A program made the translations under genes and the position numbers. Source: Verrucomicrobiales bacterium (GTDB lineage: Bacteria; Verrucomicrobiota; Verrucomicrobiia; Verrucomicrobiales; DEV007). Taken from it: 64,000 nt of DNA. The notes beneath the pieces are model-generated. The model was given only the letters and a program-made list of their open reading frames with translations. It did no database searches and was not told where the DNA came from. Below, in pieces: positions 1-64,000 of this stretch (the first letter of the stretch is position 1; each line of letters begins with the position of its first letter). Where the stretch lies: contig JARGNI010000019.1 of the NCBI GenBank assembly GCA_029213195.1, positions 1 through 64,000 on the forward strand, in the 5' to 3' direction.

Positions 1-62
1 AGGAAACCGACGAGGAAACCGACGAGGAAACCGACGAGGAAACCGACGAGGAAACTGACGAG
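1..62 (+). repeat. 12-bp tandem repeat inside a CDS (ETDE repeats)
   Basis: Five consecutive copies of the 12-mer aggaaaccgacg start at the window edge; the fifth has one substitution (act for acc), and a degenerate sixth unit follows. The unit is a multiple of three and, in the frame of the downstream CDS, encodes repeated Glu-Thr-Asp-Glu. The array may continue upstream of the window. It is a low-complexity acidic linker and a possible site of copy-number change that would not shift the frame. Confidence 0.9.
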
Positions 63-851
63 GAAGTCGATTTCGAGAGAATGATGGCAGCCACCATTGG
101 GCCTCGCTTGTTGTCGGAGCTGGATATCAGCCTGGAGAGCCTGACGGATTTCGATCGGCCTGAAGAGGGCTGGGAGGTTGAGCGAGGCAGTGAGGAAGAG
201 GGACTGCCTTCTGGATTCCCCAATTGGTTTTCCCAGTTTCGTTTTGAAGGTTTTTCGGATGACTGGACGGTTGTTGGGGAAAGTGAAGGCAAGGCGGTCC
301 TCGTCGAGAGAGAGTGGGGAGATGGAACCATCGTCCTCGCCAGTGACAGCTATTTCGTCAGCAATGAAGCTCTCTACCGGGATGCCTACCCAGAGCTGCT
401 CCTCTGGGTCCTTGGGGGAAAGGCGAAGGTTATCTTTGACGAAACGATCCATGGTGTCCAGGAGACGGGGGGAGCAATGAAATTGATTCGACGCTATCGG
501 GTACATGGAGTCCTCTTCGGGCTTCTCTTCGTCGTGCTTCTTTGGGCCTGGAGAAGTGGCTCTTCGCTCGCCCCCGGAAGCGAGGAACTGGACCGGGGCC
601 TTGTCGGAACTGGATCCCAGGTATCGGGAGAAGAGACCGAGGCGGGATTGACCCGCCTTCTTCGACGAAGTGTCCCAGCTTCCCAGCTGTTTCCGGAATG
701 CCTGGACGTCTGGCAGGCATCGACCCGTTCTTTGACTCCTGAGCAGGAGAGCGGAAAGGAGGAGATTCTGCAAAGACATCTCGCGAATCCCAAGGAATAC
801 ACCTCGGTGAAAGCCTACCGTGATATGGTGGGGTTGTTGCGTCGTCGTTGA
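3..851 (+). CDS. DUF4350-type membrane protein, 5' partial
   Basis: The frame is open to the left edge, so the N-terminus is missing. The visible part begins with acidic ETDE repeats and then a soluble domain containing GDGTIVLASDSYFVSNEAL and VIFDETIHGV, which recalls the DUF4350 family (proteins often found near MoxR/DUF58 genes). One transmembrane helix follows (about positions 505-545, VHGVLFGLLFVVLLWAW), then a basic, charged C-terminal tail. An ATG at 81 is in frame, but it lies after the repeats and cuts the domain, so it is probably not the start. The next gene follows after about 100 bases on the same strand. The family call rests on remembered motif resemblance. Confidence 0.7.
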   Translation, partial: ETDEETDEETDEETDEETDEEVDFERMMAATIGPRLLSELDISLESLTDFDRPEEGWEVERGSEEEGLPSGFPNWFSQFRFEGFSDDWTVVGESEGKAVLVEREWGDGTIVLASDSYFVSNEALYRDAYPELLLWVLGGKAKVIFDETIHGVQETGGAMKLIRRYRVHGVLFGLLFVVLLWAWRSGSSLAPGSEELDRGLVGTGSQVSGEETEAGLTRLLRRSVPASQLFPECLDVWQASTRSLTPEQESGKEEILQRHLANPKEYTSVKAYRDMVGLLRRR

Positions 852-953
852 CAGACGGGCAAGTTGCCGCGAGAAATTCACCGTAATTCGTGAGATCGCC
901 TGTCCAACTCCCCTTTGGAAGGAGAGAAGAGAGGGGGACTCACCACTACTGCT

Positions 954-1595
954 ATGGGATTTTTTTATTGGATTGGACACACAGGTTCTCGGATCTTTGC
1001 TCGCTTCGTCTGCTCGCTGCGGGTTCAAAACCGAGCTGGGCTGCAAGGGCATGAAGGTGGGCTCATCATTGCTTCGAACCATGTGAGCTTTGTCGATCCT
1101 CCGCTGGTGGGGAGCGCGTTTCGAGAGCCGATCTACTATTTTGCTCGAAAGACCCTTTTTGATCACCCCGTGGCGAATTTCATTTTCACGAGAGTCAATG
1201 CCTTGCCGGTAGACCAGTCCCGACCGGAGATCTCGGTTCTCAAGCGGATCATTCAACTGCTGAAAAGCGAAGAGAAAGTTCTCATCTTTCCGGAAGGCGA
1301 GAGGTCCTGGGATGGGAAACTGAATATGGAGGGGCAGCCCGGGATCGGAATGATCGTATCCAAGTCCAAGGTCCCGGTTCTTCCGGTTCGTTTGTTCGGT
1401 GCCGAAAAGATTCTGCCAAGGGGAGAGAAGAAGATCCGACGGCATCCCGTCACGCTGGTCGTGGGAGAGCCGATCGATTTTTCTGAACTGCTCGCGGATA
1501 CCTCGAAGAACTCGAAAGAGAAGTACCAGCTCATCGCGGACAAGATCATGCAGTCCATTGCCGCGCTGGAGATGGAAGACTCACGAGGCGAGTAG
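954..1595 (+). CDS. 1-acyl-sn-glycerol-3-phosphate acyltransferase family (PlsC-like)
   Basis: Predicted to transfer an acyl chain to lysophosphatidate or a related lysophospholipid at the inner membrane. The catalytic NHxxxxD block is visible as NHVSFVDP, followed by the second family block FPEGERS and the late block VPVLPVRLFG, all in the usual order and spacing. I start at ATG 954 (213 residues). A TTG at 915 gives 13 more residues (EGEKRGGLTTTA) that do not look like a membrane-associated N-terminus. A purine-rich GGAGAG/GAGGGGG tract lies about 16-35 nt before ATG 954, somewhat far for a ribosome site. The exact acyl acceptor cannot be told from sequence. Confidence 0.88.
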   Translation: MGFFYWIGHTGSRIFARFVCSLRVQNRAGLQGHEGGLIIASNHVSFVDPPLVGSAFREPIYYFARKTLFDHPVANFIFTRVNALPVDQSRPEISVLKRIIQLLKSEEKVLIFPEGERSWDGKLNMEGQPGIGMIVSKSKVPVLPVRLFGAEKILPRGEKKIRRHPVTLVVGEPIDFSELLADTSKNSKEKYQLIADKIMQSIAALEMEDSRGE

Positions 1596-1714
1596 ACGGT
1601 CGATGGAGGCAGTTTCCTCGGGAAGATGGAGAACCAGGCTTCCGCTCGATCCACTGCATCAAAAGTGGCTGCAGGCAGAGTGAAGCGATTCCAAAAGCCC
1701 TTTCGATTCCTTCT

Positions 1715-1734
1715 ATCCCGGTAGTTTCCGGGAT
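1715..1734. terminator. Weak hairpin between convergent genes
   Basis: A 7-bp perfect inverted repeat (atcccgg/ccgggat, 6-nt loop) sits in the gap between the convergent acyltransferase and ExbD-like genes, five bases past the latter's stop. Neither strand shows a good U-tract, so termination is only suggested by location. Confidence 0.3.
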
Positions 1735-1738
1735 CGCA

Positions 1739-3409
1739 CTAATCGAGGATGATGGTCGGTTTTTTCGGAGCGGGTGGCTTCGGCGGCGTCGGTTTGGCCG
1801 GCTGAGGCTTCGGTGGAGCGGAAGGTGGGCGGGATGCAGCAAAGGTACGAATGCCTGGAATCTCGGGAGGATGAATCTCGATCGCGATTTCTTTTTCGAA
1901 ACTCGCTTCCTGCAAAGCCAGGGGAGCCTGGAAAATACTGATGACATACGGTTGAAACCGGCTCGCGTTCCAAGCGGAACGAGACGCTTTCAAGGCAGTG
2001 ACAAACTCTTGTTTTTTCGCCCCATTGAGTTCCTTGGGAACGGCTGCCTGAATCCGTGCGTCGACTTCAGTCAGTTCCTTATTCAGCTCAGCCACCATGT
2101 AAGGGCCCACGGCCTGGGCCACCTTCATGTAGTCATCTTTGGGTAGCTGATTCAAATTGTAGCGTATGGAAGTCATTTGAGGAATCGCTTTGGGTTCGAT
2201 CTTTTCCCCAGTCCAAATCGTCCAACCCGCAGCGACCCGGAACTGCTCCGATTTTGCTCGTGCTTGCAGGTAGGTGTCGAAGCTGTCTGGAGCGACAAAA
2301 TAGTAGAAAAAGACTCTTCGAGCGATGGCGGCTCGCTTGCAGGCTTGTTCGAATTCTGAATTTGCGGCGAGAAACTGATCAGGGGTCCAACCTCCGTCTT
2401 CCTTCATTCCGAGCGCCATCTTCATTCGGTCGCCATTTCCTTTCGTCACGAAATATTTGAAGTCTCTCGGCCCGTATTTGCCATCACCAAAGAACTCCGT
2501 GATTTTCTTCGCGTCGTATCGAAATTTTGAGATCGGTATTTCGGCCTTGTCATCATCGCCGAATATCCGATCGACGATCGATAGTTCCTTTTTGTAGATT
2601 TCTCCGGTTCGGCTCGACCATTTCGCTACCAGGGTGTTCCACGAACCGAGAGCCTCTTTTTCCCTCCTGCTAATCCGAAACTCTTCTGTGACAGGGAGAT
2701 AGCTTCCCCGATCATTTTTCTTCAGGCTCTTCAGGGAGTAAGTGTAGGATCCGATGGCTTTCCCAGTGAAGGCCAGATCGGAAAAGTTCTGATCGATTAC
2801 GTCGCGAATCTTGAACGCGTGCTCGTAGGGGTCGCCGATGTAATAGAGTTTCTCGTTCTTGCAGACCAGGTAGTAGGCACGAGACTCTTCGTCGGCACGA
2901 CGAGGGTTGGGCATCGCCACCTCTTTTGCTTTGGTCACCTCAACCTCGGGAGTCTGGGCAAGGATAGCAGCGAGTTCACGATTCTTCTTGTCGGCAACCG
3001 TGACTTTCTCTTCGTTTTTCTCCTTCTTCTCTTTCTCCTGGTCCACCTTGGCTTTCCACTCCTCGATGTCGGAGGTCTTTTCAGCGAGTTCCTCGTTGTT
3101 CTTCTCGAATTCTTTCAGCTCAGCGGCGAGAGAAGCGGCCTCTTCTTCGGTCGGGAGATTGTTGAGTGTGTTGGTATGCGTCTGCTTCAGATCCTCCAGG
3201 TTTTGAAGCGTTTTCTCACGACTGACCTTCATGGCCTCCAACTCTTCCTCTGAGATCTCGGGAAGATTTTCGACGACCTGGCGCACCGCGGCAGAAATAC
3301 CCAGACTGCTGACGATCAGGATCAGGAGGAGAATGCCGACCACATTGGTCAAGGCATCCATGAGGGAGTCCATACTGCGCTCCTCTTCTCCTCTTCTTCG
3401 TTTTGCCAT
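1739..3409 (-). CDS. ExbD/TolR-like protein with long periplasmic domain (556 aa)
   Basis: The N-terminus is short and basic, then one transmembrane helix at about residues 17-39 (MDALTNVVGILLLILIVSSLG), placed as in ExbD/TolR/MotB subunits of proton-driven motors. The Asp just before the helix (LMDALT) could match the proton-carrying Asp of ExbD (FIDVML). A Glu/Lys-rich coiled coil follows (about 50-155), then a large domain I do not recognise, ending in a Pro/Lys-rich tail (about 520-550). It is the third gene of a reverse-strand operon, 42 bases after the preceding ExbD-like gene. It is far longer than ordinary ExbD (about 140 aa). The family call rests on topology and operon context. Confidence 0.65.
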   Translation of the reverse strand: MAKRRRGEEERSMDSLMDALTNVVGILLLILIVSSLGISAAVRQVVENLPEISEEELEAMKVSREKTLQNLEDLKQTHTNTLNNLPTEEEAASLAAELKEFEKNNEELAEKTSDIEEWKAKVDQEKEKKEKNEEKVTVADKKNRELAAILAQTPEVEVTKAKEVAMPNPRRADEESRAYYLVCKNEKLYYIGDPYEHAFKIRDVIDQNFSDLAFTGKAIGSYTYSLKSLKKNDRGSYLPVTEEFRISRREKEALGSWNTLVAKWSSRTGEIYKKELSIVDRIFGDDDKAEIPISKFRYDAKKITEFFGDGKYGPRDFKYFVTKGNGDRMKMALGMKEDGGWTPDQFLAANSEFEQACKRAAIARRVFFYYFVAPDSFDTYLQARAKSEQFRVAAGWTIWTGEKIEPKAIPQMTSIRYNLNQLPKDDYMKVAQAVGPYMVAELNKELTEVDARIQAAVPKELNGAKKQEFVTALKASRSAWNASRFQPYVISIFQAPLALQEASFEKEIAIEIHPPEIPGIRTFAASRPPSAPPKPQPAKPTPPKPPAPKKPTIILD

Positions 3410-3451
3410 CTTGGGGTTCGGTCGGGGTTGGGTTTCTCTCCGAGAGAGCGA

Positions 3452-4285
3452 TCAGGGTTCGAGAAATTGTGCAAACATCTGGAGGTCGACTTTCCCTTCC
3501 CCGGGGAGGGGAAGTTTCCCGGGAATGATCTCAGTGCCCTTCGATTGGTTGTAGCTACCCACCAGGGCGGAAGCCTTGTTCAGTGTGTCGACCGCTCCGG
3601 GGCTTCCACGAACAAGGAAAATGAGCCGGTTGTAGGGCTGCGCGGCCACGGTGTTGAGCAACTCGATGAACTCTTTGCTCTGGTTCAAGGCCGCGATGGG
3701 AATCGGCTCAGGGTCCCCGCTGAGGCTCTTGTGAATGTAGACGCCACGATCAGAGATCTCGGCGAAGAACGGGCGGGTATTGGAGGCGCTTCCACTTGGG
3801 CGAACCTGAAGTGCTGCTTCCTCGGGTGGAAGTTTCCGCCGCGCGATTTCTTCCTCCTTCTTCTTGATCTCTTCCTTCAGAAAGGCCTCGTCGCTGACGA
3901 GTTTCGTGTTGGTTTCCTGGAGAATGTTGAACTTGGCGATCAACTCCTCCCGGCTCTGATCGATCTCTTCCTGGTTGTCCAGCATCTCCTTGAGCGTTGC
4001 GAGCTTGTCGCGTGTCTGGATGGAGTCCTTGTTCTGCTGGATCAGGTCTTCGATGAGTTGTTTCAGCTCATCGAGCTCTTTCTGCTTTTCTTCCTTCTCT
4101 TTTTCGAGCAGCACATATTCCTTGGCCCGGTCCACTTCCTCGGTGGTCTGGCCTTCGCCCTTGCTCATCGCGATCAGGTTGATTACGACAATGATGAGAG
4201 TCAGACAGCCGATGATGCACACAAGAATACTGAGGAACGGAAACAAGTTCACCGAACCGCCGTTGTCTTGTGATCGTCTAGCCAT
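3452..4285 (-). CDS. ExbD/TolR-like protein with coiled coil (277 aa)
   Basis: A short cytoplasmic N-terminus (MARRSQDNGGSVNLFPF) leads into one transmembrane helix (about residues 16-40), then a coiled coil (about 45-150) and a compact domain (about 160-277). The helix entry NLFPFLSILVCIIG resembles ExbD NVTPFIDVMLVLL, but the position of the proton-carrying Asp is Ser here. The gene lies between the ExbB/TolQ-like channel gene (37 bases upstream) and the larger ExbD-like gene. This suggests the two ExbD-like proteins form a heterodimeric rod, with only the larger one possibly protonatable. Function beyond motor or transport energisation is not visible. Confidence 0.68.
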   Translation of the reverse strand: MARRSQDNGGSVNLFPFLSILVCIIGCLTLIIVVINLIAMSKGEGQTTEEVDRAKEYVLLEKEKEEKQKELDELKQLIEDLIQQNKDSIQTRDKLATLKEMLDNQEEIDQSREELIAKFNILQETNTKLVSDEAFLKEEIKKKEEEIARRKLPPEEAALQVRPSGSASNTRPFFAEISDRGVYIHKSLSGDPEPIPIAALNQSKEFIELLNTVAAQPYNRLIFLVRGSPGAVDTLNKASALVGSYNQSKGTEIIPGKLPLPGEGKVDLQMFAQFLEP

Positions 4286-4322
4286 GAGTTCCGTTTAGTC
4301 TAAGACAGGAATCGAGGACTTT

Positions 4323-5732
4323 CTAGCCTCGGCTGAACCAGCCTTTCTTCTGCACCACGACCTGCTTGCCGTTGAGTTCCTTGAGAACGGCATTGAGGTT
4401 CTGAATCCCTTCCGCAAGCGGTTTGACCTGTCCTTCGATCGCTCCGACAGACTGGGTTCGAATCTTCTCGAGAGAATCGAAAAACTCATCGTCGAGGCGT
4501 CCCTCGTATTTCTCGGCTCGTTCGCCGATGGCTTCGAGTTGCTTGTCGACGGCCGTGGCGACCTTCTCGTATTGCTTGGTCTGATTGCTGAGGCTCTCCG
4601 ACATTCCTTTCTGGACGGACTCGAATCGACCCATGATGTCTTTCTGGTTGCTCGCGATGGCATCTCCGATCGCCTTGAGGAGTCCCGAGTCGGACCCGAG
4701 ATTCGAGGAGGCACCTCCATCGTTGAGGCGCTTGAGGAGGTGGTCGATGCAGTATTCGTCCACGTCCGTGACGAGGTCGTCCTCTTCGTTCTGCAGCCCG
4801 CTGGCGGGGAAACTCAGGATGATGGAGAACACGAGCGCCAGCAGGGTGGTGTCGAAGGCCACTCCCATGCTACCGAGAACGGCGAGAAGGGGCTCCTTGA
4901 TCTGGCTCATGTCGCCACCTTCTCCGGCACCGAAGACCGCACCGAAACCGCCGATGGCACTACCGATACCGAGGACGGTTCCAATGAAACCCATGATGGG
5001 GATCGCCCAGAGGAAAACTTTCACCATGGAGTAGCTGCTGCTCACCTTTGCGGCATCAACCTCGGACTGCGCCGTGATCATCTGGGCGACTTCGGGGTTG
5101 TTTTGCCGGACATAGAAAAACTCGAGCGCTTTCCGGATCCGGTTCACGATGTAGGTGTTCCGCAAAGGCTTCGGGAAATTGATGATATGATCGTGAAACT
5201 CCTTCAGGTTGGAAGGATTGATCTCCTCGTCGATATCGGTGGGGAGGGCCTGGATGAGCATGGCACTCCGCTGCTTGCGGATGTTGAGCCATTTGAGGAT
5301 GAGCAGTCCAAGACACCAGAACATCAGCAAGGTCGTCACGTACTGCGGCCAGCCACGCTCGGTGAAAAGCTCCCGAAGATAGCTCGCAAAATTGTGGGGT
5401 TCTTCCGTGGACTGGCGATCGGGGAAAAGATACATGACGACGAACCAGATGAACGTCGCCCCGATACCGATTCCCCCGGCGATCCAGACGTTGACGGCGG
5501 ATGGGTGAGGACCTGCGGCGTTGCCAGAAACGTCCAATTCGGGCATGTGATCATAATACTCATCCGCCATTTCCTCTGCTGCATCTCCTTGCGCTGCGTC
5601 GGGTGCGGGCGGGGCACCGAAATCTTCCGGGATCTGAATCCGACCGGAACATCCGGGACATTTGACCGTTTTTCCCGCCAGATCGGCTTCTGCCTGGAGG
5701 GTGATATTGCAAGTGGGGCACACGAAATTCAT
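4323..5732 (-). CDS. MotA/TolQ/ExbB-family proton channel with N-terminal zinc ribbon
   Basis: The first 30 residues hold a zinc ribbon, C5-P-T-C8 and C25-P-G-C28, then an acidic linker. Transmembrane helices follow at about 81-103 and 131-149, and the MotA_ExbB core at about 200-320 has two more (236-263, with GFIGTVLGIGSAIGGFG, and 283-308, with GSMGVAFDTTLLALVFS). The core matches TolQ/ExbB channels, which conduct protons to drive an ExbD/TolR partner. A cytoplasmic coiled-coil tail (about 350-460) follows, longer than in TolQ. It is first in an operon with two ExbD-like genes. The long tail recalls ZorA of Zorya defence, but no zorC/zorD-like gene is adjacent, so a defence role is not supported. 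Confidence 0.85.
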   Translation of the reverse strand: MNFVCPTCNITLQAEADLAGKTVKCPGCSGRIQIPEDFGAPPAPDAAQGDAAEEMADEYYDHMPELDVSGNAAGPHPSAVNVWIAGGIGIGATFIWFVVMYLFPDRQSTEEPHNFASYLRELFTERGWPQYVTTLLMFWCLGLLILKWLNIRKQRSAMLIQALPTDIDEEINPSNLKEFHDHIINFPKPLRNTYIVNRIRKALEFFYVRQNNPEVAQMITAQSEVDAAKVSSSYSMVKVFLWAIPIMGFIGTVLGIGSAIGGFGAVFGAGEGGDMSQIKEPLLAVLGSMGVAFDTTLLALVFSIILSFPASGLQNEEDDLVTDVDEYCIDHLLKRLNDGGASSNLGSDSGLLKAIGDAIASNQKDIMGRFESVQKGMSESLSNQTKQYEKVATAVDKQLEAIGERAEKYEGRLDDEFFDSLEKIRTQSVGAIEGQVKPLAEGIQNLNAVLKELNGKQVVVQKKGWFSRG

Positions 5733-5933
5733 GATGAAAAATGAGAGGCGGGCTAGGATGTCCGCGTTCGAATTCTGATAGGGGGCAGATCATACGCGCG
5801 ACTTAGGCGGGATTTCGAGGAAAAAATGCCACAAAACTTTCCGGGACAGTGGTTGTGCGGCTCCGGGAACGCTCGTATGTTTTTGATCGTCCGATCTTGG
5901 CCTGGTGCCAACACGAGCGGAGGAACCGACAGA

Positions 5934-7514
5934 ATGCGCGTAGCGATTTCCAGAATCCGAACATGGGGCTTGATGATCCCGATGCTGCTGGTGCTATCCA
6001 GTTGCTCGCTCATCAAAGTTCGCGAGGACTGGGACCCGGTTCGGAATCCGGTGATTCCATTCGAGGATGCTTCGGCAGCCTGGAACCAGATTCGTGAAGG
6101 TCAGCTCCCTCCCGAGCCGCTGCTCGAGGATTACAACGAAGCTGTCCTGAATTCCGTCGTTCAGATCGCCGAGAACTGGGAATCGGGCGATCAAGCCCTC
6201 TCGGTGATCAAAACTTCCCAGGGCCCGGTTCGCATCGGAGTGGAATCGGTGAACCTGAGAAACGTCGAAGCAATCGATCAGGTCCTTCCGGCGGAGTTCA
6301 TTCGAGTCAAGAAAGGCTTCGATACCGAGACCAAGGTCGAGGGCGTAGGGACCCCCCTGCTTGTTCGTCAGCGCCAGACGGCCACCGATTCGATGATCCC
6401 GGAGACGGGACTCTGGTATCCGGTTTCCGGGATCTTGAATTTCGATGAACCGCAACGGCCCGTCTTGCAGTTGATCGATCCGACAAGGGAACCGACGCTG
6501 CCTTTTCAGGGATCACGAGTTCCTCTGTCAGTGAACTACACGGCGACCCTGGCTCGGGACTTCGAGGACAGGCAAAATCTCTTCCCCAATGCTCCAGCGC
6601 TCCTGCGATTCGAAAAGTATGCCGAGAGGATGGGGATGTATCGCATCTCGGCTTTCGATCCGGAGAAACAGGTTTGCATTCTCGTTCACGGAATCAATTC
6701 CAGCCCGATGACCTGGCACAAGTTTTTGAACCAGGCCTATGCCGATCCTCAACTGCGGGCGCGATATGAATTCTGGACCTTCGGGTATCCGACGGGGGCT
6801 GCGATTCCCTACCTGGCTTCCGAGTTTCGGGAATCGATTGGTCGACTCCAGGCATTTCGGAATCAATACGGAGCCCGAGAGCCTGACCTCGTCATCGTTG
6901 GGCACAGCATGGGAGGACTCCTCGCAAAGGCGGTGACACAGTTCGGAGGAGACGAGGAGTGGAATTGGCTCTTCAAGGTGCCAATCGAGGAATTGCGAGT
7001 CAGCGAGCAGGAAAGAGAAGTTCTTCGGCGCATGATCTACTACCGTCCGATTCCGGAGGTCGAGCGGGTCGTTCTCTGTGCGGTGCCCCATCGAGGAAGC
7101 CGTCTCGCGAAAAAACCGGCCGCCCGCCTCGTTTCCAATCTGGTTCAAGTGCCCGAGCAGCTTGCGGAGGCCACGAAAAATATTCTGAAGCAGAGCGCCT
7201 ACGCGCTGACCCCGGAAGGAATCGAAATGGCCAAGAAAAACCTGAGTTCGCTGGACCAGTTGCGTCCCACTTCGCAGGTTACCGCCGAGTTTCTCAACAA
7301 GCCGTTGAATCCCGGGGTGAAGTTCTATTCGGTCATCGGAAACAACGAGGACAAGCCCCTCCCGCCGGAAGAGACAACGGATGGTGTGGTCGATTACGAG
7401 AGTTCGCACATCGATGGGGTTCTCTCCGAGAAGATCATTCAGGACTCTCCCCACGGGGTTCACCGAACTCCGGGAGGGATTGCCGAAATCATCCGGATCC
7501 TTCGATTGCCGTAA
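5934..7514 (+). CDS. Alpha/beta hydrolase lipoprotein (lipase/esterase-like)
   Basis: I start at ATG 5934, preceded by GGAGGA at a good distance; the frame extends upstream to 5826, but that would bury the signal peptide. The protein (526 aa) begins with a lipoprotein signal ending in the lipobox LSSC, so it is probably membrane-anchored outside the cytoplasm. The hydrolase part has an oxyanion region (CILVHGINSSPMTWH) and the nucleophile elbow GHSMGG, followed by a PHRGSRLAKKP segment typical of lipases and PGAP1-like esterases. A late DGVVDYESSH segment probably supplies the catalytic His. Substrate unknown. It is divergent from the ExbB operon, with about 200 bases between. Confidence 0.82.
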   Translation: MRVAISRIRTWGLMIPMLLVLSSCSLIKVREDWDPVRNPVIPFEDASAAWNQIREGQLPPEPLLEDYNEAVLNSVVQIAENWESGDQALSVIKTSQGPVRIGVESVNLRNVEAIDQVLPAEFIRVKKGFDTETKVEGVGTPLLVRQRQTATDSMIPETGLWYPVSGILNFDEPQRPVLQLIDPTREPTLPFQGSRVPLSVNYTATLARDFEDRQNLFPNAPALLRFEKYAERMGMYRISAFDPEKQVCILVHGINSSPMTWHKFLNQAYADPQLRARYEFWTFGYPTGAAIPYLASEFRESIGRLQAFRNQYGAREPDLVIVGHSMGGLLAKAVTQFGGDEEWNWLFKVPIEELRVSEQEREVLRRMIYYRPIPEVERVVLCAVPHRGSRLAKKPAARLVSNLVQVPEQLAEATKNILKQSAYALTPEGIEMAKKNLSSLDQLRPTSQVTAEFLNKPLNPGVKFYSVIGNNEDKPLPPEETTDGVVDYESSHIDGVLSEKIIQDSPHGVHRTPGGIAEIIRILRLP

Positions 7515-7575
7515 TTTCGCGGAATCACGCAATTCTGTCTTTTCAACCTGGCCAGAGGTCGGCTAGTGTCGGTCC

Positions 7576-8598
7576 ATGAAATTTTGGACTACTCTCCTCA
7601 TTCCCGCGATTCTGCTTGCGGGCTCGCTGGTATTCTTTTCCGCCTGCACCCCTCCTTCCGAGTCGGTTGCTCAGGACAAAAAGCCGCTTTCCGTATTGCT
7701 GATCGATGGGCAGAACAATCACAAGTGGCAAGAGACGAGCCCGGTCCTTGTGGAGATCTTCGAAGGTTCGGGGCGGTTTGAAGTGACTGTTTCGACCACT
7801 CCTTCTGGTGCTCCGCGGGCTCCCCGCAAGAGCAAAGAAAAAACCCCCGAAGCCAACGCAAAATTTGCTGCGGCGATGGCTGCATGGGAGGCCGCAGTCA
7901 AGAAGCACAAGGAAGAAAGCGGAGCCGCCTGGGATGCCTGGCGTCCTGATTTTGCCTCCTACGATGTGGTCGTTTCCAACTACAACGGAGAGCTCTGGCC
8001 TGAGCCTGTCCAAAAGGCTCTCGAGGAATATGTCGCCGGAGGAGGAGGTTTCGTGAGTGTCCATGCCGCCAACAACGCTTTTCCCAAGTGGAATGGATAC
8101 AATCGCATGATTGCCGTCGGTGGCTGGGGTGGTCGCAGTGAACTCTCAGGCCCCTACCTCCGTCTCCGAGAGGGGAAATGGGTGCAGGACACGACCGCCG
8201 GTCGCGGGGGATCGCATGGGCGACGCCACGAGTTCGTGGTCGAGACCCAGGCTCCCGAGCATCCCATCGTGAAAGGGCTTCCCAAGAAGTGGCTTCATGC
8301 CGAAGACGAACTTTATGACCGCCTCCGGGGACCGGCCGAGGAAGTGACGGTTCTCGCGGCCGCTCTTGCGAAGGAAGATACGGGAGGTTCGGGAGAGTAT
8401 GAGCCGCTTCTCATGGCGATCGACTACGACTCGGGACGCGTTTTTCACACGACCCTGGGACACGATGTGGTGGCGATGTCGGGAAGAGGTTTCGCCGAGA
8501 GCCTGTTGCGTGGCGCCGAGTGGGCGGCAACTGGAGAAGTCACGTTTCCCGAAGTTCCGGAAAGCGAGCTTCCCGTCGACTCCGTGGCGACACGGTAG
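7576..8598 (+). CDS. ThuA-domain lipoprotein
   Basis: A lipoprotein signal (hydrophobic run ending FFSAC) precedes a ThuA-like domain, a glutamine-amidotransferase-like fold named after trehalose utilisation. Visible hallmarks are the N-terminal [14 protein letters not shown], the central [13 protein letters not shown] and [14 protein letters not shown], and the late [13 protein letters not shown] segment. About residues 75-110 form an Ala/Lys-rich insertion that may be helical. The biochemical role of PVC ThuA proteins is poorly defined, and a sugar-related function is inference. The gene is convergent with a DUF1501 gene 19 bases away. Confidence 0.85.
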
Positions 8599-8617
8599 GA
8601 GGGTTTGATCGAGAGGT

Positions 8618-10042
8618 TCAGAGAATCCCCATCACAGGTTTCGCGGGCTCGACTCCGGTCAGCTTGGTGTCGAGACCCTGGAAGGGGAAAGTGAACCGTC
8701 CCGAATCGATGCCGAGGAGGTGCAGCATGGTGGCGTGGAGATCCCGCACATGCACGACATCTTCGGCGGCATGGTAGCCCAGTTCGTCGGTAGCGCCGTA
8801 GCTGGTCCCTCCTTTGACCCCGCCACCAGCCATCCACATACTGAACCCCTTGATATGGTGATCCCGGCCCGGGCCTCCTTTGCCCTGGAACATGGGCGTG
8901 CGCCCGAACTCTCCTCCCCAGATGACGAGGGTGTCTTCCAGCATGCCTCGCTGCTTGAGGTCGGTGAGCAGAGCCCAGGTGGGACGATCCGTCAGGCCAC
9001 AGCAGATGTCCATGTAGCGCTGGAGATCGCCGTGATGATCCCATCCGCGATGATACAGCTGGATGAATCGAGTGCCCCGCTCGGCGAGACGGCGGGCGAG
9101 AAGACAGTTGGAGGCGTAGGACCCGTCGCCCGGCTTGGCTCCGTAGAGATCGAGAACGTGCTGAGGTTCCTTTGAAATGTCGACCAGGTCGGGAACCGAT
9201 GTCTGCATTCGGAAAGCCATTTCGTAGGCCGCGATGCGAGTGTCGATCTCCGGATTTCGGACGAGCTGATTCCGTTCTTGGTCGAGCTGCCGGATCGTTT
9301 CGACGAGGTTTGCCTGTTGCGTCTCGGATACTCCGCTCGGCGTTTTCACATAGTGAACGGGATCACCCGAGGAGTTGAACTCGACCCCCTGGTAACGGCT
9401 GGGGAGAAATCCCGCCGACCATTGTCGGGAAGCAATCGGCTGCGGGTTGCGTCCTCCCACGCTGGTGAGAACGACAAATCCCGGGAGGTCCTGGGTTTCC
9501 GAACCGAGACCATAGGTCACCCAGGAGCCCATCGAAGGGCGACCGCTGATGGCTGTCCCGGTATTGAGAAAAGTATGGGCCGGATCGTGATTGATCTGCT
9601 CCGTGACCATGGATCGGATTACGGCAATTTCGTCTGCCATTTTTGCGGTCCAGGGCAGGTAGTCGCTGATCAGCTGGCCGCTCTTGCCGTGTCGTCGAAA
9701 CTTGGCGAGGTGTCCCTGGACCTTGAGTTTCTGTCCCTGCAGTTGGGCAATGGGCTGCCCCTGGGTGAAGGACTCGGGCATCGGCTGGCCATCGAGCTCG
9801 TCCAGTTTGGGTTTGTAGTCGAAAGTCTCGAGATGCGATGGACCGCCGGCCATGCACAGGAAGATGACCCGTTTTGCCTTGGCCGCATAGTGGGGCAAAC
9901 CAGCAAGGTCTTTTCCGCCAGCCAATCCACTCGCGATTCCTGTATCCTTGCCCAGGAGTCCCGACAAAGCGGCGGATCCCAGCCCGACCCCTGATTGTCG
10001 GAGGAAAGTCCTACGTTGAAGCTGCTGGTGAGGAAAGATCAT
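8618..10042 (-). CDS. DUF1501 domain protein, Tat-exported
   Basis: Start chosen at ATG 10042 so that the protein (474 aa) begins MIFPHQQLQRRTFLRQSG, with a twin-arginine motif (RRTFLR) and a hydrophobic stretch. The upstream in-frame extension to 10180 overlaps the divergent gene's leader region and has no signal character. DUF1501 hallmarks are CMAGGPSHLETFDYKPKL near the start, FIQLYHRGWDHHGDL, and VIWGGEFGRTPMFQGKGGPG, then RDHH. The fold belongs to the alkaline-phosphatase/sulfatase superfamily; function is uncertain. Members often pair with DUF1549/DUF1553 cytochrome-type proteins, but this copy stands apart from one. Confidence 0.88.
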   Translation of the reverse strand: MIFPHQQLQRRTFLRQSGVGLGSAALSGLLGKDTGIASGLAGGKDLAGLPHYAAKAKRVIFLCMAGGPSHLETFDYKPKLDELDGQPMPESFTQGQPIAQLQGQKLKVQGHLAKFRRHGKSGQLISDYLPWTAKMADEIAVIRSMVTEQINHDPAHTFLNTGTAISGRPSMGSWVTYGLGSETQDLPGFVVLTSVGGRNPQPIASRQWSAGFLPSRYQGVEFNSSGDPVHYVKTPSGVSETQQANLVETIRQLDQERNQLVRNPEIDTRIAAYEMAFRMQTSVPDLVDISKEPQHVLDLYGAKPGDGSYASNCLLARRLAERGTRFIQLYHRGWDHHGDLQRYMDICCGLTDRPTWALLTDLKQRGMLEDTLVIWGGEFGRTPMFQGKGGPGRDHHIKGFSMWMAGGGVKGGTSYGATDELGYHAAEDVVHVRDLHATMLHLLGIDSGRFTFPFQGLDTKLTGVEPAKPVMGIL

Positions 10043-10237
10043 CTCGCATATTACGATAGAGAATTCTCGGTTTTTCGTCGAGAATCGGAAGGGGCTGATT
10101 TGCGGTCCGATCCGACTCGAAAGCAGGGGAGTGTAACCTAATGGTAAACCGAGACGTCCTTTATGGATAACGAACCTCAAGGGTTGACGAGAAACGAATC
10201 TGCCCGGCCGGGGTTTCCCCTTGAACTCTTTTTGACC

Positions 10238-12490
10238 ATGAAATCGAAGTTTGCCCTCCTTCTTTGCACCTTTGCCCTATTCAGTTTCGTCCAGGGGCAG
10301 GAACGTCTCCAGGAAGCCATTTTCCACCGCTACGACAAGAACAAGGATCAGGTGGTGGATGAAAAAGAGCTTCCCGATGCCTCTACGCGGGCTCGATTTG
10401 ATCGTGACGAAGACGGCAAGGTGACCTTGTCGGAGTTTCGAAAAACCGTGGGAATCCCGGAACGAGGCGGCGAGTCTTCACCAGCGGAGGCCGCCGACTC
10501 GGACTCGGCCAATGAGGCCGTGGTGCGCTACGACTCGTTTGTCAGCAGTATCGATGCGAACGGGGACGGAAAGATTTCACGAGAGGAGTCCGGAGGTGCC
10601 AGGTGGTTCGATCGAGTGGACCGCGACAAGGACGGAACCTTGGGAATCGCGGAGTTGGATCAAGTCCGTTCGCTCGTGAAGAGATTCGGGGAGCGAATTT
10701 TACCCGAGGAGGCCAATGCCGCTCCCGAGATCGATCGAGCCGAGGTGGAAAAGGTCACGAGTGGACCGGAAATCCTGAAGCCCGGAGACGTCGGGATCGG
10801 GCGGATGGTTCCCGATCATTCCTTTGCCGCCCTCGAGGGCGAGACGCGATCTCTTTCCTCGCTCGTCGGCGAGAACGGATTGATCATCGCCATGACCAGC
10901 GCCACCTGCCCGGTGAGTAAGCGGTTTCTATCTGATCTTCTCGAGCTTGCGAAAACGTCGCAAGAGAAAGGGTTCTCGATGCTCTTCGTCAACGCCTTCG
11001 CGAGTGAGGAGGAGTCGGAGATTCGAGAGCAGCTGGGAGAACATGTCGCCCTCGTTCCCTACCTTCATGACCGTGATCGAAGCCTTTCTCGTATCCTCGA
11101 AGCCGCGACCACGACCGAGGTGTTTCTTCTCGATTCCAGGAGGACCCTCCTGTATCGGGGCGCTTTCAACGATCAGTATGGGATCGACTACAGTATCAAC
11201 GAGCCGCGCCATCACTATCTCTTGGATGCGATCGAGGCGGCCCTCGCCGGGGAGCGTCCGGACATTGCTGCGACTGCTGCACCCGGTTGTGAGATCGATC
11301 TCGGAGGTGTGAAAGGAGATTCAGAACCGGTGACGGTGACCTACCATCGGGATGTGGCCCGCATCCTCCAGGCGAATTGTGTTCGCTGTCACCATGATGG
11401 GGGGATCGCTCCCTTCGCCCTCGATGATTGGGAGGAAGTCAGTGACCGCGCCCGGGTGATCCGGCGGGTCGTGGAAGAGGGCACCATGCCACCGTGGTTT
11501 GCGGCGCCCCCGACCGATGGAGGACCTTCACCCTGGATCAATGATCACTCCCTTTCCCCGCGGGAGAAAAAGGACCTGTTGGCGTGGCTGGAATCCTCCG
11601 AGAAGCCGATGGGAGATCCTGCCGATGCTCCGGAGCCCATCCAGTTTCCAACGGAATGGAGCATCGGGGAACCGGATCTGGTTGTGCCATTGAGTCGGGC
11701 ATACGAAATCAAGGCGACCGGATTCATGCCCTACCAGTATGACGTCGTCGAAACCGAACTGACCGAGGATCGCTGGGTCAGCGCCTACGAGGTTCTCCCA
11801 TCCGAGCGAGATGTCGTTCACCATGTCATCATCCAGGTGTTTGAGAAGGGAGCGTCCATCCGGCAGCGAGCGGAGGGGGCGGGTGGCTACTGGGCGGCTT
11901 ATGTTCCTGGGAACGGTTCGCACCAGTTTCCCGAAGGCTTTGCCAAGAAGCTTCCCGCAGGGGCCAAGATTCAGTTTCAAATCCACTACACCCCAAGTGG
12001 AAAGGCGAAGAAAGAGCGGCTGAAACTCGGCCTGGTTTTTGCGGACAAAGATCCCCAGTTCGAAGTGAAGACCATACCCCTGGCAGATCGCAAGCTCGAC
12101 ATTCCTCCCGGGGCAGAAGCACACCAGGAGGGGATGAGCCGACGAGTCACCTTCGATCTTCCGTTGACCAGCTTCATGCCACACATGCACACCCGTGGGG
12201 CTGCCTTCCGGTACGAGGTGACCTATCCGGATGGCGGACAGGAAATTCTCCTCGATATTCCGCGTTACGATTTCAACTGGCAGCTTCGCTACGATCTCAA
12301 GAAACCGAAATGGATCCCGAAAGGAAGCACGTTGAAAGTGACCGGGGTCTTTGACAACTCGACCAACAACCGGGCGAATCCCGATCCGACCAAACGGGTC
12401 AAGTGGGGGAGCCAAACGGTGGACGAGATGTTGATCGGCTATATCGAATATTTCGTCCCGGTGGAATCGAAGTCGGTTGCGACTCGCTGA
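10238..12490 (+). CDS. EF-hand / redoxin / cytochrome c / copper-monooxygenase-like fusion protein
   Basis: Start ATG 10238 gives 750 aa with a clear signal peptide (MKSKFALLLCTFALFSFVQG). Domains in order: four EF-hand loops (about 33-44, 55-66, 106-117, 128-139, each DxNxDG-like); a thioredoxin/redoxin domain (about 185-340) with TSATCPVSKRF, where the second redox Cys is Ser; a cytochrome c heme site C381-V-R-C384-H385; and a C-terminal region resembling copper type II ascorbate-dependent monooxygenases, with VVHHVIIQVF and SFMPHMHTRG as likely copper ligands. It is probably periplasmic and redox-active; substrate unknown. It is divergent from a DUF1501 gene across about 195 bases that should hold both promoters. 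Confidence 0.85.
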   Translation: MKSKFALLLCTFALFSFVQGQERLQEAIFHRYDKNKDQVVDEKELPDASTRARFDRDEDGKVTLSEFRKTVGIPERGGESSPAEAADSDSANEAVVRYDSFVSSIDANGDGKISREESGGARWFDRVDRDKDGTLGIAELDQVRSLVKRFGERILPEEANAAPEIDRAEVEKVTSGPEILKPGDVGIGRMVPDHSFAALEGETRSLSSLVGENGLIIAMTSATCPVSKRFLSDLLELAKTSQEKGFSMLFVNAFASEEESEIREQLGEHVALVPYLHDRDRSLSRILEAATTTEVFLLDSRRTLLYRGAFNDQYGIDYSINEPRHHYLLDAIEAALAGERPDIAATAAPGCEIDLGGVKGDSEPVTVTYHRDVARILQANCVRCHHDGGIAPFALDDWEEVSDRARVIRRVVEEGTMPPWFAAPPTDGGPSPWINDHSLSPREKKDLLAWLESSEKPMGDPADAPEPIQFPTEWSIGEPDLVVPLSRAYEIKATGFMPYQYDVVETELTEDRWVSAYEVLPSERDVVHHVIIQVFEKGASIRQRAEGAGGYWAAYVPGNGSHQFPEGFAKKLPAGAKIQFQIHYTPSGKAKKERLKLGLVFADKDPQFEVKTIPLADRKLDIPPGAEAHQEGMSRRVTFDLPLTSFMPHMHTRGAAFRYEVTYPDGGQEILLDIPRYDFNWQLRYDLKKPKWIPKGSTLKVTGVFDNSTNNRANPDPTKRVKWGSQTVDEMLIGYIEYFVPVESKSVATR

Positions 12491-12607
12491 TCCCACGCCT
12501 GGCGGTCTCGTGAGGGGGCTTTTTGCCATCGTGTCATAACGGTGCCTGAAAGCGGGATTCTTGTTGATGTGGTAGCTCCTGTGGTGGCAGAGTGTGCGGC
12601 ATCTTTG

Positions 12608-13573
12608 ATGAGACCTGAGACCGTCCAGCAACTTCGAGTGATCGATTCCCATACCGGTGGAGAACCCACGCGTGTGCTCATCGATGGAGTTCCCGATCTC
12701 GAAGGTGCGACGATGCAGGAAAAGCGAGCGGCCTTTGCTCGCGATTACGATTGGATGCGATCGGCGGTGATCTCGGAGCCTCGAGGATACGATGCGATCG
12801 TTGGAGCGCTCCTGACCGAGCCGGAATCGACGGAATCGGTTGCGGGCGTGATCTTCTTCAACAATGTCGGCTGTCTCAATGGCTGCCTCCACGGAACGAT
12901 CGGAGTGGCGGTGACGCTCTACCATCTCGGTCGCATCGGCAAAGGCATTCATCGGATCGATACTCCCACCGGAACCGTGTCCGTGGAAGTGGGAGAAGCG
13001 GGCCAGGTCACCGTCCAGAACGTGCGGAGCTACTGCTACCGATCGGGTGTCGAGGTCGCCCTCGATGGCGGATGCTTGGTGACGGGGGATATTGCCTGGG
13101 GAGGGAACTGGTTTTTTCTCGTGGATTCCCCGGAAGATCTGAAGATCGAACTTCGGAACGTCGAGGCGCTGACTCGGCACGCATGGTCGATTCGGGAGGC
13201 TCTCGGAAAGGCGGGCATCACAGGAGAAGCAGGGGGAGAGATCGATCACATCGAGCTCTTCGGGCCTCCTTCGAAGGAGGATGCCGACAGCAAGAATTTC
13301 GTGCTCTGTCCGGGGCGGGAGTATGATCGGTCTCCGTGTGGAACCGGGACCAGCGCCAAGTTGGCTTGCCTGCATGCCAAGGGACTGCTCTCGGAAGGGG
13401 AAACCTGGCGCCAGGCGGGAATACTCGACACGGTTTTTTCAGGAACGGTGGAGTCCGCCCCGGAAGGCGGAGTGTATCCGACCGTTTCGGGGTCTGCTTT
13501 CATCACGAGCGAGGCGACACTTCGGATCGATCCCGCGGAACCCTTTGCTTTTGGAATCGGTGCCGATCGATGA
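12608..13573 (+). CDS. Proline racemase family, probable 4-hydroxyproline 2-epimerase
   Basis: The predicted reaction is trans-4-hydroxy-L-proline to cis-4-hydroxy-D-proline. The start at ATG 12608 (321 aa) puts the family N-terminus VIDSHTGGEPTRV near the beginning; a GTG at 12542 would add 22 residues. Both acid/base cysteines are present: C93 in GCLNGCLHGTIG and C244 in DRSPCGTGTSA. Having both argues for an epimerase or racemase rather than trans-3-hydroxyproline dehydratase, which has Thr at the first site. The first motif reads GCLHG where MCGHG is usual. A D-amino-acid dehydrogenase-like gene follows 16 bases later, which supports hydroxyproline catabolism over proline racemisation. 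Confidence 0.88.
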   Translation: MRPETVQQLRVIDSHTGGEPTRVLIDGVPDLEGATMQEKRAAFARDYDWMRSAVISEPRGYDAIVGALLTEPESTESVAGVIFFNNVGCLNGCLHGTIGVAVTLYHLGRIGKGIHRIDTPTGTVSVEVGEAGQVTVQNVRSYCYRSGVEVALDGGCLVTGDIAWGGNWFFLVDSPEDLKIELRNVEALTRHAWSIREALGKAGITGEAGGEIDHIELFGPPSKEDADSKNFVLCPGREYDRSPCGTGTSAKLACLHAKGLLSEGETWRQAGILDTVFSGTVESAPEGGVYPTVSGSAFITSEATLRIDPAEPFAFGIGADR

Positions 13574-13589
13574 AGGAATCTGATCAACG

Positions 13590-14858
13590 ATGAGCACGCC
13601 CGCGAATCTTTCGAAAGCCGACCTGCAGGAGCACCTTGTCATCGGTGGCGGGGTGATCGGTCTCTGCGTCGGCTATTTCCTGGCACGCGACGGCCACTCG
13701 GTGGTCATCATCGATCGCGATGTCGAGCAGAAGGAAACCTGTTCGAACCGGAATGCTGGAATGGTCGTTCCCAGTCATTTCATTCCTCTCGCTGCACCCG
13801 GAGTCGTGACCCAGGGGCTCAAGTGGATGCTCGATCCCAGTAGCCCGTTTTACCTGAGGCCTCGTTTCGATCTCTCGCTCTGGAAGTGGTGCTGGCAGTT
13901 CGTGCGTCATGCCAATCGTCGACACGTGGAAAATTGCCAGGAACTGTTGCGGGATCTCAGTCTCGAGAGCCGGGCACTGTTCGTCGAGCTTTCCGAGGAA
14001 CTGGAGTTCGAGTTCGTGAAGAAAGGGCTCCTGATGCTTTGTCAGAGCGAAGAGGGTCTCGAAGAAGAAGCCGAGGTGGCAAAGGCGGCAAACGCCCTCG
14101 GGATCGTGGCGGAAGTCTGTGATCCGGCCCGACTTCGCGAGCTGGATCCCGATGTCGAGATGAATGCACTCGGAGGAGTCTGGTTCGCCCAGGATGGACA
14201 TCTCAATTCCGAGAAATTCCTCGCCGCGCTTCGTCGAGGAATCGCGAAACATGGCGGGCGATTTGTGGCCGACGAAGTCACGGGTTTCCGGAAAACAGGA
14301 GAGTCGATCTCTGCTGTCTCGACTCGGGAGTCGGGCGAGATCGCAGCCGGACAGATCATTCTTGCCGGTGGGGCCTGGACTCCGGAACTGGCACGGGAAC
14401 TCTCGCTGAACCTGCCGATGCAGGGGGGGAAAGGCTATTCGTTTACCCTGGCAAACCCGACGCAGCTTCCGCAACTGTGTTCACTTCTCAAAGAGGGGCG
14501 GGTCGCGGTGACTCCCATGGACCAGACCTTGCGAGTGGCGGGGACGATGGAAATCTGCGGAGAAGATCTCTCGATCGATCCGAGGCGACTTCGCGGGATC
14601 GTCGATTCTTTCTGTCGGTTCTTTCCCGCTTTTTCACCGGACCATTTCGAAGGCCTCAAACCCTGGGCGGGACTGCGCCCTTGTTCGCCGGATGGCATGC
14701 CCTATGTCGGCAGGGCGCCGGGTTGGGAGAACGTGCTCGTGGCGACGGGGCATTCCATGCTCGGACTCAGTCTCGGGCCGGTCACCGGTCGGCGGATTGC
14801 GGAGATTGTAGCCGGTGCCTCCAGTGATGACCGTCTCGAGCCGGCTCGCTTCTCCTAG
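13590..14858 (+). CDS. FAD-dependent D-amino acid (D-hydroxyproline) dehydrogenase-like
   Basis: A DAO/DadA-fold flavoprotein of 422 aa. The FAD-binding motif GGGVIGLCVGYFLARDGHSV lies at about residues 20-38, followed by the acidic E/D at the strand end (IIDRD). The C-terminus has the family's AGLRPCSPDGMPYVGRAP and the GHSMLGLSLGPVTG flavin-binding segment. With the epimerase 16 bases upstream, the likely substrate is cis-4-hydroxy-D-proline, oxidised to a pyrroline hydroxycarboxylate. The later pathway enzymes (deaminase, ketoglutarate-semialdehyde dehydrogenase) are not in the window. A general D-amino acid dehydrogenase remains possible. Confidence 0.87.
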   Translation: MSTPANLSKADLQEHLVIGGGVIGLCVGYFLARDGHSVVIIDRDVEQKETCSNRNAGMVVPSHFIPLAAPGVVTQGLKWMLDPSSPFYLRPRFDLSLWKWCWQFVRHANRRHVENCQELLRDLSLESRALFVELSEELEFEFVKKGLLMLCQSEEGLEEEAEVAKAANALGIVAEVCDPARLRELDPDVEMNALGGVWFAQDGHLNSEKFLAALRRGIAKHGGRFVADEVTGFRKTGESISAVSTRESGEIAAGQIILAGGAWTPELARELSLNLPMQGGKGYSFTLANPTQLPQLCSLLKEGRVAVTPMDQTLRVAGTMEICGEDLSIDPRRLRGIVDSFCRFFPAFSPDHFEGLKPWAGLRPCSPDGMPYVGRAPGWENVLVATGHSMLGLSLGPVTGRRIAEIVAGASSDDRLEPARFS

Positions 14859-14963
14859 CAAAGTGAGACGGGGCAGGACGCATGGACGTTGGGGAAAAGC
14901 ATTGTCATCCTTCGGACCGCTATGTCAGAACATCAGGTCGACGGACTGAGTTCCTGCTTTCTC

Positions 14964-16421
14964 ATGAAAAAACTACCGCTTCTTTTCGCTGCTGTTCTTC
15001 TCTTGTCAGGATGGTTCCCTCCGGTCCATGCCGAGGAGCCGACACCTCCCAATTTCATCCTGATCTTTATCGACGACATGGGATGGGGCGATTTCTCCTG
15101 TTTTGGGAACGAAGATGCCGAGACCCCGAATATCGATCGTCTCGCCGAAGAGGGTATCGCGTTCGAGCATTTCTACGTGAACTCACCGATCTGTTCTCCC
15201 TCCCGGGTGGCCATTTCGACAGGGCAGTATCCCCAGCGGTGGAAGATTACCTCCTACCTGAATAATCGGAAAAGCAATGCGCAACGGGGCGTCGCCGACT
15301 GGTTGGATCCGGAGGCTCCGATGCTCGCCCGCATCCTCCAGGAGAACGGGTATGCGACCGGTCATTTCGGGAAGTGGCACATGGGTGGACAAAGGGATGT
15401 TCATGAAGCCCCGTTGATTACGGAGTATGGATTTGATGAATCGGTGACGAACTTTGAAGGTCTTGGAGCACGAGTCCTTCCCTTGAAATATTCTCCCGGA
15501 AACCCGAAGCCGGTCATGCACAATCTGGGGTCCGACACGCTCGGGCATGGTCCGGTGATCTGGCACGACCGCGCCTTTGTGACCGAGAAGTTTGTCGAGG
15601 CGGCGGTGGTGTTCGCGCGATTCGCGCGTTCCCAGGGCCGACCGTTCTACCTGAATCTCTGGCCCGATGATGTTCACACGCCGATGCATCCTACGCTCAA
15701 CCAGTGGGGCGACGGGGGAGATCGCCATCTCTACTGCCGTGTCCTCGAGGAAATGGATCGGCAACTCGCTCCACTCCTCAACCTGGTTCGAGAGGACCCC
15801 AAGCTGCGTGACAACACGCTCATCCTCATTTGTTCCGACAACGGTCCTGAAGTTGGGTTCGGATCGGCAGGCCCCCTTCGAGGGCACAAGGCGACCTTGT
15901 ATGAAGGAGGCATTCGTTCCTCCCTGGTAGCCTGGGCGCCGGGCATGATGCCCGAAGAAGCCCAGGGGACCCGAAACCAGGAGTCGGTATTTTCGGCCAT
16001 GGATCTCGTTCCCTCGCTTCTCGATATCGCAAAGGTGAAAGCGAGCGACACCGTTTCTTTCGATGGTGAGAATCTCGCTTCGGTGATCCTGGGAGAAGAG
16101 AGTCGTTCAAGAGCGGCCCCGCTGTTTTTTCGTCGCCCTCCGGATCGATCCAACTTCCGCCATTACAAGAACCTTCCTGATCTCGCAGTTCGTTCCGGGG
16201 AGTGGAAGCTCTACACGGACTACGAGGGAAAGAGTCCAGAACTCTATCACTTGCACAAGGACCCTTCCGAGAAGAGCTCGGTCGCTGATGGGAATCCGGA
16301 GGTGGTGAGTCGCCTGACAAAGGAACTGCTGGAGTGGAATTCGACCCTTCCCCAGGACCGGGGAGCTTTCCTCAAGGAACAGGGAGGCAAAGGGAAAGGA
16401 AAGAAATCCGGGAAGAAGTAG
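14964..16421 (+). CDS. Exported sulfatase (formylglycine type)
   Basis: Start at ATG 14964 (485 aa) gives a signal peptide (MKKLPLLFAAVLLLSGWFPPVHA). The sulfatase signature is complete: calcium-binding FIDDMGWGDFSCFG, then ICSPSRVAISTGQYP with the CxPSR motif whose Cys becomes formylglycine, GKWHMGG, and SDNGPEVGFGSAG. The C-terminal subdomain ends ELYHLHKDPSEKSSVADGNP. The tail is Lys/Gly-rich. It should hydrolyse sulfate esters on an external polysaccharide or glycan fragment. An anaerobic-type or FGE maturase is required but not present here. It lies 105 bases after the hydroxyproline genes and 27 bases before a hydrolase gene. Confidence 0.93.
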   Translation: MKKLPLLFAAVLLLSGWFPPVHAEEPTPPNFILIFIDDMGWGDFSCFGNEDAETPNIDRLAEEGIAFEHFYVNSPICSPSRVAISTGQYPQRWKITSYLNNRKSNAQRGVADWLDPEAPMLARILQENGYATGHFGKWHMGGQRDVHEAPLITEYGFDESVTNFEGLGARVLPLKYSPGNPKPVMHNLGSDTLGHGPVIWHDRAFVTEKFVEAAVVFARFARSQGRPFYLNLWPDDVHTPMHPTLNQWGDGGDRHLYCRVLEEMDRQLAPLLNLVREDPKLRDNTLILICSDNGPEVGFGSAGPLRGHKATLYEGGIRSSLVAWAPGMMPEEAQGTRNQESVFSAMDLVPSLLDIAKVKASDTVSFDGENLASVILGEESRSRAAPLFFRRPPDRSNFRHYKNLPDLAVRSGEWKLYTDYEGKSPELYHLHKDPSEKSSVADGNPEVVSRLTKELLEWNSTLPQDRGAFLKEQGGKGKGKKSGKK

Positions 16422-16448
16422 GTCTTTTCCCTGCCTGAGAGAGTGATC

Positions 16449-18788
16449 ATGAATTTTGCCCGAGTGTGGATACTTCTCCTCGTGGGGAGCACTGCCTTTC
16501 TTGGTAAGGAAGCCTGCGGGCAATGGCCGACTCTCACTCCCTTCGAAAGCGAGGAACCGGTTCCTGGCACGTCGTTGCTGAAAGGAGAAGATGACTTCAG
16601 CTACGAATCGGTTCTCGCCAACGATCGCTTTCTCGATCGACAGATCGAGTTGGCAAAGCAAGCTCGGAACCGTCGCTGGGTGGGAGGAGAGTTCGATCTC
16701 GATACCCGCAGGTCGGAGTTCGTGGAGATACTCGGCCTGCATCGCGACCAGCGTGTCGAGAATCCTGCTTTCGAGTTTTACACAAGAGGGGATTTTGAAA
16801 GCAATCCCGAATCGAAGGTGAGACTCCGCCGCGTTCGGTGGCCCGTTCTGGAGGGAGTATCGGGCGAAGGCTGGCTGCTCGAACCTGAGATCGAAGATCC
16901 GGTTTCGCATCCTCTCGTCATCGCGATACCCGACGCAGATCAGCATCCCGAGGAGTTGCTTGGCTGGGGAGAGCAGGGCTCAAATTTCGATTCTTATCCG
17001 CTTCGCATGGCGGAGTCCGGGTGTCGAGTCCTCATTCCAGCTCTCGTTTCCCGCGAAGAAATGGAGTTTCGTATGACTCGACGCGAGTGGCTGCATCGAC
17101 CCGCTTTCGTGCTCGGCAGGACGTTGAGCAGCTACGAAGTTCATATGATCCTCGCCGGAGCGGATGCCCTGATTCATTCGGTGGCGGAAGCTGGCGAGAT
17201 GCCGCCTCTCGGCGTTCTTGGATGGGGAGAGGGAGGAAGGCTCGCCCTTTTCGCCGCGGCGATCGATCGGCGTTTCGAAGTCGCGGGAGTCAGTGGCTAC
17301 TTTGGTCCGCGCGAGAATCTGTGGAGGGAGCCAGCAGAGCACAACCTTTTTGAATTCGTGAGGGCTTTTGGGGATGCCGAACTCGGAGCTTTGTCGGAGG
17401 CACGATCACTTGTCATCGAGACTGGGCGCTTCCCTGATGCCGGGTTTCGACTCGATGGAGAGGGCGAGATCGAGGTCCTCGAAGAGCGGCCAGCAAAGAA
17501 TGGGAAACCGGGACGGTTCGCAGCTTTTCCGCTGCATGAGGTGAAAGAAGAATTCTCCCGCTTGCAGGCTCTCGTCAGCGAACCGGATTCGGTTCGCCTC
17601 TTCGAGTCGAATCGTGCATTTTCCGATCCTGCCCTGGAAGCCTTTCTGCAACCCCTGGGAAAGAACCTTGCTTCTGCAGATGTCCCCAAAAGCCCTCCGG
17701 CGGAGCGAGAATGGGAAGCCGCAGCGGAGGAACGAGAGAACCGGATCGCCGCTGCGATCGAGCGTCACACGCAGGGAGCGCTGGTCGATGCTGCTCACGA
17801 TCGCTTTGCCTACTTTTCCAATCTGAAAACTGGCAACCTGGAGCAGTTTCGCGAGACGATCGAGCCTTACCGGGACCGATTCCGGGAGGAGGTGATCGGT
17901 CATTTCGACACTCCCTTGATCTCACCCAATCCGCGTAGCCGACCCTATCAAGTCAGCGAAAAGACGCAGAGCTACGAGGTGGTCCTCGACGTGTTTGACG
18001 GGGTGTTCGCCTACGGCATTCTCACCGTCCCGCGGAATCTCGATTTCTCGAGTTCCGGGAAACTCCCCGTCGTCGTGTGTCAGCATGGTTTGGAAGGCAC
18101 GCCGCAGGATCTCGTGGGGGAGAAGAAATTCAAAGCCTACCAGGCCTTCGCGACTCGACTGGCGGAAGAAGGCTATGTGACCTTTGCTCCGCAGAACGGC
18201 TACAAGTATTTCGATCGATTTCGACTGCAGCAGTTCAAGGCGCAGTCGATCGGCCGGACCTTGTTTTCCATCGCGGTGCCTCAGCACGAACAGATCACGA
18301 GGTGGCTCGCTTCTCTTCCCTTCGTCGACGAGGAGCGCATCGCCTTCTATGGGCTCAGCTACGGAGGGAAATCTGCGATGCGGATTCCGCCTCTCGTGGA
18401 ACGCTATTGCCTCTCCATTTGTTCCGGCGACTTCAACGAATGGGTCTGGAAGAATGCCGCGACCGACCCTCGCTCTCTACGCTACAGCTACACCAACAAG
18501 GGCGAATACGAAATCTTCGAGTGGAACCTGGGAGGCACCTTCAACTACGCCGAGATGGCCTCTCTCATCTGTCCGCGACCGTTCATGGTCGAGCGAGGAC
18601 ACTTTGATGGAGTGGCTCCCGATGAAACGGTCGCCTACGAGTTCGCCAAAGTCAGGAATCTCTACCAGGCTCGTCTCGGTCTGGAGGGACAATGCGAAAT
18701 CGAGTGGGTTCCGGGGCCGCATGCGATTCGTGGCGAAGGGACCTTCCAATTCCTCGATCGCCACCTCCGAAGCACGAAAGCACGCTGA
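16449..18788 (+). CDS. Double alpha/beta hydrolase, N-terminal half lacking the nucleophile Ser
   Basis: An exported protein of about 779 aa (ATG 16449; an in-frame GTG at 16443 is also possible). There are two hydrolase-like halves. The first has VIAIPDADQHPEELLGWG and an elbow GWGEGG (Glu at about residue 261), so it lacks the nucleophilic Ser. The second has VVVCQHGLEGTPQD, a normal elbow GLSYGG (Ser at about 637), GHFDGVAPDE and GPHAIRGEG, resembling dienelactone-hydrolase or acetyl-xylan-esterase-like enzymes. The C-terminal half is therefore the probable catalyst and the N-terminal half a structural or binding domain. It follows the sulfatase closely, so de-esterification of the same polymer is plausible. 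Its stop abuts the convergent ceramidase-like gene. Confidence 0.8.
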   Translation: MNFARVWILLLVGSTAFLGKEACGQWPTLTPFESEEPVPGTSLLKGEDDFSYESVLANDRFLDRQIELAKQARNRRWVGGEFDLDTRRSEFVEILGLHRDQRVENPAFEFYTRGDFESNPESKVRLRRVRWPVLEGVSGEGWLLEPEIEDPVSHPLVIAIPDADQHPEELLGWGEQGSNFDSYPLRMAESGCRVLIPALVSREEMEFRMTRREWLHRPAFVLGRTLSSYEVHMILAGADALIHSVAEAGEMPPLGVLGWGEGGRLALFAAAIDRRFEVAGVSGYFGPRENLWREPAEHNLFEFVRAFGDAELGALSEARSLVIETGRFPDAGFRLDGEGEIEVLEERPAKNGKPGRFAAFPLHEVKEEFSRLQALVSEPDSVRLFESNRAFSDPALEAFLQPLGKNLASADVPKSPPAEREWEAAAEERENRIAAAIERHTQGALVDAAHDRFAYFSNLKTGNLEQFRETIEPYRDRFREEVIGHFDTPLISPNPRSRPYQVSEKTQSYEVVLDVFDGVFAYGILTVPRNLDFSSSGKLPVVVCQHGLEGTPQDLVGEKKFKAYQAFATRLAEEGYVTFAPQNGYKYFDRFRLQQFKAQSIGRTLFSIAVPQHEQITRWLASLPFVDEERIAFYGLSYGGKSAMRIPPLVERYCLSICSGDFNEWVWKNAATDPRSLRYSYTNKGEYEIFEWNLGGTFNYAEMASLICPRPFMVERGHFDGVAPDETVAYEFAKVRNLYQARLGLEGQCEIEWVPGPHAIRGEGTFQFLDRHLRSTKAR

Positions 18789-20225
18789 TCAGAGCCGGTG
18801 CAGTTCTTCGAGCATCTCCAGAAGTTGTTCGGTCAGGATGCGGGAGCTGTCCTTGGCAAAGCGGGAGGTGCCCAGCCAGGTCTCGTAGCCTCCGAGTTCG
18901 TGCTGCTCGGGAGTGGGAAGGTATCCGTATCCTCCATTCGCCAGTTCGATGAGGAGGGTATGGGGAAAGGGGCTTCGTTCCTTGATCTCGAGGCCGATCT
19001 CGACAAGGACCTCGAAAGGCAGTGAAACGATCGCCTGGTCCCCGATCCGGATCGCCTGGATGATAACCTCCTGGGACTCTTCCATTTCGGGACTCGCATA
19101 CTCGATGGTCCGGGTGGCCACGGATGAGGTTCGCTTGTTGATCTCCTCCCGTTCTTTCCGGGTCAGTTCGAGCAGTTTGAGAGCTCGCTGCACTTCGTCT
19201 TCGCTGGGTTTGCGATAGGCGAGGGGAACCGAACGCTGCCGGGTCGCGATGAGCGGGGACTCGGTGTAGTCGTCGATCTTTTGAATCGCCCGCCAGGCGG
19301 TGTCTGCCGCCTTGGTCGCAACGATCTGAATCTGCTCGAAAGGGGCGCGAGGGGGGCGTGTCAGGGTGAAGGTGAGATTGTTGATGTCCCCGCTCGCCCC
19401 GTTCGACATCATCGCCACGAAGTCCTCCGGCGGGCGAGACCCACCGACTCGATAGGGCATGAGCCGGGCAAACTCACCAAAGTAGTCGGCCGAGGCCACG
19501 CCGACCTCTCTTCCGTTTTCTTCCCGAATCTTGGGAAGGCCGCCGACGTAGTGGAGAGCATAGTTCGCAAGAAGTCCGAGGGGCCGTCCCTGCCGTGTAC
19601 GCACATCGATCACTGCGATCTCGGGATCGATGGGCCCTGCAGGTTTCAGCAATTTGTCCCGGGGGCCATTGGTCCGGACCTGGTCGGGTTCGCCCAGTGG
19701 ACCCAGTTCCACTTCTCCCGGTTTCAGGAACCAGCGTCGATTGCGAACCTCGCTGGCTTCGGCGTCGGAGGCAAAACCCACCTTGGCCGGTTGGAGCGCG
19801 GCAATCGCATCGAGAAGGGCCGTCGCGAGTCCCTCTCGGCGAGTTTCTTCGTAGGCAATTCGTCCCGGAGACGTGTCGCCTCCCTTCGGTGCGGTGTGGG
19901 TGTGGGTTCCTGCGATCAGGATCTGCTCGGGTTTCCAGCCAGTCTTTTCTTGCACGATGGCTTTCGCCTCGGCGCACATTTCTTCGCCCACTCCGATGGC
20001 GTCGACGATGGCGATGGCGACCCGACCTTCTCCGTTTTGAAAGGCGAGCGCCCTGACGTGGAGGGGATCATGAACATAGGTGGATTTTCCGGATCGAAGC
20101 TGGAAGGGGGTGACGGTGGGGGAGATGTCCGCCTTGGCGGCCCCGACATGAAGTCCTTCCGTCTCGGCCAGCAGGCCCAGGGTAAAGGTGAGAAGGACGA
20201 CGGCTCCTGTCATGAAAGGTTTCAT
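18789..20225 (-). CDS. Neutral/alkaline non-lysosomal ceramidase-type protein
   Basis: The start at ATG 20225 (478 aa) gives a signal peptide ending near LGLLAETEG. The N-terminal domain matches the neutral ceramidase fold: VGAAKADISPTVTPFQLRSG, DPLHVRALAF, IAGTHTHTAPKGGDTSP (metal-binding His pair) and SNGASGDINNLT. The C-terminal part ends in GGYGYLPTPEQHELGGYE. PVC genomes carry many such proteins, and most probably act on substrates other than ceramide, so lipid amidase activity is only inferred. The stop codon overlaps nothing but directly abuts the stop of the convergent hydrolase gene (tgatca). Confidence 0.86.
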   Translation of the reverse strand: MKPFMTGAVVLLTFTLGLLAETEGLHVGAAKADISPTVTPFQLRSGKSTYVHDPLHVRALAFQNGEGRVAIAIVDAIGVGEEMCAEAKAIVQEKTGWKPEQILIAGTHTHTAPKGGDTSPGRIAYEETRREGLATALLDAIAALQPAKVGFASDAEASEVRNRRWFLKPGEVELGPLGEPDQVRTNGPRDKLLKPAGPIDPEIAVIDVRTRQGRPLGLLANYALHYVGGLPKIREENGREVGVASADYFGEFARLMPYRVGGSRPPEDFVAMMSNGASGDINNLTFTLTRPPRAPFEQIQIVATKAADTAWRAIQKIDDYTESPLIATRQRSVPLAYRKPSEDEVQRALKLLELTRKEREEINKRTSSVATRTIEYASPEMEESQEVIIQAIRIGDQAIVSLPFEVLVEIGLEIKERSPFPHTLLIELANGGYGYLPTPEQHELGGYETWLGTSRFAKDSSRILTEQLLEMLEELHRL

Positions 20226-20306
20226 GCCGTCATCTTGGGCAATCTGGAGAGGAGAAAACAAGCTTCTCTCCCGCCGTTATTGCGGATGTTCGAGAACCAG
20301 TAAGGT

Positions 20307-20678
20307 TCAGGGTTTGAACTCCGTGGGACCCGACTCGGCTTCCTGTCCGAATCCGACGAGCTCGACTTCTTCCTGCTCTTCGAGATCTTCCTGGAGGGGG
20401 GCGAAGCGCTCGGCGCGAAATCCCAGTTCCTGCTGAATGCTCGAGTGTGGGTCCTCGGGATTGATGAGTTCTTCGAGAAGGATCAGGATATCGAACTCCG
20501 CCGAGCCGATGCTGAGATTGGCGTCCTCGTCTACCACGAAGCTGGGGTTGGAGCGCCCCGACTTGATCGCTCGGACGGTGTAGACCGAGTTCTTCTTGGG
20601 AAGGGCCGTGAAGAGATCGAATACCCAGGGATCGAATTCGTCGTCGATGCACACGACCTTTTGTCCGTTCTGATACAT
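20307..20678 (-). CDS. Hypothetical protein, 123 aa, acidic tail
   Basis: The start is chosen at ATG 20678 (MYQNGQKVVCIDDEFDPWV). The longer frame to 21038 runs antisense to the deacetylase gene, and its extra part is low-complexity shadow sequence. The protein has a small beta-rich N-terminal part (KVVCIDDEF, KNSVYTVRAI, GRSNPSFVVDEDANL) and an acidic C-terminal tail (EDLEEQEEVELVGFGQE). No known motif and no signal peptide, so it is probably cytoplasmic. It is divergent from the deacetylase with about 110 bases between. Not recognised. Confidence 0.6.
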   Translation of the reverse strand: MYQNGQKVVCIDDEFDPWVFDLFTALPKKNSVYTVRAIKSGRSNPSFVVDEDANLSIGSAEFDILILLEELINPEDPHSSIQQELGFRAERFAPLQEDLEEQEEVELVGFGQEAESGPTEFKP

Positions 20679-20788
20679 GGAGGAAAAATGGATGGAATTG
20701 CTCGGGAAGCAAGGGAGGATGACGGCTCCTGCTGCGATTGAAAGTTTCTTTTCATCGATTCGACCGTCAGACGTAATTTGAAGAAGCG

Positions 20789-21697
20789 ATGCTCCCCATC
20801 TGGTATTCTCAGCTTTACACGAATGGTCTCGATCCCGAAGCTCGATTCCCGCGGGAGCGGTATCGGTTGGTCTGGGAGAGTCTTGCTCCTGAGAGGGAGC
20901 TGGGGGCGATTCAGTTCCACCAGCCCGAGCTGCTGGATCCCGAGGAGCTGGCCCTGGTCCATGATATCGAGTATCGCGATGCTTTCTTGTCCGGAGAACT
21001 TTCCGAGGAGAAAAAACGAAGGATCGGACTGCGTCCATGGACCGAGATCATGGTCGAGAGAACCCTGCGGTTGACCGAGGGGACGGTGATGGCGACGCGC
21101 TGGGTCTGTGAAAAGGGGGGCTTCGCCGCGAACCTCGGTGGAGGGACCCATCATGCCTACCGGGATTTTGGTTCGGGCTACTGCATCTTCAACGACCTCG
21201 CTGTGGCCGCCCGCGTCGCGCAGCGGGACTATGGAATCGGGCAGGTCCTGATCCTCGATCTCGATGTTCACCAGGGGGATGGGACCGCCGCTCTTTTCGA
21301 AGACGATCCCAGTGTGGAGACGGTGTCGTTTCACTGCGGAAAGAATTTTCCCTTTCGGAAGATGACCTCCGACCTGGATGTCGTGTTGGAGGAAAACGTC
21401 GGCGATGAGGTGTTCCTAGAACGTCTTTCCGAATTCCTCGAGATCCGGAAACATCGCCCCCTTCCCGGGCTGATCCTTTTCCAGGCCGGGGTCGATACCC
21501 TGGAAACCGATCGATTGGGGCATCTCTCGATGACGCCTGAGGGAATCCGGAAACGAAACGACCTCGTCTACTCCTTCGCCGAAGAGATCGGGGTTCCCCT
21601 CGTCATCACCATGGGCGGCGGATACGGAGAGCCGATCGAGACATCCGTCGCCTCGCACGCCGATGTCTTTCGCCAGGCGGCAGAGAAGATGGCCTGA
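20789..21697 (+). CDS. Histone deacetylase family (class IV-like) amidohydrolase
   Basis: A zinc amidohydrolase of 302 aa with all core HDAC motifs: GGGTHHAYRDFGSGYCIFND (His-His charge relay), DLDVHQGDGT (zinc ligands), HCGKNFPF, FQAGVDTLETDRLG with the second Asp ligand, and MGGGY with the catalytic-site Tyr. The short length and layout are like bacterial class IV/HDAC11-type members. It is likely to deacetylate acetyl-lysine or small acetyl-amines in the cytoplasm; the substrate cannot be read from sequence. Its start at ATG 20789 faces a divergent small gene. Confidence 0.92.
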   Translation: MLPIWYSQLYTNGLDPEARFPRERYRLVWESLAPERELGAIQFHQPELLDPEELALVHDIEYRDAFLSGELSEEKKRRIGLRPWTEIMVERTLRLTEGTVMATRWVCEKGGFAANLGGGTHHAYRDFGSGYCIFNDLAVAARVAQRDYGIGQVLILDLDVHQGDGTAALFEDDPSVETVSFHCGKNFPFRKMTSDLDVVLEENVGDEVFLERLSEFLEIRKHRPLPGLILFQAGVDTLETDRLGHLSMTPEGIRKRNDLVYSFAEEIGVPLVITMGGGYGEPIETSVASHADVFRQAAEKMA

Positions 21698-21728
21698 AGA
21701 GGATTGGCCCTGTATTCAGCAGAATAGG

Positions 21729-21812
21729 AAACGGTCAAGTCACCGTCGGCACTTTTGCAAGCTCCGCTACATCTTGCGCCTGTAACGGCGTTGGGGAAAA
21801 CGCCGACCGTTT
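21729..21812. other. Structured intergenic segment with nested inverted repeats
   Basis: The 218-base gap after the deacetylase gene contains an outer inverted repeat (aaacggtc at about 21731, gaccgttt at about 21805) enclosing a 7-bp hairpin, cggcgtt/aacgccg at 21786-21805 with loop ggggaa. It may be part of the deacetylase transcript's 3' end or a regulatory RNA structure. The short T-run after the hairpin (cgtttgttg) is weak. Confidence 0.35.
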
Positions 21813-21862
21813 GTTGCGTGTGGACGACTTCATCGATACTGCACGATTCCTGCCTGACACAA

Positions 21863-21891
21863 AAACACCCGAGAGCGACTCTCGGGTGTTT
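21863..21891 (-). terminator. Rho-independent terminator of the double DUF1080 gene
   Basis: A perfect 13-bp inverted repeat (21863-21875 with 21879-21891) with a CGA triloop. Read on the minus strand it lies 25 bases past the stop of the DUF1080 gene and is followed by TTTTTGTGT, a suitable U-tract. It may also act on transcripts from the deacetylase side, where the tail is poorer. Confidence 0.88.
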
Positions 21892-21915
21892 GCGAAAGAA
21901 AAGGGAAAGGAATTC

Positions 21916-23205
21916 CTAGAGTTCCTTGATCGCCACTTTGCGGAACTGGATGGGGCTGCCGTGTCCGGCAAAGCCGAAAAACCCTTCGGTCAGCTCGAGT
22001 CCCGGGTGCTTCTTTTTCCCCATGAAGGTTTCCGGATCGATCTTCGAGAGATCGATATCGAGAATGACCGTTCCGTTCAACTCGACCCGGATCGTGGAGC
22101 CTTTCACGGTCACCTCCTGGTAGTTCCACTCGCCGAGAGGGCGAAGGTAACCGCGGTGGGCGGCGGCCATTCCGTAGGCGCTGCCATGATACTGTCGCTC
22201 GTCGAGCTTTGCGTATTTCTCCGAAGTGTTGTCGAGAACCTGGAGCTCGCACATTCCCACATAGGCGGTGTCACCGCTGCCTGGATAGCGAATCGCGAGA
22301 CCGTTGTTGCCTCCCGGAGTGAGCTTGAACTCGAGACGAGCGACGAAGTCGGAAAATTTCTTATCGAAGTAGACCGTGCCACCCTTCTTGTCCTTGCAGG
22401 CGATGGCGCCATCGACGACCTCGTAATTTTCGGTGGCGCCGGCCCATCCGCTGAGATCCTTGCCATTGAAGATGGTGGTGAATCCCGCATCGTCTCCCCG
22501 CAGGAGGGCGTTGGCTTCTTCCGCAGGGACTTCGCGGACGTTGATGTTCTTCCAGCGGATCTCGCCTCCATGCGTTTGCAGGTGGATAGGCCCGGTTGCG
22601 GGGAGAGGCTTGGCGCGATCCCAGAAATTGTCCATCGTCGCGGCATCGACGACGAGTTTGCTGTTCAGCCAGACCCAGGTGCGTGCACCGAGTTGGCGGA
22701 TCTGGAACTCGTTCCACTGGCCGAAAGGACGGTCCGCAAGCACGAGAGGATCCTTCCCGGGATTTCCCTTGCTGTTGTTCCAGAGCCCGCCCGATCCCAG
22801 ATCGGCACCGTGTTTGAAGGCCTTCTCATTCGTGTGATCCCAGATTTGCACCTGCGGAGTTCCGCGAAGGTAGATCCCGGAGTCGGCCTTGGGGACGGTC
22901 CTGTAGTCGACGGTGAACTCGATGTCGCCATAGTCGGAATCGGTCGTGGCGTAGGGGCCGTGGCCGTCGTTGACGAGGGCGCCGCCTTCCACGGACCAGT
23001 GCTTGGTGAAATCTTCCTGCTGCTTCTTGAGTGATTCTTCGCGACCTTCCTTCGCTTTGGCGGTCGTGTGGGGATTGTTCCCGTGCCAGCCTTCGAGGGT
23101 CTTCCCGTCGAAGAGAGGTTTCATCTTTTCCGTATCGATCGGTTCGGCAGCGAAGGCTGCTGTGGTGGCGAGGCAGGTGAGAGCAGCAATGAGGTTTTTC
23201 ATCAT
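21916..23205 (-). CDS. Double DUF1080 (3-keto-disaccharide hydrolase-like) protein
   Basis: The start at ATG 23205 (429 aa) gives the signal peptide MMKNLIAALTCLATTAAFA; the frame open to 23586 lies antisense to the DUF1501 gene and is not used. Two DUF1080 concanavalin-like domains follow in tandem. The first (about 25-235) starts KPLFDGKTLEGWHG and includes GIYLRGTPQVQIWD; the second (about 245-428) starts TTIFNGKDLSGWAG and has the matching LAIRYPGSGDTAYVGMCELQ. DUF1080 members are proposed to cleave 3-keto-glycosides. Two full domains in one chain suggest internal duplication. It is followed by a strong terminator. Confidence 0.9.
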   Translation of the reverse strand: MMKNLIAALTCLATTAAFAAEPIDTEKMKPLFDGKTLEGWHGNNPHTTAKAKEGREESLKKQQEDFTKHWSVEGGALVNDGHGPYATTDSDYGDIEFTVDYRTVPKADSGIYLRGTPQVQIWDHTNEKAFKHGADLGSGGLWNNSKGNPGKDPLVLADRPFGQWNEFQIRQLGARTWVWLNSKLVVDAATMDNFWDRAKPLPATGPIHLQTHGGEIRWKNINVREVPAEEANALLRGDDAGFTTIFNGKDLSGWAGATENYEVVDGAIACKDKKGGTVYFDKKFSDFVARLEFKLTPGGNNGLAIRYPGSGDTAYVGMCELQVLDNTSEKYAKLDERQYHGSAYGMAAAHRGYLRPLGEWNYQEVTVKGSTIRVELNGTVILDIDLSKIDPETFMGKKKHPGLELTEGFFGFAGHGSPIQFRKVAIKEL

Positions 23206-23294
23206 GATGGGAGCTTTGTATCGGTTCGAACAGGCTTTCGCAACCCCGATTCGGAGAATCCCTATGGCGGAATGGCGCAGCCGGAAAGGTGGGG

Positions 23295-24671
23295 CTACAT
23301 GAGTTCGCGAATCGGGATGGGAGATGTCATCGCATTGACGACATCGGCCGAAAGACCATCGACGAGACGAACCTCCCCGGGATCGAGAAGCGAGTGAAGA
23401 ATCGTGGAGGTCAGGTTTTCCATCTTCACCGGATTGGAGTCGGGTTCGCCTCCCTTCTTGTCGCTTTGCCCGATGACCTGGCCCGTCTTGAGCCCTCCGC
23501 CATAGAGCATCAGCGGGGCCAGCTTTCCCCAGTGGTCGCGTCCCCCGTTTTTGTTGATGACCGGGTTGCGTCCCATTTCGCCACAACAGACGAGCAGAAT
23601 TTTCTCACTGAGACCGCGGGCCTCGACGTCTTCGATAAAGGTGCTGACCGCATGATCGAAGGGAGCGGCCACATACTCCATCCCTTCCGTCATCGTGGCG
23701 TTGTTCTTGTCCGCATGCATGTCCCAGACGAAGTTTGTCGTGACGGTCACGAATCCGGCCCCTCGTTCACAAAGTCGTCTCGCGAGGAGAAGGAGCTTCC
23801 CGATGGATTGCCCGTGGTCTCGATAGCGCTGGTGATTGTTCCACTTCCGGCGAATGCGGTCGGGGTGCACGAGGGCGGCGGTGTCGTACCGGGCAACCGT
23901 TTTCGGATCTTCTTTCTTGAGATCGAAAGCGTCGGAGATTCCGCCGAGGATCATGTCGAAGGCCTGGGCCTGGAATTCCGTCATGTTCTCCGCTCCACCC
24001 GAATCGAGCTTTCGTTTTGCCTGGTCCAAGTCCTGGAGAAGAGCCCGTCGATCCTCGAAACGATCTCTCGCCATGCGAAGCGTCATGTCTTCCTGCATCG
24101 AGCCTCCCTCACCGACTTCGTAGGGAGCATAGGCGGCGCCGAGTGGGCCGGCGGAGGCAAAGTCGCCAAACTTCTTGATCATGGGCATCGCCTCCGGATC
24201 GACGGCCTTGGGATAGAGGGCGAGATTGCGAGGGAGGCCCGTGATCGGATCGTTGATCCCGGCAACGCGTGAATAGAGGGAACCGATATTTGCGCCCAGG
24301 GAATTGGTTCCGACGATGGGCTTGATATCATGCGCGCCCGTGCCGGTCGTGAAAGATCGGACGATGGCCAGCTTGTGGGCGAGACGAGCCAGCTTGGGAA
24401 AGGAACCACCGAAATGGACGCCCGGGAGGGAAGTCGACACGTCTCCCGTCGCCGAGCGAATCCCGGTGGGCTGATCCATCTTGGGGTCGAAGGTCTCCGT
24501 CTGCGAGGGGCCGCCATGCATGAAGAGAAAGACGACCGAGCGATCCTTGACCAACCCGGGATGAAGGGACTTTGCGGCAAGGAACTGGGGCAGGCTGAAA
24601 ACGCTACCTCCCAGCCCCATCGCTCCGAGACGAAGCATCGACCGTCTCGATCTGTCAGTGAACTCGATCAT
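23295..24671 (-). CDS. DUF1501 domain protein, Tat-exported
   Basis: The start at ATG 24671 (458 aa) puts the twin-arginine motif RSRRSMLRLG at residues 6-15, as usual; the upstream Met at 24719 would push it inward. DUF1501 motifs are VVFLFMHGGPSQTETFDPKMD, GAGFVTVTTNFVWDMHADKN, and LLVCCGEMGRNPVINKNGGR followed by DHWG. It is upstream of and co-directional with the double DUF1080 gene (89 bases), so the two may be transcribed together. The molecular function of DUF1501 is not established; it is an alkaline-phosphatase-superfamily fold. Confidence 0.88.
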   Translation of the reverse strand: MIEFTDRSRRSMLRLGAMGLGGSVFSLPQFLAAKSLHPGLVKDRSVVFLFMHGGPSQTETFDPKMDQPTGIRSATGDVSTSLPGVHFGGSFPKLARLAHKLAIVRSFTTGTGAHDIKPIVGTNSLGANIGSLYSRVAGINDPITGLPRNLALYPKAVDPEAMPMIKKFGDFASAGPLGAAYAPYEVGEGGSMQEDMTLRMARDRFEDRRALLQDLDQAKRKLDSGGAENMTEFQAQAFDMILGGISDAFDLKKEDPKTVARYDTAALVHPDRIRRKWNNHQRYRDHGQSIGKLLLLARRLCERGAGFVTVTTNFVWDMHADKNNATMTEGMEYVAAPFDHAVSTFIEDVEARGLSEKILLVCCGEMGRNPVINKNGGRDHWGKLAPLMLYGGGLKTGQVIGQSDKKGGEPDSNPVKMENLTSTILHSLLDPGEVRLVDGLSADVVNAMTSPIPIRELM

Positions 24672-24781
24672 GCTGCCGAGCAGTCTTTCGAAAAATTCCG
24701 CTTTGCACAAGGGCTTCATCGCGGAAGGGGAGTTCCTGCGCTTGCCTCTGGTTCAGAGACTTGCTTGGATGGGAACCTGAG

Positions 24782-25258
24782 ATGAAACGCATCACCACGA
24801 AGCTGGTTCGCGGCCACCAGGTTGCTTCGGGAGGAAACCGGGATCCGCGGTTTCCCGAGGGAACGATTCGGATGCAGATTCCGCATTTTGCGGAGAGGGG
24901 GCTGGACCTGAGTGACTGGTTTCCCGCGACGCTGAACCTCTCGCTGAGCCCCAGGGGATTCGAATTGCGAGAAGCCAACTTCACCTTTCGCGAGGTGGAT
25001 TGGCATCCGACGGAACCGGCCGAGGACTTTTCGTTCTTCGCCTGTGAGGTCCGCTCTCCCGAAACGGATGACTGGTTTGCCGGATGGGTCTACTACCCGC
25101 ACCCCGAGACCAAGCCGGAACATTTCCAGCCGGACGACTTGCTCGAGGTGATGGTCGAAAGAAAGCTCCCGGGACTCGCCTACGGGGATCCCGTCGAGCT
25201 TCGCGCCGATCCTCATCGCATCGTCTGGACCGAGCCCGAGGAGACGCAACAGGGTTAG
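24782..25258 (+). CDS. Conserved hypothetical, possibly CTP-dependent riboflavin kinase-like fold
   Basis: 158 aa from ATG 24782 (an alternative TTG at 24761 adds 7). No signal peptide. Visible conserved-looking blocks are VRGHQVASGG near the start, WFPATLNLSLSP in the middle, EDFSFFACEV and WVYYPHPETKPEHF, then GLAYGDPVEL. The pattern of a glycine-rich first strand followed by PxTLNxxL recalls archaeal CTP-dependent riboflavin kinases, but the bacterial relatives I recall are annotated only as hypothetical. It is divergent from the DUF1501 gene. I would not assign an enzymatic function from this alone. Confidence 0.6.
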   Translation: MKRITTKLVRGHQVASGGNRDPRFPEGTIRMQIPHFAERGLDLSDWFPATLNLSLSPRGFELREANFTFREVDWHPTEPAEDFSFFACEVRSPETDDWFAGWVYYPHPETKPEHFQPDDLLEVMVERKLPGLAYGDPVELRADPHRIVWTEPEETQQG

Positions 25259-25284
25259 ATGAGGGAGCCAACCCTGTTCCCTGG

Positions 25285-25521
25285 TCACCGTTTGCGTGCT
25301 TCGTCGGCCAGGGGCTGAAGGCGTGAAGCGACTTCCGGATGCCTGGCAATCCGATTCGTCGACTCTCCGATGTCGTCGACGAGGTGATACCGTTCCGCTT
25401 CTCGGCTTGGGCGAGCCCCAATTGCGAGAAGGGTAAAAGATCCAGGCAGGGAGGCTTCATGGAGGGTGCCGTAGAGGGCGAGAAAGAAAATGAGAAGGAC
25501 GAAATGGGGTGGGAAAACGGG
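25285..25521 (-). pseudogene. Decayed 3' end of a sulfatase gene
   Basis: This 313-base gap between forward genes contains, on the minus strand, a 78-codon open stretch with no start codon, bounded by a TGA at 25522-25524. Its last 35 codons (25392-25285) read like an arylsulfatase C-terminus: RYHLVDDIGESTN, then ARHPEVASRLQPLADEARK and a stop. That matches the family pattern LYDLxxDxGExxNLAxxHPExVxxLxxLxxEAR. The part upstream (LLIFFLALYGTLHEA and onward) is not recognisable. No sulfatase body exists beside it, because the next gene lies on the opposite strand. It is best read as the remnant left by deletion of a sulfatase gene. Confidence 0.6.
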
Positions 25522-25570
25522 TCATCTCCTGCTGGACGAGACAGATGGGATGAGGAAAGAGTTTCGGATC

Positions 25571-25849
25571 ATGACCTCTGATCCCTTCCACTGTCCTGAA
25601 TGTGGGGCCGATGTTTCTCCCAATGCGACGGGGTGTCGCTGTGGAGCGAGGAAAGAGAATGGCAGATGGTTGACCTCGGAAACTTATGATGGAGTCGATC
25701 TGCCGGATGACGATGATTTCGACTACCAGGATTTCATCGCTTGCGAGTTCGGGGAAGGGACGAAAAAGCGAAGCTTTCGCGATTTCTTCTGGTGGCTGGT
25801 TGCCTTGATCACCCTGATTGCTTTTATCCTGATCTCGATCGGGTGGTGA
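25571..25849 (+). CDS. Small zinc-ribbon protein with C-terminal membrane anchor
   Basis: 92 aa from ATG 25571 (MTSDPFHCPECGADVSPNATGC); the frame is open back to 25490, but those residues carry no recognisable signal. The N-terminus has a CxxC pair and a CxC pair (CPEC, GCRCGA), suiting a short zinc ribbon. A very acidic stretch (LPDDDDFDYQD) and a basic patch follow, then one C-terminal transmembrane helix (FFWWLVALITLIAFILISIGW). Tail-anchored topology with the ribbon in the cytoplasm is likely. No family recognised; role unknown. Confidence 0.6.
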   Translation: MTSDPFHCPECGADVSPNATGCRCGARKENGRWLTSETYDGVDLPDDDDFDYQDFIACEFGEGTKKRSFRDFFWWLVALITLIAFILISIGW

Positions 25850-26041
25850 GGAAGAAGGTATCTGGAGACAGGGAGGGAACTGCCAGTCAGTCATGGTCGA
25901 TCACAGGCCTCCGCGACGGTTTCCAAAAGAGGCCGCATGAAGGGCAATCGGTGCGTAGAACGAAAATCGGATTTTTCGCTAACCTCATAACAGAAAGGGG
26001 ATCCCGAATGAGTGGGACCCTGAATCGAATTGAGGTTTTGC

Positions 26042-27418
26042 ATGAACGAGCGTTTTACTGAGTCCCGCACTTTGGAGGGTCTGTCACCGGATCGAACCCT
26101 GATGGCGGAGCCCGGCTCCGGCGAATCGTGTGCGGTGGCGAGCGAAGACTGCCAGCCCGGCGAATCGATGAAGTCGGTCCCTGGTGCTGGGGTCCTCCAG
26201 GCTGGCTCCTTTCTGGCCGGGCAGCACCACACGGTGATCGGATATGGGAACATCAAGCGGCTCGCCATCATGGTGACCCCGGAGTGTGGGGGGAATGTGC
26301 GTGACCAGGCTTGGGAGACCGTCTCGATGATGCGGGCGATTCTGCGACTGCAGGATGAGCCCATGGCATTGACGATGCAGACGGTCTTCGTCGCCGAGGC
26401 AAGCGATGTTCCCGCGATTCGAAAATTGTTCGAAGCGTATTTTGATGAGGGAATGCCGCTGACGCTTTTTGTCGTGCAACCCCCGTGCGACGGAGCGGCA
26501 CTGGCGGTCGAGGCCTGGGCGATTTCCACCAGGAACGCATCGGTCGGGTATCATGGGCCTCATCTCGTCACGATCGAGCACGACGACCTTCGCTGGGTCT
26601 ATGCCTCTGCCGGACAGATCCATCAACCCGGTCGGTCGGCCTACGAGCAGTCGCAGGAAGCCTTTGATCGTCTCGGAAGCACGATGCGTTCGGTGGGGGT
26701 TCCGTTTCGGGACGTGGTTCGGATCTGGCTCTACCAGGGGGGAATCACGGAGATCGAGGAGGAGACGGAAAGATATCGAGAATTGAATCGAGCTCGGACC
26801 GACTTTTTCGACGGCGTCGATTTTTCCAGCTGCCCCCTTGTGAAGCAGCAGCAGGGAAAGGGGATCTTTCCAGCGAGCACCGGGATTGGAACGAGAGAAC
26901 ATGGTCTCGTTGTCACCGCACTCTCCGTTCAGACCGAGAGGGAGGACGTGGAGATTCTTTCCCTCGAAAACCCTCAGCAGATGTCGGCCTTTGACTATCC
27001 CAAAGAGTATTCGGCAAAGAGTCCGAAGTTCTCCCGTGCGATGGCGATTCGTATCGGGGATCACCTCACGACCTGGGTTTCGGGGACGGCCAGTATCGTC
27101 AATGCCGAGACGGTCCACCCCGGAGATGTCGTCAAGCAGACCCACCAGACCCTCGACAATATCGAGAACCTGATTGCGACGGAGAATTTCTCTCGCCTGG
27201 GTTGGGAAGGAGTTGGAGCCAAGCTGGAGGAGTTGGCGAAGATCCGGGTCTATGTGCGGCGTCCCGAGGACTATGAGAAATGTCGGGCGGTTTGCGAGGA
27301 GCGACTGGGGCTCGTTCCCTCCGTCTATGCGATTGCCGATGTCTGCCGGCCGGATCTCCTCGTCGAGATCGAAGGCGTGACTTTCTCGCAGGTGAAGAAG
27401 TCAGGGGGTGGGTCATGA
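26042..27418 (+). CDS. RidA/YjgF-fold protein, chorismatase-like architecture
   Basis: 458 aa from ATG 26042 (a TTG at 26030 is also in frame). The C-terminal third has the YjgF/RidA-type core with NPQQMSAFDYP, SPKFSRAMAI, WVSGTASIVNAETVHPGD and LDNIENLI. That arrangement recalls FkbO/Hyg5-type chorismatases and related pteridine-dependent-dioxygenase-like proteins. A second Rid-like segment lies in the middle (about 140-250: VYASAGQIHQPGRSAYEQ, VVRIWLYQGG). It is the first gene of an operon: its stop overlaps the ATG of the DUF1549 gene (ATGA at 27415). A link between a Rid-fold enzyme and the DUF1549/DUF1501 pair is unusual. Substrate unknown. Confidence 0.72.
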   Translation: MNERFTESRTLEGLSPDRTLMAEPGSGESCAVASEDCQPGESMKSVPGAGVLQAGSFLAGQHHTVIGYGNIKRLAIMVTPECGGNVRDQAWETVSMMRAILRLQDEPMALTMQTVFVAEASDVPAIRKLFEAYFDEGMPLTLFVVQPPCDGAALAVEAWAISTRNASVGYHGPHLVTIEHDDLRWVYASAGQIHQPGRSAYEQSQEAFDRLGSTMRSVGVPFRDVVRIWLYQGGITEIEEETERYRELNRARTDFFDGVDFSSCPLVKQQQGKGIFPASTGIGTREHGLVVTALSVQTEREDVEILSLENPQQMSAFDYPKEYSAKSPKFSRAMAIRIGDHLTTWVSGTASIVNAETVHPGDVVKQTHQTLDNIENLIATENFSRLGWEGVGAKLEELAKIRVYVRRPEDYEKCRAVCEERLGLVPSVYAIADVCRPDLLVEIEGVTFSQVKKSGGGS

Positions 27419-29007
27419 GATGGGCCGGATTCCTTTCCATCCTCGGTCTGGCCTGCGGCATCTTCTCGAGTCGCGCCGAGGATGCCATCTTTGATGGGGA
27501 AAAACTGGAGTGGAATCGGGGCACCGCGGCGACGGCCAGCGAACGGATCGACCAGTTGGTCTTCGGGCAGTTGGAGACGATGGGGATCGAGCCGGCGAAT
27601 CTCTCCAGCGACGAGGCCTTTCTGCGACGAGTTTACCTCGTCACGATCGGGACGCTGCCGCGAGAGGATGAGGTTCGCGATTTTCTTTCCACTGAAGATG
27701 AGGTGAAGCGATTGCTCGTCATCGAGCATCTTCTCGATCGTCCGGAGTTTGCCGACTACTGGTCGATGAAGTGGGGCGATCTTCTCCGGGTAAAAGCGGA
27801 GTTTCCCATCAAGCTGTGGCCCAATGCGGTTCAGGCGTACCACCACTGGATTCACAAGAGCATTCGGGAGAACAAGCCCTACCACGAGTTTGTCCGCGAC
27901 TTGCTGAACGGAAGCGGAAGCAACTTCCGGGTCGGGGAGGTCAATTTTTATCGAGCGATGCAGGACCGGACTCCTCAAGGAATCGCTTCGACAGTGGCCT
28001 TGACCTTCATGGGCGAGCGCACCGAGCACTGGCCCGAGAAGAAGCTGGATGCGATGGCGGGTTTTTTCTCCCATGTCGCATTCAAGCCGACCCAGGAGTG
28101 GAAGGAGGAGATCGTCTACTTCGACCCGACCATGGACGAAGAGAAGTTTTACGCGGGAGCGATCTTTCCGGATGGCACTCCTGCAGAGGTGGATCCGTTC
28201 GCGAGAGACCCGCGGGCCCTCTTTGCCGACTGGCTGATCCGTCCGGAGAATCCCTACTTCTCCCGCACGATTGCAAACCGGACCTGGTCCTGGCTCATGG
28301 GGCGGGGAATCGTCCACGAGCCCGACGACTTTGGTCCTCACAACTCTCCTTCGAATCCGGAACTGCTCGCCTTTCTCGAAGAAGAGTTCAACTCGTCTCG
28401 CTGCGACATGAAGCATCTTTTCCGGGTCATTCTCGGGTCGAAGGTCTTCCAGTTGTCCTGTATCCCGAAGGAGAATTCCCCGGAGGCCGTGGCTCACTTT
28501 GCCCACTACCCCTTGAGAAGAATGGAGGCCGAGGTTCTCATCGATGCCTTGAATGAGATTACGGGGACGAAAGAAGAATACAGCAGCCCGATTCCCGAGC
28601 CGTTTACCTTTGTTCCCGATGACATTCGTGCGATCGCCCTCGCCGATGGCAGCATCACGAGTTCCTTTCTCGAACTCTATGGCCGTCCTCCGCGGGACAC
28701 GGGAAAGGAAAGCGAGCGGAGCCGAAATATCAATCCGCAGCAGCGCCTTCACTTGCTGAACTCGAGTCACATCCTCAAGAAAGTGAAGTCCTGCCCACTC
28801 GTGGTCTGGGGTGGGGGAGTTTGCCTCGAGGAACAGCCCGAGATGATCGAGCGGATCTATCTTCATGTCTTGTCCCGATTGCCCACCGAGGATGAGAAAT
28901 TGGTTTTGAGTGAATACTCCGAAGCCAGTGGCGCGACGAGCCGATCCCTCGCGGCCGATCTCGTGTGGGCGCTGATCAATCAGCCCGAATTCTATTTCAT
29001 TCACTGA
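27415..29007 (+). CDS. DUF1549/DUF1553 exported protein
   Basis: 530 aa from ATG 27415, overlapping the previous stop by four bases (translational coupling). A signal peptide is present (MRWAGFLSILGLACGIFSSRAE). The DUF1549 region (about 40-250) has FLRRVYLVTIGTLPREDEV, LLDRPEFADYWSMKWGDLLR and YHEFVRDLLNGSGSNF. The DUF1553 region (about 270-520) has RTIANRTWSWLMGRGIVHEP, ELLAFLEEEF, LRRMEAEVLIDALNEITG and a C-terminal ALINQPEFYFIH. There is no CxxCH heme motif, so this is the cytochrome-free form. It is followed 35 bases later by the DUF1501 gene that normally accompanies it. Confidence 0.92.
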   Translation: MRWAGFLSILGLACGIFSSRAEDAIFDGEKLEWNRGTAATASERIDQLVFGQLETMGIEPANLSSDEAFLRRVYLVTIGTLPREDEVRDFLSTEDEVKRLLVIEHLLDRPEFADYWSMKWGDLLRVKAEFPIKLWPNAVQAYHHWIHKSIRENKPYHEFVRDLLNGSGSNFRVGEVNFYRAMQDRTPQGIASTVALTFMGERTEHWPEKKLDAMAGFFSHVAFKPTQEWKEEIVYFDPTMDEEKFYAGAIFPDGTPAEVDPFARDPRALFADWLIRPENPYFSRTIANRTWSWLMGRGIVHEPDDFGPHNSPSNPELLAFLEEEFNSSRCDMKHLFRVILGSKVFQLSCIPKENSPEAVAHFAHYPLRRMEAEVLIDALNEITGTKEEYSSPIPEPFTFVPDDIRAIALADGSITSSFLELYGRPPRDTGKESERSRNINPQQRLHLLNSSHILKKVKSCPLVVWGGGVCLEEQPEMIERIYLHVLSRLPTEDEKLVLSEYSEASGATSRSLAADLVWALINQPEFYFIH

Positions 29008-29042
29008 AGCGATTTTTTTCTGACATCCGACCCCCTACTGAC

Positions 29043-30440
29043 ATGAGCACGCCATTCCTATCCCCCGACGCTTCTCGAGAGGCCGATCGATTGATCCGAC
29101 AGATGGGAGAAGTTCCCCTTTCCCGACGCGAGGCCTTGCGCCGTTCCGTCTATGGAGGCGCCGGTTTGCTACTGGCTGAGCCGATTGCGGTGAGGGCTCA
29201 GGAATCCGTTGCTGCGATGCCGCAGATCAAGGAAGGGGCCGCCAAGTCCGTGATCCAGATCTGGTTGTGGGGAGGACCGAGTCACCTCGATACCTTTGAT
29301 CCGAAGCCGGATGCGGGACGGGAATACAGTGGGGCTCTCGCCGAACCGATCGAGACGAATGTCAGTGGCATGCGGATCGGGCAATTGTTGCCGAATCTCG
29401 CCAAGCAGGCCGACCAGTATTCACTCATCCGAAGCATGACTCATGGCAACAATGGCCACGAGACGGCGGCCTACCTCGTCCAGACGGGAAGAACTTCGGA
29501 GCGGGACGTCTTTCCCGGATCGGGCGCGGTGGTGTCCTACTTCAAGGGATACAATGCCGGCTACACCGGGCTGATTCCTCCCTACATCGTCCTGACGCAG
29601 CCACAAGGACGATTCTCCGAGGCTGGATTTCTCGGTCCTGCCTACAAGCCCTTCGCGACCGGTGGAAATCCGGCGGCGTCCGTTTTCGAAGTCGAGGGAA
29701 TCGTTTCACCGGGGATTACGGAGGAACAGCAGCGGGCTCGCCGGAAGTTGCTGGGACGACTCAACACGCTCGGAGGTGCACTTCCTGGTGACTCGGCGCT
29801 CAAGACTGTCGTCGACTCGGAGGATCAGGCCTACGAACTGATTCTCGGCGACTCGGGCAAGCTTTTCGATCTCGGTCAGGAGAAGGATGCGATGAGAGAT
29901 CGTTATGGACGAAATACCTTCGGCCAATCGTGTCTCATGGCGCGCCGTCTCGTGGAGAAAGGGGTGCCCTACATCACGATCAACTACAAGGGGTGGGACA
30001 CGCACAAGCAGCACTTTCAGATCATGAACCGGAAGTTGCCGGAACTCGACCAGGGGCTCGCGGCTTTGCTGGGCGACCTCAAGGAGAAAGGGTTGCTGGA
30101 GGATACCATCGTCTGGTGCACCGGTGAGTTCGGCCGTACGCCGAAAGTCGCCACGGAATCCCCGTGGAACGGAGGGCGCCACCACTTTGGAAAGGCCTTT
30201 TCCTGTCTTCTCGCCGGGGGAGGGTTCCAGGGCGGACAGGTCGTGGGATCGACCAATGCGACCGGGGAAGAAGTCGCAGATCGTCCCGTCTACCCGGCGG
30301 ATGTGATCGGGAGCATCTATGGACAGCTTGGGATTCCGGCAGACGCGGAGTTGCCCCATCCCCAGGGAGTTCCCACCCATGTCGTTCCCGATGAATCGGA
30401 AGGAATTCCGATGGGAGGACTCCTTGAAGAGCTGATCTAG
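29043..30440 (+). CDS. DUF1501 domain protein, Tat-exported
   Basis: 465 aa from ATG 29043; the open frame to 28965 overlaps the previous gene. The Tat-like region is SRREALRRSVYGGAGLLLAEP. DUF1501 motifs are VIQIWLWGGPSHLDTFDPKP, VPYITINYKGWDTHKQHF and VWCTGEFGRTPKVATESPWN followed by GGRHHFGKAF. It is third in the operon between the DUF1549/1553 partner and a PPC-domain protein, the standard PVC arrangement. It is likely exported folded and acts outside the cytoplasm with its operon partners on an unknown substrate. Confidence 0.92.
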   Translation: MSTPFLSPDASREADRLIRQMGEVPLSRREALRRSVYGGAGLLLAEPIAVRAQESVAAMPQIKEGAAKSVIQIWLWGGPSHLDTFDPKPDAGREYSGALAEPIETNVSGMRIGQLLPNLAKQADQYSLIRSMTHGNNGHETAAYLVQTGRTSERDVFPGSGAVVSYFKGYNAGYTGLIPPYIVLTQPQGRFSEAGFLGPAYKPFATGGNPAASVFEVEGIVSPGITEEQQRARRKLLGRLNTLGGALPGDSALKTVVDSEDQAYELILGDSGKLFDLGQEKDAMRDRYGRNTFGQSCLMARRLVEKGVPYITINYKGWDTHKQHFQIMNRKLPELDQGLAALLGDLKEKGLLEDTIVWCTGEFGRTPKVATESPWNGGRHHFGKAFSCLLAGGGFQGGQVVGSTNATGEEVADRPVYPADVIGSIYGQLGIPADAELPHPQGVPTHVVPDESEGIPMGGLLEELI

Positions 30441-30450
30441 GTCCTTTCTC

Positions 30451-32457
30451 ATGAACAGCTGCTTGCCTACCCTGTTTCGTCTCAGCCTGGCGCTTGTCTT
30501 CGCGTTGGGATCGCTCCTCCCTTCACTTCTGGGGGCGGCTCCGCCCCGCATCGGGTATGTGTATCCGGCCGGCGGGCAAACGGAATCGAGTTTCGAGATG
30601 GAGATCGGGGGGCAATACCTAGGAGATCCGATCGGGGTTTTGTTCTCCGGCAGCGGAGTTTCTGCCGAGATCATCGAACACAACAAGCTGCCGTCCGCCC
30701 AGGTCATCGGAGACTATCGCGATCGCCTGCGGTCGGTGCGCCCCTACCTGCAGCGGCTCAAGCAGGGAGAGGATGTGGATGCCGGAAGTCTCCTTCCGGA
30801 GATTGATGAAATTCTCGCTCGAGTCAGCCTGAGTGAGAAGCAGGTCCGACAGATCGACGACTACAGTCGACGTCGGAATGATCCCAAGCGACAGCTCAAC
30901 AACCAGATTGGAGAGTCGGTTCGAGTGCGAGTCACGATCGCACCTGATGCCGAACCCGGTCTCCATTATTGTCGGCTGCAGACGAGCCAGGGGCTCAGCA
31001 ATCCGATGCGTTTTGTGGTGGGTTACCTCGTTGAAGCCCGGGAGCCAGCCGAGTGGAACTTCGATCTCCCGAGCTACCTGGGATTGAAGACGAAGCTTCA
31101 GACGACGGAAGATCCTTCCGTCATCACCGGACCCGTTTCGCTTCCGATCACGATCAATGGCCGAATCCTTCCCGGTGAAGTCGACGAGTTCGTCTTCGAG
31201 GCAAAGGAAGGTGATCAACTCGTCGTTGACGTCGATGCGAGAAGTCTCGTTCCCTATCTCGCGGATGCCGTTCCCGGCTGGTTCCAGGCCGTGGTTTCCC
31301 TGCAGGATCCCCGCGGTCGAGAACTGGCTTTTGCCGATGACTATCGTTTCGATCCGGATCCCGTTCTCTTCTACAAGATTCCTCGAGACGGAAAATACCG
31401 GCTGAGAATTCACGATTCCATTTACCGGGGGCGCGAGGATTTCGTCTATCGCATCACGATGGGGGAGCTTCCCTTCCTGACTGGAATTCGTCCTCTTGGC
31501 GGCCAGGCCGGGACCGAGGTGGACATCTTTTTCCAGGGCGGAAACCTCGTCGAGCACGAGCGCCCTCGTTTTCCCTTGCCGGAGAAGCCAGGAATGGTCG
31601 GGATGTGGGCTTCGGGTGCGGCGGGAGTTTCGAACTCGATCGACTTTCACGTCGATTCCGTCCCGGAAGAAATGGAGCGGGAGGAGAATGATCGGATCGG
31701 GATCGCGAATCCGCTTGAGATTCCTTCCATCGTCAATGGATCCATCCACGAATCGGGAGATCTCGATTTCTATCGAGTCAAGGGGGACGGAAATCGCCCG
31801 ATCACCTTCGAGATTTTTGCCCGACGTCTCGGGTCGCCCCTGGATTCGAACCTGACGATTTTCGATGACGATGGAAAGCAGATCGCGTGGAACGATGATT
31901 TTGAAAATCCTTCGGCCGGACTGACCACGCATCATGCCGATGCTCGAATTACGATCGATCTGCCGAGCAATGGGGTGTGTTTCATTCGAGTGGGAGATAC
32001 CCAGAACCAGGGAGGAATCGCCCATGCCTATCGGCTCAAGGTCACCCAGGGAGAACCCGACGTCGCTCTCCGTGTCACACCTTCTTCCCTGCTGGCCTAT
32101 CCGGGAGGCAATGCGCGAGGGACGATTCATGCCCTCCGGCTTGATGGCTTTCAGGGGCCGATCCGGATCGAACTGGATGGTGAGGTTCCCAAGGGATTCA
32201 AGATGTCACCGGTGACGATCGCGAGCGGAGAAACGACGGGCACGGTGTCGATCCAGGTCCCCAATTCGCTGATCTCGGAACCGCAGGAGATTCGTCTCCG
32301 CGGAATCCCCATCGTCGATGGGAAAGACGCCAGTTCGTTGCACGTCGTCCCCGCGGAAGACATGACGCAGGCGTTCATCACGAAGCATATTGTCCCCGTG
32401 GATGCCCTCCTCATCGATATTCGTGAGGCTCCTCCGAAGAAGAAAACGTCGGATTGA
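30451..32457 (+). CDS. Exported PPC-domain (pre-peptidase C-terminal) protein
   Basis: 668 aa with a signal peptide (LSLALVFALGSLLPSLLGA). It is all-beta: an IPT/TIG-like start (PPRIGYVYPAGGQTESSFEM, with GSGVSA), then two PPC-type domains. The first (about 220-350) has INGRILPGEVDEFVFEAKEG and GKYRLRIHDSIYRGREDFVY; the second (about 425-535) has VNGSIHESGDLDFYRVKGDG and CFIRVGDTQNQGGIAHAYRL. PPC domains bind or shield substrates and have no activity of their own. It starts 10 bases after the DUF1501 stop and closes the four-gene operon. The adhesion or binding role is inferred. Confidence 0.88.
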   Translation: MNSCLPTLFRLSLALVFALGSLLPSLLGAAPPRIGYVYPAGGQTESSFEMEIGGQYLGDPIGVLFSGSGVSAEIIEHNKLPSAQVIGDYRDRLRSVRPYLQRLKQGEDVDAGSLLPEIDEILARVSLSEKQVRQIDDYSRRRNDPKRQLNNQIGESVRVRVTIAPDAEPGLHYCRLQTSQGLSNPMRFVVGYLVEAREPAEWNFDLPSYLGLKTKLQTTEDPSVITGPVSLPITINGRILPGEVDEFVFEAKEGDQLVVDVDARSLVPYLADAVPGWFQAVVSLQDPRGRELAFADDYRFDPDPVLFYKIPRDGKYRLRIHDSIYRGREDFVYRITMGELPFLTGIRPLGGQAGTEVDIFFQGGNLVEHERPRFPLPEKPGMVGMWASGAAGVSNSIDFHVDSVPEEMEREENDRIGIANPLEIPSIVNGSIHESGDLDFYRVKGDGNRPITFEIFARRLGSPLDSNLTIFDDDGKQIAWNDDFENPSAGLTTHHADARITIDLPSNGVCFIRVGDTQNQGGIAHAYRLKVTQGEPDVALRVTPSSLLAYPGGNARGTIHALRLDGFQGPIRIELDGEVPKGFKMSPVTIASGETTGTVSIQVPNSLISEPQEIRLRGIPIVDGKDASSLHVVPAEDMTQAFITKHIVPVDALLIDIREAPPKKKTSD

Positions 32458-32468
32458 GAATTGGCTGT

Positions 32469-33248
32469 TCACCCCAGGTCAGCGAGCCAGGGAGAGGGAA
32501 TCTCGGGAGGCATCCCGCCAAAGGGTTGATAGACGGGCAGTTGGATCACGCTCATGCTGTGCTCCTGGGAAGCCATGAAGTAGAGGGTCTCTCCGCAGTC
32601 CTCGGTTTGGATCATGGCGTCGCGATGCTCGGGTGCGGGTTGCACAGGGCGCTTGTCGACGAGCGGAGTGTTGGCCTCCCCGGGCGCGTACTCGGAAACG
32701 ACGACTCCGTGCTGGCTGAGCTGGGCTCGCGCCGTAAAGAGGAGTCCGTGCACGGCCCACTTGCCCGCGGTATAGGGGACTCCGGCAAAGGAATCGAATC
32801 CATGCCCCGCAGTGGATGAGACCACGATGATCTTGCCGCTCCTTCTCTCTACCATCGGTTTGGAGACGGCCTGGATCATGTTGACTACGCCGAGCACGTT
32901 GACATCGAGCATCTTCTTCCAGGTTTCTTCGGAAGCGATCCGGGAGGGGTCGTCGTGAGCGATGAAGCGATCCGCGGTATTGATTCCGGCGGTGTGGATG
33001 AGAACATCGGGGACTCCTTTCTCCATGACCTGGGTCATGGCCTCGGAGATGCTGCCGGTATCGGCGACATCACAGACGATGGGGGAAATATTCTCGGAGA
33101 GTTGAGCGGTTTCCTCCAGTGAACTCAGGGTGCGTCCGAAGATGAATACTTGCGCCCCTGCGTCGGCAAAACGCCGGGCAGCAGCCTGTCCCATTCCCCC
33201 GCCGCCGCCGGTGACGATGACAATCTGGTCGGTCCAATCCTTCTTCAT
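32469..33248 (-). CDS. Short-chain dehydrogenase/reductase
   Basis: An NAD(P)-dependent oxidoreductase of 259 aa. The cofactor motif TGGGGGMG is at about residues 13-20, the catalytic Ser in VVSSTAG, and YTAGK supplies the Tyr and Lys of the active site. NVLGVVNMIQAV follows the usual Asn position. Substrate not determinable. It is downstream of the GYF_2 membrane gene by 12 bases on the same strand, so the two are probably co-transcribed, although no functional link is visible. It is convergent with the PPC-domain gene (11 bases). Confidence 0.9.
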   Translation of the reverse strand: MKKDWTDQIVIVTGGGGGMGQAAARRFADAGAQVFIFGRTLSSLEETAQLSENISPIVCDVADTGSISEAMTQVMEKGVPDVLIHTAGINTADRFIAHDDPSRIASEETWKKMLDVNVLGVVNMIQAVSKPMVERRSGKIIVVSSTAGHGFDSFAGVPYTAGKWAVHGLLFTARAQLSQHGVVVSEYAPGEANTPLVDKRPVQPAPEHRDAMIQTEDCGETLYFMASQEHSMSVIQLPVYQPFGGMPPEIPSPWLADLG

Positions 33249-33260
33249 TATATGCGTGTG

Positions 33261-34256
33261 TCAGGAGGGTTCTTCGTCACCAAAGGCATCTTCGTAGAGA
33301 TAGATGAACGCGATCGAGGCCCAGGCACCGGTAATGAAGATTCCGAAGTAGAGTGCGATCAGGCCCAGCTGGGTCACGAAGGAGTAGAGAAATCCAAACA
33401 GGATCATCTTGAAGAGGTGAGGCTTCGTGGCTTGCCATCCCAACTTGAGAGCCCTTTTCCAGCTGATGTCGCAATCGATGATCAGGGTCGATGCGAAATT
33501 GCCGATCACGTAGATGAGAAACAGCGGAATGACGAAGATAAAGGTGATCGCGAGAGAAAGTCCTGCCATTGCGATAATGGCAACTTCATCGGAGGGCGGA
33601 TCGTTGGGAGCGATCGCCACAAAGCCAGCTACGGAAATCCCTATGACGGCGGTGATAAAGATTGTGAGTGGAAGGGTCAAGATGAGGTTGAGGAGGGCCA
33701 GATCACCGAAGCGTCTTTTGAAACCGAAGAAGAGCGCATCGATTGTCACGGGGTTTCCACGTTTCCGATTCAGCAGATACCAGGAGAGTCCCGCCATGAG
33801 CGGGTAGATGAGAAAAAAGATGGTCACGTAGAGCTGTGCGGCGACTCCCGTGATGAGAGTCATCAGGGCAAACACTCCAACAAAGGGCCAGAAATCGGTC
33901 TTGAGGAGTTCCCAGGCTCGCCCGAAGGAGGATCGAATCCGAGGGCGAAAATCCTCGCGGAGTCTCGCTTCTCGGACGGGAGCCGCTGCGGGATGAGAAT
34001 GACTGGGCTGGACGGGAACCAGTTGTCCTGCTGGCGGACTGGCGGGAACGGGAGGTGGGCCGGTTTCGGGTGCGGCCCCGGAGTTCGGGGTGACAAGCCC
34101 TGCCGTACTGGCAGGCTTCCAGTCCGAAAGTCCTTCGTGCCAGACCAGGGTCTCCCCGCCAAGTTCGTCATTTTCAAACTTGGCGCGAAGCTCCGATTCT
34201 CCGATCGGTCCCTGTTGTTCTCCGTCCTGTTCCCAGAACCATTGTATCTCACTCAT
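33261..34256 (-). CDS. GYF_2-domain multi-pass membrane protein
   Basis: 331 aa from ATG 34256 (MSEIQWFWEQDGEQQGPIG). The first 50 residues are a GYF_2 domain (QWFW, QGPIGESEL, LVWHEGLSDWKPA), a small cytoplasmic peptide-binding module. A Pro/Ala-rich linker (about 55-100) leads to a membrane part with about five to six helices, including LLNLILTLPLTIFITAVIGI and ITFIFVIPLFLIYVIGNFA. The pattern resembles DUF-type integral membrane proteins with repeated amphipathic segments (SFGRAWELLKTDFW; SWKRALKLGWQATK). Function unknown. Confidence 0.82.
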   Translation of the reverse strand: MSEIQWFWEQDGEQQGPIGESELRAKFENDELGGETLVWHEGLSDWKPASTAGLVTPNSGAAPETGPPPVPASPPAGQLVPVQPSHSHPAAAPVREARLREDFRPRIRSSFGRAWELLKTDFWPFVGVFALMTLITGVAAQLYVTIFFLIYPLMAGLSWYLLNRKRGNPVTIDALFFGFKRRFGDLALLNLILTLPLTIFITAVIGISVAGFVAIAPNDPPSDEVAIIAMAGLSLAITFIFVIPLFLIYVIGNFASTLIIDCDISWKRALKLGWQATKPHLFKMILFGFLYSFVTQLGLIALYFGIFITGAWASIAFIYLYEDAFGDEEPS

Positions 34257-34371
34257 CGTTTCCACGTTTCCGAGGAGAATGAGCGCTGTGAACAACAGTG
34301 TGCAAGCGAATTATCCGGGACGGAAAACGACGCACTCGACGAAACCGGAGGGGATGCGGGGCTGGGGGATG

Positions 34372-35880
34372 TCAGTCCGCACTGGGAATCAGAACCGAGT
34401 CGATGACGTGAATGATTCCATTGCTCGCTTCGATCCCTGCGGAGACGATGTTGGCGTCGTTTGCCTGGAATCGGCCCTCCTCGATTTGAAACTGGATTTT
34501 CGAACCTGCGAGGGTGGGGGCTTCTTCTGCATTCAGCGCGTCTCCGGCAGAAATCTTTCCGCTGAATACGTGATTCTTGAGGATGGCGGTGAGTTGTTCG
34601 CGGTTTTCCTTTTTCAGAAGGCCGTCGACGGTTCCCTCGGGAAGCTTCGCAAAAGCCTCATCGGAAGGGGCGAGCACGGTGAAGGGACCATTCCCCTGCA
34701 AAACGGAGGTGAGTCCCGCGGTTTCCACGGCTGCGAGAAGGGTCGAGAAACTACCGGCACTGTTGGCAACTCCAATGACGGACTTGTCCTCTTCCTGAGT
34801 GGGTGGCAGGAGCACGCTGTCGATGACATGGATGAGACCGTCGGTAGCTTTCAGGTCTCCATCGAGCATGACGGCCTCGTTCACTTTGACTCGACCAGTG
34901 GCGAAAGCGATTTCGAGAGGGGAGCCCTCCACGGTTTTGAGTGGCTTTCCCTGGAGCGCGGTTGCGACATCCTGGGAACCCGCCACGACGTGGTAAGAGA
35001 GAATCTTGATCAGCTTCTGCTTGTTCTCTGGTTGGAGGAGCTCCTCCAGGGTTCCTTCGGGAAGCTTTTGAAAAGCTTCATCGGTGGGAGCAAAGACGGT
35101 CAAAGGATTATCCCACTGGAAAAAGGTGGTAAGCCCGGCCGTATCGAGGGCCTTCTTGAGAATGGTGAAACGGCCATCGGCCACGGCAGTATCGATCAGG
35201 GATTTCTCGCCAGACTCGGATTGAGTGGAGGTGGCGGTTTCCCGAGTGTCGCTCCGCTTGGTAAATTTGCCCTGACCCTTTCCGAAGGTTCGGATGTAGT
35301 CGATTTCCAGTTCGAACGGACCGCTCTTCTTGTCGGCCAAGAGAATCCAGACGCGCTCGATCGCTGCCGGGTTCAGGCTGAGGTCGGGCAGCTCCATCCC
35401 GCGGAAGCTTCCTTCGAAATCGCTGAATGGGATTTTCACCTGGATCCACTCTCCGGGCCTGGTTTCGAACTTCCCGGCGAAGGACACCGCATTGCCGCGG
35501 AAGCGGGCGTCCGAGTCGAGTCGAGCCTCATAGGTTCTTCCATCTCCTCGAACACGAAGGAGGAGACCGAGGTCATTGCTCAGATTGAGATCGACCTCAC
35601 CGCTGCGAGCTGTCGTAAAGCCACCGTTATTCTCGAGGGAGAGGTTTCCACTGAAGCGAAAGACGCCCTCGTCGAGGAAGTCCATGCGTCCCTCGGAAAG
35701 GCCACCCATGACTCCATCGTTGACGATCTGCCAATCCATGGCCGCGTTTTCGTCGGCAGAGAACTCGGTCACGGATTGCCCCCGCCAATTGGCTGCCTTG
35801 GCGTCTGCCGAGAGAAGAGAAGGGAAGAAGAGGGCTGCTGCGAAAAGCACGCAGAGAGGGAGGAGGGCATTCGTGTTCAT
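34372..35880 (-). CDS. CIA30-like domain fused to two fasciclin (FAS1) domains
   Basis: 502 aa from ATG 35880 with a signal peptide (LLPLCVLFAAALFFPSLLSA). Residues about 35-200 resemble CIA30/NDUFAF1: DWQIVNDGVMGGLSEGRM, FSGNLSLENNGGFTTARS, PGEWIQVKIPFSDFEGSFRG. Two FAS1 domains follow (about 235-370 and 380-500), each with the H1 block TVFAPTDEAFQKLPEG or TVLAPSDEAFAKLPEG and the H2 block IHVIDSVLLP or IHVIDSVLIP. FAS1 domains mediate adhesion, and CIA30 folds bind carbohydrate-like ligands, so a cell-surface binding role is inferred. The fusion is unusual to me. Confidence 0.88.
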   Translation of the reverse strand: MNTNALLPLCVLFAAALFFPSLLSADAKAANWRGQSVTEFSADENAAMDWQIVNDGVMGGLSEGRMDFLDEGVFRFSGNLSLENNGGFTTARSGEVDLNLSNDLGLLLRVRGDGRTYEARLDSDARFRGNAVSFAGKFETRPGEWIQVKIPFSDFEGSFRGMELPDLSLNPAAIERVWILLADKKSGPFELEIDYIRTFGKGQGKFTKRSDTRETATSTQSESGEKSLIDTAVADGRFTILKKALDTAGLTTFFQWDNPLTVFAPTDEAFQKLPEGTLEELLQPENKQKLIKILSYHVVAGSQDVATALQGKPLKTVEGSPLEIAFATGRVKVNEAVMLDGDLKATDGLIHVIDSVLLPPTQEEDKSVIGVANSAGSFSTLLAAVETAGLTSVLQGNGPFTVLAPSDEAFAKLPEGTVDGLLKKENREQLTAILKNHVFSGKISAGDALNAEEAPTLAGSKIQFQIEEGRFQANDANIVSAGIEASNGIIHVIDSVLIPSAD

Positions 35881-35956
35881 CGACCACATTACGTGGTCGA
35901 TTCCGCTTTGGTTTCGCCCACCACGAATTGTGAGCGTTGGGATCGAGGGACTTGCG

Positions 35957-36826
35957 CTAGAGCGGGTGGCGACTTTTCATCGCCAGGTAGGAAAGATTGG
36001 ATACCTCTCGAATCACGTCGGCACGTCGCGAGATCCAGCTTCCATAGGACTTGGATCGCGAGCTGCTCTCGATGATTCCGACCACGAGATAAGGATAGGT
36101 TCGGCCATTGCGACCCCGGGCGACCAGGATTCCCATATCGCCACAGCACATCGCGGTGCTTCCTGTCTTGTTGTAGACGCGGGTCCCGGAAGGAACTCGC
36201 TTGGCGTCTGTGTAGAGGCGGTCGATTCCCGGCAGTCCCATGATCCGCAGGATCTCTTCGGAGCGGGGAAGTTGTCTTTTCCAGAGCGCCTGGAGAAATC
36301 GGGTGTAGTCGCCCGCCGATCCCCGGTTGCGATAGGTCCGTCCTCCCGCCGGAATGTATTCGACCAGGTGGAGTTGCTGACAAAGGGCCGGATAGTGTCG
36401 TTTCAGCAGGGCTGCGGTAGCGGCAGGACCTCCTGTTTGTTTCATGACCCAGTTGGTGGAATCATTGTTGCTCTTCTGGATCATCAATTCCATCTGTCGG
36501 CGACTCTTGGAGCCATAGATGATCCGACCCGCTTCGACCTGGTGAAAGAAAGCGAGGGCCAGGTAGGGTTTGATCATGCTGGCCGCTTGCAGGGAGCTGT
36601 TTTCATTGATGCTCGCCAGTTTCTGGTTGCTCGTCAGGTCGTAGACCACCCAGGCGGTTCGCTCGTTCCGGCTGATGACGCTCTTGGCACGGAGGGATTT
36701 GATGTAGCGTTCAATCTGAGTCTCCAAAGGACCCTCGATCCGGGCTTCCGCTTCCGTCGGTAGGAAAACGGCTAGGCCGATCGCAAGGAACAGGGCGGCA
36801 TGGGGGAGAGCAAGGAGAGTGCGCAT
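35957..36826 (-). CDS. Beta-lactamase-fold serine hydrolase (class A-like), exported
   Basis: 289 aa with signal peptide MRTLLALPHAALFLAIGLAV. Active-site blocks of the serine beta-lactamase/PBP superfamily are SxxK as S83-MI-K86, an SxN element S119-N-N121 in QKSNNDSTN, and the KTG box K220-T-G222 (KTGST). The class A omega-loop motif ExxLN is not visible; that region reads EYIPAGGRTYRNRGS. An efficient beta-lactamase is therefore unlikely, and a peptidase or transpeptidase-type activity on peptidoglycan or an unrelated ester is as likely. It is not flanked by resistance or regulatory genes. Confidence 0.8.
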   Translation of the reverse strand: MRTLLALPHAALFLAIGLAVFLPTEAEARIEGPLETQIERYIKSLRAKSVISRNERTAWVVYDLTSNQKLASINENSSLQAASMIKPYLALAFFHQVEAGRIIYGSKSRRQMELMIQKSNNDSTNWVMKQTGGPAATAALLKRHYPALCQQLHLVEYIPAGGRTYRNRGSAGDYTRFLQALWKRQLPRSEEILRIMGLPGIDRLYTDAKRVPSGTRVYNKTGSTAMCCGDMGILVARGRNGRTYPYLVVGIIESSSRSKSYGSWISRRADVIREVSNLSYLAMKSRHPL

Positions 36827-36992
36827 TTTCGAGAAGAAAAGGTGATGGCTTCTAACTTATCACGAGTATTCTAATATTTCCAATACCTCGATATTCTGAT
36901 TTGCGGAGAGATCGGAATCTCGATTCGCTGAAACTTCCGTAGATGAGACGCGGCTCAGGCGGGAAATGTTAGAAAAGCCTGACGATTTCCTG

Positions 36993-37020
36993 TGGACTAT
37001 TTTTCGAAATATACTATAAT
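36993..37020 (+). promoter_or_regulatory. Predicted sigma70-type promoter
   Basis: In an AT-rich gap, TGGACT (36993-36998, 4 of 6 to TTGACA) is followed after 16 bases by a perfect TATAAT at 37015-37020. Transcription would start near 37027, leaving an untranslated leader of about 20 bases before the TTG start at 37048. This supports that start. Confidence 0.6.
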
Positions 37021-37047
37021 TTTTGTAAAGTTAACAATCAACAAGGT

Positions 37048-37962
37048 TTGAATACACAACTTCCTGGTAATTTGGCCGAGATCTTTCCGCTTCGTCTGCG
37101 ATTGCGAGAAAAGTTGCGTTTTCAAAAAGCCAATGGGGCCGTCGTGACGGAACGGGTTTCGGACTTGCAGCGATTTTCTCTCCGGCCCTGGCAGTATGAA
37201 ATGCTGAGGCGAATGGATGGTACTCGGACATTCGAGGAAGTCTCTCGTGAGGTCTATCAGTATCACCGAGGGCAGTTCACGTCGGTCGGGTTGCTGAATT
37301 TCTATCGCTGGTTGTATCAGGAAAATCTGATCGTCTGCGAATGCGAATCGGTTTTCGAGCTGGCGGATGCCGTCGAGGAGACGCCGAACCCGGTTGCCCA
37401 GGTGACTCGCCAACAAACGCAAAAGCCTCGAACCGAACCGGAAGAAACGTCGACCTACGACCGAGTCGTCGCCAAGCTGCAAGCGAGAAAGTCATGGCAA
37501 CAGCAGGCACTCAAGATTTCTGCCATGGTGCTCTTCAGTCTCGCGGTCTTGCGACTGGCGTATGTGATCGCCCCCGTGTTCGAGCCACCGGTGAATCGAC
37601 TCTACGCCGAACTCGAGAACTATTTCTATGATTCGGTGCAGCCGACTTCGGTTGAAGGTCAGACCGACGACGTGCCGGAACCTTCCCAGCAGGAGATGGC
37701 CGTCGCCGCTCAAGCGCAAGCTCAGGAGACGATTCCGGAGCCATTGCCGATTCCCGCTCCCCAGTTGCAGCCGGAACTCCCGGCTCCTGCTGCTTCGCCC
37801 GTCGATCTTACTCACCTGGATGGGCTGCGCCGCCGTCTCGCCGAGTGCCGCATTCGCCGGGATGAATTCTACATCCAGAACGACGAACAGGGGTATCGGG
37901 AGGAAGTGGCGAAAATGTCCGAGCTGGCCAGGGAAATCGGCGAACTCGAGTCCCGACTGTAG
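37048..37962 (+). CDS. Hypothetical single-pass membrane protein with winged-helix-like N-terminus
   Basis: 304 aa read from a TTG start (AAGG 3-6 bases upstream; no ATG occurs upstream before the stop at 36970). Residues about 1-95 form a compact domain with RFSLRPWQYEMLRRMDGTR and TSVGLLNFYRWLYQENLI that looks like a PqqD/winged-helix-type module. After a polar linker comes one transmembrane helix (about 154-176), then a Pro/Gln/Glu-rich stretch (about 205-250) and a short amphipathic C-terminal helix pair. The transmembrane segment with a Pro-rich extension suggests an envelope-spanning protein. Not recognised. Confidence 0.72.
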   Translation: MNTQLPGNLAEIFPLRLRLREKLRFQKANGAVVTERVSDLQRFSLRPWQYEMLRRMDGTRTFEEVSREVYQYHRGQFTSVGLLNFYRWLYQENLIVCECESVFELADAVEETPNPVAQVTRQQTQKPRTEPEETSTYDRVVAKLQARKSWQQQALKISAMVLFSLAVLRLAYVIAPVFEPPVNRLYAELENYFYDSVQPTSVEGQTDDVPEPSQQEMAVAAQAQAQETIPEPLPIPAPQLQPELPAPAASPVDLTHLDGLRRRLAECRIRRDEFYIQNDEQGYREEVAKMSELAREIGELESRL

Positions 37963-38020
37963 TCGAGCCTTTTCGGGAGATTCGTTTTCGAGACTCTTTC
38001 GTCGCCGTCAGCCAAGGCGA

Positions 38021-38860
38021 CTACTCGGCAAGTGCGGTGCTGAGACTCTCACGAACGAGTGGGATCGGGTAGTCGCTTCGGCGTCGTTTCCGGAAGACAC
38101 TCACGGATTCGAATCCGGCTTTCTCGACTGCATCGAGAGCTCGCAAAAATCCGTCGCCCACTCGCCGCGGGGTGTGCGAATCGGACCCGAGGACAATGGG
38201 AATATCGCGTTCGGCGATCATTTTCAACATCTTCGGCCCCGGATTCATTTCCGGGTAGGCCTTGTTGATTCCCGAGGTGTTCAGTTCCATCGCGACTCCG
38301 GTCTGGGCGATGCGATCGAGAGCGGCCTCGATGACAGGTCGCAATTTTTCGACATCCCAGTCATCGGGGCTCGCATTCTTGATGAGATCGGGATGAGCGA
38401 GCGAGTCGAAGAGACCCGACTCAGCCGATTCAGCGAGATGATCGAAATACTGGCGGCGAAACGCATCCGGATCCCCTCGCCAGAAAGTATCGAGATACTC
38501 TGGAATGTGCCAGTGCACCGAGCCGAGAATGTAGTCAAAGTCAGCCTTGCTGTGGAGTTCCGAGAGCCAATCTTCCATCCCGGGGAAGAAATCACTCTCC
38601 ATTCCAAGTCGCACTTCGAATCCCTCAGGGGCTTCATCGGCGGCTTCCTGGACGATCGCGAAATACTCATTCAACTGCTCGGGTGTCATGCGGACTCGGT
38701 GGGAAAACCGGTTCGGCATTGGGCTGTGACAGGTCATGATGATCCCGGCGAGACCATTTTCGACGCCTTGTCGCATGTATTCGATCGGATGTCCCTCGGC
38801 ATGCTTGCAGAGGGGGGTGTGCATGTGACTGTCGAAGAAAAGAGGGGAGGGGGCGGACAT
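38021..38860 (-). CDS. PHP-family phosphatase, histidinol-phosphatase (HisJ)-like
   Basis: 279 aa. The N-terminus DSHMHTPLCKHAEG gives the PHP metal-binding HxH and the next His; TCHSPMPNRF, GMESDF, GSVHWH, DSLAHPDLIK and VLGSDSHTPRRVGDG give further metal ligands in the expected order for HisJ/HisK. It would hydrolyse L-histidinol phosphate in histidine synthesis. No other his genes are nearby, so a different small phosphoester is possible. It is preceded upstream (minus strand) by the aldo/keto reductase gene, 62 bases away. Confidence 0.85.
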   Translation of the reverse strand: MSAPSPLFFDSHMHTPLCKHAEGHPIEYMRQGVENGLAGIIMTCHSPMPNRFSHRVRMTPEQLNEYFAIVQEAADEAPEGFEVRLGMESDFFPGMEDWLSELHSKADFDYILGSVHWHIPEYLDTFWRGDPDAFRRQYFDHLAESAESGLFDSLAHPDLIKNASPDDWDVEKLRPVIEAALDRIAQTGVAMELNTSGINKAYPEMNPGPKMLKMIAERDIPIVLGSDSHTPRRVGDGFLRALDAVEKAGFESVSVFRKRRRSDYPIPLVRESLSTALAE

Positions 38861-38922
38861 GGTCGTCGGTAACCTGCCTCAACTTGCCGCCAGACCAACC
38901 GCTTTTTCCCGGGGAATGGGTT

Positions 38923-39729
38923 TCAAGCTTCGGGGAGCGCAGTCTCGACCCGCTTGATCGCTTCGCAGTTCTCGACGAGATGTTTCGGATTGATCGTGCC
39001 GATGATCGCAGAGGTCGCGGCGGGATGGGAGAACACGAACCGGAGGGATTTCTCCACTGGATCTTCGTCCGGTTCCTCTTTTCCAAACCAGCCACTGCCG
39101 AGAGACTTCTTGAGGAAAACGGAGGTTCCGGATTCCTCGGCCGTATCGAGAACGGCTTCTTCTTCGGTGTGCCAGGGATTGTAAGTCACCATGACGGAGT
39201 CGAGCCCCAACTCGATGGCCCGCTGTCCCCCGGAAACTGTCTTCGTCGAGATGCCGTGGGCGAGAATTTTTCCTTCTTCCTTCAGGGCAAATAACTCTTC
39301 GACAGCTCCGGAATGATTCAGGATCTCAAGGTCGTTTCCATCCGAATGCAGGAGGAGGCATTCCACTCGATCGGTATCGAGTCGTCGCAGACTGCGTTCC
39401 ACACTTTCTCGGATCGCAGAAGGGGAAAAATCGAAGACGGATTCTCCATCGACGAAGTCTTCTCCCGCCTTCGACATGATGACCCAGTCTTCGCGGCGCG
39501 AGCCCAGGAGTTTTCCCAATCGCTCCTCGCTGGTTCCGTAGGCGGGGGCGGTATCGAGAAAATTGATTCCCTGCTGTTGGGCGAGATCGAGAAGAGAAAG
39601 AAATTCGGCATCCGTCGGTAGATCGAAATCCTTCGGATATTTGACCTGTTGGTTGCGCCCCAGCTTGACGGTTCCGAGGCCGAGGCTGGAAACGGTGAAT
39701 GAAGTCTGGGCAAGGGGGCGCTGTCTCAT
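38923..39729 (-). CDS. Aldo/keto reductase family protein
   Basis: 268 aa from ATG 39729; the longer frame runs into the upstream gene. The AKR barrel is recognised by GLGTVKLG at the start, NFLDTAPAYGTSEERLG (catalytic Asp and Tyr), VIMSKAG (Lys), LLLHSDG (His) and the C-terminal NADPH-binding SAIIGTINPKHLVENCEAI. It starts 8 bases after the stop of the FAD oxidoreductase, so the two are an operon. Substrate unknown; the neighbouring flavoprotein suggests a shared redox pathway. Confidence 0.9.
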   Translation of the reverse strand: MRQRPLAQTSFTVSSLGLGTVKLGRNQQVKYPKDFDLPTDAEFLSLLDLAQQQGINFLDTAPAYGTSEERLGKLLGSRREDWVIMSKAGEDFVDGESVFDFSPSAIRESVERSLRRLDTDRVECLLLHSDGNDLEILNHSGAVEELFALKEEGKILAHGISTKTVSGGQRAIELGLDSVMVTYNPWHTEEEAVLDTAEESGTSVFLKKSLGSGWFGKEEPDEDPVEKSLRFVFSHPAATSAIIGTINPKHLVENCEAIKRVETALPEA

Positions 39730-39737
39730 CGCAAATT

Positions 39738-40946
39738 TCAGGGAAGGTCCCAGGGGGCTCTTCCCACTTCGGGACAGGGAAGGTCGAGGGCCGGGGGCGT
39801 GGCATGGTTCGGGGCCTCCATCTCGGCCGCGACCTGGTCGGCAAGATGAGGAGCCAGCGCAAGTTTCGTCGGCCAGGTTACCGAGAGATTTCCGATGGTT
39901 TGGCAAAATGCGCCGGCGGGTCGATCCCCGGTGCCGGTGTGGGGTTCGGCTCGATTTCCTCGCCAGGTGAACCATTCCGCTCCTTCGAGGTCGACCCAGG
40001 GTAAGAGGCGAGAAAAGAGATCTTTCCCCGCCACGATTTGTTCGTCCTCGCTTCTCTCGACCCCTGCTTTCTCGGCGATGTCCCCACCGATATACCAGAT
40101 GGTGCGACCTTTCTCATCTCGGTGCGTCGTCGAGACGAGGGGAGGTTTGGGGGTATTGCCCACGCAGATGGAATAGAAATCGGGAAGACCTTCCTTCCGG
40201 ATGATGAGCTGGTGGAGCGGGCGAAGCTGCTGCTCGGGGGCGGGCAGCCCGATTTTCTTGAGAATGGGACCATTGCCCGCGCCAGCGGCGAGCACGAAGC
40301 GATCGGCCTCGATACGGAAACGGGCTCCCGATGCTCCGGTCAGGAAAATGGATTGCACGGTGCCATCTGCGATTTCCCACTCGGCATTTTTCTCCCAGTC
40401 AATGAGGTAGGAATTCTCCGCCACGCCACCTGCCAGCGCGCGGATCGCGCCTACCGGGTCGATGACTGGTTCCTCGACGCGAAACAACTTTCCTCGGTAG
40501 GCATCGGTGGCAAAAATTTCCGGATAATCCTCTCGGTCTACAGTGCCGGCGCGCCCTCGCACCGCCTTGCTCCCGAAGAAGCCCACGACCTGGCTGACCA
40601 CAGAGGGCAGGCTCCACATGATCTGGTGATCGCTGAGAAGTTCGGCGCTGCTGAGATCGATTTCGCCGCGACCGGCGAGAGCATCGAGCCATCTTCCTGG
40701 CATACCGGCGAGAGCTTCGGATGAGTCCGTCAGTTTCCCGCCGACAGCGTACTTGAGGCCTCCGTGGATGACCCCCTGGGCGGCGAGTGATTGCCCTTCG
40801 CCGAGAGGCGAGTTTGTCAGGAGAATCACCGAGTAGTCCTTGGCTCGAAGGGCATTGGCGGTCCAGAGCGCGGCCACGCCTCCTCCCACGATCACGGCAT
40901 CGACGGAGAGGTCGATAGGATCAGTTGGGGAACTGGAGTTGTTCAT
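39738..40946 (-). CDS. FAD-dependent oxidoreductase (DAO superfamily)
   Basis: 402 aa from ATG 40946 (MNNSSSPTDPIDLSVDAVIV); the upstream frame overlaps the divergent hydrolase leader. The FAD-binding motif VGGGVAALWTANALRAKDYS is at about residues 17-36, with LLTNSPLGEGQSLAAQG following, then FVLAAGAGNGPIL as the second Rossmann crossing. The rest lacks clear hallmarks of a named enzyme. Overall it resembles glycerol-3-phosphate dehydrogenase or D-amino acid oxidase-like proteins. It is the first gene in a pair with an aldo/keto reductase. Confidence 0.84.
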   Translation of the reverse strand: MNNSSSPTDPIDLSVDAVIVGGGVAALWTANALRAKDYSVILLTNSPLGEGQSLAAQGVIHGGLKYAVGGKLTDSSEALAGMPGRWLDALAGRGEIDLSSAELLSDHQIMWSLPSVVSQVVGFFGSKAVRGRAGTVDREDYPEIFATDAYRGKLFRVEEPVIDPVGAIRALAGGVAENSYLIDWEKNAEWEIADGTVQSIFLTGASGARFRIEADRFVLAAGAGNGPILKKIGLPAPEQQLRPLHQLIIRKEGLPDFYSICVGNTPKPPLVSTTHRDEKGRTIWYIGGDIAEKAGVERSEDEQIVAGKDLFSRLLPWVDLEGAEWFTWRGNRAEPHTGTGDRPAGAFCQTIGNLSVTWPTKLALAPHLADQVAAEMEAPNHATPPALDLPCPEVGRAPWDLP

Positions 40947-41073
40947 GGAAGGGGGGCGGGATCTTGTTCCCGAGTGGGAGACCATACGCAGGAGAACGGA
41001 CGTGAAAACGTTTTTTCCCTCCGATTGCGCAGGCGCGGGCCCGGTGCGAGCATTTCGACCCGTAGTGAAAAGT

Positions 41074-42822
41074 ATGAGATCGCGTTTCCCATGGTTCAGA
41101 CTCCGTTGTACCGAGTTCATTCTCTTCGGTTTGATGGCCCTTCTCATTGAGGGGGTGGCGGAAGAGAATGCGTCTTTGTCGTTTCGGGTTTCGCCGGAAA
41201 GCCCGCGGCTCGCGACCACGGGGGTGCCCTTTCTTCATAAGCAAGTGGCAGAGGCGCTTTCTTCTCGGGATGGACTCGAACTCCGTCCAGAGAAGGCTTT
41301 CCAGTGGTCGAAAGTGGGACCCAGCTCGGAACCGTTTCGCCTGGCGATCGCGGTAGACGGCGAGGAGTTCTCTCACGGAGTTCTGACCGCTTGGAACTGG
41401 CACAATGATCCGATTGGGCAATGGGAAATCGAGGCAGGACAGAAAACAGATCTCTCGTTTCGGGTGGATGGCCTCGGGGTGTATCAGTTCACCCTCGACG
41501 GATACCAGGGCGAGGAGTGTAGGAAACGCCTCGTCCGAAGTGTCGCGGTGACGCGGGATCTTTCGGACGCGCGCAAGAGTTGGAAGACGGAGGAATTCTT
41601 TCTCGGGGTCTGTGCTTTTCCCGGTCGATACCACTGGTCGTTCCAGGGCGAACCGACTCTCCCTTCCGGACTCGCAGAGCAGGAGGCCAGGGAACTGGAA
41701 GCGGAACTCTTGAGCCGACTCGGATTTCAACTCGTCCGCATCGACGAGTCCAAGGAGATGGGAGATCGCGTTCCCGGATCCGATCAGGGCTACCGATTTC
41801 AGTTCGACCGGATGGATGCCGCGGTCGAGGCCTACACCTCGAGAGGCTTTCAGTTGGCGTTCCAACTCATGAACGCTCCGGACTGGGCGATCTCCGAGGA
41901 GTATGCCGATGAGGCGGAGCATCGGTGGCGGTATCCGCGTCGGGAAGAACCGCAGCGAGCTTATGTGGAGGCGCTCGTCGACCGTTACGGCGACCACGCG
42001 CGTTTTGTGCAGATCTTCAACGAACCCGATCAGGTCGAGTTCTGGTCGGGGCGGCCGGAGGAGTTCGTGAACCAGTTTCGTTTTTCGGTCGAGGAGATTC
42101 ATGCATTCGATCCCTCGATGCCCATCGTCAACGGGGGGTATTCCCTCGTCGACCTGGAGCGGACTCGCTATTTTGTCGGGAGCTTGAAAGGCAAGATCGC
42201 TTTTCCTGCCTACCATTCCCACGGAGACCTCCCGGCCTTGCGGGAAGATCTCGCGATCGTGAAGAAGCTGCATCGCGAAGCCGGCTACGAGGACGTACGA
42301 TTTCTCAATACCGAAATGGGATTCGATGGATGGCGATTGGACCAGGAGCGAAGCAAGGGGCAGATCGTCCCCCAGAAAACTCTATTCTGCTGGGCCAATG
42401 ACCATGCCGGGGTTCTCCTTTTCGGCGGACGCATGACCTTGGGGCCCCGCCGCGTGACACAGGACTTCGGCTTTCTCGATCACTTTTTCTGCCCGCGCTA
42501 CGTCTATGGCTCGGTCGCTGCCCTGGTTTCTACCTTGGACGGAGCCAGCTTTTCTCGCGTTCTCCTCGATGAGGAAGAAACGACGGTTTATGCGTTTCAG
42601 AAAGGGGCGGATGTGATCCTGTCAGGGTTTTCGTTGACGGGAGAGGCTGCGGTGGTTGTCGAGGCAGGCGCTGAGCGTGGCGTATCGGTCGATGCGATGG
42701 GGAATGCGGAGGAAGTTTCGCTGCGAGAAAGGTTTTCCTGGGAAATCGGAAAATATCCTCGCTATCTCGTCCTCGAAAATGCCAAGGATTCGAGCATCGA
42801 GATTCAGATCAAGAAGAAATAG
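41074..42822 (+). CDS. Exported clan GH-A glycoside hydrolase
   Basis: 582 aa from ATG 41074 (MRSRFPWFRL); a signal or anchor helix lies at about 12-27. An N-terminal beta domain (about 35-165) is followed by a TIM-barrel. The clan GH-A catalytic pair is visible as the acid/base E317 in FVQIFNEPDQ and the nucleophile E414 in FLNTEMGFDG, with a His-rich strand YHSHGD between. A C-terminal beta domain (about 490-580) resembles the GH39/GH30-like accessory domain. The exact GH family and substrate are not assignable by eye. It is followed 14 bases later by a 2-hydroxyacid dehydrogenase. Confidence 0.8.
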   Translation: MRSRFPWFRLRCTEFILFGLMALLIEGVAEENASLSFRVSPESPRLATTGVPFLHKQVAEALSSRDGLELRPEKAFQWSKVGPSSEPFRLAIAVDGEEFSHGVLTAWNWHNDPIGQWEIEAGQKTDLSFRVDGLGVYQFTLDGYQGEECRKRLVRSVAVTRDLSDARKSWKTEEFFLGVCAFPGRYHWSFQGEPTLPSGLAEQEARELEAELLSRLGFQLVRIDESKEMGDRVPGSDQGYRFQFDRMDAAVEAYTSRGFQLAFQLMNAPDWAISEEYADEAEHRWRYPRREEPQRAYVEALVDRYGDHARFVQIFNEPDQVEFWSGRPEEFVNQFRFSVEEIHAFDPSMPIVNGGYSLVDLERTRYFVGSLKGKIAFPAYHSHGDLPALREDLAIVKKLHREAGYEDVRFLNTEMGFDGWRLDQERSKGQIVPQKTLFCWANDHAGVLLFGGRMTLGPRRVTQDFGFLDHFFCPRYVYGSVAALVSTLDGASFSRVLLDEEETTVYAFQKGADVILSGFSLTGEAAVVVEAGAERGVSVDAMGNAEEVSLRERFSWEIGKYPRYLVLENAKDSSIEIQIKKK

Positions 42823-42836
42823 ACTCTGCCCCAGCC

Positions 42837-43832
42837 ATGGCTGCCCTACCCAAAGTCGTCATCACCGACCTCATTGTCGAACCTCTCGACTACGAGAGGC
42901 GCATCCTCGATGGACACGCTGAGGTCATCGCACTGGACGCGAGGAGCGAAGACGAGTTGATCGGGCAGATCGAGGATGCCGATGCGGTGATGGTGTATCA
43001 CTATTTCCGATTCACACGGGCAAGTATCGAGAGGCTCGAGCGATGCCGGGTGATCGTCCGGCCTGGAGTCGGATACGATGGGATCGATTGTGCGTTTGCG
43101 AGAGAAAGGGGGATCCCCGTCTGCAATGTCCCCGACTACGGAACGGAGGAAGTGGCGGACTCGGCTCTTGCGATGGCCTTGAGTCTCACTCGTGGTTCCC
43201 ATTTCCTGAACAGTCGTCTTCGTCGAGGAATCGGGGAGTGGAACGTGGACGAGGCCCTGCCGCTACCGAGGTTGAGAGGCCAGGTGTATGGCATCGTGGG
43301 GTGCGGTCGGATCGGAACCGCGACGGCCCTGCGAGCCAAGGCTTTCGGCTTCGATGTCGTGTTCTACGATCCCTATCTCGCGGATGGAGTCGACAAGGCG
43401 CTGGGGCTCCGCCGGGTCGATACCTTGGAGGAACTTCTCCGAGAGTCGTTTGTGGTCAGCATCCATTGCCCGCTCACGGAGGAGACCCGCGGAATGGTCG
43501 GGGCCTCCGAGATCGCTGAAATGGAGACGGGAGCCTACCTCGTCAACAACGCGAGGGGAGGGGTCGTCGATACCGATGCCGTGGTCGAGGCTCTTTCCTG
43601 CGGGCAACTCGCGGGTGCCGGAATCGATGTCCTCGAGCAGGAGCCGCCCGATGAGTCATCCCTGGTTCTTCAAGCTTGGCGCGACCCGGATCATCCCGCT
43701 CACGACCGGCTCATTCTCAATCCTCACACCGCCTTCTACTGTGACGAAGGGTGTGAGGAATTTCGCACCAAGGGCGCCGCGGAAGTGCTGCGAGCCCTTC
43801 GCGGGGAGCCGCTGCGGAATATCGTGAATTGA
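42837..43832 (+). CDS. D-2-hydroxyacid dehydrogenase, CtBP-like
   Basis: 331 aa. The NAD-binding motif GIVGCGRIGTATALRAKAFG is at about residues 144-163, followed by the Asp of FYDPY. Catalytic residues: Arg in NNARGGVVDTDAV, the Glu in DVLEQEPP and the His in LNPHTAFYCDEG. The N-terminal VRPGVGYDGIDCAFARERGI and C-terminal FRTKGAAEVLRALRGE are typical of the C-terminal binding protein group. It would reduce a 2-keto acid or act on a sugar-acid derivative. Proximity to the glycoside hydrolase suggests use of a sugar breakdown product, by inference only. Confidence 0.9.
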   Translation: MAALPKVVITDLIVEPLDYERRILDGHAEVIALDARSEDELIGQIEDADAVMVYHYFRFTRASIERLERCRVIVRPGVGYDGIDCAFARERGIPVCNVPDYGTEEVADSALAMALSLTRGSHFLNSRLRRGIGEWNVDEALPLPRLRGQVYGIVGCGRIGTATALRAKAFGFDVVFYDPYLADGVDKALGLRRVDTLEELLRESFVVSIHCPLTEETRGMVGASEIAEMETGAYLVNNARGGVVDTDAVVEALSCGQLAGAGIDVLEQEPPDESSLVLQAWRDPDHPAHDRLILNPHTAFYCDEGCEEFRTKGAAEVLRALRGEPLRNIVN

Positions 43833-43841
43833 AGAGTCCTC

Positions 43842-44204
43842 CTAGACTTCGGAGAGAAACTCGACGATCCGGGCCTTGGGGCGCCCGATGATCGCTTTCG
43901 ATTCGCCGACGAGCACAGGACGCTGCAGGAGCTGCTTGTGCTTGATGAGAATTTCGATCACCGCGTCCGGATTGTCGACGAAGGTCTCAGGATCGAGCTC
44001 CAGCTTCTTGAACTTCGAATCTTTCCGGACCAGGTCTTCGACCGGGTCTTCCAGTCTCGAGATGATCGTTTCCAGTTCTTCCCGCCCCGGTGGTTCCTTG
44101 ATGTAAAGAACGACCCGATGCTTCACTCCCAGTTCCTTGGCGACCGCCAGGGCATTCTCCGAGGAGCCTCAATGATTGTAATGGTAGATGATGACTTCCG
44201 ACAT
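43842..44204 (-). CDS. ArsC/Spx-family protein with in-frame TGA at the catalytic Cys (candidate selenoprotein)
   Basis: Read from ATG 44204, the frame is M-S-E-V-I-I-Y-H-Y-N-H-(TGA)-G-S-S-E-N-A-L and continues to 43842, 120 residues with the TGA (44169-44171) at residue 12. Compared with ArsC of plasmid R773 (start YHNPACGTSRNTL), the TGA sits exactly at catalytic Cys12. The three anion-binding Arg positions are kept (LVRKD, QRPVLV, IGRPK), as is the KEPPGREEL block. A hairpin with loop GGUC begins about 17 nt after the TGA. Everything else is intact, so selenocysteine is more likely than decay. The internal GTG at 44126 would drop the active site. No sel genes occur in the window. Confidence 0.85.
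44135..44151 (-). promoter_or_regulatory. Candidate bacterial SECIS hairpin
   Basis: In the mRNA, CCUGGC pairs with GCCAAGG (one bulged A) and encloses the loop GGUC (44145-44142). The loop starts after 23 nt counted from the TGA, within the 16-37 nt range described for bacterial SECIS elements. The loop matches the GGUC of E. coli fdhF. The hairpin lies inside the coding region, as bacterial SECIS elements do. Confidence 0.75.
44169..44171 (-). other. In-frame TGA, predicted selenocysteine codon (residue 12)
   Basis: A single TGA in an otherwise intact ArsC-family frame, at the position of the catalytic Cys in the CxxS motif (TGA-G-S-S). Recoding to selenocysteine needs the hairpin at 44135-44151 and SelB/tRNA-Sec elsewhere in the genome. 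The alternative is a nonsense mutation, which would have to hit this one residue by chance. Confidence 0.82.
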
Positions 44205-44294
44205 GACTCAAAAGATGCGGGAATCCTTACGCACAATTCGTCTTTCTGGAAACGAAAGTTTTCGGAATGAGAGAAATCTCTGCCGATCCCGCCT

Positions 44295-44438
44295 TTATCT
44301 CAGGGCTGCAAAGAAGGCAACGAGGATGCTTACGGAAGAAATCACCGCGATGCTGCAGGCAAGGAGGAGAAAGGTCTTGAGATGTTGGGAGGGGCGTTCA
44401 TTCCCAGAGACGCATTTGGGGCGGTCTTTTTCTTTCAT
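44295..44438 (-). CDS. Small membrane peptide, 47 aa
   Basis: ATG 44438 to TAA, starting MKEKDRPKCVSGNERPSQHL, then one transmembrane helix (about residues 21-45: KTFLLLACSIAVISSVSILV and AFFAA), ending ALR. The charged, polar N-terminus and basic last residue suit a single-span inner-membrane peptide. A purine-rich GCGGGG precedes the start. It lies 90 bases upstream of the ArsC-like gene on the same strand, so the two could share a transcript. No family recognised; the length and clean topology are the only support. Confidence 0.42.
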   Translation of the reverse strand: MKEKDRPKCVSGNERPSQHLKTFLLLACSIAVISSVSILVAFFAALR

Positions 44439-44534
44439 CCCCGCAAGAAACCACCCTAGTCTCTCAGGTATTCAGACAGGAAGATGACAGAACTGTTATT
44501 TTCCATTTCCTATTCTCATTCCCCATTTCTCGCG

Positions 44535-46217
44535 ATGTATCGATTCTTTACCATTTTGTCCCTCCTGGTTTTCTCGTTCGGAGTTTCCCATGCGCAGCAA
44601 AAGAAGGCGCAGGCGGCTCCGAAATATGACGATTCCGTCCCTCCTCCGACTGAAGAAGAAGTTCGCTATGGCGAGCATGAGCGCCACGTCCTCGACTTCT
44701 GGCAAGCGAAGTCGGATACACCGACTCCTGTGGCTTTTGTGATTCACGGTGGTGGGTGGATGGGGGGCTCCAAGGAGCGCCTGAATCGATTTGCCAATCC
44801 GAAGGCTCTTCTTGAAGCGGGAATCTCCGTGGTCGCGATCAATTATCGCTACGTGAGCCAGGCCCCGGCCGAGGGGATCGAACCTCCCGTCCAGGCTCCC
44901 CTCCACGATGCGGCGCGAGCGCTGCAGTTCGTGCGGAGTCAGGCCAAACGTTGGAATCTCGACAAGGATCGGATCGGCGCAGCTGGTGGATCCGCCGGAG
45001 CCTGCTCCAGCCTCTGGCTCGCTTTTCACGATGACTTGGCCGATTCCGATAGCGAGGACCCTGTCGCTCGCGAATCGACGCGGCTCTGGTGTGCTGCCGT
45101 CACGGGCGCCCAGACCAGCCTCGACCCGAAGCAGATGAAAGAGTGGACGCCGAACAGCCGGTATGGCGGGCATGCATTCGGGCTCAAGAACTTTGCCGAG
45201 TTCCTTGCAAAGCGCGAAGAGATCCTGCCTTGGATCGAGGAATATTCTCCCTACGCTCTCGTGAGTTCCGACGACCCACCCGTCTACCTTACCTACTCAC
45301 GTCCTCCGGCCATCGGGCAGGAGCAGAAGGATCCGACCCACACGTCCAACTTTGGGGTGAAGCTCCAAGAGCATTGCCAAGCCAATGGAGTCTCCTGCGA
45401 ACTGAATTATCCCAAGACTCCGGCTGCTCAACATGCAAATCCGACCGAGTTTCTCATCGCAAATCTGAAGGCGGACGGTGAAACGGCATCGGAAAACTTC
45501 GTGCCGATTTTCAGTGGTAAGAATCTCAAAGGTTGGGTCGGGGACGAGAGCCTCTGGAAGCTGGAGAACGGCATTCTTGTGGGAACCTGCAAGGGGCCCG
45601 ACCATATGGACGACAATTCCTTTCTCATTTGGGAATATGGTCGAGTCAAAGACTTCGAACTCCGGGTCGTGATGCGGGTGATCGGGGACAACAATTCCGG
45701 GATTCAGTATCGGAGTCGCCTCGCCGAGGGGAAAGGGCCTCATGTCATCACCGGATACCAGAATGACGTTCATCCCGCGATCCAGCATACCGGGATGACC
45801 TACGAGGAAAAAGGACGGGGAATCTTTGGGCTCAATGGCCAGAATGTTCTCCTCGACCCCGAAGGCCAGCGATGGTTGCTCTCAGAGCACGAGCCGGTCA
45901 AAGTCGATGTCTCCGAGTGGCAGGAATACTCTGTTGTCGCCAAGGGCAATCACCTGGTTCATCGGGTGAATGGAAAGATCACTTCGGAGCTGATCGATCA
46001 CGACGAAAAGGGCCGGGCGTTGGAGGGACTCGTTGCGATTCAGCTGCATCGTGGAAAAGCGAATCGTGTTGAAGTGAAAGAGATTCTCCTGCGTGAACTC
46101 CCCGACGCGGAACTGATCCCGTTCGAGTTGCCGAAGGGCGCGACGAAGATGGATCGTCCCCGAACGAATCGCCCCCAGGGAGCGGCTCCCGTGGCCAGGG
46201 AAAAGAAAAAGGGCTGA
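44535..46217 (+). CDS. Esterase (alpha/beta hydrolase) fused to a DUF1080 domain
   Basis: 560 aa from ATG 44535 with signal peptide MYRFFTILSLLVFSFGVSHA. The N-terminal half is an HSL/carboxylesterase-type hydrolase: HGGGW (71-75) forms the oxyanion hole and GGSAGA (Ser153) the nucleophile elbow; DDPPVYLTYS sits where the catalytic Asp is expected. From about residue 335 a DUF1080 concanavalin-like domain follows (FVPIFSGKNLKGWVGDES, FELRVVMRVIGDNNSGIQYR). The two domains together suggest de-esterification and glycan binding or cleavage of one polymer in a single exported chain. Confidence 0.88.
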   Translation: MYRFFTILSLLVFSFGVSHAQQKKAQAAPKYDDSVPPPTEEEVRYGEHERHVLDFWQAKSDTPTPVAFVIHGGGWMGGSKERLNRFANPKALLEAGISVVAINYRYVSQAPAEGIEPPVQAPLHDAARALQFVRSQAKRWNLDKDRIGAAGGSAGACSSLWLAFHDDLADSDSEDPVARESTRLWCAAVTGAQTSLDPKQMKEWTPNSRYGGHAFGLKNFAEFLAKREEILPWIEEYSPYALVSSDDPPVYLTYSRPPAIGQEQKDPTHTSNFGVKLQEHCQANGVSCELNYPKTPAAQHANPTEFLIANLKADGETASENFVPIFSGKNLKGWVGDESLWKLENGILVGTCKGPDHMDDNSFLIWEYGRVKDFELRVVMRVIGDNNSGIQYRSRLAEGKGPHVITGYQNDVHPAIQHTGMTYEEKGRGIFGLNGQNVLLDPEGQRWLLSEHEPVKVDVSEWQEYSVVAKGNHLVHRVNGKITSELIDHDEKGRALEGLVAIQLHRGKANRVEVKEILLRELPDAELIPFELPKGATKMDRPRTNRPQGAAPVAREKKKG

Positions 46218-46241
46218 ATTCGAGAGGGGACTCGATACGGA

Positions 46242-46976
46242 ATGACCGATCGGTCCCGAGTCGCGACCGTCCATGCCCTGTGGGCAAGGAGCCGTGCCGG
46301 GGTTCGGGCCAACCTGCTTCCCGGTGCCGCGCTGTGGTTTGTGGGACTGGTAGTCGTGTTGCTCTACTATCTTGCCCCTGCAACCCGAACCGCCTTCGAC
46401 TGGGTCAGCGATCTCAAGCTCCAGTACGGTTATCTCTACTCGGGTATCGCCACGGCGGTTTTCGGAGGATTCATTCCTTTCCTCTATCTCTGGGCGTCGA
46501 AACAGATTCCCTCGGGCGCGGTGCGCTCATGGGGGCTTTTCTTTGTCCTCTACTGGGCGTTTCGGGGCATCGAGGTGGATGCCTTCTATCGCTTGCAGGC
46601 CTGGCTTTTTGGAGACGACTCGGGTTGGAGGACTGTCCTGACCAAGGTGGCGGTGGACCAGTTTGTCTATTGCCCGATCTGGTCGGCTCCACTGACCGCG
46701 ATCTGCTATGGGTGGAAAGACGCGGGATTCTCATGGAGTGCGTTTCGTCCGAAGATGAATCGGGAATTTTTCAGCTTCGAGATTCCCAGTATTCTCCTTT
46801 CGATCTGGATTGTCTGGATCCCGGCGACGGCCATTATCTACTCGCTCCCCCTGGCTCTCCAGATCCCGCTTTTCAACCTCGTGCTCTGCTTCTTCGTCTT
46901 GCTGATCAGCGTTCTCTCGACGAATCGAGAAACGGAAAAGGCAAGCTCCAAGGGTCCACTTGAAAAATTTGACTGA
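46242..46976 (+). CDS. Mpv17/PMP22-like integral membrane protein
   Basis: 244 aa with about four to five transmembrane helices. The DQxxxxPxW segment VAVDQFVYCPIWSAPLTAIC and the C-terminal IWIVWIPATAIIYSLP followed by LQIPLFNLVL recall the Mpv17/PMP22 family (conserved DQ near the third helix, then WxxWP and a final helix). Most members are eukaryotic peroxisomal or mitochondrial proteins; bacterial ones exist but are uncommon. The resemblance is by eye and the C-terminal WP motif is imperfect. It follows the esterase-DUF1080 gene by 24 bases. Confidence 0.55.
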   Translation: MTDRSRVATVHALWARSRAGVRANLLPGAALWFVGLVVVLLYYLAPATRTAFDWVSDLKLQYGYLYSGIATAVFGGFIPFLYLWASKQIPSGAVRSWGLFFVLYWAFRGIEVDAFYRLQAWLFGDDSGWRTVLTKVAVDQFVYCPIWSAPLTAICYGWKDAGFSWSAFRPKMNREFFSFEIPSILLSIWIVWIPATAIIYSLPLALQIPLFNLVLCFFVLLISVLSTNRETEKASSKGPLEKFD

Positions 46977-47056
46977 GGAGCGGCATTGCGGACCCTTTCG
47001 CGCTCGCCTTTTGCATCGAGAATCACTATCACCTTCACCATTCCAACTCTTTCTCT

Positions 47057-48082
47057 ATGAAAACACTCTCCCGAATCTTTCTTTCTGGCCTCGTTTTCCT
47101 GGCCTCTTCGGCCTTCGCCAATCCGCTCGTCTACAAGGCAGACGAAGCGAAGGCAAAGGGCAAGCACATCGTCCTCATCGCCAGTGACCACGAGTATCGC
47201 AGCGAGGAGACGATCCCCGCGCTCGCAAGAATCCTGGCAAAACATCATGGGTTCGATTGCACAGTTCTTTTTGGACTGGATGAAAATGGCGAAGTCAAGG
47301 CAGGGGAGTCGAATATCCCCGGGCTGGAAGCCCTCGAAACCGCCGATGCTGCGGTCTTCTACACTCGCTTTCAAAACCTTCCCGATGAGCAGATGAAGCA
47401 CATCGACGCCTACTTGAATCGGGGCGGACCGGTCATGGGCCTTCGGACTGCGACCCACGGTTTCAAGATTCCCGCCGATGCCACGTACGCAAAGTACGAC
47501 TTTCGCTCCAAGGTAGAGGGATATGAAAATGGGTTCGGACACCAGGTCCTCGGTCAGACCTGGGTCGGGCACTACGGAAGGAATCACAAGCAGAGCACCC
47601 GTATCACGATTGTGCCCGAAAAGGCCGGGCATCCCATCCTGACCGGAGTGAAAGACATTCACGTGCAGTGCGGTGGCTACAACGCTGAGACTGCAGATGA
47701 TTTCAACATCCTCACGATGGCGCAGCCGCTCATGAGCATGGAATTCGATGGCGAGCCGGATGAAAGCAAGCCCCCCAAGGCCTCCGAGTGGACCCGTGAA
47801 TATGCAGGTGCGAAGGGCGAGAAAGGCCGCGTCTTTACTTCTCTCTACGGCGCGTCCGAGGACATCCTTAACGACGGCTATCGCCGGATGCTGATCAATG
47901 GCGTCTACTGGATTGCCGGGCTCGAGGACAAGATTACCGCCGATTCTTCCATCGGTTTTGTCGGCCCCTACGAGCCGAATACCTTCCGCGGAGGAGGCTA
48001 CGCTCGCGGAGTGAAGCCTTCGATGTATGAAGGATTCGAGAGCCGTATTCCGGCCAATGCCAACACCAGTGAGAAGAAGTAA
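47057..48082 (+). CDS. ThuA-domain exported protein
   Basis: 341 aa with signal peptide MKTLSRIFLSGLVFLASSAFA. The ThuA-like domain shows KHIVLIASDHEYRSEETIP at the start, ETADAAVFYTRFQNLPDEQM, GGPVMGLRTATHGFKIP (Arg-Thr where other copies have His-Ala) and GKRVFTSLYGASEDI-like GRVFTSLYGASEDI near the C-terminus. It resembles the ThuA part of the 1361-residue protein at 54.5 kb and the lipoprotein at 7.6 kb, so the window holds three diverged copies. Role unknown, presumed carbohydrate-related. Confidence 0.86.
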   Translation: MKTLSRIFLSGLVFLASSAFANPLVYKADEAKAKGKHIVLIASDHEYRSEETIPALARILAKHHGFDCTVLFGLDENGEVKAGESNIPGLEALETADAAVFYTRFQNLPDEQMKHIDAYLNRGGPVMGLRTATHGFKIPADATYAKYDFRSKVEGYENGFGHQVLGQTWVGHYGRNHKQSTRITIVPEKAGHPILTGVKDIHVQCGGYNAETADDFNILTMAQPLMSMEFDGEPDESKPPKASEWTREYAGAKGEKGRVFTSLYGASEDILNDGYRRMLINGVYWIAGLEDKITADSSIGFVGPYEPNTFRGGGYARGVKPSMYEGFESRIPANANTSEKK

Positions 48083-48096
48083 TCGTCGTTCCCGCG

Positions 48097-48981
48097 TCAC
48101 CGGCTCAAGGCGACGAGAACGGAACCGGCGATCGCGAGGGCGACTCCCAGGGTCTTGCGAGTCGTCATGCGCTCCTTCAGGATCAGCCAGGCGAGAAGGA
48201 TGATGAATACCGTCGAGAGCTGATTGTAGATCGCCGCTCTCCCTGCTGCTTCGTGTTTGAATCCCGCAATCCAGAAAAGGGTGGCGAGGAAGGGCCCCAG
48301 CAGTGCCATGGGGATGGTAAATTTCCACGTGTTGCGCAGTTGAAAGGCGAGGGTGAGTTCTTTCGCCTGCCCGCATGCGATGGCAAAAAGGGCCAACCCA
48401 AGAGTAGCCACCGCAAACCGAAATCCTGCGATCCAGACGAGGGAACCTTCCTGGATAACATCACGGACCATGAGGATCCCGACGGCCATGATGACATGCG
48501 AACCGGCCGCGAGCGCCGTTCCCGCGATGAGGTCACGGGTTGCTGCGATCTCCCTGGTTTTTACCATGCCGACGAAAACTCCCGAGATGACGAGTGCTCC
48601 CCCGATGAGTTCCCAGTTTGTCAGTTTCTCGCCGAACATGAGAAATCCGACCAGGGCAATCGATGGAGTGTAGATGCAATCGGCGAGGGCCTGGAGGCTG
48701 GCACCGAGCCGATTCAAGGCGGCGACGAACATCGTATCCGCGATTGAGATTCCGAGAACAGCGCTGAGGATCAGGCGTACCCAGGTCATCGTATCGTAGG
48801 AGGGCACGAGTGGGTCTCCCGTAAAAAGAAGGACGACAGCGAATCCGAGAATTGCGATGAAGCTCTTGAAGAAAGTCAGCGGCAGCGGCGGGATCGTGAA
48901 CCCGCTGATCCGCATTAGGATGACCGAGAAGGACCAGAAGAATCCTGCGGCGATGGCGTAGATGTCCCCAGGAGAAAGCAT
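48097..48981 (-). CDS. DMT-superfamily (EamA) transporter
   Basis: 294 aa from ATG 48981 (MLSPGDIYAIAAGFFWSFSV), ten predicted helices in two EamA repeats. The first repeat has GFFWSFSVILMRISG and ALADCIYTPSIALVGFLMFGE; the second has ALAAGSHVIMAVGILMV and AIYNQLSTVFIILLAWLILKE. DMT members export or exchange metabolites, amino acids or nucleotide sugars; the substrate cannot be read. The frame open to 49266 overlaps the glutamate dehydrogenase gene and is not used. About 200 bases separate it from that divergent gene. Confidence 0.9.
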   Translation of the reverse strand: MLSPGDIYAIAAGFFWSFSVILMRISGFTIPPLPLTFFKSFIAILGFAVVLLFTGDPLVPSYDTMTWVRLILSAVLGISIADTMFVAALNRLGASLQALADCIYTPSIALVGFLMFGEKLTNWELIGGALVISGVFVGMVKTREIAATRDLIAGTALAAGSHVIMAVGILMVRDVIQEGSLVWIAGFRFAVATLGLALFAIACGQAKELTLAFQLRNTWKFTIPMALLGPFLATLFWIAGFKHEAAGRAAIYNQLSTVFIILLAWLILKERMTTRKTLGVALAIAGSVLVALSR

Positions 48982-49185
48982 GGGGGAAGGTGATAGTCGG
49001 TTCCGTTCCGATTTGCACGAGAATTGTGAGGCACAAAGGTCGATTTCGATCGATCCGAGAAGTCGTTCGAGTTGTCCTGGCACCCGCTGAAACTCGTAAC
49101 TTGGACAAAAAGTCTCGTAAGCAAGCTTGCCACGAAACGCCTCATCCTTCTCACTGTGTCCCGGACTTGAGAAACCCCCATCCCC

Positions 49186-50532
<1,347 letters not shown>

Positions 50533-50538
50533 CGTCTC

Positions 50539-51261
50539 CTACATTCGTGGAAGAGAATGCCACTCGTGCGGGATGTTCCGCATGAGGAGGGCGTGATCGA
50601 ACGCGATGCTGCCCTCCGGGAAGAGAGACCGATCATCGTAAAAGGAAGAGCGGACGTGGCGAATCGAGAGCGGGCTGGCTTTCCATTCGTCAATCCGAAG
50701 TTCTAATCCGTCGAGCTCACACGAATCCGGACGAGTCGAATATCCGAGACATCCGCCTTCGAAGAATTGGGAGGATTCTTCGAAGGATTCGAAAATGGAT
50801 CCGGTTGGAAGTGAGTCGGCTTCTTCGGCAGAAAATTCGAGGAGGAGGGCGCATTCCTTTGGGTGGGAGACGCGAATCGAGATTCCCTGCTCGTCATCCT
50901 GGACTTCGAATCTCGAGAGGGAATGGACCCCGGGAAAAACTCTTCCCCCAGCGAGGGCATTCAATCTGGCATTGGTATCTCGTCGAGGGACGAACACTCC
51001 TTCGGAATGTTCTCCGTTCTCGCTCTCCCACTCCACCGCGATCCGATGGGCCGAGTTTTCGCTGGAAATCCCAAGGGCTGCGGGAAGTCCTTTCGGACGG
51101 ATTTTTTCCAGTCGGATCAGGCAGATGCCGGCAATGGCATGACCTCGATGGAGCTTGGGGCGGAAGGGCGAAGGAAGGATCTTTGCCGCGACCTCGGGAT
51201 CCACTCGATAGTTCAAAAGAACGCGGCGGCTGATGATACCTTGAATCGTGGGGATCTTCAT
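50539..51261 (-). CDS. DUF2071 (YqjF-like) protein
   Basis: 240 aa from ATG 51261 (MKIPTIQGIISRRVLLNYRV); the longer frame to 51402 overlaps the LamG gene. The family's opening RRVLLNYRVDPEVAAKILPS and the later LNALAGGRVFPGVHSLSRFE resemble DUF2071/YqjF proteins, which share an acetoacetate-decarboxylase-like fold. No signal peptide, so it is cytoplasmic. Biochemical function is unknown for the family. Convergent with gdhA (6 bases between stops). Confidence 0.75.
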   Translation of the reverse strand: MKIPTIQGIISRRVLLNYRVDPEVAAKILPSPFRPKLHRGHAIAGICLIRLEKIRPKGLPAALGISSENSAHRIAVEWESENGEHSEGVFVPRRDTNARLNALAGGRVFPGVHSLSRFEVQDDEQGISIRVSHPKECALLLEFSAEEADSLPTGSIFESFEESSQFFEGGCLGYSTRPDSCELDGLELRIDEWKASPLSIRHVRSSFYDDRSLFPEGSIAFDHALLMRNIPHEWHSLPRM

Positions 51262-51383
51262 GGAGAGCGCTTCAACTGGCTCAGGGTAGGGGCTACAAGG
51301 AGCCGAGGCGAAGCGATTTTTCTGCAGACGTTTTCGAACACAACAGGGTTGAGTCCTCGACGTTACCCTGTTTGGTGTCGGAA

Positions 51384-54300
51384 ATGAAGAAGCCATATGC
51401 ACTGGGGCGCTGGATTGGGGGAATTCTGCCGATTTTTGTCGGTATCCTGGTGCCTGCGAGTGTCTTGGCGTCCGACTGGCGTTCGGCCCTGGCCTCGACT
51501 CGCGGGGAAACCGAGATCTGGTGGCGAGATGGATTTCCCGGCCTCGTGGAAGACGCTCCCTGGCATCAGTGCCTGCTGACGGGAGAGTTTGGAATGGTGT
51601 TCGATATGGAGGCGCTATCGATCCTGCACCTCGGGGCTCTTGCTCCCGAGCGGGATCTCTTTCAGCTTCCTCCGGCCGATTTGTCTCTCCGCTTGCAGGT
51701 CGACGAGAAAGTTTACGAAGCCATTGCCGGCGGTCCTTGGACCAAGCATGGGGGACCCCGATTGGTGGAGTCGGGACGCTATTTTCAACGCGCCGATGTG
51801 ACGGACCTCGTTTTCAAGGCGGAGGATGGTTCTCTCCTGAATGTGGAGTCGAGGCTCGAGTTCTCGGCTTGGGATGACCGGCTCAACTGGCGGTTGTTCG
51901 CCCAACCGGGAAACGCTCCGATTCCGCCGGGAGAGGAAGCGTTCGGGAAGCAAGGGGGAGGCTACGGGCTGACAGGAAACAATCATTTCGAGCTGGGAGC
52001 CGAGGAGGTTCCGGATTCCCCGGAGTTCACCTACTCCTTCTGGGTATTTGTTCCCGAAGATTACCAGGCGACGAAGATTTCTCCTTGGCTGTTTTGCCGG
52101 AATCGAAATGAGCTCGCGGATGGGAATGTCGGAGTCATGATCGGGGCCAGGGCGCTGCCGCAGGCGAAGATCAACATTGGTGGAGGGCGGGAGAATGCGC
52201 ACACCGTGAAGAGTTCGCGCCCCCTGCGAGTCGATGCCTGGAACCATCTCTTGCTCAGCTACGATGGAGAAACATTCCGTAGTTATGTGAATGATAGACT
52301 GGAAGGGGAGAAGAAAATCGGTGTTCCGCGCAAACCGAGTCCAGCCCCGATCGCCTTTGGGCGACGTCAGGACAACAGTGGCACGGGATACTACTTCCGG
52401 GGGGTCGTCGATGAGATCCAGTTCGCGGATCGGGCGATGTCACCTGTTGAGATTCGGAGGGCGCCTGCAGAAGGTCTGGTCGCCAGTCGATCCTTTCGGA
52501 TCGACGGAGTTTCCTCGGAAGTTCGCCCTCGGGAGTCTTGGGGCTCTGCTTCGGCGGTCATTGAGTTGGTCCAGGGGGACAAGGCGTGGGAAAAGAAGGC
52601 GGCGTGGAAAGCGGGCGACGAAACGCTCACTGCCGAGATCGCTTTGGATCCAGCTCCGCAAAAGTCGAGCCCGGTTGAACCCAGGATCGAAGTCCGAGCG
52701 CGGACGATTGCGGGAGACGAAGAGCGTCCTGTGGTATTTGATCCCGCAGTGGGCTGGCATCGGATCAATCTCGACGGAGTGGTGCCGCAGCCTCCGGAAG
52801 CAAACGGAGAGTTGGGTTCCAACGACGGAATGGAGAGGGTCTGGGTCGACCTCGAGAACCCCACCGAGGAACTTGCCGTAGCGCGTCTCCTCCTGGAAAA
52901 GACCGCCGGCGGAATTCGACACCGGATCGGTTCACCCATCACGGGAGTCTCTGCCGTGCTGCGGGACGACAGGGGTTTTCCGACTGGGATTCCGATTCAG
53001 CTCAGCAAGAACTGGCACAACGATCAAGGTGCCGGGGAGTATGCGGGGCTATGGTTTCATGGAGTCACCCAGATTCCCTTGCCGGCAAAATCGAGTCTCC
53101 GGTTGGAGCTCTCGATCGTCTACGGACACTGGGGCGGACTTCCCGCCGTATCGCATGCTCAGCTTTCCCTGATCGGATGGGGGAGCAACCAGCGTTGGGA
53201 TCAAAGTGCACTCGGGTCATGGGGAGAGAGTATTTGTTTCGAACCGGATCAAATCCAGGGGAAGGCCACAGTGACCGATGTGCGACCCCTCATGGTGACG
53301 CCGATGAGTGGGAATGGGCAGTGGAGCTGGACTCACAATGTCGGGGGAGCAGATTTCTTCCGTCTCTATGATGCGGCTGGGGAGCGCCAGTATCATCGCG
53401 CGATGCGGACGAGGTATGTTCGTCAGGGGCCATGTCTGACCGAGGTGACTTATTCGGGTCGAATCCGAAAAGGCATGGAGCATTCGATCACGGTGGGATT
53501 GGGGCGGACCGATGACCTCGTTCGGGGAACGTATCGAATTCGCCTCGATGTTGCCGAGAAGGTCGACTTTTCCCGGTTCGTTCTCTTCCAGGTCGGAGCA
53601 GACTCCTACAACAAGACACGAGAGCGTCTTTTTGCGATCGGAGACGACGCAGGGTTGGCCGAAGAATGGGAGACGGCAAAGGACGGGGTCGGAAACCTGG
53701 GGGCAGTTCGCGTTTTGAATCCAAAAGGAGGCTGGGTCTCCCTCCATGACGCCTCCAATCCGAACCCGGACGAGAAGGGTGCCTGGGCCAATCGAGGCAT
53801 CGTGATTCGCCAGTGGAAGGCGAGGTTGGGAGGCAAAGAGGTATCACCTCACGTGGTCGAGCATCGTTCGGATTCTTCCTGGTCGAAAGGATCCACCTTC
53901 GATGTCGTCCCTCCTCCCGGCGTGAAGACTCTGCAACCAGGCGATTTTGTCGAGGCCGTGGTCGAACATCTTGTGATCCCTCAATCGGCAGAGGATTACT
54001 ACGGCTCGAATGAAGCGTTGCGGTCCGCCTTGTCGGATCATGGCAACACCTGGAAGATGGTTCATCGAGAGGCGACCGGGAATACACGGCGGGTGAGTAT
54101 GAAAAAAGGGAAGCTAGTTCATCGGTTTCCCGACGTCCGAATCGCCACGGAAGATAGTGCCGCTGAATTCAAAATCGAGGGTGGCGTGGGATATGTCCCA
54201 GTGATGCTGACCGGATTGAGTCGTCCCGACCGATTCGAGTTCCTCCTCGATGGGGAGATATTCGATCAGTCCCAGCATGGAAATGATTTTTGGCAGGCTG

Positions 54301-54392
54301 ACTTCGATCCTGACACGGCCACGTGGAGCCTGACTTTCAATATTCCTGGCGGAGCCAAAGAGCAGATCGTCGAGTTTCGTCCGAGAGATTAG
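51384..54392 (+). CDS. Large exported LamG-domain protein
   Basis: 1002 aa from ATG 51384 with a signal peptide (WIGGILPIFVGILVPASVLA). One LamG/concanavalin A-like domain is clear at about residues 205-375: SPEFTYSFWVFVPEDYQATK, DAWNHLLLSYDGETFRSYVN, RGVVDEIQFADRAMSPVEIR. The regions on each side are beta-rich and include carbohydrate-binding-like repeats, but I do not recognise a catalytic domain. It probably binds extracellular glycans or cell surfaces. It ends 98 bases before the ThuA/PVC-heme protein gene on the same strand, possibly an operon. Confidence 0.78.
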   Translation: MKKPYALGRWIGGILPIFVGILVPASVLASDWRSALASTRGETEIWWRDGFPGLVEDAPWHQCLLTGEFGMVFDMEALSILHLGALAPERDLFQLPPADLSLRLQVDEKVYEAIAGGPWTKHGGPRLVESGRYFQRADVTDLVFKAEDGSLLNVESRLEFSAWDDRLNWRLFAQPGNAPIPPGEEAFGKQGGGYGLTGNNHFELGAEEVPDSPEFTYSFWVFVPEDYQATKISPWLFCRNRNELADGNVGVMIGARALPQAKINIGGGRENAHTVKSSRPLRVDAWNHLLLSYDGETFRSYVNDRLEGEKKIGVPRKPSPAPIAFGRRQDNSGTGYYFRGVVDEIQFADRAMSPVEIRRAPAEGLVASRSFRIDGVSSEVRPRESWGSASAVIELVQGDKAWEKKAAWKAGDETLTAEIALDPAPQKSSPVEPRIEVRARTIAGDEERPVVFDPAVGWHRINLDGVVPQPPEANGELGSNDGMERVWVDLENPTEELAVARLLLEKTAGGIRHRIGSPITGVSAVLRDDRGFPTGIPIQLSKNWHNDQGAGEYAGLWFHGVTQIPLPAKSSLRLELSIVYGHWGGLPAVSHAQLSLIGWGSNQRWDQSALGSWGESICFEPDQIQGKATVTDVRPLMVTPMSGNGQWSWTHNVGGADFFRLYDAAGERQYHRAMRTRYVRQGPCLTEVTYSGRIRKGMEHSITVGLGRTDDLVRGTYRIRLDVAEKVDFSRFVLFQVGADSYNKTRERLFAIGDDAGLAEEWETAKDGVGNLGAVRVLNPKGGWVSLHDASNPNPDEKGAWANRGIVIRQWKARLGGKEVSPHVVEHRSDSSWSKGSTFDVVPPPGVKTLQPGDFVEAVVEHLVIPQSAEDYYGSNEALRSALSDHGNTWKMVHREATGNTRRVSMKKGKLVHRFPDVRIATEDSAAEFKIEGGVGYVPVMLTGLSRPDRFEFLLDGEIFDQSQHGNDFWQADFDPDTATWSLTFNIPGGAKEQIVEFRPRD

Positions 54393-54490
54393 AAATCCGC
54401 GCTATTCGTCCCGATGGAGTTCGGGAAAGTCCGGATATTCGTATCGAGAATGAGGTGGATTCCAGCCGAGGACTCCGGTATATCCTCCGC

Positions 54491-57400
54491 ATGTGTTTTC
54501 GAAATGATCTTCTCCTGAAGTGCGCTCGTGTGGCCGTTCTTTGTCTGTTTGCTGCGGGTCCGATCGCGGAAGCGGCGGAGCCCACGAAGATTCTCTTTCT
54601 CGCAGGGCCTCGCAGTCATGCCTCGGGGGATCACGAGTTCAACGCCGGTTGTCTCCTTCTCGCCAAGGCGCTCAACGAGCAGAGCGGACTCGATGTCGAA
54701 GCGACGGTGATCAAGGGATGGCCCGAGGACGAGAGCGTTTTCGATGGCGTCGATGCCGTCATCATCTACTCGGACAGTACCAAGGTGGTCGGCAAAGGCT
54801 GGGAGAAAACCAATGAACTCGCCGCGGAAGGGGTCGGGTTGATGTTCATGCACTACGCGGTCCATCCGAACAAGGAACAGGGAGAGAAATATTTTCAGCC
54901 GTGGATCGGCGGAGCTTTCGAGACCGGCTATTCGGTGAATCCTCATTGGGTCGCAGATCTCAAGACCCTGCCCGATCATCCCATTTCGAATGGCGTGACC
55001 GATCTCGTCCGAGCCTATGACGAGTTCTACTATTCGATGCGTTTTCGTGAGGATCGCGGAGAGGTGCTCGACCTCGTCACTGCGGTTCCGACCAAGGAAC
55101 GGCTCAAGCGAATCATCAATCTCTGGAACGAGAATGGCATCAATGGGCTGAACAAACCGCAGACGCTGATGTGGGGAGTGGAGCGCGAAGACGGAGGTCG
55201 TGGCGTCGGTTTCACCGGAGGCCACTATCACCGCAACTGGGCAATCGATGGATTTCGCAAGATCGCGCTCAATGCCATCGTCTGGGTCGCGGGAATGGAA
55301 GTTCCGGAAGGGGGCGTGAAATCCAAACCCGTCACCGAGGATGAGATCAACGAAAACCTCGACGATTACGGGAAGCCGAATCCACGAATCAAGCTGCCCA
55401 ATGTCGAGGAGCAGATGGCCCTGCCTCCCGCTCCGTTTGTGGGAGTCGAGGAGCTCAAAAAGCGGGAAGAGGAAAAGAAAAAGCGCGATGCGCAGAGGAA
55501 GAAGAAAGCCAAGCAGGCGGCGGCTCCTGCCGGGAAGCCGGGCGAGATCAAGGATGCGATCTACGAAAGCCCGGTTCTCCGTAGCGGAGCGAAAGAGCGA
55601 GTCGCCAAGTTCGATGTGAAGCTCGACGGATCGAAGGATCTCTTCCTCGTGGTCTCTGACGAGGGCGATCGATCTCATGACTGGGCCAACTGGATCGATA
55701 CGAAAGTTCGATTCGAAGACGGGTCGGAGATATCCCTCACCAAACTGGATTGGGCCTCGGCCCGTTCACTGGGTGAAACGAGAAAATCGAAGAACTATGG
55801 AAACGGGGACCTCAAGGTGGCTGGGAAAGTCTTCGAGGATGGAATCGGAACCCACGCGCCATCGGTCATTCACTTCCAGCTTCCCAAGCCCGCCGCCGGC
55901 ATCCAGGGCATGGTGGCTCTCGATGATGGAGGGGCGATCCGGGGAGGGAAATCCACTCCGGCTGAAGTTCGGTTTCGCATCTTCACCAAGACGCCTCCTG
56001 CCGTCGCATCGACATCAAACAAAACCTCGAACTTCGACCCTGAGAGTCTCGAGCCCCAGCTCGTTCCCGCGGAGAAGTTGATCGTTCCCGATGACCTCGA
56101 GGTCACAGTCTGGGCGACCAGTCCGATGCTCTTCAATCCGACCAACATGGACAGCGATGCCCAGGGGCGGATCTGGGTGACCGAAGGAGTCAACTATCGC
56201 CGAAACAAGGGGCGACGTCCGGAGGGTGATCGAGTCATCGTGCTCGAAGATACGGACCAGGATGGGAAGGCAGACAAGGAGCATACCTTTGTCCAGGATC
56301 CCGAACTCGAAGCCCCTCTCGGGATTGCGGTGATGGACAACAAGATCCTCGTTTCGCAACCGCCCAGCCTGATCGTCTACACCGATGTGGATCGAAATCT
56401 CCGGTTCGATCCGAAGGTCGACAAGCGCGAGGAACTTCTCACGGGTTTCAACGGACGTCAGCATGATCACAGTCTCCACGCGGTCACGGCTGGTCCGGAC
56501 GGAAAGTGGTATATCAACCAGGGGAACTGCGGTGCGAAATTCACCGATGGTGATGGAAGAACGTTTTCCATCGGAGGTCCCTACCAGGGTGGGGGAGGAA
56601 CCTTCTATCACAACAACTACGATCTCGGCGGCGTCCGCAGCGATGATGGTCGGATCTGGACGGGTGGTTTTGCAGCGCGGATGAATCGCGATGCGACCGG
56701 ACTTACGATCATCGGTCATGGGTTTCGCAATTCCTACGAGCACACCGTGACGTCCCTCGGCGATGTCTTTCAGAATGACAACGACGATCCTCCTGCGTGC
56801 CGTGTCAGCTGGATGATGGAGGGCGCCTTCTTCGGATTCTTTTCACGGGACGGAAAGCGAACCTGGCAGGCCGATCAACGTCCCGGACAGTCGGTGCCCG
56901 AAGCCCACTGGAGGCAGGACTCTCCCGGGACGACTCCTCCGGGCGATGTCTATGGAAGCGGTTCCCCGACTGGGGTCGCCTACTATGAGAACGGTGCTCT
57001 TCCCGAGAAATACAACGGCCTGCTCCTGAGTTGTGAAGCGCGTGGGCAGGTGATTTTTGGTTACCACCCCGCTCCCGAAGGTTCCGGATTTTCCCTGGAG
57101 CGATTCGATTTTCTCAAGGCGAGTTCCGGAACGCTCTTTCGACCGTCCGATGTTCTCGTTGGCGCTGATGGAGCTCTCTATGTCAGTGACTGGTTTGATC
57201 CGGGAGTGGGCGGTCACGCCGATCGCGACAAGAGCACCTCGGGAACGATCTATCGTGTCGCTCCAAAAGGATTCCGTCCACCGAAGAGCTACGCGACCGA
57301 TCCGGTCAGCCTGCTCAGCAGTCCTTCTCCCAATGTCAGGGATGCAGGATGGGTCGCCCTCCGCGAAAAGGGTGCCGACATGATTCCCGATCTCGAGCCT

Positions 57401-58576
57401 CTCCTCGAACATGAGAATCGCTACCTCCAGGCCCGGGCCATCTGGCTTCTTCCCTTTGCCGGTGAGGCAGGAGTGGAAAGAGTGCTCAAGATGCTGGAAT
57501 CCGAGGAAGAGGCCGATCGGCTCCTCGCCTTTCGGGTGCTCCGAAATGCCGAGTATGCTTTCTCGGAAAAAGAGCGAAATCAACTCGCGAACGATCCCTC
57601 GGAATCCGTGCGCCGTGAGCTCGCGGTTTCGCTTCGCTACGAGGAGCCGGAGAAGAAGGTTTCCCTGGTCGTGACTCTCCTCAAACAGTTGCCGGAAGGA
57701 GACCGATTCTATCTCGAAGCCTGTGGGATGGCAGCGGAAGGAGCCGAAGAGGCGGTCTGGGCAGAACTCGAGAAGGTCGGTGGCGCGAAAGAGGCCGGCG
57801 ATTGGGCTGACGCCTTTGCGTGGGTCACGTGGCGTCTGCAACCCAAGGCAGCGATCCCCGCCCTCGTCGAACGTGCCAACGACGACTCCCTGACCAACGA
57901 ACAACAAAAGCTGGCTCTCGACACGCTCGCCTACACCAGGCAAATGGGGGCGGCCGAGGCAATGGCCGATCTCGCCGAGGGAGGTAACGAAGAGGCCCGG
58001 CGGTGGCTGCTTGCCCGCGCCTGGGGCGAATGGGAGGAGTTCGGCGCCAAAGAGAAACTCAAGGAACTCGGAATTTATGATCCGGAGAACGTGGTCGTCC
58101 AGGCCGCTGCGATGCCGAGATACAACAAGCCTTCGAGCCTCCCTCCGATGAAGGAGATTCTCTCGCTGAAGGGGGATCCCAAGAACGGGCAGCTGCTCTC
58201 TGCTCGATGCTATGCCTGTCACCAGATCGAAGGCAATGGGATTGCCTACGGGCCGGACCTACGAAGTTGGGTATCGAACCAGGGGATGGAGGCCTTTCTC
58301 CGGGCGGTGATCGATCCTTCCGCAGAGATCGCTCATGGGTTCAACGGAACCTCGGTCAAACTGAAAGGCGACGCGGGTTATATTCATGGGTTGGCGATCA
58401 GCCGACAGGACCCGGTCATCATTCAGTCGATGGGAGGATTGACCCAGATCATTCCCAAATCGAAGACGGAGAAGGTCTCCAACTACCGAAGCTCCCTGAT
58501 GCTGTCTGCCGACCAGTTGGGGCTGACCGCCCAGGACCTGGCAGACCTGGGTGCCTACCTGGAGACGGTGAAGTGA
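54491..58576 (+). CDS. ThuA + NPCBM + PVC-type heme-binding/HEAT/cytochrome c protein
   Basis: 1361 aa from ATG 54491 with a signal peptide (LLLKCARVAVLCLFAAGPIAEA). Domains in order: ThuA (about 30-270; ILFLAGPRSHASGDHEFNAG, VGLMFMHYAVHP); NPCBM (about 365-500; RSHDWANWIDTKVRFEDG, DGIGTHAPSVIHFQ); a PVC-type beta-propeller membrane-bound dehydrogenase (about 510-920; VTVWATSPMLFNPTNMDSDA, WVTEGVNYR); HEAT-like repeats (about 930-1200); and a C-terminal heme c site C1240-Y-A-C1243-H1244. It is probably a large periplasmic redox protein in sugar-derivative oxidation; activity is inferred from architecture. Confidence 0.92.
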   Translation: MCFRNDLLLKCARVAVLCLFAAGPIAEAAEPTKILFLAGPRSHASGDHEFNAGCLLLAKALNEQSGLDVEATVIKGWPEDESVFDGVDAVIIYSDSTKVVGKGWEKTNELAAEGVGLMFMHYAVHPNKEQGEKYFQPWIGGAFETGYSVNPHWVADLKTLPDHPISNGVTDLVRAYDEFYYSMRFREDRGEVLDLVTAVPTKERLKRIINLWNENGINGLNKPQTLMWGVEREDGGRGVGFTGGHYHRNWAIDGFRKIALNAIVWVAGMEVPEGGVKSKPVTEDEINENLDDYGKPNPRIKLPNVEEQMALPPAPFVGVEELKKREEEKKKRDAQRKKKAKQAAAPAGKPGEIKDAIYESPVLRSGAKERVAKFDVKLDGSKDLFLVVSDEGDRSHDWANWIDTKVRFEDGSEISLTKLDWASARSLGETRKSKNYGNGDLKVAGKVFEDGIGTHAPSVIHFQLPKPAAGIQGMVALDDGGAIRGGKSTPAEVRFRIFTKTPPAVASTSNKTSNFDPESLEPQLVPAEKLIVPDDLEVTVWATSPMLFNPTNMDSDAQGRIWVTEGVNYRRNKGRRPEGDRVIVLEDTDQDGKADKEHTFVQDPELEAPLGIAVMDNKILVSQPPSLIVYTDVDRNLRFDPKVDKREELLTGFNGRQHDHSLHAVTAGPDGKWYINQGNCGAKFTDGDGRTFSIGGPYQGGGGTFYHNNYDLGGVRSDDGRIWTGGFAARMNRDATGLTIIGHGFRNSYEHTVTSLGDVFQNDNDDPPACRVSWMMEGAFFGFFSRDGKRTWQADQRPGQSVPEAHWRQDSPGTTPPGDVYGSGSPTGVAYYENGALPEKYNGLLLSCEARGQVIFGYHPAPEGSGFSLERFDFLKASSGTLFRPSDVLVGADGALYVSDWFDPGVGGHADRDKSTSGTIYRVAPKGFRPPKSYATDPVSLLSSPSPNVRDAGWVALREKGADMIPDLEPLLEHENRYLQARAIWLLPFAGEAGVERVLKMLESEEEADRLLAFRVLRNAEYAFSEKERNQLANDPSESVRRELAVSLRYEEPEKKVSLVVTLLKQLPEGDRFYLEACGMAAEGAEEAVWAELEKVGGAKEAGDWADAFAWVTWRLQPKAAIPALVERANDDSLTNEQQKLALDTLAYTRQMGAAEAMADLAEGGNEEARRWLLARAWGEWEEFGAKEKLKELGIYDPENVVVQAAAMPRYNKPSSLPPMKEILSLKGDPKNGQLLSARCYACHQIEGNGIAYGPDLRSWVSNQGMEAFLRAVIDPSAEIAHGFNGTSVKLKGDAGYIHGLAISRQDPVIIQSMGGLTQIIPKSKTEKVSNYRSSLMLSADQLGLTAQDLADLGAYLETVK

Positions 58577-58596
58577 AGGCAGTGAAGGCAGTGAAG
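58573..58596 (+). repeat. 9-bp tandem repeat across a stop codon
   Basis: Two full copies and most of a third of gtgaaggca overlap the stop of the large heme protein (TGA at 58574-58576). Copy-number slippage there would lie after the stop and leave the protein unchanged, so it is a minor feature. Confidence 0.75.
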
Positions 58597-58609
58597 CGGT
58601 TCGCTGGAA

Positions 58610-59590
58610 TCACTCCTTGTCGTTTTCCTTCAGCCATGCCTGGCGGGCTGCGAGGTTGACGTGGAGCTTTTCGAGATCGGCGCGCTCTTTGTTGAGCTCG
58701 GAATACTTGCGGAAGATGGAAAAGAAGTCTTCGCGCAGGTCGCCCAGCATATCGCGAATCAGGAGTTCGGTGTTGTGAGCGGAATTCTGTGAGACCTCCT
58801 TACCCTTTGCCGGAGGCTTCTCGAGGAATTCCTTGGCCTGGTTTTGCCGGAGTTCGATGAGGGCCTCGTTGGATACCACGTCCGACTCGTAGAGTTCCCG
58901 TTCAGCAGGAGTGATTGAGGTTCCTTTCAGCTTCTCTGCCAGGTAGGCGTTCCGCTGCTTGAGGTGTTCGATGCTCTCTTCGAGACCTTCGAGGAATTTC
59001 TTCTGCATCGAATCCGTCTGCTTGGAGTCGCGACGATTCTGCTTCCATTCCTCGCTGATCTTCTGGTTTTGATAGGTCATCCAGCCCCATGAATAGGTGT
59101 CGGTGACCACGTATTTCTCAAGGTCTTTGGGTTCGGGGAAAGAGGCCGCAATTTTTTCGATCTGCTCCACCCGTTTCTCGATGCGTTCATTGAAACGCTT
59201 CAGGTCTGCATTGAGGGTTTCCCGAGGAATCGCAGTCTCCTCCTTGCGGAGTTGTTCCCGAATGCCATTTCGCTGGGTCTCGTAGAATTCGATGGTCTTC
59301 CGGAGCCGTGAAACGATATCTCCCTTCAACTTTGCCACTCTCAATTTCGAGTCCTTGGAGTCGCGAATCGAACTGACCATCGTGACGATGTCTGCGATCC
59401 CTTTCTCGACCCGGCCATCGATCGTGCGGATGTCATCGGCGAGATGTTCGAGTCGCTGTTCTCTCTGCTCGATGTGCTGCTCGAGCGTCACGACGGATTG
59501 TATTCTTTCCTCCATCGTCATATCGACAGCCGAGACGTAAGGGGAGAGCAAGAGAGCGAAAAGACTGCTGAAAACTGCGGATGGTTTCAT
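58610..59590 (-). CDS. Exported coiled-coil protein (hypothetical)
   Basis: 326 aa from ATG 59590 (alternative 59602), signal peptide KPSAVFSSLFALLLSPYVSA. Almost the whole mature chain is predicted helical and charged, with long heptad-like stretches (about 30-150, 185-245, 275-325). One short aromatic insert, VVTDTYSWGWMTYQNQK, breaks the coiled coil near the middle. It ends LAARQAWLKENDKE. No known domain seen. A periplasmic structural or spacer role is plausible. It is divergent from another exported hypothetical gene. Confidence 0.72.
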   Translation of the reverse strand: MKPSAVFSSLFALLLSPYVSAVDMTMEERIQSVVTLEQHIEQREQRLEHLADDIRTIDGRVEKGIADIVTMVSSIRDSKDSKLRVAKLKGDIVSRLRKTIEFYETQRNGIREQLRKEETAIPRETLNADLKRFNERIEKRVEQIEKIAASFPEPKDLEKYVVTDTYSWGWMTYQNQKISEEWKQNRRDSKQTDSMQKKFLEGLEESIEHLKQRNAYLAEKLKGTSITPAERELYESDVVSNEALIELRQNQAKEFLEKPPAKGKEVSQNSAHNTELLIRDMLGDLREDFFSIFRKYSELNKERADLEKLHVNLAARQAWLKENDKE

Positions 59591-59744
59591 ACCGGAAGGC
59601 ATACCGCGAACGGAGAAAGTTGAAAAGCGAAATCCGTGCCGGAAATCTGCTTTCGTCTGGAAGCCAAAGGTGGCGAAAACGCTTCGTTCCGAGGAATGAT
59701 TTGTCCATCGTTCGTCAATAACTTAAGGTCTCGGGTAACCTGTC

Positions 59745-60473
59745 ATGGCAAAATTGATTCAATCCTTATTGGTGACGCTCCTTCTCGGAGTCTCAGTTTC
59801 GGAGAGCTTTTCTCAATCGGCCACTTCGAGTAAGGATCCTGCGCAGTGGGCGCTGATCTATTCGAAAAACCTGGAGAAAAATCGCGAGCAACTCACGAAA
59901 TACACCTGGCAGTTTAAAGTCCAGGTTATGGAAGGGAGCGAGTTGCTCTACATCGATCTCCTCGAAGCGACCCGGGACGCCAACGGCAAGTTGATCACGA
60001 AGCGGCTCGAACAGGATATGAAAATCAAGGAGCGTCACGGACTCCTCAGTCGAGCGGGGCAGGAGAAGCGACTGGCCGAGATCGAGGAAAAGATCGAGTT
60101 CATCAAGGGCGTCCTCCAGAGTTATATCTACATGTCCCGTGGTGAGGTGGTGGACTTCTTCGACAATGCCGAGGTTACGGAAGCCGTGGGCTACAACAAT
60201 GCGCTCAAGGTCGATGGGGAAGACGTTCTGAAAGAAGGCGACTACATCACCCTCTTCGGTGACAAGGGGACAGCGCGTCCTCTTTTCCTCACTTTCAGCG
60301 TGCCCTTCAACGACAAGTTGGGGGTGGATGGGTCGATTGAGTTTCGCAATCTCCGTAACAGCAACCTTTTCTATGGCGCGCAGATCACGGCGAACTTCGT
60401 GGAATTGAAGCGGCCGGGGAAGGCAAAAATCATCAGCCTCGAGGTCGAGAGTTTCGACTACCAGAAGAAGTAG
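59745..60473 (+). CDS. Exported hypothetical protein, 242 aa
   Basis: Signal peptide MAKLIQSLLVTLLLGVSVSESFS. The mature part opens with a helical region followed by beta strands (TKYTWQFKVQVMEGSELLYI, LLEATRDANGKLITKRLEQD) and ends beta-rich (GSIEFRNLRNSNLFYGAQIT, KRPGKAKIISLEVESFDYQ). The ATRDANGKLITKRL pattern resembles periplasmic proteins that bind or report on lipids or sugars, but no family was recognised. It is upstream of the 3D-domain gene by 29 bases, likely one operon. Confidence 0.7.
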   Translation: MAKLIQSLLVTLLLGVSVSESFSQSATSSKDPAQWALIYSKNLEKNREQLTKYTWQFKVQVMEGSELLYIDLLEATRDANGKLITKRLEQDMKIKERHGLLSRAGQEKRLAEIEEKIEFIKGVLQSYIYMSRGEVVDFFDNAEVTEAVGYNNALKVDGEDVLKEGDYITLFGDKGTARPLFLTFSVPFNDKLGVDGSIEFRNLRNSNLFYGAQITANFVELKRPGKAKIISLEVESFDYQKK

Positions 60474-60502
60474 TCGAGTTTCCGAGTTCGGATCCAGTTG
60501 AG

Positions 60503-61375
60503 ATGAAAATCATCCTTTTCGCAGTGCTCTCGTGGAGTTTCCTGGTTGTCTCGTCTGGCTCCGAAGAACTCATCCCCTCGGAGGGTGGACAGGAAGTCGT
60601 CGGTGATCTGACGGCTTACTACGTGAAGAATATCAAGCTCAAGGATGATGGAAGCGGGCGTAAGATTGCCCTGACCAATCTCGACGGAAAGAGGATCGAG
60701 TATTGGTTGGAGAACGGTGAATACCGGGAAGCGGAGATGCAGGCAGTTGCCCAGGCTGAGAAGCTCGATGGGACCTACAAGTCCATCTATCGAGTCCGAG
60801 AAGGGGAGTGGGTACAACTCCCTCAGGGCAGCATGGGGATGGGAAATCGCATGAATCCCCTGGTCCCGTTTCATCACGTTGCCGCTGACCAGAAGTTCTG
60901 GCCTTTCGGCTCGATGATCTATTGCGAGGAATTGGATGGTCGAAAGACCATGGACGGCAAGATCCATGACGGGCTCTTCTGGGTCGCGGATGTTGGCGGA
61001 CTCATCAAGGGGAGGAATCGCTTCGACATCTTCGTAGGAGAGGAGAAAATCTTTCTCGACCTCCTCGACAAATACGCCGATCCGGAAAACGAACCCAAAG
61101 AGCATTTTACGGTGTTTCCTCGACCCAAGGCCCCTTCGGCGGCTCTCGATCCTTTGAAGGGGGTGAAGCCGGTCGCCACCATTCTCGAGGGCAAAGGGTA
61201 TCGGCTGGAGGGAAATGAGACGACGGCCGAAGCTATTGCGGAGGAGCTAACGAAGTTTCAGAAAGATCACCCCAAGATCCCGGAGGCGGAATACGGGAAT
61301 CGCCGGGGAGCTACCACGCTGTGGTTCTTGCTGGTGGCGGCCCGCGAAGTAGCGGAGGAAGTTGCTCGGAAATAG
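60503..61375 (+). CDS. 3D-domain (MltA-like double-psi barrel) exported protein
   Basis: 290 aa with a signal peptide (KIILFAVLSWSFLVVSSGS). The C-terminal half of the core shows the three-Asp 3D domain: VAADQKFWPFGSMIYCEELD, then VADVGGLIKGRNRFDIFVGE, the order seen in MltA and related lytic transglycosylase-like proteins. No separate MltA catalytic barrel half is evident, so a lytic enzyme is only possible. The rest (TAYYVKNIKLKDDGSGRKIA) has no known match. A role in cell-wall remodelling is inferred. Confidence 0.78.
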   Translation: MKIILFAVLSWSFLVVSSGSEELIPSEGGQEVVGDLTAYYVKNIKLKDDGSGRKIALTNLDGKRIEYWLENGEYREAEMQAVAQAEKLDGTYKSIYRVREGEWVQLPQGSMGMGNRMNPLVPFHHVAADQKFWPFGSMIYCEELDGRKTMDGKIHDGLFWVADVGGLIKGRNRFDIFVGEEKIFLDLLDKYADPENEPKEHFTVFPRPKAPSAALDPLKGVKPVATILEGKGYRLEGNETTAEAIAEELTKFQKDHPKIPEAEYGNRRGATTLWFLLVAAREVAEEVARK

Positions 61376-61430
61376 GTGTTTTGGCAGATGTTTCACGAGA
61401 CTTTTCGGTTCTCGGTTTTGAACTATTCGA

Positions 61431-62627
61431 ATGGAAGTACCCAGCATCACGACATTCAATCTTGCGATCCTGGTTCTATTCCTGGGAAAGTTCCTGAATT
61501 CGCGTTTTTCGATCTTGCGGCGGTACAACATCCCTGAGCCAGTGACGAGCGGGCTCTTGGTCTGCCTGTTCACCTGGGTAGTTTTCTTGGTCTCAGGGGT
61601 TCAGATCACTTTTGATCTCAAGGCTCGTGATATCCTGCTCGTCTTCTTCTTCGCGGGGATCGGGCTGAATTCGGATGTGCGATCCTTGCTTCAGGGGGGA
61701 GTGCCTCTGTTGATCCTGCTTGGTGCCACCATCGTGTTCATGTTTCTCCAAAACCTGACCGGGGTCGGCGTGGCTTCCCTGTTCGGATTGGAGAAGCCGG
61801 TCGGAGTGTTGGGAGGGACCACTTCGCTGATAGGGGGGCATGGCACTGCGATCGCCTGGTCTCCCACCTTCCGTGATGACTACGGGATCGGGAATGCGAC
61901 TGAAATCGGAATCGCCTGCGCCACTTTTGGGTTGATCCTGGCATCCGTGATGGGAGGTCCTATCGCCAACTACCTGATCAAGAAACATCATCTCGAACCC
62001 GGGACCATCGAGCAGCCGGACGTGGGGCTTTCCCACGAAGCAAAGGACTCGCAGATCAATTCCTATTCCTTCCTGGGCTCTTGGTTGCTTCTCAACGTGA
62101 GCCTCACGCTGGGGAAGGGAATTCAGGAGGGATTGGGAAAAGTCGGATTGGAGTTGCCTCTTTTCGTCTGTTGTCTTTTCGGGGCGATCCTGTTGACCAA
62201 CACGTTTCCTCGCTTTTTTCCGAAGTTGAAATGGCCTGCGGGAAGTCGCTCGCTCGCCTTGATCTCGGATATCTGTCTTGGGATGTTCCTCGCCATGTCG
62301 ATGATGAGCCTCCAGATGTGGACATTGACTGATCTGGCGGGACCCATCTTCGGCATTCTTACGGCCCAGTTCCTGGTTGCGTTTGTGTTTGCCCTCTTCG
62401 TCGTGTTTCGACTCATGGGGAGGGACTATGAAGCGGCCGTGATCTGTTCCGGATTCGGAGGGATTTCTCTGGGGTCGACCCCAACAGCGATGGCCAACAT
62501 GACGGCCGTCGCCAAGAAATATGGAGCCGCGCACAAGGCATTCATCATCGTGCCCCTGGTTTGTGGATTCTTTGTCGATATCGTCAACGCGATTCTCATC
62601 AAGGCCTTCCTCGGTTGGGTAAGCTGA
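61431..62627 (+). CDS. gltS: Sodium/glutamate symporter
   Basis: 398 aa, a typical GltS size, with two inverted membrane halves. Signature segments are GGTTSLIGGHGTAIAWSPTF in the first half and FGGISLGSTPTAMANMTAVA in the second, the two re-entrant GxG-type loops of the ESS family. Ten or so helices can be placed, with the loop LEPGTIEQPDVGLSHEAKDS between halves. It imports glutamate with sodium, supplying the glutamate dehydrogenase gene's substrate pool. A strong bidirectional terminator follows. Confidence 0.95.
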   Translation: MEVPSITTFNLAILVLFLGKFLNSRFSILRRYNIPEPVTSGLLVCLFTWVVFLVSGVQITFDLKARDILLVFFFAGIGLNSDVRSLLQGGVPLLILLGATIVFMFLQNLTGVGVASLFGLEKPVGVLGGTTSLIGGHGTAIAWSPTFRDDYGIGNATEIGIACATFGLILASVMGGPIANYLIKKHHLEPGTIEQPDVGLSHEAKDSQINSYSFLGSWLLLNVSLTLGKGIQEGLGKVGLELPLFVCCLFGAILLTNTFPRFFPKLKWPAGSRSLALISDICLGMFLAMSMMSLQMWTLTDLAGPIFGILTAQFLVAFVFALFVVFRLMGRDYEAAVICSGFGGISLGSTPTAMANMTAVAKKYGAAHKAFIIVPLVCGFFVDIVNAILIKAFLGWVS

Positions 62628-62643
62628 GGCAATCGAGCACAAA

Positions 62644-62669
62644 AAACGGGGAGCGTGGGCTCCCCGTTT
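62644..62669. terminator. Bidirectional Rho-independent terminator
   Basis: An 11-bp perfect stem (62644-62654 with 62659-62669, loop GTGG) whose arms start AAA and end TTT, so both strands carry a U-tract. It lies 17 bases past the gltS stop and 32 bases past the stop of the convergent lipoprotein gene, and serves both. Confidence 0.88.
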
Positions 62670-62700
62670 CATAGTTTTCGGATTCGAATTCTGGATCGGA

Positions 62701-62964
62701 CTAGTAGCGGTAGTTGCGACCGCGATAGTTCGGGTCGCGGTATCCCCAGTTTCGGTGCGCCCGATTTTTGGAGATCTCTGAGCCAGCAACCGCCCCGATG
62801 GCTCCGCCGATGATGGCTCCGGTTCCGTCGCCGATGAGGGCTCCGGTTCCGGCTCCAATGGCTCCGCCGACAACCGCACCGCGTTCTCCGGGGGTACAGG
62901 AAGAAAGTGTCAGGCCTACGAAGGCGCTCGCCACAAAAAGAAGGGATTGAGTAGTTTTTGTCAT
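62701..62964 (-). CDS. Glycine-zipper lipoprotein
   Basis: 87 aa from ATG 62964 (MTKTTQSLLFVASAFVGLTL). The signal ends in the lipobox LSSC, so the mature N-terminus is acylated at Cys23. It is followed by a glycine zipper (AVVGGAIGAGTGALIGDGTG, AIIGGAIGAVAGSEIS), a helix-packing membrane motif seen in OmpA-like and stress lipoproteins. The basic Arg/Tyr-rich end (WGYRDPNYRGRNYRY) is unusual. The upstream frame has no lipobox logic. It is probably an outer-membrane or envelope stress protein. Confidence 0.85.
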   Translation of the reverse strand: MTKTTQSLLFVASAFVGLTLSSCTPGERGAVVGGAIGAGTGALIGDGTGAIIGGAIGAVAGSEISKNRAHRNWGYRDPNYRGRNYRY

Positions 62965-63118
62965 ATGGGTTTCGAAATACTTCGTTTCGAACAAGTGATA
63001 CGTGCAGGAATCCGTTCTTGGGTGACACGATTTTCGAGGAGGGGAAAGGGGGATCAGTGACCGTTTCAGTAAACCGCCAACCACTCGATTGAAACCGTCG
63101 GGAAACTTGGCTTACGCC

Positions 63119-64000
63119 TTAGGAGGGGAGAGTAAAATGCAAGTCCCTCGAGGGGGCGAGCCGGCGGGCCGTCTCGGACGGGCTCTCTCCGAACAGTTTT
63201 CGATACTCCTGGGAAAACCTTCCCAGATGTTCAAAGTGATGGTCCATCGCCACTTGTGCGACAAGTCCCGGCCTTGGCTGTTCCAAGGTTAGAACGCGAT
63301 GCGCTTCATTCATTGCGACCCGACGGAACCAGGTTTTTGGGGGCATCCCCATGGCTTCCTTGAAATGCATTTGGAGGCTGCGCTCTGAAACTCCCAGATT
63401 TCTGCAGATGAATTCGCTCGAATACCCATCCCCTTCGTTAATCTTCTGTCGGATGACGGCATCGGCACGTCGGACGATATCCAGCCGCAGCTGCTGCCGG
63501 GACTCGATTTGTCTCAAGGCCCCTTCGTTTCCAGAAGAGAAAAGGCATTCGAGAAGCAATTGGAGAAATTTCTCTTTTCTGGCTGCGACTGAATTGGCTC
63601 CGGCGTCCTCTCCCCGGTTCATCGTGGAAATGGATCTCATCAAACGGTCGATCAACAAAGGGGCCGTTTGGTAATTCCTCATGCCCGAGATGGGCAGATC
63701 AATCTCATGACCTAGGCGCTTCAAGGCCTCCTTTTGCAGGAGTTCACGAGTGATCGTGATCCCGGCCCAGTCCGTGCGAGGACCTGCACGATAGAGCATC
63801 TCGGTATCTTCGGCGTAGACTTGGATGGATGACCTGTCGAGGGTGGCCCCGTTGACCCAGGTCGCTTCGGATCTCCCCTGAGAGATTCCAACGCAGAGAT
63901 GCCTGGGAGCGAATTGCCCCTGAACAAACACGGGAAAGGAGTAGAAACCGGAATCGATCGAAAGATCGGCACATCTCCATTGATGGATCGTGGCGTCGCA
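63119..64000 (-). CDS. AraC-family transcriptional regulator, 5' partial
   Basis: The frame is open to the right edge, so the N-terminus is missing; the GTG at 63931 is an internal codon. The C-terminal region (about the last 110 residues) is an AraC-type double helix-turn-helix: SSEFICRNLGVSERSLQMHF, then LVAQVAMDHHFEHLGRFSQE with YRKLFGESPSETARRL. The preceding part (TWVNGATLDRSSIQVYAEDT onward) is a beta-rich ligand-sensing domain. It probably activates a nearby gene, but the target cannot be told. Confidence 0.9.
   Translation of the reverse strand, partial: CDATIHQWRCADLSIDSGFYSFPVFVQGQFAPRHLCVGISQGRSEATWVNGATLDRSSIQVYAEDTEMLYRAGPRTDWAGITITRELLQKEALKRLGHEIDLPISGMRNYQTAPLLIDRLMRSISTMNRGEDAGANSVAARKEKFLQLLLECLFSSGNEGALRQIESRQQLRLDIVRRADAVIRQKINEGDGYSSEFICRNLGVSERSLQMHFKEAMGMPPKTWFRRVAMNEAHRVLTLEQPRPGLVAQVAMDHHFEHLGRFSQEYRKLFGESPSETARRLAPSRDLHFTLPS

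Follow-up and report, generated by a model that had tools for sequence, protein, structure and literature searches.

The relic considered here lies on the minus strand of the window, by which is meant the whole stretch of 64,000 nucleotides that was analysed, and occupies 237 nt of a 315-nt gap between the stop of one plus-strand gene and the start of another. From 25521 down to 25285 the minus strand is open for 78 codons, which translate as PVFPPHFVLLIFFLALYGTLHEASLPGSFTLLAIGARPSREAERYHLVDDIGESTNRIARHPEVASRLQPLADEARKR, and is then closed by a TGA stop codon (25285..25287, minus strand). The exact string containing the motifs quoted in the original prediction is RIARHPEVASRLQ. Nowhere across 25521..25285 is there an in-frame ATG, GTG or TTG, so that the stretch does not constitute a complete sulfatase reading frame with a start codon; in-frame ATT, ATC and CTG codons are present. 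A Pfam search with the fragment gave zero matches at E up to 1. The gene that converges with the relic (24764..25258, plus strand) occurs in 10 of the 33 genomes of the genus, own genome included, and no Pfam family matched its protein at E up to 1. Relatives of this protein are found in Verrucomicrobiota, in many cyanobacteria and in some other phyla, and on sequence comparison it belongs to a conserved family without assigned function. The divergent neighbour (25574..25849, plus strand; 22 of the 33 genus genomes, own included) encodes a small protein which, on a reading of its sequence, has a zinc-ribbon-like start and a hydrophobic end, all of its Pfam matches falling under the curated cut-off. 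Further along the same strand, at 26042-27418, Pfam indicates a chorismatase-like N-terminal part (FkbO/Hyg5-like) followed by an L-PSP/RidA part. A 31-bp palindrome (25248..25278) is also located between the relic's stop and the convergent gene, which it overlaps by 11 nt, taking in that gene's last codons and stop.

The end of the relic is a sulfatase C-terminal tail, YHLVDDIGESTNRIARHPEVASRLQPLADEARKR, followed by the stop. The core of this tail (AERYHLVDDIGESTN...LADEARKR; 25288..25395, minus strand) aligns with match positions 2-37 of the 40 in a profile that includes the relic, and a profile of whole sulfatases matched 25291..25410 on the same strand over its positions 417-455 of 481, with 33.0 bits. 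In a six-frame search of the window with a profile built from 56 sulfatase tails and excluding the relic, the relic's tail scored 57.4 bits (E 8.6e-17), a figure that is tilted upward, since those 56 sequences had been retrieved by searching with the relic and the profile is biased towards it. Of 57,580 open segments (at least 20 residues, six frames) from 30 Markov-shuffled windows, the highest-scoring reached only 9.1 bits. The intact sulfatase of the window, which is not in the 56-tail profile, scored 44.5 bits and the third-best segment of the window 3.9 bits; the margin of the relic's score over the controls is large and places it far above chance.

A search of the relic's last 48 residues against its own genome recovered, besides the query itself, 34 further places at E up to 1, and 30 of these start no more than 600 nt downstream of a same-strand PF00884 match (of which the genome has at least 150, with 150 of 275 candidates scored). 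Homology of the relic to genes still intact in its own genome is thereby established. As for the other four, C105:15533 reads as something else, and C34:93252, C71:20321 and C104:132702 have no PF00884 domain upstream among the matches listed. Inspected by eye, 28 of the 29 places whose loci were read show the tail pattern, LY-L--D-GE--N----HPE, exactly or nearly so. Across the genus, 21 of the 33 genomes (own included) have a match to the tail with E no higher than 0.001. Outside the relic, the best of these is 56% identical over 36 residues and lies within a 523-codon frame in which Pfam finds Sulfatase and Sulfatase_C. The whole layout is present in the intact relative L083. Among solved structures, a profile of 38 tails (relic included) found 66 distinct chains at E up to 1, of which 60 were listed; each of the 14 top-ranked is a sulfatase in which the match falls close to the C-terminus (e.g. 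6s20, at residues 477-511 of 513), 9fo1 is also among the sulfatases matched, and from 9.6e-7 onward unrelated chains such as protein A turn up. The relic thus qualifies as the C-terminal tail of a family S1 sulfatase.

The remainder of such a gene is missing. When 22000-29000 was scanned in all six frames with a profile built from 39 sulfatases (481 positions), no sulfatase piece other than the tail of the relic came up at E up to 1, which rules out a body hidden by frameshifts; with positions 417-455 alone found in this interval, the relic has no catalytic Sulfatase domain and is consequently incapable of sulfatase action. A body could not be accommodated in any case, as the open stretch and the start of the divergent neighbour are just 52 nt apart (25522-25573). 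What lies here is therefore a sulfatase tail without its body, and the absence of essential parts, the body and the start codon, is that of a sulfatase pseudogene. The original prediction, of a start-less minus-strand stretch with a sulfatase-like tail and a stop and with the rest of the gene absent, is upheld by the translation, by the tail profile, in which the last 35 codons do have a significant sulfatase match (57.4 bits, E 8.6e-17), and by the six-frame scan of 22000-29000, which gave the tail only.

An important consideration is what stood at this site before. Loci of relatives of the two flanking genes, 21 for the small gene and nine for the convergent gene, were each read to 1.5 kb or to the contig end, and in these 30 loci relatives of the two genes never occur together. 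None of the 30, within the same reading distance, has a sulfatase in the place of the relic. Three of them (L058, L072 and L081) do contain sulfatase sequence, elsewhere than in that place. In L081 the sulfatase is directly upstream of the small gene on the same strand; in L072 it is on the opposite strand, with its start some 800 nt upstream of that gene, and was not accepted as a counterpart since a 239-codon plus-strand frame intervenes and the contig end cuts the sulfatase. A scan of named genomes with the convergent gene yielded 72 loci, a set from which very near genomes may be left out; the nearest locus listed is 58% identical, and this and the next three are from Verrucomicrobiales draft genomes, which makes it most likely that the organism of the window belongs to that order. 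None of the named genomes listed is a sister close enough to show the state before the relic arose, and with no intact sulfatase at the site in relatives and the neighbour order not kept, that state is unseen. Thus the comparison that the original prediction proposed, in which sister genomes would carry an intact sulfatase here, failed to find one in any of the 30 relative loci, with the two neighbours never together, and synteny gives no proof of the sulfatase loss it had claimed. That a full sulfatase once stood at the site and was lost is nevertheless the likeliest reading of the sequence.

The own genome, with its PF00884 matches, offers a plentiful stock of possible parents. The best other match of the tail in the assembly is only 46% identical, over 35 residues, so that recent partial copying from any gene retained in the assembly was rejected as the relic's origin. 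An intact sulfatase (PF00884) lies about 9 kb away from the relic, at about 14859-16418 on the plus strand. This gene, which is absent from the 34 tail-like places, was ruled out as a recent parent. The relic is not the only broken sulfatase gene in this genome. At E up to 0.001 the tail profile (relic included) gave at least 130 matches, with 150 of 269 candidates scored, and among those listed there were four open frames of less than 300 codons, namely the relic, C86:21559, C58:2574 and C21:74337. The broken gene in G000:C86 (L183 2861-3155) keeps profile positions 127-156 and 392-451, that in G000:C21 (L185 2272-3083) keeps 21-88 and 302-460, and that in G000:C58 (L184 2475-2978) keeps 322-458 only; two of these three further relics, C86 and C21, therefore retain a piece of the front half together with one from the end, the middle having been lost. 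A scan of 11 genus genomes, own included, with the same relic-inclusive profile at E up to 1e-10 produced 223 matches, and the approximately 150 of these that were listed include eight open frames of less than 325 codons in relatives. Four run off contig ends (L192, L193, G001:C320 (L086) and G001:C444 (L107)), and four are broken inside a contig (L189, L190, L191 and L194, from genomes G023 and G011), L189 consisting of several sulfatase pieces on both strands; some of the latter breaks could be sequencing errors in draft genomes. Taken together, the three further broken genes in this genome and the four in relatives lend indirect support to the turnover of sulfatase genes.

The relic is best read as a pseudogene, probably left by a large deletion. 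More specifically, we hold with considerable confidence that it is a decayed family S1 sulfatase gene (Pfam Sulfatase) whose catalytic body was lost by deletion, so that just the final 35 to 48 codons and the stop survive, perhaps fused to an eroded signal-peptide head. In a sulfatase family as large as this, single genes are likely to be dispensable, and a deletion within a gene standing at the site, in place, would have removed the catalytic body. The tail that remained would have persisted because nothing selects against it. Lacking both a usual start codon and the catalytic part, the relic most likely yields no protein and has no activity, and it is presumably unexpressed.

An alternative is that a loose fragment of a sulfatase was imported by recombination and that the full gene was never at the site. 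The separation of the two neighbours in the relative loci, from which rearrangement seems to be common, is in keeping with such an origin, as is the fact that the tail alone is certain, but the relic extends to a stop codon at the position of a gene end, tightly convergent with the stop of the other gene, and the front and end pieces kept in the C86 and C21 relics indicate deletion inside genes, so that an imported fragment is unlikely. A considerably smaller probability attaches to an error of the draft assembly that fused the tail of one sulfatase onto another locus. Large gene families are prone to misjoins and this is a draft genome in 115 contigs; however, no second copy of the tail was found in the assembly, where the best other match has 46% identity, and the relic is situated about 25 kb inside a 105-kb contig.

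The part of the open stretch ahead of the tail is more difficult to interpret. A possible head (25432..25521, minus strand) is suggested by a hydrophobic run resembling the core of a signal peptide, in the same frame and with no start codon. Codon usage over the 30 codons in question (25521-25432) gives +10.5 bits in the frame of the relic, but this evidence is weakened by the fact that over the tail itself, at 25330-25419, codon usage does not mark out the relic's frame (5.0 bits there versus 5.2 in another frame). An equally hydrophobic 12-mer arose in 43 of 2000 local shuffles of the head region, and the strand is C/T-rich across the head, a composition that favours hydrophobic runs there anyway. 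No DNA match of the head was found in the relative loci compared, and the idea that the hydrophobic part is a conserved leader of the zinc-ribbon-like small gene was likewise unsupported, with no DNA match in those loci. There is thus a hint, and only a hint, that the hydrophobic stretch is a leftover signal peptide, in which case head and tail would have been joined directly in the relic. A broader proposal is that sulfatase genes in the genus repeatedly lose the middle and keep the secretion head and the conserved tail, so that decay of this very large family gives short head-to-tail fusions, some of which could turn into new secreted proteins, with the relic an in-frame example; this we regard as speculative and very improbable. 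Least credible of all is a small expressed peptide, perhaps secreted, that reuses the sulfatase tail. The 78-codon open frame and the in-frame hydrophobic stretch speak for it, but there is no in-frame ATG, GTG or TTG, and the shortest relative frames listed, of 82 codons (G013:C175, where the match covers bases 53-145 and the contig end perhaps cuts the frame) and 113 codons (in L189, a broken gene in several pieces, of which this is one), are neither of them shown to be the same short form.

The palindrome beside the relic belongs to a repeated family. Its arms are the 9-bp sequences AACAGGGTT and AACCCTGTT, spaced by 13 bp, and a second copy lies in the window at 51342-51372. The own genome contains 13 places with exact arms and 87 at up to two mismatches, against none for a control pattern read backward. 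Of 52 genomes searched, exact copies are present in 24 of the 33 that belong to the genus of the window and in none of the 19 from other genera. The context was assessed, with crude gene calls, for 42 of the 45 listed copies with up to one mismatch (of the 87). Outside predicted genes there were 35 copies and inside them seven; the 35 intergenic copies are distributed over 17 tandem, nine divergent and nine convergent gaps, approximately as expected of random placement between genes. The arms are near-invariant, though the pattern search itself selects for such arms. At inner position 13 a T is present in 72 of 84 half-sites, whereas just 16 or 17 of the 42 copies have Watson-Crick pairs at inner positions 10 to 12; a weaker outer symmetry (GA---C) widens the site. 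A terminator reading was dropped, as no T-run follows and the fold of 25230-25290 is no better than that of shuffles (z -0.64), and it is also disfavoured by the infrequent pairing of inner positions 10 to 12 and the lack of a preferred gene orientation. At gathering level Rfam found nothing in the window. Rather than an RNA hairpin, the palindrome would seem to be a repetitive extragenic palindrome or a protein-binding DNA site, perhaps for a chromosome-wide protein. PMC3733652 describes other families of repetitive palindromes, with GTAG and CGTC tags, that are rich in one species of Verrucomicrobia and prefer tandem and convergent gaps, whereas the palindrome described here shows no such preference. 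In the literature searched, the listed matches to both arm sequences all concern unrelated subjects, to judge by title. The family may be worth more than the relic itself and is perhaps a new family of repetitive palindromes.

The relic resembles family S1 sulfatases (PF00884 with C-terminal PF14707 / PF16347) in that its last approximately 35 residues match their tail, and differs from them in that no catalytic domain was found and that it has neither a usual start codon nor a Pfam match of its own. It also resembles those bacterial pseudogenes that have arisen by internal deletion, being a recognisable family end with body and start missing (compare C86 and C21), although less remains of it than of those two relics and its head is no more than possible. 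Genomes rich in sulfatases are known from this superphylum: one from Kiritimatiellales is reported to contain 521 sulfatase genes, and the paper concerned alludes to potentially non-functional duplicated genes (PMC6388578). Within the collection and wording searched, a literature search for truncated, degenerate or pseudogene sulfatases returned, by title, solely human mucopolysaccharidosis. A pseudogene in so large a sulfatase family is an expected and ordinary leftover of gene decay, to be filed as a relic of the family and not as a sulfatase. By itself the relic alters no existing knowledge. It is one documented gene death in a family that has considerably more than a hundred members in this genome, and counts of such relics would help to gauge the pace at which the sulfatase repertoire changes in Verrucomicrobiota.
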